DNA from: Prochlorococcus sp. AG-363-G03
GTDB taxonomy: Bacteria; Cyanobacteriota; Cyanobacteriia; PCC-6307; Cyanobiaceae
Length of the DNA: 35,955 nt
Assembly (NCBI GenBank): GCA_003280265.1
Contig: QCFJ01000012.1
Location: 1 to 35,955, forward strand
Direction of reading: 5' to 3'
Shown: piece after piece, positions 1-35,955 of the stretch
Position numbering within the stretch: position 1 is the stretch's first letter
Layout: each line of letters starts with the position of its first letter
Made by a program: the position numbers and the translations under genes
Notes under the pieces: generated by a model
What the model was told of the DNA's origin: nothing
The model's input: the letters and a program-made list of their open reading frames with translations, nothing else
Database searches by the model: none

Positions 1-130
1 TTTTTTCAAGGTAACTGTATTCGAGCCTTTTTCTTCCTCCTCTTCTTAACATGAGTCAAATAAAGGTTAGTATAATTAGCAACCACCAACAAGAGCAAGA
101 GAAAGGTATTTAAGTTCAATTCATTAATTC

Positions 131-148
131 ATACTTGTCAACAAGTAT
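131..148. promoter_or_regulatory. Perfect palindrome, possible operator
   Basis: An 8-bp arm (atacttgt), a 2-bp centre (ca) and the exact reverse complement (acaagtat) lie 54 bp before the first accessory gene. The size and place suit a dimeric repressor site, which would fit autoregulation by the DNA-binding-like protein that follows. The palindrome is seen directly; the function is inferred. I saw no equal palindrome before the second operon. Confidence 0.45.
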
Positions 149-201
149 AAAGAAGACAGGAATACATAGCTAGTCGACAAATATAGTACAAACGTTCTTC
201 T

Positions 202-903
202 ATGGACGTGCTCGTCCAAAAGTGCTACAACTTAGCCAGTCGTTCTAATACATTGGCTTCATCAGCAATAGAGCCCGACTCTTACGCGGACGAATATTCG
301 ATTGACGAGATAGAGAGCGTCGATTTAAACAAAGCAACTACAAAAGGGCTTGCTCTTAGTCAGGTCAGATTCATAAAGACAAAGGTATTAGATGCTAACG
401 AGGCTCTAGGGGTAGCAGGCAATGCTGTCTACGCCGCGGCTAGATCTCTGGTTGACATCAAGAAGGATGTCAAGAAAAAGAACTGGACAGCGCTGACAGA
501 GTCAGGTGTTTTGAATATGAGCGGTAGAAATGCAAGAGACTTGGCTACAGCTTACGAAACATGGTTGTCCAATACTGATATTCCACAAGATGCTTTATCT
601 CAAGTATCAGCGAGGACACTAGCGAAAATAGGAAAGGCTGATGCAGGGCAAAGAGTTAAGGCTATTGATGCTATCAAGAAAGGCAAAGGCTTTTCAGAAG
701 GCGATCTAAATAAGATGCTCAAAAAAGCTCCAGCCAAGAAAAGCTTGGATGATCTTCTGGCTCAAGCTGAGAAAATAGCCAGCAAAAAGACAAACTCAGA
801 GAAAGTGCAGGGCTTCACCGCATTGGTAATGGAGAACATAAAACTAAAGCAGAAAATAAAAGATCTAGAGACTGAACTAGCAAAAGCCAAGGCACCGGTT
901 TAA
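202..903 (+). CDS. DUF3102/ParB-like putative DNA-binding protein, copy 1
   Basis: A 233-residue soluble, charged protein. Residues about 55-125 predict as helices around a segment containing KKNWTALTESGVLNMSGRNA. This is the pattern of phage and plasmid DUF3102-type domains, in which an organism-specific bundle precedes a W..L...G.s..tA helix-turn-helix-like unit. Residues about 130-170 (LSQVSARTLAKIGKADAGQR...GFSEGDLNKML) resemble the ParB/DUF3102 follow-on segment. The C-terminus (about 195-230) is a coiled coil rich in Lys and Glu. A diverged homologue lies at 2718-3356 with the same layout. It heads a likely operon with the genes at 939 and 1266, and its bases look more GC-rich than the flanks. 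A role as regulator or replication/partition factor of a mobile element is inferred, not shown. Confidence 0.75.
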   Translation: MDVLVQKCYNLASRSNTLASSAIEPDSYADEYSIDEIESVDLNKATTKGLALSQVRFIKTKVLDANEALGVAGNAVYAAARSLVDIKKDVKKKNWTALTESGVLNMSGRNARDLATAYETWLSNTDIPQDALSQVSARTLAKIGKADAGQRVKAIDAIKKGKGFSEGDLNKMLKKAPAKKSLDDLLAQAEKIASKKTNSEKVQGFTALVMENIKLKQKIKDLETELAKAKAPV

Positions 904-938
904 CAAGAAACACACTTCTCACACCTAAACTAAATACA

Positions 939-1265
939 ATGTCCAACCAAACACGCCATCAAGGCGAGAAAGCAGAGAGCAGCATACCTAATTGGGTTGT
1001 ATATGCTTTACTCGGTTCAGTTACATTTCTAATAGTTAATTCAATCCAAACAGCACTTCTGACTATTCTTGTGTCAGGATCACTAATGCTCTTTATCTGG
1101 AGTTATCTATCTAAACCAATTGCTGATATACAGCCTCCAAAAGAAGAGACTATATTGGATAAGAATAAAACAGAGAAGACCACCTGGAAGAACCCTTCAG
1201 AACCAAACGCTCAACGCAAAAGATACCTGAAAAGCCTTAACGACAATCACAAGAGGGCTGCCTAA
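939..1265 (+). CDS. Small membrane protein with RKRY motif
   Basis: A 108-residue protein, 35 bp after the preceding gene. Residues about 18-58 are strongly hydrophobic and could form one long or two short membrane helices. The rest is polar, with NAQRKRYLKSLND near the end. A closely similar GQRKRYARSLDKK occurs in the protein at 3732 of the second operon, which ties the two operons together. The protein ends HKRAA, and its stop codon directly abuts the next ATG (taa then atg), so translation of the two is probably coupled. I recognise no family. A Lys/Arg-rich tail on a membrane anchor could sit on the cytoplasmic face, but that is a guess. Confidence 0.65.
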   Translation: MSNQTRHQGEKAESSIPNWVVYALLGSVTFLIVNSIQTALLTILVSGSLMLFIWSYLSKPIADIQPPKEETILDKNKTEKTTWKNPSEPNAQRKRYLKSLNDNHKRAA

Positions 1266-1607
1266 ATGCTAGAGGTATCTGGATTCAGATCTTTCACTGG
1301 TCATCTGTTCGAGAACGAAGAGGACTGCCTGGCGTGGGAAACCAGGACGATGGCTATGCAGAAAGAGGTTATGGAGAACTTCAAAAACGATATCATCGCA
1401 AGTGACCCTAAAAGCTTCCCTGATGAACTTGTAAAGGCTATAAACAATTGCGAGGAAAAAGATTACGCTAAAAACCTGCAAGCATTAGCAAAAATCGCTT
1501 ATTGGTTTAGCAATAGTGGTCTTAATTATGAAATGAATTTTGTCTGTTATGAAGGCAAAGAGAGAAGAGAAATAGAAGAATGGTTGAGCAGAAAAGCAAT
1601 TGGGTAA
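1266..1607 (+). CDS. Hypothetical protein, phage-like small-protein fold pattern
   Basis: A 113-residue, largely acidic soluble protein whose ATG begins immediately after the stop of the preceding ORF. The N-terminus (GFRSFTGHLFENEEDCLAWE) follows a pattern common in short phage and mobile-element proteins: an aromatic residue, a Gly turn, F.xxEExC..yE. The remainder predicts as helices (residues 30-75) with a C-terminal EREIEEW helix. Nothing catalytic is visible. It is the last gene of the first accessory operon, followed by about 1.1 kb without a convincing gene. Assignment to a mobile element rests on the neighbours and this weak pattern. Confidence 0.65.
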   Translation: MLEVSGFRSFTGHLFENEEDCLAWETRTMAMQKEVMENFKNDIIASDPKSFPDELVKAINNCEEKDYAKNLQALAKIAYWFSNSGLNYEMNFVCYEGKERREIEEWLSRKAIG

Positions 1608-2717
1608 GAATTAAATTAAGGACTTAGTAATGAACTAGCAAAGAAGATTAAATGCCATAAAATTTTTATTACATATGTTGTTGAAAAGCACCCATTTCTG
1701 AGTGCTTAGAGATTTATTAGCTTGCAAAATCTGATCTATAGGTTATTTAACGTAATGTTCAGGATTTGACTTGCGAAGAAGTTAAAAGAATAACAATTAA
1801 TTCTAACAATAAATCGATTTAATTAAATAGTTATATGATTGTGGCCACAGTATTAATAGATTTATGAACATATATAGCTGTATACTTTTACATTTCTTTA
1901 ATGATTTGATCTTTAATGCGATACTTGCAACTGATATCTTTCCAGTAATTGCATCATCACTCCAATCATCTAAGTTTTTTAAATCTACATATAGTTTAGA
2001 GTTCTTTCTATTCCCAATACTTCTCTATTTAGCTTTAGAATTTCTCTTCCATACATCACTTCTATCATAGTGACGCTCTAAAAGCTCTAAGCTATGTCCT
2101 CTTATCTTTTTCATTAAGTATATATCGTAACTTCATCTATTTTATTATTTATACTTGAGGAGCGTAAGGAGTACATTGTATGTTTCTTATCACTTGCTAT
2201 GACTTGGCTATATACTTCTGGCATGGAAATACGTTATTAGTAAATAACTTGAATTAGTGGTGGTTGACTTAACCTGGCGGGGACTGTAATTAAGAATCAG
2301 ATCGAATAACTATACTTTTTTAAATAGCCTTACCGGAAAATTAACAAAATTTTAAATATACTGGCGATCATCTAAAGCTGAGTATTTAGATAAGGGTAAA
2401 GAGCGAAGTCATTAAGCATTTATACTTAGCAGCCCCAGTGAAACACTTATCACTAAATACAGCTTGTAAAAGCAACACAGGATATTTCAATAGATCTTTG
2501 TTATTTATTATTTTTTAATATATATTTAGCGCTTATCTAAAATCAAACAATCTAAGTATATACCAAATAAGTTTTCCTTGTGCTTCTATTATCATGAACG
2601 AAAATAAAAAGAAAAAATAAATTAATAAGCCCAAAAATAACTGCCAAATAAAAACAAGCTCAAATCATAGTACACCTGTATCCATTGTTCCGATTCGTCA
2701 CAAGGCGTATATTGAAG
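1608..2717. other. AT-rich spacer with possible gene relic
   Basis: No convincing intact gene lies in this 1.1-kb stretch. The forward ORF at 1864-2070 reads as random hydrophobic sequence. On the minus strand, about 2024 down to 1797, there is an ATG-less frame whose composition looks more protein-like (it contains LKNLDDWSDDAITGKISVAS). It may be the remains of a gene, but I recognise no family. Elsewhere the sequence is low-complexity AT with no clear RNA gene. Confidence 0.4.
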
Positions 2718-3356
2718 ATGTACTTAGCTAGACCTATGGAATTATCGCCTACAGAGGTGGTCGACCTAGCAAGCATCCCACTCAACAGTGAGGTTACCAA
2801 AGGACTCGTCCCAGCCCAGGTTGAATATGTAAAAGAATCGGTCGTCGAAATCAACGATGAGTTGGGCTGCGTCGGCCAGTCGCTAAGGGCTATTGCAGCA
2901 AACCTTTCCGACGTGAAGAGCAACATCAAGCCTGGAAACTGGAGAGCCTTTTTAAAGTCTGGAGCAATTAATTGCTCGGAGAGGTTTGCTATTGACCTTG
3001 TAAGTGCATACACTAACTGGCTAGGCGGTTCAGATATAGACGACAACCTGCTTGCCTCGCTAACCCCTAGATCGCTAGCCCTAATGGGGAGCAAAGGAGT
3101 AACCGATAAGGAGCGGCAAAAAGTGTTCGAAGCGGTGGAGAATGGCGAAAGGATGACAGAAGCGACAGTAAGGGGCTTGGTCAAAGGCAAGAAGAAAAAG
3201 GTAAATAAATCTGTCCAAAAGACTGAAAGCCAGAAGATCAAATCCCTGAAAGAAAAAATTGAGACTTATAAAAAGGTCATAAGCAACCTTCAAGATGAAA
3301 ATAAGAAACTTAGCAAATTACTATCAAACAGAGAAAAAATTGACTCACTTGTTTAA
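2718..3356 (+). CDS. DUF3102/ParB-like putative DNA-binding protein, copy 2
   Basis: A 212-residue homologue of the protein at 202-903, aligning end to end by eye. TKGLVPAQVEYVKESV matches TKGLALSQVRFIKTKV, and NWRAFLKSGAINCSERFAIDL matches the NW.AL..SGVLN.S.R.A.DL segment of copy 1. LASLTPRSLALMG matches LSQVSARTLAKIG. The C-terminus is again a Lys/Glu coiled coil. I chose the ATG at 2718; a TTG at 2685 and an ATG at 2736 are alternatives, and homology to copy 1 begins near the 2736 methionine. Like copy 1 it is followed after about 40 bp by small basic ORFs. The divergence suggests an old duplication or two separate arrivals of the same module rather than a recent copy. Confidence 0.72.
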   Translation: MYLARPMELSPTEVVDLASIPLNSEVTKGLVPAQVEYVKESVVEINDELGCVGQSLRAIAANLSDVKSNIKPGNWRAFLKSGAINCSERFAIDLVSAYTNWLGGSDIDDNLLASLTPRSLALMGSKGVTDKERQKVFEAVENGERMTEATVRGLVKGKKKKVNKSVQKTESQKIKSLKEKIETYKKVISNLQDENKKLSKLLSNREKIDSLV

Positions 3357-3395
3357 CACTTAATCCTAAAAGGTTTCTCGCTATTAGCATTTAAA

Positions 3396-3569
3396 ATGAA
3401 GATCACCAACTTAAACTCTAGAAATCCCAAGCAATTAAAATCAAAATCTAAGGACATCGATGCCAGAGAGCAGGGAGTTAAGAGAATATTATTAGAGAAA
3501 CACAAGCCAAAGTATCTTTGCAATGTGAAAAAAAGTAGCGACATGAAAAATAAAAAAAGAGTGGCTTGA
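3396..3569 (+). CDS. Very small basic protein in accessory operon 2
   Basis: A 57-residue Lys/Arg-rich ORF, 39 bp after the preceding gene, with no hydrophobic segment. It contains EQGVKRILLEKHK, loosely like the QRKRYxxSL motif of neighbouring proteins, and ends KKRVA. The stop lies 4 bp before the next ATG. Support comes from operon position, spacing and the shared C-terminal pattern. No family is recognised. It may be a structural or nucleic-acid-binding peptide, or a decayed gene. Confidence 0.45.
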   Translation: MKITNLNSRNPKQLKSKSKDIDAREQGVKRILLEKHKPKYLCNVKKSSDMKNKKRVA

Positions 3570-3573
3570 GATC

Positions 3574-3735
3574 ATGAATAAAAATTCGAAGTCCAGAAAT
3601 GGATTATTTCATTTATACAACCCTAAAAAAGAGGGATTGGGATCGTACGACATACATTATATAAATGCATATAAAAAGGATAAAAGGTTAAAAAATGATC
3701 TAAACAAAAATATTAAAGAGAGGAATGCAGCATGA
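3574..3735 (+). CDS. Very small basic protein in accessory operon 2
   Basis: A 53-residue Lys/Asn-rich ORF between two other small ORFs. It overlaps the next start by four bases (ATGA), a classic coupling arrangement and the best evidence that it is translated. It has the aromatic-rich stretch SYDIHYINAYKKDKR and ends ERNAA. No signal peptide or membrane segment is visible, and no family is recognised. Confidence 0.5.
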   Translation: MNKNSKSRNGLFHLYNPKKEGLGSYDIHYINAYKKDKRLKNDLNKNIKERNAA

Positions 3736-4052
3736 TTCCAGTCATTAGAAGTCTTTCAGAGTTAATGGCTATCACAGAGTCAAGGAAGAACCAAAATGAT
3801 CTCTCTCAAAATAATGAGAGCTACAGCTCGAAAATGGATAGTGGGCAAAGGAAACGATACGCAAGGTCTCTAGATAAAAAAGAGGTCATTCTCCCTAATT
3901 TACCTAAAAAAATAAGGCATCATTGGATAAATAAAAAAGAAAAATTATCAAAATTCGTTGATAAGTTAGATTATAACAACCAAATCCAATCATCCTATGA
4001 TCTGACCTTGTTAGAAAGACAAAATAAAAGAAATACTGAGGATGTTGCCTAA
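3732..4052 (+). CDS. Basic protein with RKRY motif
   Basis: A 106-residue soluble, strongly basic protein overlapping the preceding ORF by ATGA. GQRKRYARSLDKK (about residues 38-50) closely matches NAQRKRYLKSLND of the membrane protein at 939-1265, so the two operons share this motif on otherwise different proteins. Here it lies centrally rather than next to a membrane segment. The protein ends TEDVA, two bases before the next ATG. Function is unknown; RNA or DNA binding is possible from charge alone. Confidence 0.6.
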   Translation: MIPVIRSLSELMAITESRKNQNDLSQNNESYSSKMDSGQRKRYARSLDKKEVILPNLPKKIRHHWINKKEKLSKFVDKLDYNNQIQSSYDLTLLERQNKRNTEDVA

Positions 4053-4054
4053 TC

Positions 4055-4396
4055 ATGAAAAGAATTAAACTAGATCATGCCATAGAATATCTTTCTCCGA
4101 CATTAATACTCTCATATTTTTTCATTCATAATATTTTATTAGTTCTGATTGGGATTAGCTTTTCATTATATTTGATTAATATTAATTTTATAAATAGAAT
4201 TATTAAATCTATTTATAAAAAACTAGTTACTAAAAAGGATTCATTAAAGGTAAATGTAAATGATACGGAAACAAAGACTAATCCAATTAATGACAGCTCA
4301 AACAAAGAGGATGCCAAACTTACATTAGTTGAAACCATAGAGGAGTTAGGATTTATACCGGCATTAAAGAAGAATGATGAAAGTAATGCTGCATAA
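4055..4396 (+). CDS. Small membrane protein, last gene of accessory operon 2
   Basis: A 113-residue protein with two closely spaced hydrophobic segments (about residues 12-30 and 30-50), a Lys-rich stretch and a polar tail containing LTLVETIEELGFIPALKK. It ends ESNAA. The layout (membrane hairpin, then charged tail) resembles the protein at 939, although the sequences do not obviously align. It is separated from the preceding ORF by only 2 bp, so it is co-transcribed and probably coupled. No family is recognised. Confidence 0.6.
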   Translation: MKRIKLDHAIEYLSPTLILSYFFIHNILLVLIGISFSLYLININFINRIIKSIYKKLVTKKDSLKVNVNDTETKTNPINDSSNKEDAKLTLVETIEELGFIPALKKNDESNAA

Positions 4397-4503
4397 TTGA
4401 TTTTATATATTAATATATTTATTAAATCTTAATTCAACTAAACCTGATTGTCTCTTTACAAGTAAATTAATAAAAGGTAATCTGAAATAGATACAAAAAG
4501 TAA

Positions 4504-4698
4504 ATGCAAGAGGATCAAAAAAGGATAGAAGACATATTAGTTAACGGTCTATCCCATATTTTAAAAAGAACAGCGAAGGTCTGCCCAGGGGATCAATTAG
4601 CTATTGCCCAAGAGTATAAAGAGTGGATAAATTGTATATCGGCTAGCGATTTCTCAAAGCATGAGATACTAATTATAGATAAGTTTACATTTCCTTAA
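4504..4698 (+). CDS. Small hypothetical protein, paralogue of the 7367-7633 locus
   Basis: A 64-residue soluble ORF, 107 bp after operon 2. It shares RIEDIL ... EYKEWI with IEEII ... EFKEWI in the ORF ending at 7633, with similar spacing, so the two appear to be members of one small family scattered through this accessory region. Two Cys residues are present but not in a known motif. Function is unknown. Confidence 0.5.
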   Translation: MQEDQKRIEDILVNGLSHILKRTAKVCPGDQLAIAQEYKEWINCISASDFSKHEILIIDKFTFP

Positions 4699-5056
4699 TA
4701 TATAAATTATCTGATACTATTAAGTATTTAGATGCTTTTCTTACAAAATATTATATATTAACTTATTGTATTAAATCTAATTTATTATATTACTATTATT
4801 TTTTGACTTATTTGAAATTTATATATGTATATTTAAGATATAAAGGAATATATATTTTCTTAATTAAATAATTTTTTTTATATTAATAAATTATCTTAAA
4901 TTAATGAATATCCATACTAAATTACACTAGGGACCCAAGAAATAAAAATTGACTTTTATTAATACTGATGTACTATAGAGAGAGACTGCAAGCATATTGA
5001 TGAATCTCAATTTTTTACCCACTTTAAGTACATCATTTAATTTGCAAACAGAATAA
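4699..5056. other. AT-rich spacer
   Basis: No gene is seen. The stretch is almost pure A/T apart from 4920-5040. That part holds an 8-bp inverted repeat, tgatgtac (4966-4973) and gtacatca (5028-5035), 54 bp apart, which could be regulatory for the small ORFs that follow or chance. Confidence 0.4.
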
Positions 5057-5121
5057 ATGAAATGGTCAACAGATGCAGGGGATTTTTTGCCTATTTTTCA
5101 ACCAATCAACATGAGCATTTA

Positions 5122-5316
5122 ATGGAATCTTCAAGCACTTCAAGCTGGAAATCAACAAAGAGTCTAAAGCTTTCAAGCGGTCTAGGAATAGACAAAGAAA
5201 CTCTCATAACAACATCCACAAGAGAATTAGTTGAATTTTATTGGACAAATCGAAAGAGGTTTTCAGGGGGTTACCGAGGCTTCCCATCCAAAACAAGTAG
5301 TGATCAAGGTAAATAA
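5122..5316 (+). CDS. Small Ser/Thr-rich hypothetical protein
   Basis: A 64-residue ORF, very rich in Ser and Thr at the start (SSSTSSWKSTKS), then ELVEFYWTNRKRFSGGYRGF. I chose the ATG at 5122 because it overlaps the stop of a 21-codon ORF (5057-5122, beginning MKWSTDAGDF) as TAATG; an in-frame ATG at 5062 would add 20 residues. Either the short ORF is a leader peptide or the locus is two pieces of a decayed gene. No family is recognised. Confidence 0.4.
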   Translation: MESSSTSSWKSTKSLKLSSGLGIDKETLITTSTRELVEFYWTNRKRFSGGYRGFPSKTSSDQGK

Positions 5317-5350
5317 ATAATTTTTAAGCCTATTGAAATAAAATAATTAA

Positions 5351-5575
5351 TTATGGTTTTTCCTTATCATTAATTACTTGATATGAATTCGGAGCAAGTA
5401 TTAAAAATAATATCCACCAGACAAAAACAAAAACGCCTATGATTGAAGTAAATAGAATGTTATTAAATAGTTTCCAACTAAAAATCAGAATTAAAACTCC
5501 AAAGCTAATAATTGACCAAGGTTGACACCAGTAAGGTTTGGAATCCCAAAAACTTTTTTTTGAATTTGTATCCAT
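5351..5575 (-). CDS. DUF6737 family small membrane protein
   Basis: A 74-residue protein with two membrane helices (about residues 22-40 and 42-62). The N-terminal signature FWDSKPYWCQPWSI is characteristic of the cyanobacterial DUF6737 family, whose members have a K.WWCQPWSI-type motif before a two-helix hairpin. Function is unknown; the restriction to cyanobacteria suggests a thylakoid or envelope role, which is inference. It lies 44 bp after the repeat-bearing membrane protein and is probably co-transcribed with it. Confidence 0.8.
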   Translation of the reverse strand: MDTNSKKSFWDSKPYWCQPWSIISFGVLILIFSWKLFNNILFTSIIGVFVFVWWILFLILAPNSYQVINDKEKP

Positions 5576-5619
5576 TAAAGAAACTTGAGAAATGATTATA
5601 GTTTTCCAAGCCTAACCAT

Positions 5620-5961
5620 TTACTCAGGCTTTTCTTCTTCAACAGGCTTTTCTTCTTCAACAGGCTTTTCTTCTTCAACAGGCTTTTCTTCTTCAATAGG
5701 CTTTTCTTCTTCAATAGGCTTTTCTTCTTCAACAGGCTTAATTTCAACTATATTGTCAATTGAAGAAGAGTTATCACTATTAGTAAAAATCTTAGAAGCC
5801 TCCTTAACCGAATCAGGCGCTGAGCCCTTAAGTAAAAATTTCAGAACATATCCAAGAGAGACAAACAAACCTATTGGGAGGACAAGTCCTAAAAGCAATT
5901 TATAGAGAATTATTCCTATTCCAAAGACAGCAATAGAAATAATAATGTTCTTCCTGTTCAT
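5620..5961 (-). CDS. Membrane protein with EEEKP tandem-repeat tail
   Basis: A 113-residue protein from the ATG at 5961; an upstream ATG at 5982 would add seven residues. Residues 1-45 carry two hydrophobic segments (NIIISIAVFGIGIILY and LVLPIGLFVSLGYVL). A polar linker follows, then six tandem copies of a six-residue unit P(V/I)EEEK. The tail is strongly acidic with regularly spaced Lys and Pro and should be extended, like TonB-type or linker repeats. It could act as a spacer or as a charged binding surface next to a membrane. Repeat number is likely to vary between strains. Function is unknown. Confidence 0.65.
   Translation of the reverse strand: MNRKNIIISIAVFGIGIILYKLLLGLVLPIGLFVSLGYVLKFLLKGSAPDSVKEASKIFTNSDNSSSIDNIVEIKPVEEEKPIEEEKPIEEEKPVEEEKPVEEEKPVEEEKPE
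5626..5733. repeat. 18-bp tandem repeat, six copies, in frame
   Basis: Six consecutive copies of aggcttttcttcttcaa(c/t) lie inside the minus-strand gene and encode P(V/I)EEEK. The only variation is c/t at the last base (Val against Ile), with the two t-type copies adjacent. This suggests recent slippage or recombination. Because 18 is divisible by three, gains and losses keep the frame. Confidence 0.95.
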
Positions 5962-6076
5962 ATGTACTAAATGAATAGACACTGAATCTAAGCTATTTCT
6001 GAGTTATCTTGATGAGATGGCTTCAACGCGATGTTTATTTAAATAATCTAAATTGTAATTATTAACGTTAAATTCA

Positions 6077-6502
6077 ATGCTTATCAAAGAGAAAGAATTA
6101 AAAAAATTCTTTAATTTATCTTATGGAGAAAAAGCTCCATCAAGGAAAGAATGGGAATCTTTGTACAACCAACAAGTTAAATTCATCGATCCTACTCAAG
6201 AAAAAAATGGAATTGATGCATATATAAAAGCTCAAGATGGGTTAATCAAAAGATGTGATGACATTTTTTTAGAATCACATTCAATTGCAATCAATAAGAA
6301 TATTGCTTTTGTTGAATGGACAATGGGTTTAAAAATAAAAGGTATCGAATTCATATACGATGGGACAACACGATTAATATTTGATGAAGAAGGGAAAGTC
6401 AAAGAACACAGAGATTATTTTGATTTTTGTTCAGGAACATTTGGTAATATTCCAGTTATAGGAGCATTTTTTAGATGGTTATACTCAAGATTTGTTGGCT
6501 AA
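6077..6502 (+). CDS. NTF2-like / SnoaL-like domain protein
   Basis: A 141-residue protein fitting the cone-shaped NTF2-like fold: an N-terminal helix, Y...V.F.DP (YNQQVKFIDPTQ) followed by GIDAYIKAQDGL, then alternating strands FVEWTMGLKI and DGTTRLIFDEEGKVKEHRDYFDF. The last strand (EGKVKEHRDYFD) is typical of the SnoaL/ketosteroid isomerase-like superfamily. The C-terminus (IPVIGAFFRWLYSRFVG) is hydrophobic and may bind a membrane or close the pocket. Catalytic residues cannot be assigned; many family members are binding proteins. Confidence 0.7.
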   Translation: MLIKEKELKKFFNLSYGEKAPSRKEWESLYNQQVKFIDPTQEKNGIDAYIKAQDGLIKRCDDIFLESHSIAINKNIAFVEWTMGLKIKGIEFIYDGTTRLIFDEEGKVKEHRDYFDFCSGTFGNIPVIGAFFRWLYSRFVG

Positions 6503-6668
6503 AATATTTATTATTTTTTTAAAATCAGAAAAGAACTAGTAAATTTGCCTAATCGCGATCAAACTAAAAAAATAATATTTAATTATTTTCTAAATTTTAT
6601 TTGTTTATTTGGTTCAATAGGTAATTAAGATTTTTTAGCTATAACAATAGTGGTACTGAAAGATTCAA

Positions 6669-7022
6669 ATGGGAAAATTAGTTGATTTAATAAAGGAAAC
6701 CTACGACCATAAAGCATGCTTAGAGATTGCGAATAGTGGTTGTTCTGAAGGTGCATGCACAAGACATAACTATCAAGCTGACACTCTATTGCTATATATG
6801 AGTTACTCAGAGGAGATCATCCAATACACTTCAGAAAGACTGGGATACTCTTTTCTTTCTAATCTTGCAAGAGATTTTGGATCGCCACTAAACCATAAAG
6901 ATCAAGAAGATTTCTCATGGCAAGAAGTAGTATCGGCTTGTCCAAATAAGGACGACTATAAACATGCCCTTGTATGGAAATTTATAGAATTAGTAGCCAA
7001 AGAGAAATGTTTAGAGCACTAA
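6669..7022 (+). CDS. Cys-rich small hypothetical protein
   Basis: A 117-residue soluble protein. The N-terminal third has CLEIANSGCSEGACTRHNYQ, with three Cys and a His closely spaced, and further Cys residues lie at SACPNK and EKCLEH. This could bind a metal or form disulphides. The remainder is helical and acidic (YSEEIIQYTSERLGY, FSWQEVVSAC). No family is assigned. It is a monocistronic gene in the accessory region. Confidence 0.6.
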   Translation: MGKLVDLIKETYDHKACLEIANSGCSEGACTRHNYQADTLLLYMSYSEEIIQYTSERLGYSFLSNLARDFGSPLNHKDQEDFSWQEVVSACPNKDDYKHALVWKFIELVAKEKCLEH

Positions 7023-7366
7023 TAATTCAATATGGAAATTAATTCTTTAGTACTTGAATATTTATCCTACAGGTAATTTAATTTTCGAAAAAAGATCAAA
7101 TATTGGACTCATCCGATGAGGTTGAAAAATAAAATGAATTACACAAAAAAATAATATTAAACCTACTATTACATAAATTTAAACTCTATCTCTTCCCAAA
7201 TTCCCTCGATCCAAATAAGGAAGAATTGGTTTTAACTCTCTATTTCCATTGAAAATAGATATATAAAAATAGAATAAACGAATCATTACTAGTTTGAAAT
7301 AATATTTATAAAAATACCTTAGATTTATAAATAATTATATTCGATTGATAAATTGAATATAAAGTT
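7023..7366. other. AT-rich spacer
   Basis: No gene or RNA gene is seen. The stretch is A/T-rich with only short weak hairpins. Confidence 0.4.
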
Positions 7367-7633
7367 ATGGCCGAGAAGCCTCGTCAAAGAGAATTTATAA
7401 TTAGATTATGAAGGTTATATCCAAGACAAGAATTGAGAAACAACCCCTCTATTGAAGAAATAATCTCAGTCACACTTAGCTGTACCTTTATTAGGATGAC
7501 TGAAATAAATAGACTAAATCGATCGGTTCTTTATCAAGAATTCAAAGAATGGATAGTAAACTCTGGGAAGAATGAAGAAACCCAAGAAATTTTATGCCTG
7601 AGATACTTAAACAATAATAAGAAGATTAATTAG
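7367..7633 (+). pseudogene. Small gene interrupted by an in-frame TGA, paralogue of 4504-4698
   Basis: Reading from ATG 7367 gives MAEKPRQREFIIRL, then TGA (7409-7411), then the same frame continues without interruption to 7633 (PSIEEIISVTLSC ... EFKEWIVNSGKNEE). The downstream part matches the 64-residue protein at 4504 (RIEDIL/IEEII; EYKEWI/EFKEWI). Either this is a gene broken by one stop codon, or a shorter protein starts at the TTG at 7433 (66 aa). A separate short frame from ATG 7408 overlaps the stop. The TTG-start version is the alternative annotation. Confidence 0.45.
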
Positions 7634-7730
7634 ATTAACTTATAATTACTATTTGATTATTTTACAAAAAAAGAATTTTGTAATCCTCGTTCGAGGAAGA
7701 AAAGCACTAAGGTGAAGAAAAACTGAATAT

Positions 7731-8006
7731 ATGTTCACTTCATTATTCTCTCTGTTCTTCTCAACCTTACTTTGGGTTCAAGTACCCCAGTGGAGTGATA
7801 ACTGGTCAAAGTGTGCTGTGGATGTACCCGACACTGCTTGCCATTGGTACATAGTTTCTCCAGACAATACTTTTGGTAAAGGATTCGATTGGGCGACAGC
7901 ACCATGGTTTGATGCAAACGGTTTGAATGATATTTCAAAGATTTCCTCTGAAACAGTTGTAGAAAAACTACAATTAAAAGAAATTAATAAAAAATTATTA
8001 TATTGA
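7731..8006 (+). CDS. Small exported or membrane-anchored hypothetical protein
   Basis: A 91-residue protein. Residues 1-18 (MFTSLFSLFFSTLLWVQV) are hydrophobic and could be a signal anchor. The following region has two Cys (KCAVDVPDTAC) that could form a disulphide outside the cytoplasm, and a Trp/Asp-rich stretch (GFDWATAPWFDANGL). The tail is Lys/Glu-rich. I do not recognise the family. A 12-bp inverted repeat (cctcg-tt-cgagg, 7685-7696) lies 35 bp upstream and may be a regulatory site. Confidence 0.6.
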   Translation: MFTSLFSLFFSTLLWVQVPQWSDNWSKCAVDVPDTACHWYIVSPDNTFGKGFDWATAPWFDANGLNDISKISSETVVEKLQLKEINKKLLY

Positions 8007-8062
8007 GTATTTCAAGAACATTGTTTAAAAACAAATAAATCAAATATTTTAACTAGAAATAA

Positions 8063-8518
8063 TTAATTTCTTATTTCACCTAATACTCTTAGCGCTTCAT
8101 TCACATGAGCAGGACCATTTAAAAGGTCGTTAAAAATATGTCTTATAATACCCTTCGAGTCGATAATATAAGTTACACGACCATCTAATAAACCAAGAAC
8201 TTTAGGGACACCAAAAGCTTTTCTCAAAGAATTGTCCGTATCACACAATAATGGGAAAGGAAGTTTATTTTTGTCAGAAAATGATCTATGGCTTGCTTCA
8301 TCATCACCACTCACCCCCCACACTTCAGCACCAAATAGTTTAAAAAGATCATATTTATCTCTAAAGCCGCAATTTTCAGCTGTACAACCAGGGGTATCAT
8401 CTTTCGGATAAAAAAATAGTACTAGTGGCCTACCTTTAGCTTGTTTGCTCGTCCTAGCAACTCCTAGCTGATCAGAGAGTGAGAAATCAGGTATTTTATC
8501 GCCTAACTTTAAAGGCAT
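8063..8518 (-). CDS. bcp: Peroxiredoxin Q (BCP family)
   Basis: A 151-residue thiol peroxidase that reduces hydrogen and organic peroxides with electrons from thioredoxin. The order is typical: a GDKIPDFSL start, FFYPKDDTPGCTAENCGF with the peroxidatic Cys (about 45) in the TPGCT motif and the resolving Cys five residues later (the PrxQ subtype), WGVSGDDEASHRSF, then LLCDTDNSLRKAFGV. Length is normal for the family, and the protein is cytoplasmic or lumen-facing only by homology. It is divergent to the TPR-methyltransferase gene. The start at 8518 (MPLKLGDKIPDF) is the family's usual one. Confidence 0.93.
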   Translation of the reverse strand: MPLKLGDKIPDFSLSDQLGVARTSKQAKGRPLVLFFYPKDDTPGCTAENCGFRDKYDLFKLFGAEVWGVSGDDEASHRSFSDKNKLPFPLLCDTDNSLRKAFGVPKVLGLLDGRVTYIIDSKGIIRHIFNDLLNGPAHVNEALRVLGEIRN

Positions 8519-8715
8519 TTGAATCCTAAAACTTATTGATTCATTATATAAAAAATTTAGTCATATCGGAGGAAGAAATAGTTGATAAAATAGTATTAAC
8601 TCTAAAATTTATAGATAAACACCTATTGACTATAGTTTGTAAACTATAAATTTATTAAGTTAACAAAAATAAGATTTTGAGTTTTAGTATATTGGTATTA
8701 ATTAAATAAAAATCA

Positions 8716-11055
8716 TTGAGTGGTTTCGGGAAAAAGAGAAAAGAGAATAAAGGCTCTTCTAAAAAACTCCGAAACCTTTCAGAAAAGGATCTGAAAGCAC
8801 AATCAATCGATCATCATCTTAAAGGTAATTTAGATGAAGCAGAAAAAGGATATATAACTTTTTTAAAAAATGGGTATTCTGATGCAGATATAATTTCAAA
8901 TTATGCACTTATATGTGAAGAAAAAGATGAAAATGATAAAGCTATTAAACTATATGAAAGATGTATAAATAGCTATCCAAATCATATTTTTTCAAAATTA
9001 AATTTATCTTATTTATATTATAAGTTAAATAATTTAAAAAAGGCAGAAGTAATCATTGAAGAAGCCATTAAATTAAAGCCTAGTCTTCCAAATAGCTATT
9101 GTATTAAAGGATTAATTCTGAAAAGTTTAAACAAATATAATGAGGCTAAAATATCACTTAAACAAGCAATCAAACTAGATAATAATTACTTTGATGCTTA
9201 CATAAATCTAGGGTTGCTAAATAAAGATTCTAATAAATATGATGAGGCAGAAAAATATTATTTAAAAGCATTGGAAATAAATAATAAATCTGCTATAGCT
9301 CATTTAAATCTAGGCGCATGCTACAAAGATAAACAAGAACTAGAAAAGGCAATATTACATACAGAAAAGGCAATAGAGATAGATAATAAACTAGAAAAAT
9401 GTTATTTAAATCTAGCAACGATCTATAACCAGATGGGTGATTATAAAAAATCACTATCACTTACAAAAAAAGAAATTTTATTGAATAAAAATAGTAATTT
9501 AAGTTTTCAACTTTTAAGTGACTTAATTAAAAAAGGAGAATTATTAAATACATCAAATAAAGATAATAGAGAATTGCTTAATAATATATTAAATAGGAAA
9601 GATATTTCTCATAGAGAGCTATTTGGCAATATAAATAGCCTGATATCCAAAGAAGTATTAGAAAAATTATCGGTTTTAGAATCAGAATTATATGATAAAA
9701 GTGAATTTAATATTCTTATTAAGGACAAAGAATTAGTAAAAGCACTTTCATTACTCATATTTTGCTCTCCGTTATGGGAAAAAGTTTTAAGGAACGTACG
9801 CAAGAATATTCTAATGAGCTATTCAGATAAAGATAAAATAAGCAATAATATTTTAAATTTCACTATAGGACTTGGATCACAATGTTTCTTAAATGAGTAT
9901 GTCTATTACATATCCACAGAAGAAGAGGATAAGCTAAAAGAACTTAGGAAAACCATCAATAATAATAAAAATAAAGATTATAAAATAGCAATAATCTCTT
10001 GCTATCAATCTCTATCTTCAATAAACAATGAAATCATTAATTTGAATGATTATGTATCAAACAATAAAGAATTAAATAATCTACTTAATTTACAAATCAA
10101 GGAATTAAATGATGAAAAAAAGATTTCAAAAGGGATTAAAAAGATAGGAAATATAAAAGATTTTATATCTAAGGAAGTGAAAAATCAGTATGAATTAAAC
10201 CCATATCCTAGATGGAGGTATAATTCATTTGCTAAAGAAAACAAATTAAACTACTTATCGGTTATTAATTCTGAAATTTATCCAAATAAATTTCAATCTA
10301 ATTCAGATCAATTAAAAAATAAAAAAATAAATATACTTATAGCTGGTTGTGGAACAGGGATTCAAATACTTGAAGCATCTCGATATAGTAATTGTGAAAT
10401 AACAGCAATCGATTTAAGCAATTCGAGCATCTCATATGCAAAAAGGAAGGTCGATGAATATGGATTGAAAAATGTCGATTTTATAGAAATGGATTTACTT
10501 GAATTAAAATCATTAAATAAAAGATTTGATTTAATAGAATGTTCAGGTGTTCTTCATCATATGAATGATCCTACTAAGGGATTATCAAATTTATTTGATG
10601 TATTAGAAGCAAAAGGTTTTTTAAAGTTAGGTTTCTACAGCAAATATGCAAGAAAAGAAATACTAAGAGCAAGAGAAATAATCAAAGAAAAAGATCTTAA
10701 ACCAAGCGTTGATGAAATAAGAAGCTTCCGAAATGACGTTCTTAATGGAGAGATAAAGAAGTTAGATAAAATAACTAACTGGTCAGATTTTTACTCAACC
10801 TCAATGTGTAGAGATCTCTGCTTTCATAGTCACGAAAACTGTTACTCGTTAATTGAAGTTAAAAAGATGCTAAAAACATGTAATCTGGAATTCCTAGGTT
10901 TTACTCTTTCAAAAGATATAAAAGATAAATATCAGAGAGATAATAAAGATATAGACTCTTTAAAAGATTTAGAATTATGGGATAAATTTGAAAAATCAAA
11001 TCCTAATTCTTTTAGAGAAATGTATCAATTCTGGGCTAGAAAATCAATTAAATAG
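8716..11055 (+). CDS. TPR-repeat protein fused to class I SAM methyltransferase
   Basis: A 779-residue protein from a TTG start. Residues about 25-270 are tandem TPRs (several A...L..A..L.P/NN..A motifs such as ALEINNKSAIAHLNLGACYKD). A long helical linker (about 270-480) follows, then the QYELNPYPRW element that often precedes the methyltransferase in this family. The SAM domain has motif I ILIAGCGTGIQILEASRY near 538, an acidic strand end AIDLS, and motif IV IECSGVLHHMNDP. TPR-methyltransferases of this kind are common in marine picocyanobacteria and are thought to act on glycans or small molecules; the substrate is unknown. The gene is very AT-rich, with many Asn/Lys codons, so it may be acquired or fast evolving. 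Confidence 0.85.
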   Translation: MSGFGKKRKENKGSSKKLRNLSEKDLKAQSIDHHLKGNLDEAEKGYITFLKNGYSDADIISNYALICEEKDENDKAIKLYERCINSYPNHIFSKLNLSYLYYKLNNLKKAEVIIEEAIKLKPSLPNSYCIKGLILKSLNKYNEAKISLKQAIKLDNNYFDAYINLGLLNKDSNKYDEAEKYYLKALEINNKSAIAHLNLGACYKDKQELEKAILHTEKAIEIDNKLEKCYLNLATIYNQMGDYKKSLSLTKKEILLNKNSNLSFQLLSDLIKKGELLNTSNKDNRELLNNILNRKDISHRELFGNINSLISKEVLEKLSVLESELYDKSEFNILIKDKELVKALSLLIFCSPLWEKVLRNVRKNILMSYSDKDKISNNILNFTIGLGSQCFLNEYVYYISTEEEDKLKELRKTINNNKNKDYKIAIISCYQSLSSINNEIINLNDYVSNNKELNNLLNLQIKELNDEKKISKGIKKIGNIKDFISKEVKNQYELNPYPRWRYNSFAKENKLNYLSVINSEIYPNKFQSNSDQLKNKKINILIAGCGTGIQILEASRYSNCEITAIDLSNSSISYAKRKVDEYGLKNVDFIEMDLLELKSLNKRFDLIECSGVLHHMNDPTKGLSNLFDVLEAKGFLKLGFYSKYARKEILRAREIIKEKDLKPSVDEIRSFRNDVLNGEIKKLDKITNWSDFYSTSMCRDLCFHSHENCYSLIEVKKMLKTCNLEFLGFTLSKDIKDKYQRDNKDIDSLKDLELWDKFEKSNPNSFREMYQFWARKSIK

Positions 11056-11211
11056 TTGTTCTTCCAATCCTGGAATAAACAATTTACATAAGGAGAAAAT
11101 AAATAGTATTGCTAGAATATTACCTAGCATTGCTATTGCAAAGCGAATTCTCAGATCCTTAGCAAATGGTAGTAGGTTTTCCCAAAGTTGTAATAACGGT
11201 CCGCCTGCCAT
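11044..11211 (-). CDS. Small single-helix membrane protein
   Basis: A 55-residue ORF (starts MAGGPLLQLWENLLPF) overlapping the 3' end of the convergent TPR gene by 12 bp. Residues about 25-47 (FAIAMLGNILAILFIFSLCKLF) form one membrane helix preceded by DLRIR. The composition looks real, whereas the opposite-strand frame does not. No family is recognised. Small single-span proteins of this sort in cyanobacteria are often photosystem or NDH-1 accessory subunits, but nothing here proves that. Confidence 0.5.
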   Translation of the reverse strand: MAGGPLLQLWENLLPFAKDLRIRFAIAMLGNILAILFIFSLCKLFIPGLEEQLFN

Positions 11212-11308
11212 TGGATATTAATGTTTAATTACCAATAGCTTACAGTGGGACTACCTTATTGGCTACATGAAAACAAGATTTAAAGTAAAAAGATTCTATT
11301 ATTATCTT

Positions 11309-11575
11309 TTAATTTAATTTGCTTCTCATAACAAATAGAATTATCAGCCCTATCAATATTAGGGCTATAGGGTAAAGCAATAAAAACAAAAGATCTGTTA
11401 AATTTTCTGGTCTATTAAAAATAACTAAACCTATTATAAAAATTACTATTGGTAAAAGAATCAGTGATTTTATTAATAGGCCTTCATTCCATCTTTTAGT
11501 CTCATTATCTTCATCTAATAAAGTTTCCAACTTTTCACGTAAAACTTTATTATTAAAATCAGACTGATCACTCAT
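11309..11575 (-). CDS. Two-helix membrane protein, hypothetical
   Basis: An 88-residue protein. An acidic N-terminus (residues 1-30, with LREKLETLLDEDNE) precedes two membrane segments (about 36-53 and 60-83). The C-terminus is short and basic (MRSKLN). No conserved motif is recognised. It is convergent to nothing nearby and divergent to the SemiSWEET gene. Confidence 0.6.
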   Translation of the reverse strand: MSDQSDFNNKVLREKLETLLDEDNETKRWNEGLLIKSLILLPIVIFIIGLVIFNRPENLTDLLFLLLYPIALILIGLIILFVMRSKLN

Positions 11576-11671
11576 AAGATCTTTATAATAAGACTACGAA
11601 TCCATGCTAAAACTATATACTTTTTTTTGCATTCCTATATAGTTTTTATCAATATTCATCCCTAAAAAATA

Positions 11672-11944
11672 ATGAGCCAATTTGATTATATAAATTTATT
11701 TGGTTTTTCAGCAGCATTGCTCACCACAATTGCTTTTATACCTCAATTATATAAAACATGGCAAACGAAATCAGCAGAGGATGTATCATTAATTATGTTA
11801 ATTCTATTTATAACAGGTCTAATCTGTTGGATTATTTACGGTTTAAAGATCCATTCTATTCCAATTTTAGTTGCAAATATAATTACCTTTATTTTTAATT
11901 TTTCAATCTTAGTTTTGAAAATTTCATATAGAAAAAACAAATAA
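11672..11944 (+). CDS. SemiSWEET-type PQ-loop transporter
   Basis: A 90-residue, three-helix protein of the MtN3/saliva/SemiSWEET family, which works as a dimer to let sugars cross the membrane. The PQ-loop motif IPQLYKTWQTKSAEDVSL is clear at about 24-41, with the start LFGFSAALLTTIAF before it and the W of LICWIIYGL in helix 2. Helix 3 follows (about 67-85). The length is exactly that of bacterial SemiSWEETs. The substrate in this organism is unknown; some family members carry sucrose or glucose. Confidence 0.88.
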   Translation: MSQFDYINLFGFSAALLTTIAFIPQLYKTWQTKSAEDVSLIMLILFITGLICWIIYGLKIHSIPILVANIITFIFNFSILVLKISYRKNK

Positions 11945-12027
11945 GAAAGAGATTCTTTCATATATATTAATTTTTTTTTCTTGTACTCACATAGAAGCTA
12001 TAGTTAGTCAAGAATTGAACAAATTAA

Positions 12028-12189
12028 ATGCCTGTAGAAGAACTTCAACTGATTGGAAGATCTTTAGCTTTACACCCTCCTGTAATGATAATTACACTTG
12101 GTTTATTTATGTATATTAGAGGTAAAGCTATTGCAAGCAGCAGCCCAACAAAGAAAATTACTCCTTTTTTCCCTTTTAGAAACGTTTAA
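12028..12189 (+). CDS. Small single-helix membrane protein
   Basis: A 53-residue ORF beginning MPVEELQLIGRSLALHPPVM, with one membrane helix (about 18-30, VMIITLGLFMYIRG) and a polar Ser/Lys tail ending PFFPFRNV. It stops 14 bp before a strong terminator, as expected for a real transcript. No family is recognised. It lies beside the cluster of small membrane proteins near flavodoxin and may belong with them. Confidence 0.55.
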   Translation: MPVEELQLIGRSLALHPPVMIITLGLFMYIRGKAIASSSPTKKITPFFPFRNV

Positions 12190-12202
12190 AAAATATAAAA
12201 TT

Positions 12203-12247
12203 AAAAAACCATCTCTATTTAAAATTATTAAATAGAGATGGTTTTTT
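12203..12247. terminator. Bidirectional intrinsic terminator
   Basis: A perfect 19-bp stem (core ccatctctattta and its complement) with a 7-nt loop, preceded by A6 and followed by T7. It serves the plus-strand gene ending at 12189 and the minus-strand gene ending at 12258. Confidence 0.9.
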
Positions 12248-12257
12248 TTATTTAGAT

Positions 12258-12689
12258 TCAACCAAAAGGGTTAGATCCCTTAAGTGGTCCTACGAAAAGA
12301 AATTCAATAACAGTACCAACTATTGCCATCGGGAAAACCCATATAGACATAAATCTTAGTCCCATGAACTTCATTCCACCTTTACCTGCAAAGGCATCTT
12401 TGGTCATTGTATAAACAGTTTCTGTATCACTTACTTCATAAGAATCATTAATACCTGGTTCGTAAGGTTTAACAAAATCCATCCTATTAAATAAATTTCT
12501 AATTTTATTAATAGCGACTATTGGCCAAACCCATAAATAAAAGATACGAGATCCCAATCTATTAGCATCAGATTGTGGATTTCCCAAATCCTTATTAGTG
12601 TTGTCTTTTGGGAAAGAATCTTCAATTATCGAAGCTATTGCCTCTTGATCAGTTGTGTAATCAACTACAGTATTTGCTGAATCCATCAA
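12258..12689 (-). CDS. Membrane protein with internally repeated membrane segment
   Basis: A 143-residue protein with an acidic N-terminal 40 residues and two membrane segments. The segments match each other: LGSRIFYLWVWPIVAI (about 45-60) and MGLRFMSIWVFPMAIV (about 109-124), that is (L/M)G.R(I/F)..(L/I)WV(W/F)P. The linker between is polar (FVKPYEPGINDSYEVSDTETVY). The C-terminus ends GPLKGSNPFG. I recognise no family. It is followed by the shared terminator and lies downstream of the PsbF-like gene on the same strand, 180 bp away. That gene has its own terminator, so the two are probably separate transcripts. An inner photosynthetic-membrane role is inference from the neighbours. Confidence 0.75.
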   Translation of the reverse strand: MMDSANTVVDYTTDQEAIASIIEDSFPKDNTNKDLGNPQSDANRLGSRIFYLWVWPIVAINKIRNLFNRMDFVKPYEPGINDSYEVSDTETVYTMTKDAFAGKGGMKFMGLRFMSIWVFPMAIVGTVIEFLFVGPLKGSNPFG

Positions 12690-12787
12690 TAACTTAAATT
12701 TTTAATGATTATAAGATTAATTCCTTATTTTTGTATTGAAGAAATAATTTAATATTTATTGGTAAAAAATATCCAAAAATCGAAAAA

Positions 12788-12817
12788 AAAAAGACCTGTA
12801 TAAATTCAGGTCTTTTT
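12788..12817 (-). terminator. Intrinsic terminator of the PsbF-like gene
   Basis: An 11-bp perfect stem (aaaaagacctg / caggtcttttt) around an 8-nt loop. Read on the minus strand it is followed by a T-run, 50 bp beyond the stop of the PsbF-like gene. Confidence 0.88.
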
Positions 12818-12869
12818 AATCTTTCAATTGTTAAAAAATAGAAATTTTATTACTATAACAATTTACTTA

Positions 12870-13163
12870 TTATGCATTTATTACACCACGGCGAATAAAT
12901 TGCATTGCAAATATTGCTCCTAGGAAAAAGACTGTAGGGATTCCCAATGCATTTACTGCCAAGGTTCTAACAGTAAAGACCGGGTAGCCTCCTGCAGGTC
13001 TTCCTTTATCAGCAACAATTGCAGTATCTTCCCAAACTTGCTCGTTTTTAATAGTAGGGCCATTATCCCAAACAAATACTCCCCACCTACGCAACCAATA
13101 ATCAGCAAAGGCAAGAGTAAAAATAACTGGAGAAAGAACCAGTAATAATTTAAGTGTGTTCAT
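12870..13163 (-). CDS. PsbF-like membrane protein lacking the haem-ligand His
   Basis: A 97-residue protein. The last 40 residues are clearly cytochrome b559 beta (PsbF)-like: [18 protein letters not shown] then TVFFLGA and AMQFIRR. True PsbF is about 45 residues, with His in LA(V/L)H.LGIP as axial haem ligand. Here that position is Asn71, so the b559 haem pairing with PsbE cannot form in the usual way. The N-terminal 58 residues are an unrelated extension with one membrane helix ([21 protein letters not shown]) and a Trp/Arg-rich stretch ([13 protein letters not shown]). It is therefore not the canonical psbF, which should lie in psbEFLJ elsewhere. A photosystem II assembly, repair or variant subunit, or a subunit of another complex, is inferred. 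It is divergent from the gene at 13358. Confidence 0.85.
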
Positions 13164-13357
13164 CCATCTAGGATATTTATGTCACAAATCCTGGCATACG
13201 AGAGCCAAAAAGGCTTATCAAGAAGAAGACCCTAAGGATTCTGTAACAAATTGGTCAGAATTTAGAAGCTTTAATAACTCTCTAAGTTGACTCGCATTAC
13301 TTCTGATATGGTGGGATCATTGCCCCTAGAAAGGCCTAAAATTAATTGGTTTGATTT

Positions 13358-13795
13358 ATGGAATTCGGTTTTAAAGAAATTCTTTTCGGATTAGCAGGAG
13401 TAAGCATGGTTGCTTGGGCAGCAGTTATCGGCCTCTGGCATACCTATATGTTTCCAAGATTTTTCAAAGAAGATTCAAGTCGAATTAATAGCTCTACTCC
13501 AGCAAATTCCGTAGCTCAATCAGCTCCTGAAAACAACGGCACTAACAAGCCTTGGTTCCTTGACGACGAAGGAGGTTCACTTACACCTCAGACAGCACTC
13601 GGTGCAATAGGTCTTACCGATAGAGGCAAATACAGTAAAAAATCTTTTGTAGTTGCTGATTTCAATCCTGTTGAAGCTGGTTATGGAGTTAATAGGCTTT
13701 ACACGTCGATTTTAATTGGTTTGGCTATTAGTACTTTTGTAATAATTTCCTTTGGGCTTCAAAGTGGTTTTGGAATGATGGGGCCAACCTTATAA
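13358..13795 (+). CDS. Two-helix membrane protein with hydrophilic middle
   Basis: A 145-residue protein. Helix 1 is about residues 8-30 (ILFGLAGVSMVAWAAVIGLW) followed by HTYMFPRFF. Residues 38-112 form a Ser/Asn/Asp-rich middle with WFLDDEGGSLTPQTALGAIGL and SFVVADFNPVEAGYGVNRLY. Helix 2 is about 115-135, with a Gly/Met-rich tail (GLQSGFGMMGPTL). No family is recognised. The small size, two spans and position between a PsbF-like gene and flavodoxin suggest a thylakoid complex subunit, which is inference. Codon use matches the core genes. Confidence 0.72.
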   Translation: MEFGFKEILFGLAGVSMVAWAAVIGLWHTYMFPRFFKEDSSRINSSTPANSVAQSAPENNGTNKPWFLDDEGGSLTPQTALGAIGLTDRGKYSKKSFVVADFNPVEAGYGVNRLYTSILIGLAISTFVIISFGLQSGFGMMGPTL

Positions 13796-14258
13796 ATTGA
13801 CTCAAGGTAAAGCGAAAAGAGATAGAACCAATCTTAAAAATTTCAATTACCAATTTCTTAAATGCTTTATAAAATCAAGCTTCAAACATTATTTTGTTTG
13901 AAAAAGAAAGCTTTAATTTGAAAAAACAAATGTTTTCAGATAAAGATCTTTAATGAAAAGTTTTTTACTGATTTTCAAATCTTTTTCTCAAGTTAATTTT
14001 AAATCGACAGCAATCAATTTTTTGTTCGCATTTTTTCTATAGGTTTCTCTCTAAAACCCCTTTTAGAGACTAGATTTAATAATCTTGATTGCCACTTCAA
14101 ACGAAGTTAGGAATTAGTTGCCTAGTAAGCAAACGAATAAATATTGACTTATTTATGTATCAAAATCAATATTTAAGAGACAAGAAAATTTAAAAAAAGC
14201 CAAATTCACTCTAAATGTGCAAAGCTGCTTTAAAATATTCTTGATTTTAAATTGCTCC
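13796..14258. promoter_or_regulatory. Long flavodoxin upstream region with structured elements
   Basis: No gene is seen in this 463 bp. It holds three inverted repeats: tcaaaca/tgtttga (13882-13901), tctctaaaa-cccc-ttttagaga (14048-14069, a perfect 9-bp hairpin) and aaatattga/tcaatattt (14139-14174, 18-bp spacing). Flavodoxin genes are commonly iron-regulated through Fur in cyanobacteria, and one of these could be an operator or leader structure. None matches a Fur box well enough to assert it. Confidence 0.4.
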
Positions 14259-14774
14259 ATGACTGTAGGAATCTACTTCGCTACAACAACAGGTAAAACC
14301 GAAGATATAGCTGAACGGCTGCACGGCTTACTTGACTCTGCTGAAGGTCCAAAGGATATTTCAGATGTCGATGACCTTAGTGAATTAGCTGGACATGATG
14401 GGGTTATTTGTGGAATCCCTACATGGAATACCGGTGCTGACTCTGAAAGGTCAGGAACTGCTTGGGATTCAATCCTTGAAGACATTGGTGAACTAAATCT
14501 CAGCGGTAAGAAAGTTGCGATTTTTGGTTTAGGTGATTCATCTACTTACACCGAAAACTATTGCGATGCAATGGAAGAACTTCATAGGTACTTCCAACAA
14601 GCAGGTGCATCAATGGTTGGATACACTTCTAAGGCTGACTATACGTTTGACGAATCAAAAAGTGTGGTTGGAGAACAGTTCTGCGGATTACCTCTCGATG
14701 AAGATAGTGAATCAGACATGACTGATGAAAGACTTGAAGGATGGGCTGAAAAACTAAAAAGCGAGATGTTTTAA
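14259..14774 (+). CDS. isiB: Flavodoxin
   Basis: A 171-residue long-chain flavodoxin, an FMN electron carrier that replaces ferredoxin in photosystem I electron transfer when iron is short. The FMN phosphate loop ATTTGKTEDIAE lies at about 8-19. GIPTWNTGADSERSGTAWD surrounds the flavin ring, and FGLGDSSTYTENYCDAM is the second flavin loop. I chose the ATG at 14259 because the protein then begins MTVGIYFATTTG as in the family; 14 codons upstream in frame are not conserved-looking. Its own terminator follows at 14796. The acidic composition is usual. Confidence 0.95.
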   Translation: MTVGIYFATTTGKTEDIAERLHGLLDSAEGPKDISDVDDLSELAGHDGVICGIPTWNTGADSERSGTAWDSILEDIGELNLSGKKVAIFGLGDSSTYTENYCDAMEELHRYFQQAGASMVGYTSKADYTFDESKSVVGEQFCGLPLDEDSESDMTDERLEGWAEKLKSEMF

Positions 14775-14795
14775 AGCTCTAAAAAAAATTACTAG

Positions 14796-14832
14796 ATCTT
14801 CCTAAGTCATTACTTGGGAAGATATTTTTTTG
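14796..14832 (+). terminator. Intrinsic terminator of flavodoxin
   Basis: A 12-bp stem (atcttcctaagt / acttgggaagat, one G-U pair) with loop catt, followed by attttttt. It begins 22 bp after the stop codon. Confidence 0.92.
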
Positions 14833-14953
14833 TCCATTTTTATGTGAAATTAAAAATCACGAAAAACAAACTAAAAAATCTCTAAAAAATCATTTTCTGA
14901 AGTTATTTAATAAATCGCTCCAAACGACCCCAAAATATCTTAATATTTTCTTT

Positions 14954-15193
14954 ATGAATCCAGAACATTGCTCTGATCAAAACGTTTATGTAAACGTAAA
15001 TCTCTCTTTGAAAGATGAGACTTTGCGGATTTTGCTTGAGATGTCAAATGATATGGACGCTAGTCTTGAGGATGTAATAAGTTCAATAACTGAAGACTCT
15101 GTAATAGATTTACAGAGGCTACAGGACGATTTAGGTATTGTTATAATCCCAGAGAAATGTAGTAAGCAAGATTTAATAAATTCACTTCAATAG
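14954..15193 (+). CDS. Small acidic hypothetical protein
   Basis: A 79-residue acidic protein with NLSLKDETLRILLEMSNDMDASLEDVISSITEDSVIDLQRL. The strand-helix-helix pattern loosely resembles ribbon-helix-helix proteins (a strand YVNVNLSLKD followed by two helices), but it has too few basic residues for an obvious DNA binder. No family is assigned. A weak hairpin with a T-run (15267-15286) follows. Confidence 0.6.
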   Translation: MNPEHCSDQNVYVNVNLSLKDETLRILLEMSNDMDASLEDVISSITEDSVIDLQRLQDDLGIVIIPEKCSKQDLINSLQ

Positions 15194-15266
15194 AGATTAA
15201 TCGTTTTTTTAATACCTTCGCCAGTGGTTTAGTACTTTTCCAAGCAGAAATAAAAACTTGATTTTT

Positions 15267-15286
15267 AAAGATATAGATCTTTTTTC
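15267..15286 (+). terminator. Weak possible terminator
   Basis: A 6-bp stem (aaagat / atcttt) with loop atag followed by Ts, about 75 bp beyond the stop of the small gene ending at 15193. It is AT-rich and not strong. Confidence 0.35.
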
Positions 15287-15374
15287 CTAGGACATTTCTT
15301 CTTATTCTTAATTTCATCAAAAATAAAATTGCTGAAATGATTTCTTTAAACTTTTTAATTAATCTTAAAAGTCA

Positions 15375-16469
15375 TCAGAGATATTTTTTATTTAAACCTT
15401 TATAAAGCCAATTTTGAACTCGTTGCGCAAAGACTTTGTTAGTTGCTTTTTTTTCAAACCAATCCCTACAATTTTTTCTTTTAATCTCTGAAATTGATTT
15501 TGTTGCATTTATCAATCCCTCGATATCATTTGGTTTCACCAAAAAACCATTAAAACCATCTTCAATCAATTCCCCAGGTCCTCCAAGATCATATGCAATT
15601 ACTGGAACTCCACAAGCCATCGCTTCAACAATAACGTTACCGTAAGCTTCATTCCATTTTGGAGTATTTATTAAAGCTCTGCATAGACCTAATTGGTCCT
15701 GAAATTCATTCGTTGGAAGGAAACCTTTCCATTCAATACTTTCTTTTGTAAAAGTATTTTCAATCTTTGAAGCATATTCTTTATCTTCAATAAGTCCCCA
15801 AACCAATAATTTTTCACCTAGATCTTTCGCAACTCTTACTGCATCTTCTAAACCTTTTTCAGGTGCAATTCTTCCAGCCCAACCTAATGGACCATTCTTT
15901 TTTTCATTGAAGGAATAATTTTCCATATCAAAACCATTACCAACAATAATTGGATCGGTTTTCAAACAATAATCTTCTGATTGTCTTTTTGTATGAAAAG
16001 CTAACTGATATGGAAATAGTTGACTTATTTGACTAATAATTTCTTTCATTATAAGTGATTCAGCACCCATACTAATTAAATGAAAGATTTTAATTTCATG
16101 AGTTTTTGTTAACCATAGAGGAAGCCAATCATAGGCAAAATTAATAACTGCATCGGAATGATTTGCTAAATCAATAGCTGTTTCCCATAACTTCGGTAAC
16201 ACACTATTAGAGGGAATTAATACTGGGTCTGTTCTTTTCTGATGTTGCCAACTAGGTTGATCTATTCCATCTATTAATTTTATTTCAAGCAATTCACTTT
16301 CAAAAGGTATTTTTGAACCTTTTGGTGCAATTAAAATAATTTTATGACCTAATGAAATTAATCCTTTTACTAGAGAAATAATAGTAAGTTCAACTCCACC
16401 TCCTTTCCCACTGCCTAGATAACCTATAGGTGTACTTACAAGAATAAGTTTTAATTGTTTATTTCTCAC
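15375..16469 (-). CDS. Glycosyltransferase family 4 (GT-B)
   Basis: A 364-residue GT-B fold retaining glycosyltransferase that moves a sugar from a nucleotide-sugar donor, probably to a surface polysaccharide, glycolipid or small glycoside. The N-terminal domain has the Gly-rich acceptor loop (GYLGSGKGGGVELTI, about 16-30). The C-terminal domain has GWAGRIAPEKGLEDAV (about 195-210) and the E-x7-E donor site EAYGNVIVEAMACGVPVIAY near 283-302. Length is normal. The gene begins 5 bp after the stop of the EamA transporter, so the two form one operon. The acceptor and sugar cannot be told from sequence. Confidence 0.9.
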   Translation of the reverse strand: MRNKQLKLILVSTPIGYLGSGKGGGVELTIISLVKGLISLGHKIILIAPKGSKIPFESELLEIKLIDGIDQPSWQHQKRTDPVLIPSNSVLPKLWETAIDLANHSDAVINFAYDWLPLWLTKTHEIKIFHLISMGAESLIMKEIISQISQLFPYQLAFHTKRQSEDYCLKTDPIIVGNGFDMENYSFNEKKNGPLGWAGRIAPEKGLEDAVRVAKDLGEKLLVWGLIEDKEYASKIENTFTKESIEWKGFLPTNEFQDQLGLCRALINTPKWNEAYGNVIVEAMACGVPVIAYDLGGPGELIEDGFNGFLVKPNDIEGLINATKSISEIKRKNCRDWFEKKATNKVFAQRVQNWLYKGLNKKYL

Positions 16470-16474
16470 TAAAT

Positions 16475-17425
16475 TTAACCTTCTTCTAGCAATTCATTAT
16501 TAGTTTTATCCCCCCAAAATCTTCTCCTTTGACTTACAAATAATACTGATATTAAAACCAAAACCACTCCAATCCACTGAAGAATAAATAGTCTCTCTCC
16601 TAACCAAATCCCACCAGTAATTAAAGCAAAAACTGGTGTTAAAAATGCAAGGGTACTAAAGCTAGTTAATTCTTTACGGCTTGCAAACCAAAAAAACAAG
16701 CCATAGGCCAATGCGCTACCAAACAAACTTGAATAAGACATCAAAGTCCATTCAAAAGCAGACCAATCTGGAAATAATGGCCAATGTTTATCAAACACAT
16801 GCCAAACGAGAAGAGGTATGCTTCCTAACACCATGTGCCAACCTGTTACGGCAACAGGATCACTGTTTTTGCAAGCATATCTAATAAGAACTGTCCCTAA
16901 AGCCATAGATGTGGCCGCGCATATCATCCAAACCTCTCCATGGCTTAAAAAATTACTTCCTGATTCAAATTTGCCAAGTAAAAACCAATTTCCTAGCAAT
17001 TCGGTAGGGACCCCAAGACAAATGATTCCAACCAATCCAAGAACCAAACCAATCCATCCAATTGGATTTATTGCATCTCCAAACAAAATTCTTGCTAATA
17101 GAGCAACCATCAAAGGTTGGGAATCGATAAGTACCGAACCCAATCCAGCGCCTGTTTCCATTAAACCTTTAGCCAGAAAAATCTGAAAAAGTGTTGCGTC
17201 AATCAAAGTAAATACTAAAAACCACACCAAATCATCTTTTGAAATATTCCAACTCCTTTTCAAAAAAGGTACGGAAGCTAAAACCACTAGACCAGCGGGC
17301 AAAAGCCTTAGTGAGGCAACAATCTCAGGTCCTGCAGCCTTAACCAATGGTGCCATAGCCGCCATTGATGTCCCCCAAAGAGCAAACGGCAAAATCATCA
17401 AAAACCAATTCCAAATGACAAACAT
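16475..17425 (-). CDS. EamA/DMT-family transporter
   Basis: A 316-residue, about ten-helix drug/metabolite transporter with two EamA repeats: the first from FALWGTSMAAMAPLVKAAGPE, the second from GEVWMICAATSMALGTVLIRY. The C-terminal half has the typical SALAYGLFFWFASRK and TPVFALITGGIWLGE. I chose the ATG at 17425 (MFVIWNWFLMILPFALWG) because a start at 17521 would add 32 charged residues and overlap the divergent SohB gene. The substrate is unknown; amino acids or metabolites are typical. It is first in an operon with the glycosyltransferase. Confidence 0.88.
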   Translation of the reverse strand: MFVIWNWFLMILPFALWGTSMAAMAPLVKAAGPEIVASLRLLPAGLVVLASVPFLKRSWNISKDDLVWFLVFTLIDATLFQIFLAKGLMETGAGLGSVLIDSQPLMVALLARILFGDAINPIGWIGLVLGLVGIICLGVPTELLGNWFLLGKFESGSNFLSHGEVWMICAATSMALGTVLIRYACKNSDPVAVTGWHMVLGSIPLLVWHVFDKHWPLFPDWSAFEWTLMSYSSLFGSALAYGLFFWFASRKELTSFSTLAFLTPVFALITGGIWLGERLFILQWIGVVLVLISVLFVSQRRRFWGDKTNNELLEEG

Positions 17426-17478
17426 AAGGTCAGAAAGCAATCTCCTTTTTAATATCAATAAAGTTATGCATAATTTGA

Positions 17479-18288
17479 ATGATTTGGCCCTTGAGACGCA
17501 AATCCAAAAAAAGGATGGCACGAATATGTATTGAAGGTCCTATCAATGCAGAAACTCGAAAAAATGTCCTAAAAGCATTAAAGCAAATTGAAGATAGAGA
17601 GTTCCCAGCCCTATTACTTCGCATTGACAGCCCTGGAGGAACAGTTGGTGACAGCCAAGAAATTCATAGTGCTCTCTTGAGACTAAGAGAAAAAGGTTGT
17701 CATGTTGTGGCTAGTTTTGGCAATATCTCGGCCTCTGGAGGGGTTTATATAGGAGTTGGTGCTGAAAAAATCGTTGCCAACCCAGGAACAATAACAGGCT
17801 CCATTGGAGTGATTTTAAGAGGGAACAACCTCTCGAAGCTATTAGAGAAGGTTGGCATTAAATTTGAAACTGTAAAAAGTGGGCTTTACAAAGACATCCT
17901 TTCTCCTGATCGCCCTTTATCAGCAGAAGAGAGACAACTGCTTCAGTCTCTTATTGATAGTAGTTATGAACAATTTGTCTTAGCAGTTTCAAAGGGGAGA
18001 AACTTAACAACCGAAGTTGTAAAGAGTTTTGCAGATGGGAGAGTTTTCACTGGAGAGCAAGCCAAAGAATTTGGACTTGTAGATGAAATTGGTGATGAAA
18101 ATGACGCAAAAATGCTCGCAATAAAGATTGCCAACCTAGATGAAAAAACAAAGCCAATTACCTTTGGCAAAACAAAAAAGAAATTATTGGGTTTTTTGCC
18201 TGGAGGAAAATTAATTTATAACCTTTTAAACGCATTAAATCTAGAGTTAGAGGTGAATGGGCAAATTCTTTGGCTATACAAGCCATAA
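17479..18288 (+). CDS. sohB: SohB/SppA-type signal peptide peptidase
   Basis: A 269-residue serine protease of family S49 that clears cleaved signal peptides and other membrane-associated peptides. LLLRIDSPGGTVGDSQEIHSAL marks the fold. The nucleophile is Ser86 in GNISASGGVYIG and the general-base Lys138 is in KSGLYKDILSPDRP, consistent with the short, single-domain cyanobacterial type. There is no strong N-terminal membrane helix, only a basic start (MIWPLRRKSKKR). The gene ends 3 bp before aroH, so the two are co-transcribed. The promoter region is 53 bp and shared with the divergent EamA gene. Confidence 0.92.
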   Translation: MIWPLRRKSKKRMARICIEGPINAETRKNVLKALKQIEDREFPALLLRIDSPGGTVGDSQEIHSALLRLREKGCHVVASFGNISASGGVYIGVGAEKIVANPGTITGSIGVILRGNNLSKLLEKVGIKFETVKSGLYKDILSPDRPLSAEERQLLQSLIDSSYEQFVLAVSKGRNLTTEVVKSFADGRVFTGEQAKEFGLVDEIGDENDAKMLAIKIANLDEKTKPITFGKTKKKLLGFLPGGKLIYNLLNALNLELEVNGQILWLYKP

Positions 18289-18291
18289 GCT

Positions 18292-18666
18292 ATGAATTTT
18301 CAAAATAAATTTAATCTATGTGCTTTAAGGGGTGCAACAACTTCTGAACACAATTCTGTGGAATCAATTACTTCAGCAGTAGAGGAATTGCTAGATGAAT
18401 TAGTATCAAGAAATAATTTGATCACCGATCAAATTATTTCTGTTACTTTTTCTGTAACCAAAGATTTAGATGCTTGTTTTCCCGCTTCAATTGCGAGAAG
18501 AAAAACAGGTTGGGAGAATATTGCCCTTTTAGACTGTCAACAAATGTTTGTTAAAGAGGACTTGGCAAAATGTATTCGCCTACTTGCTTACGTTTCTTTA
18601 TCAAATGAGCAAACACCCCAACACCCTTACTTAGGTAAAGCAAAAAATTTGCGCCCAGACCGTTAA
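18292..18666 (+). CDS. aroH: Chorismate mutase, AroH class
   Basis: A 124-residue trimeric AroH-type chorismate mutase converting chorismate to prephenate for Phe and Tyr synthesis. LRGATTSEHNSVESI is the family start, with Arg13 equal to Arg7 of the Bacillus enzyme. KCIRLLAYV gives Arg96 (Arg90), and HPYLGKAKNLRPD gives Tyr113 (Tyr108). The position of Bacillus Glu78 is Gln84 here (DCQQM), and Cys75 is Asp81. Glu78 contacts the chorismate hydroxyl, so Gln may lower activity unless compensated; I believe Gln is common in cyanobacterial AroH but could not check. It lies 3 bp after sohB. Confidence 0.93.
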   Translation: MNFQNKFNLCALRGATTSEHNSVESITSAVEELLDELVSRNNLITDQIISVTFSVTKDLDACFPASIARRKTGWENIALLDCQQMFVKEDLAKCIRLLAYVSLSNEQTPQHPYLGKAKNLRPDR

Positions 18667-18764
18667 AGCCTGTTTTTTCCCAACAACGACCTATATTTAA
18701 CTATGTTTACATTATGCACTTGAAAAACACTCAAGTGATAAGTATCTTTCAACCAAAATAAGTC

Positions 18765-19340
18765 ATGTTCAAAAATCATTCTTTGCGAATAATAAAAAAA
18801 ATTTTTTTTATTGGATTCTCAACATTTTTGTTTAGTGGAGGAGCTTTTAACTTAGCCCCAAAAGCTACTGCATCTCCAGGCTTTTTTGAATACCAATGGT
18901 CCCCAGAGGAAGGTTATAAAAAACTTAGATACCTTCAATCCTCATCTGAAAGACTTGAAAGAGCAACTTATTACTTTTTTCTTAGAGGTAGAGAAAGAAA
19001 AGCAGATATCAGCAAATTGACTCTTAGAGTACCTGAATATTTTGAAGCAAAAATTAAGCCTCAGAAATTAAGTTTATGCAAAGTAAAAATAGGTTCATAT
19101 ACATCAAGAACACGTTGCGTAGAAAATATTCCATCTAATATAAGAATAAATGAGAAACAAACTTCAATTGATATAACCCCAGATAAACCAATTCCACTTA
19201 ACAAAGATTCTTACGCAGTTGTAATGAAAATTTTTAATCCCAGAAAAAGAGGAATGTTTCAATTCCAAGCTTTTTCTCAGAATGTTGGAGAAATCGACAT
19301 CTCAACATATTTAGGGACTTGGAACATAGACGTACAGTGA
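18765..19340 (+). CDS. DUF2808 exported protein
   Basis: A 191-residue secreted protein of the cyanobacterial DUF2808 family. Residues 1-37 form a signal peptide (basic IIKK, hydrophobic IFFIGFSTFLFSGGAF, cleavage probably after KATA). The mature part has the usual start GFFEYQWSPEEGYKKLRY, the beta-rich RATYYFFLRGRERKADISKLTLRVPEYF, and two Cys (SLCKVKIG and TRCVENI) that may pair. Function is unknown; members are found in the cell envelope or periplasm. Confidence 0.85.
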   Translation: MFKNHSLRIIKKIFFIGFSTFLFSGGAFNLAPKATASPGFFEYQWSPEEGYKKLRYLQSSSERLERATYYFFLRGRERKADISKLTLRVPEYFEAKIKPQKLSLCKVKIGSYTSRTRCVENIPSNIRINEKQTSIDITPDKPIPLNKDSYAVVMKIFNPRKRGMFQFQAFSQNVGEIDISTYLGTWNIDVQ

Positions 19341-19389
19341 ACTGATAAATTAGTTTCTACATCTAAACCAACACGAACATAAATAAAAA

Positions 19390-19527
19390 ATGACAAAAAG
19401 GACTTTTGGTGGAACTAGTAGAAAAAGGAAAAGAGTGTCTGGGTTCAGAGTGAGAATGAGATCCCATACTGGAAGGAGAGTTGTAAGAACTCGTAGAAAA
19501 CGTGGAAGAGCTCGTTTAACTGTCTAA
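19390..19527 (+). CDS. rpmH: Ribosomal protein L34
   Basis: A 45-residue, very basic 50S subunit protein ([20 protein letters not shown] ... [11 protein letters not shown]). The bacterial core is recognised by [22 protein letters not shown]. It is followed after 46 bp by rnpA, the universal bacterial order, and starts the run leading to yidC. Confidence 0.97.
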
Positions 19528-19573
19528 AATCACCCTTTTCCTATTAAAGAACTCGTAACAAAAGTTTCATCTA

Positions 19574-19960
19574 ATGGTTCTGCCAAAACACATGAGACTA
19601 AAAGGTCATAAATGTTTTGACTTTATTTATAAAAAGGGCACAAGATTCTATAGCACTTCAATGGTTCTAAGAGTTACAAATGCAAATACAAAACTATATT
19701 TCAAAGGAATCGACTCACAAATTAAGCCCTTTGTAAAATGTGCAGTATCCATAAGCAATAAAGTAAGCAAAAAATCGGTTACTAGAAATAAGCTTCGACG
19801 GTTATTCCACCATCACTTGGCTCGCAGACTTTCTAATATGATCCAAGAAAAAGAAGTTTGGGCGTTTATTTCCTTGAAACCCTCCTGCATGAAAATTTCT
19901 GAAAGCGATCTTCTTAAAGAATGTGACAAACTACTTATCAAGTCTGGAATAGCAAAATGA
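19574..19960 (+). CDS. rnpA: Ribonuclease P protein component
   Basis: A 128-residue basic protein that binds the RNase P RNA and helps process tRNA 5' ends. Family marks are MRLKGHKCFDFIYKKGTRFY at the start and the RNA-binding RNR-type helix VTRNKLRRLFHHHLAR near residues 76-92. It overlaps the next gene by four bases (ATGA), so the two are coupled. Confidence 0.95.
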   Translation: MVLPKHMRLKGHKCFDFIYKKGTRFYSTSMVLRVTNANTKLYFKGIDSQIKPFVKCAVSISNKVSKKSVTRNKLRRLFHHHLARRLSNMIQEKEVWAFISLKPSCMKISESDLLKECDKLLIKSGIAK

Positions 19961-20367
19961 CAATTAGTCCTAACGAAGAAATCTTTTACGAAGGTGGGCC
20001 TGCTAGCGGTGACCTTGTAATAAATTTAATGGCTGGGATTACCCTGATAGGACTCCCTTTTACTTTTGGAGCTTTGGTAAGAGCCTTGTGGGTTAGATAC
20101 AAAATAACTACTCGTAGAATATCTGTTACTGGTGGCTGGCTAGGTAGGGATAAAACTCAAGTTGTTTACAGCCAGATTGCTGAGATCAGATCAATCCCAA
20201 GAGGTTTAGGATCCTACGGTGATATGGTTTTAGTTCTAAAAGATGGAGCCCGCCTCGAGATGAGATCACTTCCTAACTTTCGAGAAACAGAATTATACAT
20301 CCTTGAAAAAATAGAAAAATCACCTATAAATAAATCCGTCAAAGAAGTCCAAGGCTTTTCAAACTAA
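19957..20367 (+). CDS. PH-domain (bPH2/YdbT-like) membrane protein
   Basis: A 136-residue protein with an N-terminal membrane hairpin (about residues 20-45, LVINLMAGITLIGLPFTFGAL) followed by a bacterial pleckstrin-like domain: RYKITTRRISVTGGWLGRDKT, VVYSQIAEIRSI, and DMVLVLKDGARLEMRSLPNF. Such proteins conserved between rnpA and yidC in cyanobacteria are of unknown function; membrane-protein insertion is suggested only by position. Confidence 0.88.
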   Translation: MTISPNEEIFYEGGPASGDLVINLMAGITLIGLPFTFGALVRALWVRYKITTRRISVTGGWLGRDKTQVVYSQIAEIRSIPRGLGSYGDMVLVLKDGARLEMRSLPNFRETELYILEKIEKSPINKSVKEVQGFSN

Positions 20368-20451
20368 TGAGCCCTAACAAATATGTGAGACAAGAGCACA
20401 TCCTCTAAGGCAAACTGTCCTAACAACCTCAACCTTTCTTACTTAAAAACC

Positions 20452-21600
20452 GTGATCGGGTACATCTCAGACAATCTACTTATCCCGATCCTAGATTTTT
20501 TCTACGGATTAGTTCCAAGTTATGGACTAGCGATTGTCGCATTAACCATAGTTATTCGCTTAGCACTTTTTCCTCTCAGCGCTGGCTCAATTAGAAGCGC
20601 GAGAAGGATGAAGATTGCTCAACCTGTCATGCAGAAAAGACAGGCTGAGATAAAAAGCCGCTATGCAAGCAATCCTCAAAAGCAACAGGAAGAATTAGGT
20701 AAACTAATGAGTGAGTTCGGGAGTCCCTTAGCGGGTTGCCTGCCACTTTTAGTTCAAATGCCAATATTATTTGCATTATTTGCAACTTTAAGAGGCTCAC
20801 CTTTTGCGGATGTTCCTTATCTAGTCAACATCAAAGTTCTACCATCAGACCAAATAGCTGCGGTAGAACCCAAGCCTTTCAAGACCGCTAAACACTCAAT
20901 ATTCATAACTGAAAAAAATCATTTTCCTGTAATTGCAACCCTTCCAGGCGGCACTAAAATTGGTTCCGGTGATTCGGTAAAAATTAATTTACAAACTTTG
21001 AATGGAGATTCATACGTTAATGAATTAAAGAAATATGAAAGTGGTTCAAAATTTTCACCTTCTTGGAAAGTAACGAAAGGGGAAGACGTTTTAAAAGTAT
21101 CCTCTGATGGGACTGTAAATGCTCTTAATCCTGGTGATGCAACTGTTGAGGCAAAGATACCTGGCTTAGCTGCAAAGAGTGGTTTCTTATTTATAAAAGC
21201 CCTGGGGAACGTTGGTTTTTATGTAGATGGTGCAATTCACTGGGATATTGCAATTCTAGTAGCAGGTTTCGGACTAACACTAGTCATTTCTCAAGTGCTT
21301 TCTGGAAGAGGGATGCCTGTAAACAAACAACAATCAACTGCAAATAAAATTACACCTGTAATGATAACTGGAATGTTTTTATTCTTCCCTTTGCCAGCTG
21401 GAGTATTGCTTTATATGGTTATTGCAAATATTTTTCAAGGCATACAAACATTTCTATTAAGCAGAGAATCCTTACCAGACAATTTACAAAAAATACTTGA
21501 TGATCAGCTCAAGCAACAAGATAAACCCGCTGTTTCAGTATCCTCAGAAGTAGTATCTGATTCAGATAGATTACCTTTTGAACCAAAAAGTAATAAATAA
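20452..21600 (+). CDS. yidC: YidC/Oxa1/Alb3 membrane insertase with Ig-like insert
   Basis: A 382-residue insertase that helps thylakoid and plasma-membrane proteins, including photosystem subunits, fold into the bilayer. It starts at GTG. The conserved hydrophilic-groove Arg is Arg36 in [20 protein letters not shown]. Helices lie at about 15-40, 95-112, 260-285, 300-320 and 325-340. Between helices 2 and 3 sits a long lumenal or periplasmic region (about 120-255) containing a BIG2-like Ig fold ([20 protein letters not shown]). The cytoplasmic hairpin and [13 protein letters not shown] are typical. The polar tail is Gln/Asp/Ser-rich. Confidence 0.95.
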
Positions 21601-21657
21601 TTTTAATAACCACTTATTATATCAATCAATTCAAATATAGAATCAAATCCATAACTG

Positions 21658-23136
21658 ATGTCTGATTGGGATAAACAACTTGATTTACTAATTCGAGCAA
21701 GAACTCCCATTATTTGGATAAGGAGTAATGAAGAAGAAAGAGTTGAAACTCTATTAAAAAACTCTACTAAAAGACTTTCTCCTCGAAGGCTTGCAACTTG
21801 GGATTACATAGATGGAATAACTAATATTCTTAATTCCAAAAACATTGGTTCACGACAGCCAATGGCAGTACTTGAATGGCTTAAAAAACTAGATGAAAGT
21901 TCTCCAACCATACTTTTATTAAAAGATTTTCATCATTTCTGTGAAGATCCAGGCATTCTTAGAATGCTAAAAAATCTAACTATTAATCTTCGCGCAAAGC
22001 CTCATTCAATAATTATCAGTTCTGGATTATGGAGCCCCTCAAATGATTTAGAAGAAGACCTTACTATTCTTGATCTACCCTTACCCAAAGAAAATGAAAT
22101 TAAAACACTTTTATCAAATATTTCTGATGCTAGTAGTTCTCAATTAGATGAAAAAATTCTTAAAGAACTAACAAATGCATGTGGCGGTCTAAGTGAATCA
22201 AGGATTCGTAAAGTAGCTGCCAGAGCACTTGCACAAAGAGGGAAAATTGGTAAAGAAGATTTGCTAGAAGTACTAGAGGAGAAACGCCAAGCTATTGCTC
22301 GAAGCGAAGTTCTGGAATATTGCAAAACAAATAAATCGCCAAATGATGTGGGTGGTTTACAAATATTGAAAGATTGGTTGAAACAAAGGAAGCAAGCCTT
22401 CTCAGAGGAAGCAAAAGATTTTGGATTGCCTTTACCTAAAGGGGTTTTGCTAGTTGGTCCTCAAGGGACCGGAAAAACTTTAGTAGCGAAAGCAATCGCA
22501 AATAGCTGGTCTATGCCTTTATTAAGGCTTGATGTAGGGCGATTATTTGCTGGCTTAGTTGGAGCAAGTGAAGCAAGGACAAGAGAGACCATTCAGAGAG
22601 CTGAAGCTATGGCACCTTGCATTTTATGGATTGACGAAATTGATAAAGCTTTTGGCGGAGATGGAAGAAGTGACGGAGGAACAAGTCAAAGAGTGCTTGC
22701 GAATATTCTCACTTGGATGTCAGAGAAAACTTCTTCTGTTTTTCTAGTAGCCACTGCAAATGGAATAGATAAGCTACCTGCTGAGCTGTTGAGGAAAGGA
22801 AGATTTGATGAGATTTTCATGCTTGAATTGCCCTCCAGAATTGAAAGACATAGCATTCTTGAACTTCATCTTCAAAAACGAAGACCTAATTTAAAAATTG
22901 ATTTAAATGCTGTTGTCGATAGAACAGAAGGATTCTCTGGTGCAGAATTAGAACAAGCCGTTATTGAGGCAATGTATTTTGCATTTGCAGAGAGAAGAGA
23001 ACTTGTAGAAGGTGATTTAATTCTCGCTTCAAGTCAATTAGTTCCTCTTTCTAGAACAGCAAGAGAACAACTTGAATCTCTTAGAGAATGGGCTTCTAGT
23101 GGAAGAGCGAGAGCTTCATCTCCAAAACTTTTTTAA
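21658..23136 (+). CDS. ycf46: AAA+ ATPase, Ycf46 type
   Basis: A 492-residue protein. The N-terminal 210 residues form a degenerate AAA-like domain (RARTPIIWIRSNEEERVETLL) and the C-terminal half is an active AAA+ module: Walker A GPQGTGKT (267-274), Walker B ILWIDEIDKAF (322-332), sensor 1 VATAN (364-368) and the arginine-finger region LLRKGRFDEIFML (from 378). This is the plastid/cyanobacterial Ycf46 family, linked in cyanobacteria to inorganic-carbon use and photosynthesis regulation. It sits between yidC and serS, with 57 and 117 bp gaps. Confidence 0.92.
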   Translation: MSDWDKQLDLLIRARTPIIWIRSNEEERVETLLKNSTKRLSPRRLATWDYIDGITNILNSKNIGSRQPMAVLEWLKKLDESSPTILLLKDFHHFCEDPGILRMLKNLTINLRAKPHSIIISSGLWSPSNDLEEDLTILDLPLPKENEIKTLLSNISDASSSQLDEKILKELTNACGGLSESRIRKVAARALAQRGKIGKEDLLEVLEEKRQAIARSEVLEYCKTNKSPNDVGGLQILKDWLKQRKQAFSEEAKDFGLPLPKGVLLVGPQGTGKTLVAKAIANSWSMPLLRLDVGRLFAGLVGASEARTRETIQRAEAMAPCILWIDEIDKAFGGDGRSDGGTSQRVLANILTWMSEKTSSVFLVATANGIDKLPAELLRKGRFDEIFMLELPSRIERHSILELHLQKRRPNLKIDLNAVVDRTEGFSGAELEQAVIEAMYFAFAERRELVEGDLILASSQLVPLSRTAREQLESLREWASSGRARASSPKLF

Positions 23137-23253
23137 AGTTTTCTTCTTATTTTTTTTAATAAGAAAAGTTCTTAAATTTAGAAGAAATTAACACTCCTGA
23201 TTATTTTTAGGAACAATTAACCATTAGGCTAAAAGGACTTCAATATTTATATA

Positions 23254-24534
23254 GTGATAGACCATAAACTACTAAGAGAAAATCCAAACTTGATTGCAGA
23301 AGGACTTAAATCAAGAGGCATGGATATTGATTTAGGAGCACTTCAAAAATCATGCAAAGATCTTAAAGAACTTGAAGAAAAAAGGAATTCACTTCAAGCA
23401 AAGGGGAACTTAATTGGCAAAGAGGTTGGACAAAAAATAAAACAAGGCCTTTCTCAAAATTCCGAAGAGATTTCAAATCTTCGCATTAAGGGCAATAAAA
23501 TCAAACAACAAGTTGGGATTATTGAAGAGGAGGAAAAATCGATATCAAACAAATTAAATGAACAAATCCTTTGCTTACCCAACCTTCCAGATAAAAATTC
23601 GCTTATTGGGAAAAACGAAAAAGATAACAAGGAAATCAGAAGATGGGGTGAGCCTATTTCAGGAAATAATTTCAAAGAACATTGGGAAATTGCTAGTCAA
23701 TTAAACCTCTGGGATAGCGAAAGGTCCTCAGTAATAGCAAAAAGTAGATTTGTCACCCTTTTCAACCAAGCTGCAAAACTTGAAAGATCACTAATAAATT
23801 TCATGCTTGATTTACATGTTAAGAAAGGATATATAGAAGTTCTTCCACCAGTTCTTGTAAACACGGATAGTCTTACTGGATCTGGTCAACTACCAAAGTT
23901 TGCAGAAGAAAGTTTTCGTTGTGCTGATGATGACTTATGGCTCACTCCTACTGCTGAAGTCCCAATAACATCTCTTCATCGTGGTGAGATCATTCCTAAA
24001 GATTTACTGCCCTTAAAATACGCAGCATATAGCCCCTGTTTCAGGAGAGAAGCCGGAAGTTATGGAAGAGATACGAGAGGTCTAATCAGACTTCACCAAT
24101 TCAATAAAGTCGAACTATATTGGTTTACTTTTCCAGAAAAATCCGAAGAAGCTCTAGAACAACTCACATCTGATGCAGAATCTATTTTGCAGCAACTCGA
24201 ACTGCCTTATCGAGTAATCCAGCTTTGTACAGGGGACTTAGGTTTCTCAGCAAAAAAAACTTATGATTTAGAGGTTTGGCTTCCAGGTGCAAATACGTTT
24301 AGAGAAATATCTAGTTGCAGCAACTGTGGAGACTTTCAAGCCAGACGTTCCTCAATACGAACAAAAGATAACAACAAAAAAAATATACTTTTGCATACTT
24401 TAAATGGAAGTGGATTGGCCATAGGTCGTACTATGGCTGCAATTTTGGAGAATGGTCAACAAGCTGATGGAAGTATCAATTTACCAAAAGCCTTAATACC
24501 TTACTTCGGTTCGAACAAATTACAGCCAGAATAA
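23254..24534 (+). CDS. serS: Seryl-tRNA synthetase
   Basis: A 426-residue class II synthetase that charges tRNA-Ser. It begins at GTG (MIDHKLLRENPNLIAEGLKS). Residues about 25-110 form the tRNA-binding antiparallel coiled coil. Motif 2 is CFRREAGSYGRDTRGLIRLH, and motif 3 is GSGLAIGRTMAAILENGQ near the C-terminus. TAEVPITSLHRGEI is the serine-site loop. Length is normal. Confidence 0.97.
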   Translation: MIDHKLLRENPNLIAEGLKSRGMDIDLGALQKSCKDLKELEEKRNSLQAKGNLIGKEVGQKIKQGLSQNSEEISNLRIKGNKIKQQVGIIEEEEKSISNKLNEQILCLPNLPDKNSLIGKNEKDNKEIRRWGEPISGNNFKEHWEIASQLNLWDSERSSVIAKSRFVTLFNQAAKLERSLINFMLDLHVKKGYIEVLPPVLVNTDSLTGSGQLPKFAEESFRCADDDLWLTPTAEVPITSLHRGEIIPKDLLPLKYAAYSPCFRREAGSYGRDTRGLIRLHQFNKVELYWFTFPEKSEEALEQLTSDAESILQQLELPYRVIQLCTGDLGFSAKKTYDLEVWLPGANTFREISSCSNCGDFQARRSSIRTKDNNKKNILLHTLNGSGLAIGRTMAAILENGQQADGSINLPKALIPYFGSNKLQPE

Positions 24535-24553
24535 CCCAATCAAAATCTGATTA

Positions 24554-25636
24554 ATGAACGTTCTTTTATCTATAGCAGTACTAGGCCTTCTGATTTTTTT
24601 TCACGAATCTGGTCATTTTTTAGCAGCAGTGCTTCAAAAAATCAAAGTAAGTGGGTTTTCAATTGGTTTTGGACCAGCTCTTTTGAAAAAGGAAATAAAT
24701 GGAATTACCTATTCTCTTAGATCTCTTCCTTTAGGTGGATTCGTATCGTTTCCTGATGAAGAAACAGATTCATTATTTCAACCCAATGACCCAGATCTAT
24801 TAAAGAACAGACCAATTCACCAAAGGGCAATAGTTATTTCAGCTGGTGTAGTCGCAAATTTATTACTCGCTTGGATAGTACTGATTGGTCAAGCAAGCTT
24901 AGTAGGAATTCCTAATCAACCTGAACCAGGAGTGATAATCATGGGAATTCAGCCAGATGAGCCTGCATTTAATTCAGGATTAGTAGCTGGAGATCGAATA
25001 ATGAGCGTAAACGGTCAAGCATTAGGCAGTGGAAAAGATGGAATTATGGATTTAGTCAATATCATTCAAACATCATCTGGGGAAGAATTACTTTTTGAGA
25101 GAGTAAATGATGGAGAAAGCGAGACAATTTCTATAATCCCAGCTGAGAATGAAGGAAACGGAAGAATTGGAGCACAATTACAACCAAATCTTCCAAATGA
25201 AGTATCTAAAGCAAAGAATATTGGTGAAATAGTTAATAGCTCAAATTCACAATTTTATGAATTACTTAGTCGAACTGTTATTGGCTACAAAAGTTTGATT
25301 ACTAATTTCTCTTCAACTGCTCAGCAATTAAGTGGGCCAGTCAAAATTGTTGAAATTGGTGCTCAGCTTTCTGAACAAGGTGGCTCAGGTCTTGTACTTT
25401 TTTCTGCTTTGGTTTCAATTAATCTTGCAGTTCTTAACTCGTTGCCTTTACCGCTTCTAGACGGGGGTCAATTAGTTCTTCTAATCCTAGAGCGTGTTCG
25501 CGGAAAACCAGTTCCTGAAAAAATTCAATTAGCTTTTATGCAATCTGGATTTGTGTTGCTTGTAGGATTAAGTGTTGTTTTGATAATCAGAGACACGACA
25601 CAGCTATCTTTAGTTCAACAGTTTGTTCACAGGTAA
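24554..25636 (+). CDS. rseP: Site-2 protease family, RseP-like
   Basis: A 360-residue intramembrane zinc metalloprotease. The catalytic HExxH is H17-E-S-G-H21 in the first helix, and the third ligand Asp is in LNSLPLPLLDGGQ near the C-terminus. A single PDZ domain lies between (GIQPDEPAFNSGLVAGDRIMSV, about 132-205). The family cuts anti-sigma factors and other membrane substrates; the target here is unknown. The gene starts 19 bp after serS and precedes rpsN. Confidence 0.94.
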   Translation: MNVLLSIAVLGLLIFFHESGHFLAAVLQKIKVSGFSIGFGPALLKKEINGITYSLRSLPLGGFVSFPDEETDSLFQPNDPDLLKNRPIHQRAIVISAGVVANLLLAWIVLIGQASLVGIPNQPEPGVIIMGIQPDEPAFNSGLVAGDRIMSVNGQALGSGKDGIMDLVNIIQTSSGEELLFERVNDGESETISIIPAENEGNGRIGAQLQPNLPNEVSKAKNIGEIVNSSNSQFYELLSRTVIGYKSLITNFSSTAQQLSGPVKIVEIGAQLSEQGGSGLVLFSALVSINLAVLNSLPLPLLDGGQLVLLILERVRGKPVPEKIQLAFMQSGFVLLVGLSVVLIIRDTTQLSLVQQFVHR

Positions 25637-25760
25637 GAAGATTAAATTTTGAAAAATTATTAATTTGAAAAAGTATTTTGAAAAAAAAATTACTGCAATG
25701 ACTAAAAACAATCAGGCAAGGAGTTAAAATATAACCTAAACAAGTTGAATAAGCCCCTTA

Positions 25761-26063
25761 ATGGCAAAAAAGTCAATGATAGCGCGTGATGTAAAGCGCA
25801 AAAAACTTGTAGAAAGATACGCAGCTAAGCGTAAAACTCTAATTAATGCATTCAAATCAGCAAAAGATCCTATGGAAAGACTAGAAATCCATAGAAAGAT
25901 TCAAGCTTTGCCTAGAAATTGTGCACCTAATAGAATTAGAAATCGCTGTTGGGCGACTGGGAAACCAAGAGGAGTTTATAGAGATTTTGGCCTATGCAGA
26001 AATCAACTTAGATCAAGAGCTCATAACGGCGAATTACCTGGAGTAGTAAAATCAAGTTGGTAA
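25761..26063 (+). CDS. rpsN: Ribosomal protein S14, zinc-free type
   Basis: A 100-residue basic 30S protein. [20 protein letters not shown] is the S14 start and [25 protein letters not shown] is its conserved core. The usual CxxC pairs of the zinc-binding form are absent; residues C54, C64 and C79 do not make the motif, so this is the C-minus type with 100 residues. A terminator follows at 26093. Confidence 0.96.
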
Positions 26064-26092
26064 AAACTAAAAGTTAATTAATTTATACCAAG

Positions 26093-26125
26093 AAGTGGGA
26101 AAGATTATATTTCCCACTTTTTTTA
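26093..26125. terminator. Intrinsic terminator of rpsN
   Basis: A perfect 10-bp stem (aagtgggaaa / tttcccactt) with a 7-nt loop, then a T-run. It begins 30 bp after the stop. Confidence 0.93.
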
Positions 26126-26245
26126 GTTTTATAGTTTCAGTAATTGTGGTAAATGTTTCCTCTAGGAAACAAATCTATCGATTTATTTACTCAATTAGTC
26201 CCATTAAGTGTAAGAATGTAATAAGACAAAAAGCTATAAAGTCAC

Positions 26246-28414
26246 GTGCAAGGTCAGACAAAATCCGTTTCCTTCGATGGGAGAGAGATAAAGCTCACTA
26301 CAGGGAGATTTGCTCCACAGGCTGGTGGTTCAGTAATGATTGAGTGTGGTGACACCTCCGTTCTAGTAACAGCAACAAAATCAACAGGACGAGAGGGAGT
26401 TGATTTCCTACCTTTAATGTGTGAGTACGAAGAAAGGCTATACGCAGCTGGAAGGATTCCAGGGAGTTTTATGCGTCGTGAAGGACGTCCCCCTGAAAGA
26501 GCAACTTTAATTTCAAGACTTATTGATCGTCCAATGAGACCTCTTTTCCCTGGTTGGATGAGAGACGATATACAAATAGTTGCGACTTGTCTTTCTTTAG
26601 ATGAAAGAGTTCCAGCAGATGTTTTAGCAGTAACTGGAGCCTCAATGGCAACATTAATGGCAGGTATTCCTTTTCAAGGACCTATGGCTGCTGTTCGAGT
26701 TGGACTCTTAGGAGATGACTTTGTACTTAATCCAAGTTATAGAGAAATCGAAAGAGGTGATCTCGACCTTGTAGTTGCTGGTACTCCAGATGGGGTAGTA
26801 ATGGTTGAAGCAGGAGCTAATCAACTTTCAGAGCAAGACATTATTGAAGCCATTGATTTTGGCTATGAAGCCATAACTGAATTAATAAATGCTCAGAAAG
26901 AAGTTTTAAAAGAATCAGGAATCAAGCAAGAGATTCCTGAAGCTCCTGAAATTGACGACACAATTTCAAACTATTTAGATAAAAATTGTTCAAAATCAAT
27001 AAGTGAGGTTCTCAAAAACTTCGATCAAACAAAAGAAGAAAGAGACGATAAAATTGAAGAAATAAAAATAAGTATTTCTTCAAAAATCGATGGACTAAAA
27101 GATGATAATGCTGTAAAAAAATCTCTTTCTTTAAATAGCAAGCTACTAGAAAATAGTTATAAAGCTTTAACCAAAAAGTTAATGAGAGATCAGATAATCA
27201 AAGAAGGGAAAAGGGTCGACGGAAGAGATTTAAATGAAGTCAGGAAAATAGATGCAGACGTCGCAGTATTACCTAATAGAGTCCATGGATCAGCTTTATT
27301 TCAAAGAGGTTTAACTCAAGTTCTCTCTACGGCGACATTGGGCACACCAAGCGATGCACAAGAGATGGACGATCTAAACCCTAATACAGATAAGACCTAT
27401 ATACATCACTATAATTTTCCTCCTTACTCAGTTGGTGAAACTAGACCAATGAGAACTCCTGGCAGAAGAGAAGTTGGTCATGGAGCTTTAGCAGAGAGGG
27501 CCTTAATACCAGTCCTCCCAGCTAAAGATACTTTCCCTTACGTTCTTAGAGTTGTAAGTGAAGTTTTGAGTTCAAATGGCTCTACTTCAATGGCTTCAGT
27601 ATGTGGAAGTACCCTAGCTCTCATGGATGCAGGAGTCCCCTTAAAAGCACCCGTAGGTGGAGCAGCGATGGGACTAATAAAAGAAGAGAAAGAAGTGAGG
27701 ATATTAACTGATATTCAAGGGATTGAAGATTTTCTTGGAGATATGGATTTCAAAGTTGCGGGAACAGAAAAAGGAATTACGGCAATACAAATGGATATGA
27801 AGATAACTGGTCTTCCAATAGAGACGATTGGAGAAGCAATCAATCAAGCACTTCCTGCAAGAACACATATATTAGGCAAAATGTTAGAGGCAATTGAGAC
27901 CCCAAAAGAAAATCTTTCTCCACATGCACCAAGATTATTAAGTTTTAGAATTGACCCTGAATTGATTGGAACTGTAATAGGTCCAGGTGGAAGAACAATA
28001 AAAGGTATTACAGAAAGAACTAATACAAAAATCGATATTGAAGATGGCGGAATAGTCACTATTGCTTCCCATGATGGAGCCGCTGCAGAAGAAGCTCAAA
28101 GGATAATTGAAGGTTTAACAAGAAAAGTTCATGAAGGAGAAATCTTCTCTGGCTCCATTACTAGGATTATTCCCATTGGAGCGTTCGTAGAAATTCTTCC
28201 TGGTAAAGAAGGAATGATCCACATATCTCAATTATCTGAGGCAAGAGTAGAAAAAGTTGAAGATGTTGTAAAAGTAGGAGATCAAGTGACTGTAAGAGTA
28301 AGAGAAATAGATAATCGTGGACGTATTAATCTAACTTTAAGAGGAGTTCCTCAAAATGGAGGTATTCACAATTATCCTGAGCCAACTCCCACACCTGTAG
28401 CTCCTCTTACTTAA
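26246..28414 (+). CDS. pnp: Polyribonucleotide nucleotidyltransferase
   Basis: A 722-residue phosphorolytic 3'-5' exoribonuclease, the main RNA-decay enzyme. It starts at GTG ([17 protein letters not shown]). It has two RNase PH domains (about 1-220 and 320-550) separated by the helical linker (about 225-310), a KH domain ([20 protein letters not shown], about 570) and a C-terminal S1 domain ([20 protein letters not shown] and [13 protein letters not shown]). The tail is Pro/Thr-rich. It ends 3 bp short of the convergent cysQ stop, so the two transcripts probably overlap. Confidence 0.97.
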
Positions 28415-28417
28415 TAA

Positions 28418-29332
28418 TTAGAGAATATATTTAGGTTCTTTTAAAGAGAAAAAAGCCATAGCTTTTTGACAAATTTTTTCGTGAGATTTTCCATGACTTG
28501 CTATTAAACAACCTGACTGAGAAAAGTTTGGAGTTTGATAAATCAAATTTGTGCCATCTGCATGAGTAAAAATTCCACCTGCAGCCTCAATAAGTGCATG
28601 TGGAGCAGCCATATCCCAATCCTTTGGAGAAGTTTTTCCAGATAAAGAAATATAAACATCTGCTTCTCCTCGCAAAATTGATGCGACTTTACAGCCAACA
28701 CTTCCTATTTTTTTTGTCTCGGCAAAGCATAAAGTTGATAGAAGATTTTGAAGTGTTGATTGTTGATGATTTTTGCTTGAAACGAGAACCAATTCAGAGA
28801 TATCTAGCCTTTCACTAATAGAGATGTTCTTTTTTGAACCATCACGATTTTCACACCACGCACCACTTCCAATAATTCCAAACCATAACTCATTTTTTTC
28901 AGGAATCAGAACTATTCCTATTTTTGGTTTTTTTTTGAATAGCAATGCAATATGAACTGCATAATTTTCAGATCCTTGAAGAAAATCTTTTGTCCCATCA
29001 AGTGGATCAAGAATCCAACACCAATCATTTTTGTAATGAGATCCTTGAAAAGTTTTTTCCTTAGAAGTTTCTTCACTTAAAATATCCCACCCTTCATAAC
29101 CGAGATTATTCTTCAATCCAGAGATCAATAATTCATTAACTGCCATGTCAGCTGCTGATACGGGACCATCTCCACCTTCTTCAACATCTAGAGATTTTGG
29201 GAACCCAAAAGGAGGTTCTTGACCTCGTGCATAAGCCATCAAAATATCTGCTGCAGCCCAACTAAGTTTTCTAAGTTCATCCAATAAAGTGGTTAAATCG
29301 ACATCTTCTGGCACAAAACGATCAATTTGCAT
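28418..29332 (-). CDS. cysQ: 3'(2'),5'-bisphosphate nucleotidase / inositol monophosphatase family
   Basis: A 304-residue lithium-sensitive Mg-dependent phosphatase that probably hydrolyses PAP from sulfate assimilation. Metal-site motifs are the Glu of SEET (near 86-89), DPLDGTKDF (109-117), and WDMAAPHALIEAAGG in the C-terminal domain. Length is slightly above the 250-270 usual. Its start lies one base from the divergent rsmI start, so each promoter lies inside the other gene. Confidence 0.88.
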   Translation of the reverse strand: MQIDRFVPEDVDLTTLLDELRKLSWAAADILMAYARGQEPPFGFPKSLDVEEGGDGPVSAADMAVNELLISGLKNNLGYEGWDILSEETSKEKTFQGSHYKNDWCWILDPLDGTKDFLQGSENYAVHIALLFKKKPKIGIVLIPEKNELWFGIIGSGAWCENRDGSKKNISISERLDISELVLVSSKNHQQSTLQNLLSTLCFAETKKIGSVGCKVASILRGEADVYISLSGKTSPKDWDMAAPHALIEAAGGIFTHADGTNLIYQTPNFSQSGCLIASHGKSHEKICQKAMAFFSLKEPKYIL

Positions 29333-29333
29333 A

Positions 29334-30221
29334 ATGGATTTAACTGATAATCACCATCTTAAACAAGAAAGATCAGAACCTTGCCCAGGGACTCTTTACT
29401 TGGTAGGGACTCCAATAGGTAACTTAGGAGATTTATCTCCAAGGGCAAAGCATATTCTCAAGAATGTATCACTAATAGCTTGTGAGGATACGCGAAGGAG
29501 TGGAAATTTATTGAAAAAAATAGATTCTAAGGCACCCCTTCTTAGCTATCACAAACATAATTTCAAAAGTAGACAATCTAGATTATTAGATGAATTAAAA
29601 AACAATGGAAGTATTGCTCTAATAAGCGATGCTGGATTACCAGGAATAAATGATCCAGGAGAAGAACTTGTTAATGCAGCAAGATCTAATAGTTTTGAAG
29701 TGATTTGCATCCCTGGTCCCTGTGCAGCAATAACAGCTTTAGTAATAAGTGGATTACCCTCCGAAAGATTTTGCTTTGAAGGATTTCTTCCTAAAAAACA
29801 AAGTTTGCGGAAAAGACGCTTAGAAGATATTTCAAAAGAACATCGAACAACAGTAATATATGTGTCACCACATCAATTAATAAAACTCTTAGAAGAATTA
29901 TCCATTTTGTGTGGAGAAAATCGTCCTATTCAAATCGCTAGAGAACTTACAAAAAGATATGAAGAGTCGATTGGAAGCACGATTGAAGAGGTTATTGAGT
30001 ATTTCAGTATCAATAAGCCAAAAGGTGAATTTACGTTAGTTCTAGGAGGAAGTAAAAAAAATGAAGAGAGTAAAATAAGTGAATCCGAAGTATTAAATAA
30101 ACTCAACAGCTTAATCAAACAAGGAGAAAAGTCTAATATCGCTGCGATAAAAATTTCAAAGGAAACAGGCTATGAAAAAAAATGGCTTTATTCCAAATTA
30201 CATAAGAAACTTGACAAATAA
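29334..30221 (+). CDS. rsmI: 16S rRNA (cytidine-1402-2'-O) methyltransferase
   Basis: A 295-residue tetrapyrrole-methylase-fold enzyme that 2'-O-methylates C1402 in the 30S decoding centre with SAM. Hallmarks are LYLVGTPIGNLGDLSPRA near the start, CEDTRRSGNLL, ISDAGLPGINDPGEELV and PGPCAAITALVISG. I chose the ATG at 29334 (MDLTDNHHLKQ), since starting at 29289 would overlap the divergent cysQ. Confidence 0.94.
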   Translation: MDLTDNHHLKQERSEPCPGTLYLVGTPIGNLGDLSPRAKHILKNVSLIACEDTRRSGNLLKKIDSKAPLLSYHKHNFKSRQSRLLDELKNNGSIALISDAGLPGINDPGEELVNAARSNSFEVICIPGPCAAITALVISGLPSERFCFEGFLPKKQSLRKRRLEDISKEHRTTVIYVSPHQLIKLLEELSILCGENRPIQIARELTKRYEESIGSTIEEVIEYFSINKPKGEFTLVLGGSKKNEESKISESEVLNKLNSLIKQGEKSNIAAIKISKETGYEKKWLYSKLHKKLDK

Positions 30222-30275
30222 GCTTTTTCCCTCAATGCTAATTAAAAGATTACTTTTGATCAATAAACTTTTTTT

Positions 30276-30512
30276 ATGTTATTTAAAATACAACTTTTAA
30301 GTCTCAATATTGCCTCGGCAACATTACTATTTTTCTTCCTCTGTCTTGGATCACAAAATATAAATAAAAAACATAATTTAAATTTATTATTAAATAAAAC
30401 TGTTCCACTTCCGATTGGATTTTTAGTAGGCAGCTCATTCACCTTAGGAGTAATTTCTGGAGGATTAACTTCAGTATTATTTGTAAAAAATAATACGAAT
30501 AATGACAACTAA
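30276..30512 (+). CDS. Small two-helix membrane protein
   Basis: A 78-residue protein with two membrane segments (about 8-25 and 45-65). The layout, with PIGFLVGSSFTLGVISGGLTS in helix 2, resembles the short LapA/DUF1049-like small membrane proteins but is not a firm match. It lies 54 bp after rsmI and could be co-transcribed. Confidence 0.6.
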   Translation: MLFKIQLLSLNIASATLLFFFLCLGSQNINKKHNLNLLLNKTVPLPIGFLVGSSFTLGVISGGLTSVLFVKNNTNNDN

Positions 30513-30525
30513 CGTAGAAAATAAA

Positions 30526-31326
30526 CTATTTATCTACAGCAATTATTGAATCTTCAAGTATTAATCTAGTAATTCCTTTATCAACCAAATAAGATTTAGA
30601 AATTTCAAAAACACTCGTATTGGGAATTTTAATCACACGTTGAGTCCTTGAGCAATTTCTTTTAGCAGTTCGTTGATTAGAAAACAATACAATTGCATTT
30701 CTTTTTAATTCATTATCTGGCAAAAAACTCCACTCAGGTAGATCAGAGATAGATTTCACTTCTAGCTCTACTTTTTTATCTACAAGCATATAAACACTCT
30801 CGGGTAAGATTTCTTGATTCAATATCTCAAAATCTGATTCTTTTTTTTCGAAGTTAAAACCAGAAACCAAAGGAACTATTTCCTCAAAATCATTATCAGT
30901 ATTCTTATTTGTTTTTTTCATATCAGATTCATCAAAATTCTTAGGCTCAGATTGAGGGAGGTCCTCAATAGGTAAAAAGGCTATCTCCTCAAAATCAGAA
31001 TTCTTAAACTCATGATCAATTTTTATTGGATTTTCTTCCTCATTAACTTTTACTTGGGGAGAAGTAAAAGAATTTGACTGATCAAGATTTTCATGATTTC
31101 CATCAGAACTTCCAACATCAATCGGTTCAGGGTTTTTATTACTACTCTTTAATCTTTGTTGCTTTAGCAATTTATATTCAACATCTGAAAGTAGCGTCTT
31201 CACTGTTCTATTTATAGTATTTGGACTGCAACTATATTTTTCTGCAAGTGTATTAGTATTCTCACCACCTTTATAAGCTTCTAAAATTCCATGTTTTTGA
31301 ATCTTTGTTAGCCTTTTTGAAATCAT
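30526..31326 (-). CDS. HTH-domain protein with long acidic linker
   Basis: A 266-residue protein in three parts. Residues 5-50 form a helix-turn-helix (RLTKIQKHGILEAYKGGENT and EKYSCSPNTINRTVKTLLSD), of the resolvase/transposase/LuxR-like kind. Residues 60-180 are an acidic, Ser/Asn/Glu-rich disordered linker. The C-terminal 85 residues look folded (WSFLPDNELKRNAIVLFSNQR and ISKSYLVDKGITRLILEDS), with basic NQRTAKRNCSRTQRV. No family is recognised for the C-terminus. It is probably a regulator that binds DNA through the N-terminus. Confidence 0.7.
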   Translation of the reverse strand: MISKRLTKIQKHGILEAYKGGENTNTLAEKYSCSPNTINRTVKTLLSDVEYKLLKQQRLKSSNKNPEPIDVGSSDGNHENLDQSNSFTSPQVKVNEEENPIKIDHEFKNSDFEEIAFLPIEDLPQSEPKNFDESDMKKTNKNTDNDFEEIVPLVSGFNFEKKESDFEILNQEILPESVYMLVDKKVELEVKSISDLPEWSFLPDNELKRNAIVLFSNQRTAKRNCSRTQRVIKIPNTSVFEISKSYLVDKGITRLILEDSIIAVDK

Positions 31327-31641
31327 AATATTAGTTTAATAGATCCAAGATAAATCCTAATGATGGACTTTTTCTAAGCTCATAATAGAAATACTTACAA
31401 AATTCAATAAGCTTCAAGACGTATCAAGTCCTCTCGAGAAATTAAGAAATTTTCGTTTAAAACGAAAATTTCTTGTACTTGAAAGACTAATAATGCTTTT
31501 TTTGAATAAAGGAATAATTAAACAGTTGCTGATCTGCTTAAATCTGGTTGTGGTTCTCAACGAGACTATGTAATCTTAGGTGGTTAATTTATTTATATTT
31601 TTTGCGCCTAGGTTTGCGCACGAACAACCACAAATTCTTTT
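31327..31641. other. Spacer between HTH gene and tRNA-Arg
   Basis: No protein gene is seen. It contains the long palindrome at 31444-31474. The 5' region of the HTH gene and the tRNA promoter should lie here. Confidence 0.4.
31444..31474. repeat. 31-bp near-perfect palindrome
   Basis: aagaaattttcgttt, one a, then the exact 15-base reverse complement. The centre offers no normal hairpin loop, so in RNA a few central pairs would open. It is neither followed nor preceded by a coding 3' end (the HTH gene starts at 31326 on the minus strand and the tRNA begins at 31642). A regulatory site, the end of a small RNA, or an element end are all possible. Confidence 0.85.
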
Positions 31642-31717
<76 letters not shown>

Positions 31718-31854
31718 CTCAACAACTAGTGACACGAATAGAGCCAAGAGATCGGTTGAATTTGCTGAGTCATTTTTATATGTCGTGATACTTATCTATA
31801 TAGAGCAATTCTTCACCAAGATATGCACCATAAGAATTTAGTCATACTAAAGAA

Positions 31855-32131
31855 ATGCCCCAAACCTTATCTAAAAAAAGAGCTGCAAGAAGGAAGAATC
31901 CAATAGGAGAAATAAAAACTTTCAAGCGGAACATCCATTTATGGAAAAGCTTTTAGCTTGGGTTTTAAAATTAATTTAATTTTTTCTGGTGGAGAAGCCT
32001 TAATTGGTTCTGGATTGAGACTCGAAGAAAACATCAACGATAGAGATCTCAAGGAAGTTTCAAATTGCTTAAAGGCGTTGGGCTTCGAAAAGGATGACTT
32101 CCAAACGAGAGTGAATGGAATAAAAAAATAA
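31855..32131 (+). pseudogene. Frameshifted small gene in the island
   Basis: ATG 31855 opens MPQTLSKKRAARRKNPIGEI, which soon runs into a stop (frame ends near 31953). A second frame, off by one base, continues from about 31912 with protein-like sequence (YGKAFSLGFKINLIFSGGE, ALIGSGLRLEENINDRDLK) to a stop at 32129. Joining the two with a one-base shift gives about 90 residues. No family is recognised. Confidence 0.55.
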
Positions 32132-32328
32132 AATAATAGATATATATAGGTAGTAAGTGTTCAAAAAGTGGGGGGGCCACCTAAGACACTTTCTTGTCCA
32201 ACTACTTGATATGCAGTAGGACAATCCCGCCTAATCGGCTGTAAATAGTTAAGTTAGCTGTTGAAAAGTAGAAAAACAGCGCATATTACGTGCGTATATA
32301 TAGAAAACTAGGTTAAAAAAATGCTTAA

Positions 32329-32538
32329 GGCATAAAATGGAAGAATGGATCAGTAAATAAAGAAAATAGTTTTGGTTTTGAACCCGAAGTAACTGCTAAA
32401 ATCTCTAAAATGAATATAAGAATATATGAGGTTGGAATATCTTATTATGGAAGGACTTATTCTGAAGGAAAGAAAATAAATTGGAAAGATGGCGTTAGAG
32501 CAATATATTGCATAATAAAATACAATATATTTTCTTAG
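32329..32538 (+). pseudogene. C-terminal stub of a GT2 (dolichol-phosphate-mannose-like) glycosyltransferase
   Basis: An open frame with no start ends in SFGFEPEVTAKISKMNIRIY, EVGISYYGRTYSEGKKINW and [14 protein letters not shown], which is the well-conserved end of family-2 glycosyltransferases of the DPM1/Ppm1 type. The catalytic N-terminal part (GT-A fold, DxD) is missing. It ends 7 bp before the epimerase, so the original operon order was probably GT2 then epimerase. This shows the island once held a surface-glycan gene set. Confidence 0.85.
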
Positions 32539-32545
32539 TTTGGCT

Positions 32546-33487
32546 ATGAAAAGTAAAATTAACTTAGTAACTGGCGGCGCTGGATTCTTAGGATCACATT
32601 TAATTGATAAATTGATGATTAAAGGAGAAGATGTTTTATGCCTTGATAATTATTTTACAGGATCTAAAAAAAATGTTTCTAAATGGATAAATCACCCAAA
32701 TTTTGAACTTATTAGGCATGATGTTACCGAACCTATTTTATTGGAAGTTGATAGAATATGGCATCTAGCTTGCCCTGCTTCTCCAGTAGCGTATCAATTT
32801 AATCCTGTCAAAACTGCTAAAACAAGTTTCTTGGGAACTTATAATATGCTTGGCTTGGCAAATAGAGTTGGAGCACGAATTCTTTTAGCTAGCACTAGTG
32901 AAGTTTATGGAGACCCTCAGGTACATCCTCAGCCAGAAAGTTATAGAGGTTGTGTTAATACGATTGGAGAAAGAAGTTGTTATGATGAGGGAAAAAGGAT
33001 AGCGGAAACATTATGTTTTGATTATAAACGTATGCATAAAACTGATATTAAAGTAATCCGAATATTTAACACTTATGGTCCTAGAATGCATCCTCAAGAT
33101 GGAAGAGTAATTAGTAATTTTATTGTTAAGGCCTTATTGGGAAGTCCTTTAAATGTATATGGAGATGGTTCTCAAACCAGATCATTTTGTTATGTTGATG
33201 ATTTAATTGATGGAATGATGGGCATGATGGATTCTAACCACCCAGGCCCCATTAATATAGGCAATCCTAATGAATTTACTATTAAATCTCTTGCTGAGAT
33301 TATTAGAGAAATGATTAATCCATCATTAGATATTATATTTAAGCCATTACCTAATGATGATCCTATCCAAAGGCAACCTTTAATTGAACTTGCAAAGAAA
33401 GAGCTGAAATGGGAACCTAGTATAGAACTTAGGGAAGGTTTGATAAAAACAATTTCATGGTTTAGAGACGAACTTAATATTAAATAA
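32546..33487 (+). CDS. UDP-glucuronate decarboxylase (UXS)-like NAD-dependent epimerase
   Basis: A 313-residue extended SDR enzyme with the NAD loop [15 protein letters not shown] near the start and the catalytic Tyr-x-x-x-Lys in [31 protein letters not shown] and the tail match the UXS/UDP-glucuronate decarboxylase group, which makes UDP-xylose; dTDP-glucose dehydratases are the main alternative. [14 protein letters not shown] is a typical UXS substrate loop. I chose ATG 32546; TTG 32540 would add two residues. The gene looks intact inside the decayed island, which suggests selection or recent arrival. Product sugars probably go into surface polysaccharide. Confidence 0.92.
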
Positions 33488-33507
33488 AAATGACTATAGA
33501 TTCATCT

Positions 33508-33810
33508 CTATAGCTCTATATCTTGAAACTTTCTATCTAAGATCCTTCCATTATTTATATTGATATTCCAAATAGATTCTGAACTCTTTATGCTTATGAT
33601 ATTTGAAAGGGTTTTATTTTGCTTTAATTCATATTTTATTTTTTTATTTGCAGGGACTAATTTATTATCTTTATAAATCAAAGTTGATTGCTCATTGCCT
33701 TGTTCGTTACTGATTGAGACCATTAGATAACCATAGTGATCAAAAAGTTTTGCCTTGTTACTTTTTACGATTAGTTTTGATTCAGATATATTAAATAGAT
33801 AAGATTTTTC
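33508..33810 (-). pseudogene. Truncated gene of unknown family
   Basis: From 33723 an ATG gives 71 residues (MVSISNEQGNEQ...), but the same open frame continues upstream to a stop at 33811-33813 with protein-like beta-rich sequence (YLFNISESKLIVKSNKAKLF, DHYGYL) and no further start. It thus looks like the C-terminal part of a longer gene that has been cut. No family is recognised. Confidence 0.5.
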
Positions 33811-34611
33811 TCATCATTAATTAATTTGTTAAGTCTAAGAATAGATAATTTTTATACAGAAGTTTTTGATAGTTAAATTGTTTAAGAAAAATTAAATATA
33901 ATACCTTAATTGTGAATCAAATATAAAAATCACACATTTAAAGATTGATACATAACAAGAAGCAACGTTAAAAACAATACTAAAAAAGTAGAGGAGAATA
34001 TTTGATATTGATCGAATAACTAGGGGATGAAAATCTAAGATTTAAACTTGATTGCAGAGGCAAAATAAATGCTCTTAATTCCATCTCTTGTTTATTAGCT
34101 TTTTTCATATTCCAGCTCAATGCAATGTAGATTCAATTCCCTCTGATGAATGTGCAAACACAATGCATCAGAAGGAACCAAGAAGGCAATAGATCCCAAA
34201 ATTGATTCTTTTCTATTGTTGAGAAGGCGGAGGTCATTGCTTCTGCGACAGTAAAAAAATTAGAGTGAATGACTTTAGTCATTTGAGAATTTCTAGCGTT
34301 GGTATTTGGCGTGAGTTAAAAATTTATCAATCATATAAGCAACTAAAGTAATAACAAAAGCACCTTGAAACTATATTGATTTCTATTGAAAATGACATCT
34401 TATTATTTTGGCATTGATTAATTGGGCTGTCTTTAGAGGCTCTTTTTTATATTATTTAGCAGAAGTTATTTAAGAAAAAATTGATATAATACAATTGCCA
34501 GACTAAAGAGTTCAAATAAATAGCTAATATATCAATTCTGCACCTAAAAATGTCCCCTTAAATATATTTTTATAAATTTTTCTGTGGCAGACTCTGTTTT
34601 CAAAAGCGAAT
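33811..34611. other. Gene-poor AT-rich tail of the island
   Basis: No intact gene is seen in 800 bp. Around 34070-34280 a forward frame with several stops carries cysteine-containing pieces (SSSMQCRFNS, CKHNASEGTKKAIDP) that may be the relic of a small secreted protein. The rest is low-complexity AT. Confidence 0.4.
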
Positions 34612-34662
34612 CAACTGCTTTCTAAGCAGTGCGCCGCAAGTTCGAATCTTGCAGGGAGCGTA
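34612..34662. repeat. Right attachment repeat, partial tRNA-Arg copy
   Basis: A copy of the 3' part of tRNA-Arg (anticodon arm to 3' end plus two bases), differing from 31667-31717 at two sites (c to t before the anticodon loop, g to c in the variable loop). The 5' half is absent, so it cannot be a working tRNA. Confidence 0.85.
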
Positions 34663-34907
34663 ATCAAAAGAATAAGACCAACCGATTACAGTAATTCTGC
34701 GAAGCCTTACTGCTTAGACTGCAATGGCAAGATATAGCTATATATAATTGAAAAATTCTTATAAATTTATTCTCAATTCTAACAAGAGAAATCTGACTTA
34801 TAAGTGAAGTAAAGCATTTCAAATAAAAATTATAGATAATATTTGAATCTATCTGGAAGAAAATTAAAGAAATTTGATTTCATGAGCAACTATTTGTTCT
34901 AAATGAT

Positions 34908-35618
34908 TCACCAAGCTTTAAAAATAATTCTTCCAAATATCTCGCGTAAAGCTAACGAACTTTTATGAAGACTATCAGAATTTGGGATCCATTGAGAAGG
35001 ATTTTGCCATTTCAATTTTTTAGAGGTTTTGAAGTCCACTGGGAAAGGATGAACGAAAAAGCCCTGACGTTCAAAGATCTTTTTTGCCCGTTGCATATGG
35101 AAAGCACTGGTCACAAGAAGAATTTCAGCAGGTAAATTATTTTCATTAAATTTTCTTCTTATTGCTAAAGCTTCTTGTGCTGTATTAAATACTTTTCCTG
35201 TAGTGCCTATGGCTTTGGAAGGTATCCCAAGATTTATTGCATAATCTTTATATAAAGTTCCCTCAGTTTTTGTTTGACTGTAAGGAGTGGTACCTCCAGT
35301 AAAGAAAAGTCTTGAGGCCTTTCCTTTTTGAAAAAGTTTTATTCCAGCAAAAACCCTATCAGGATCGCCCCATTCATAAATATTCCCAGTTCCGGGTGCA
35401 ATCGGTCTTCCATTATTGCCTAAAACCACAATTGCATAAGCATTTGGAGCCAATTCTTCATCTATTCTTTCCCATGGATATTCAACTAATTGCAATAGTA
35501 AATTTGATACAAAACCATTACTGAAAGTCCACAAAAATAAAATAACCGAAAATATCTTTTTTTTTGTCGGCTTAGTAAAACTAACAAGTAAAGCAAGTAA
35601 GGTTATGCCTAATGGCAA
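34908..35618 (-). CDS. YdcF/ElyC (DUF218) family envelope protein
   Basis: A 236-residue protein with an N-terminal membrane part (about 1-40) and a DUF218 domain: VVLGNNGRP, RLFFTGGTTPY, TSAFHMQRAKKIF. The family is thought to act in cell-envelope or carrier-lipid metabolism. The start shown is TTG. Upstream in the same frame, without ATG or GTG, continues FLFKTYFLSKLLPLFLL, which looks like the normal N-terminus of the family (LSKLLPLFLLPLG). The true start may therefore be a rarer codon, such as ATT near 35675, or the start codon has been lost. Confidence 0.82.
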   Translation of the reverse strand: MPLGITLLALLVSFTKPTKKKIFSVILFLWTFSNGFVSNLLLQLVEYPWERIDEELAPNAYAIVVLGNNGRPIAPGTGNIYEWGDPDRVFAGIKLFQKGKASRLFFTGGTTPYSQTKTEGTLYKDYAINLGIPSKAIGTTGKVFNTAQEALAIRRKFNENNLPAEILLVTSAFHMQRAKKIFERQGFFVHPFPVDFKTSKKLKWQNPSQWIPNSDSLHKSSLALREIFGRIIFKAW

Positions 35619-35955
35619 TAAGAAAAGTGGTAATAGCTTGCTAAGGAAGTACGTTTTAAATAAAAAAGATTTATTATAATTATAATTATAAATACTTATA
35701 AAGATTAAAAGTTATGATAGTGAAATAAATTAAATAATCAGTCAAAAGGAAAGCCAAGAATCATTAAAATTCTCATATTAATTCAGGAGTAGTCTCTTAA
35801 TACGTATTTTAGTTAAATAACAGGTCAAAAATGAGCTGGAAAATTATACATATTGATTATCAGAAAAATTTAGTTGAATATTCTATATCTAATATTTTTT
35901 TAGATATCCTAAAATCAGCAAAGGTTATATAAAGAAAAATTTTACTTCGATATAT
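35619..35955. other. AT-rich end of window
   Basis: Apart from the upstream extension of the DUF218 frame, no gene is convincing. A 33-codon forward ORF from 35831 (MSWKIIHIDYQKNL...) is too short to support. The window ends here, so any gene may continue beyond it. Confidence 0.35.

Follow-up and report, generated by a model that had tools for sequence, protein, structure and literature searches.

The window analysed here is a stretch of 35,955 nucleotides from Prochlorococcus sp. AG-363-G03 (contig QCFJ01000012.1, positions 1 to 35,955), which is contig C12 of a genome (G000) that is 57% complete. The open reading frame at 12870-13163, for which the first-pass annotation had given the correct coordinates and no strand, is located on the minus strand, starts with an ATG at 13163 and encodes a protein of 97 amino acids that, judging from the reading frame and the profile matches, is a long-form cytochrome b559 beta subunit consisting of a PsbY-like helix, a linker and a PsbF domain. 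The PsbY-like helix (residues 1-32; 13068-13163) is assigned at the level of the family, the window sequence alone being below the cut-offs; the linker (residues 33-59; 12987-13067) includes a Trp44-Glu45-Asp46 triplet that is nearly invariant in the alignment of homologues; and the PsbF domain (residues 60-92; 12888-12986) is delineated by Pfam (PF00283) and PDB matches. The codon for Asn71, which occupies the position of the haem-ligand His in the alignment with PsbF, is at 12951-12953, all these segments being on the minus strand. A terminator-like hairpin (12788-12817, minus strand) lies 3' of the gene and another one lies inside the gene itself, both detected by consensus match only, and a scan of the window for sigma-70-like promoters found none around the gene.

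Two genes for membrane proteins of unknown family are often linked to the long form, a divergent one at 13358-13795 (plus strand) and a downstream one at 12258-12689 (minus strand); in 73 and 71 of 80 loci, respectively, a homologue lies no more than 5 kb away from it. The first of these proteins has an invariant Trp27-His28 pair in its first helix, with the same His28 in all seven aligned homologues, and the second contains two similar R-F-x-x-IWV-x-P helices. Searches of Pfam, NCBIfam and PDB with these proteins, singly or as profiles, yielded no credible relative, and the weak matches (two with E of 0.6-0.8 and one with E of 0.056) are taken as chance. Among 14 further loci, 13 of which contain the long form (genera g2, g7, g8, g18, g21, g28 and g38), the flanks differ, and a homologue of the divergent gene was identified in only three. 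The long form has a flavodoxin gene (14217-14774, plus strand) at a distance of about 1 kb, a neighbour seen only in the loci of g1, the Prochlorococcus genus to which the window belongs, and g2, its sister genus; a link to iron limitation is possible. Elsewhere in the window, the plus strand at 8716-11055 encodes a 779-aa protein that contains TPR repeats and a methyltransferase domain.

The window protein matches both PsbF profiles above the respective cut-offs (36.8 bits vs 30 for PF00283 in Pfam and 64.0 vs 61.15 bits for TIGR01333) and scores 173.4 bits, with a cut-off of 153, against NF002717, the NCBIfam family 'cytochrome b559 subunit beta, long form'. A PDB comparison of residues 60-92 at E<=1 retrieved 34 sequences, 32 of which are labelled PsbF or b559 beta; of the remaining two, 7ymi_F is labelled PsbY but is matched in its PsbF part, and the other one is unrelated (E 0.9). 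The first-pass annotation correctly recognised the C-terminal block as PsbF-like but assigned 40 residues to it, whereas the match covers about 33. Within this helix block, the window protein keeps Arg66, the counterpart of the beta-subunit Arg that contacts a haem propionate in b559 (PMC4709441). The differences from PsbF, a single helix of ~45 aa encoded in the psbEFLJ operon, are substantial: the axial His is replaced by Asn71, the Trp four residues before the ligand position by Thr67, and the block is preceded by a 59-residue extension with a second, hydrophobic helix at about residues 5-23, so that the protein has 97 aa and two helices and is encoded in a locus of its own outside psbEFLJ. 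The replacement of the haem His and the presence of an N-terminal extension with its own membrane helix had both been claimed from the first reading and are confirmed here, and Asn71 bears out the accompanying statement that this protein is not a normal bis-His beta subunit.

The ligand position is occupied by Asn in all 171 long-form locus rows (86 distinct) and by His in all 108 short PsbF rows (60 distinct); these are sequence-pattern counts that include repeat entries of one genome and could miss odd forms. Both Asn codons are in use, AAT in 148 of the 171 long-form rows and AAC in 23. The conservation across genomes, combined with the use of two codons, rules out chance, a pseudogene or a sequencing error for His, the last of which had been named initially as a way in which the Asn could prove spurious. 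Within the 30-codon PsbF domain, pS is 0.50-0.91 compared to pN of 0-0.10 in 12 comparisons; this domain of the long form is under purifying selection, with very strong constraint. The long form of G257 (L325, genus g38) is shorter than the others and has a different linker, and because it contains the Asn yet still keeps the Trp, the His change may have preceded the Trp change, in which case this form could be an early intermediate.

The long form was identified in 31 of the 41 g1 genomes. Within a set of 223 Cyanobiaceae genomes (222 that are at least 95% complete plus G000), 62, as counted by eye, encode a full-length long form, including all 13 genomes of g1, the single genomes of g2 and g28, all three of g7, both of g21, 38 of 60 of g8 and 4 of 23 of g18; none was found in the remaining genera of this set. 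In an order-wide sample searched at E<=1e-17, the long form is encoded by 122 of the 399 genomes, from 8 of the 44 genera, and all of these belong to family f1. Among 17 g1 genomes that are at least 90% complete, no long form was seen in G008 and G019, and G014 has a contig-end fragment only; likewise, psbE was not seen in G017, G023 and G000, and we take these g1 gaps for assembly gaps. At the profile level, the homologue L069 matches NF002720 (209 bits, cut-off 127), and those from g18 (129 bits) and g38 (96 bits) are below the NCBIfam long-form cut-offs. One genome, G214, carries two long-form copies (L329 and L330), each with its own PsbY-like ORF downstream. A phage collection searched with the long form gave no match, and the single viral-contig match (L279) was rejected as a phage homologue, since it spans only 12 aa of a 577-aa ORF, which we take for a terminase.

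The family as such is already named in NCBIfam as the 'long form' (NF002717/NF002720, PRK02561), with the window protein a member by score, and a chain containing PsbF and PsbY is already in the PDB. The family names give no hint of the lost haem ligand, of the half that resembles PsbY or of the absence of psbF and psbY in g1 and g2, and a search of an open-access library found no paper that describes the ligand loss, a fusion of this kind in Prochlorococcus or the disappearance of psbF and psbY.

The N-terminal domain, initially considered new, is PsbY-like instead, although the window sequence falls below the curated PsbY cut-offs: its N-terminal half fails the PF06298 cut-off, and its N-domain matches nothing in Pfam at E<=10. 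The likeness emerges at the level of the family. In an hhalign comparison, the N-domain profile matches the PsbY profile with a probability of 94%. The PsbY model scores ten N-domains at 3.8-16.1 bits, and six of the ten exceed 9.7 bits, the top score among 2000 helix shuffles, with the window sequence, at 7.5 bits, below that value. Only one of four N-domains scanned in Pfam, that of L051, matches PsbY (E 0.028; 14.7 bits vs the cut-off of 24), and the same domain compared with the PDB at E<=10 has PsbY as its only match (E 1.1). A standalone PsbY of 41 aa from G066 scores 24.5 bits against the PF06298 cut-off of 24, as well as 43.7 bits with the N-domain model, and its C-terminal end, FWLFRWGVFNLDN, resembles the corresponding stretch of the window protein; judging by these scores, it bridges ordinary PsbY and the long-form N-domains and is the one exception, in Pfam, among long-form N-domains and their relatives, which otherwise remain below the PsbY cut-offs. 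In 45 of 80 loci (L021-L100), those of MIT 9302 and MIT 9401 among them, the long form is immediately followed by a further standalone PsbY-like ORF of ~60 aa with the FWL..WGAF motif, and an ORF of this kind likewise follows it in L329, L330 and L331. Four g18 genomes that encode the long form (G244, G245, G248 and G250) possess two separate psbY genes, each over the cut-off.

On this evidence, we read the long form as a PsbY-PsbF fusion with a PsbY-like extra helix. The long form shares with PsbY (PF06298, NF009711) an N-terminal motif and the helix length but differs in its FWL..W ending, where PsbY has FNIGRAA, and in being fused to PsbF. In photosystem II, PsbY adjoins PsbE and PsbF, that is, it sits beside b559 (PMC4823308), and Arabidopsis without PsbY has been reported to contain b559 in the low-potential form only, PsbY being needed for the high-potential form (PMC9214863).

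A fusion in the opposite order is represented by chain F of the photosystem II structure of Acaryochloris marina (7ymi/7ymm; PMC12661325), a 99-aa chain labelled PsbY that comprises PsbF at 11-47 and PsbY at 63-98, so that, as deposited, PsbF and PsbY form one chain of a solved photosystem II. Compared to the window protein, PsbF comes first and the His is kept, but this chain makes both the PsbY-PsbF reading and a place in photosystem II more plausible for the window protein. The N-terminus of PsbF faces the stroma; the two fusions would accordingly join their parts on opposite sides of the membrane, both compatible with a PsbY C-terminus in the stroma.

The g1 and g2 genomes appear to have no other beta subunit. 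In the seven g1 genomes that are 99-100% complete (G001-G007), PF00283 matches psbE and the long form only; nothing beyond these two was matched in 18 g1 genomes (G000 and 17 that are at least 90% complete), and the same two matches were obtained in G041, the one complete genome on which the g2 evidence rests. A short-PsbF query at E<=10, run on the g1 genomes, matched only the long form and, weakly, PsbE, and recovered no short PsbF. In all 15 psbE loci found in g1 and in G041, the gene order is psbE-psbL-psbJ, the first two genes being 29-34 nt apart, whereas psbE and psbL are separated by 172 nt in G046, a genome with psbF. The possibility of a hidden short psbF in g1 and g2 was rejected by tblastn of two short PsbF sequences (E<=10) against 16 psbE loci, which returned only PsbE. 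A psbY gene scoring over the cut-off is found in none of the eight genomes G001-G007 and G041 and in all 16 tested genomes that have both the long and the short PsbF; G052 has a short psbF but neither a long form nor a psbY match, and in G209 the long form was seen with no short form at E<=0.001. By all these searches, the Asn protein is the only known b559 beta subunit in g1 and g2, and the only one available to PsbE in G001-G007 and G041, the window genome, at 57% completeness, not being decisive. That the protein is the only PsbF, an outcome counted against the initial reading when it was proposed, is thus what the seven nearly complete or complete g1 genomes contain, and the suggestion that it belongs to a different, unrelated membrane complex is not supported for g1.

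We consider it likely that the gene encodes a true beta subunit of a variant photosystem II cytochrome b559, namely, a PsbY-PsbF fusion that replaces the ordinary psbF and psbY in g1 and g2 and yields a one-His cytochrome in which the haem is either high-spin or lost. We infer its presence in photosystem II, the docking and the haem state from the sequences. The PsbF helix of the fusion would pair with PsbE as usual, and the PsbY helix would probably dock at the adjacent PsbY site, with the linker in the stroma. Since Asn stands in for the beta His, alpha His23 would be the only His left to bind the haem. The most probable outcome is that the haem is retained as five-coordinate or weakly Asn-capped, hence high-spin and with a changed potential; the next most likely state would be its absence. 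In both cases, b559 would keep its structural role, and the bis-His redox function would be altered or given up. In the clades that also keep a short psbF, the fusion would be an alternative beta subunit.

The closest known parallels are engineered ligand mutants of b559 and of the bc1 complex, in which one His of a bis-His haem b is likewise removed (PMC4709441, PMC9214863, PMC8138165), the difference being that the change seen in the window is natural and fixed in whole lineages. In bc1 from Rhodobacter capsulatus, a His-to-Asn substitution at a bis-His haem b has been reported to produce a high-spin, high-potential haem, and earlier work on R. sphaeroides had come to the conclusion that no haem was present (PMC8138165). 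The alpha H23A and H23M mutants of Thermosynechococcus assembled active photosystem II with apo-b559 (PMC4709441, PMC9214863), and in Synechocystis, b559 ligand changes, including those to Gln, abolished photoautotrophy, with the exception of H22K in alpha (PMC4709441, PMC9214863). A one-His haem is not assured, given the haem loss in H23A and H23M and the mostly non-photoautotrophic Synechocystis ligand mutants. On the other hand, His23, Arg18 and Tyr19 of PsbE are kept in all 16 g1 and g2 rows; since His23 and Arg18 stay fixed, we slightly favour a retained one-His haem over none, with the chances that haem is still bound in the b559 of these genera being about even.

The main alternative keeps the same subunit and makes b559 haem-free in g1 and g2, a purely structural alpha-beta pair that would save one iron per photosystem II; we give it a real but clearly less than even chance. 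It is compatible with the active photosystem II of the Thermosynechococcus apo-b559 mutants and with changes next to both haem ligands, Thr67 (for Trp) in the long form and Ala26 (for Thr) in PsbE. The invariance of PsbE His23, Arg18 and Tyr19, which would be unneeded without haem, argues against it. The flavodoxin gene about 1 kb away would agree with iron saving, but it is a neighbour only at g1 and g2 loci.

The first-pass annotation had also suggested a decoy or assembly subunit in the place of PsbF. The PsbF place fits; a factor that holds it only transiently is unlikely, considering that no other PsbF was found in g1 and g2 and that deletion of the b559 beta subunit reportedly destabilises photosystem II in Synechocystis. 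A role as alternative or assembly subunit may apply in the clades with a short, His-bearing PsbF, and the long form is dispensable in g8, where it is absent from 22 of 60 genomes. It is very improbable that a different residue or protein, such as His28 of the divergent neighbour, makes the haem six-coordinate again: the invariance of this residue and the linkage of its gene to the long form in most of the 80 loci speak for it, but the gene is found in only 3 of the 14 further loci, a Trp-His pair could equally bind chlorophyll, and there is no structural support. A PsbE homodimer that binds the haem in g1 and g2 while the fusion serves as PsbY only, which the retention of PsbE His23 would allow, is similarly hard to credit, as the strong constraint on the PsbF half (pN 0-0.10) would be unexpected if that half were idle.

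PsbE itself has changed in these genera, with Ala26 in 16 of 16 g1 and g2 rows, whereas all 108 remaining rows caught by the pattern have Thr26; positions 19, 23 and 26, altered here or in other lineages, are also those that were altered in the Thermosynechococcus study (PMC4709441). In a ycf48 tree of 65 loci, built with psbE left out, g1 and g2 form a group (89/86), and the pattern shared by the two genera is probably the result of one evolutionary event; the co-change of Thr26 to Ala is therefore suggestive only.

A mirror case was detected in the alpha subunit. Among the 30 PsbE loci most similar to that of G066, out of 345 genomes with a match, alpha His23 is replaced by Gln in 14 genomes of ten genera (G066, G289, G310, G323, G327, G274, G278, G256, G262, G271, G277, G272, G263 and G251; alpha-Gln loci L259, L290-L302 and L310, by reading of PsbE), and the other 16 keep His23. 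In the alpha-Gln genomes, Arg18 is replaced by Lys (Asp in G251) and Tyr19 by Phe, and the short PsbF keeps its His, with Trp replaced by Phe. On the ycf48 tree, alpha Gln requires two changes, and 1% of the bootstrap trees give one; a single origin is disfavoured accordingly, although the branches with strong support demand no more than one change. In each lineage, one His appears to have been lost and an amide gained, with the other His kept. An FWL..WG-type PsbY is also present in the alpha-Gln genome G066. A broader interpretation, which we put forward tentatively and rate just short of an even chance, is that in picocyanobacteria a bis-His b559 was made one-His twice and in opposite subunits, by beta Asn in g1 and g2 and by alpha Gln in ten other genera, with a carboxamide opposite the remaining His and a special FWL..WG PsbY accompanying the first case and one or more genomes of the second. 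Photosystem II cytochromes of this kind would make up a natural class of their own, either with an open-coordination haem suited to oxygen, superoxide or quinol chemistry or haem-free.

Cytochrome b559 is regarded as an essential photosystem II component, and PsbF as a near-universal one. Many of the engineered b559 ligand mutants show poor growth or none (PMC4709441), and a 2025 review describes no consensus on whether b559 has any redox function of physiological relevance (PMC12661325). Lineages that lack one of the ligands by nature, among the most abundant phototrophs of the ocean, would make this question testable in cultures, and the long form ties PsbY to b559 both by fusion and by joint absence. 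If a one-His b559 indeed evolved twice, oxygenic photosynthesis in nature would be able to do without the bis-His redox function.

Published expression data touch on this family in two strains. G046, presumably the genome of SS120, encodes both the long and the short form. Because of this, SS120 proteomics, in which PSBF_PROMA was detected near PsbE levels (PMC5451487), does not tell which form was detected. In MIT9312, the transcript of a 'PsbF-like' gene (PMT9312_RS06075), which by the position of its tag should be the long form, falls together with those of psbB, J, K, T and O under one plastic leachate (PMC6517427).
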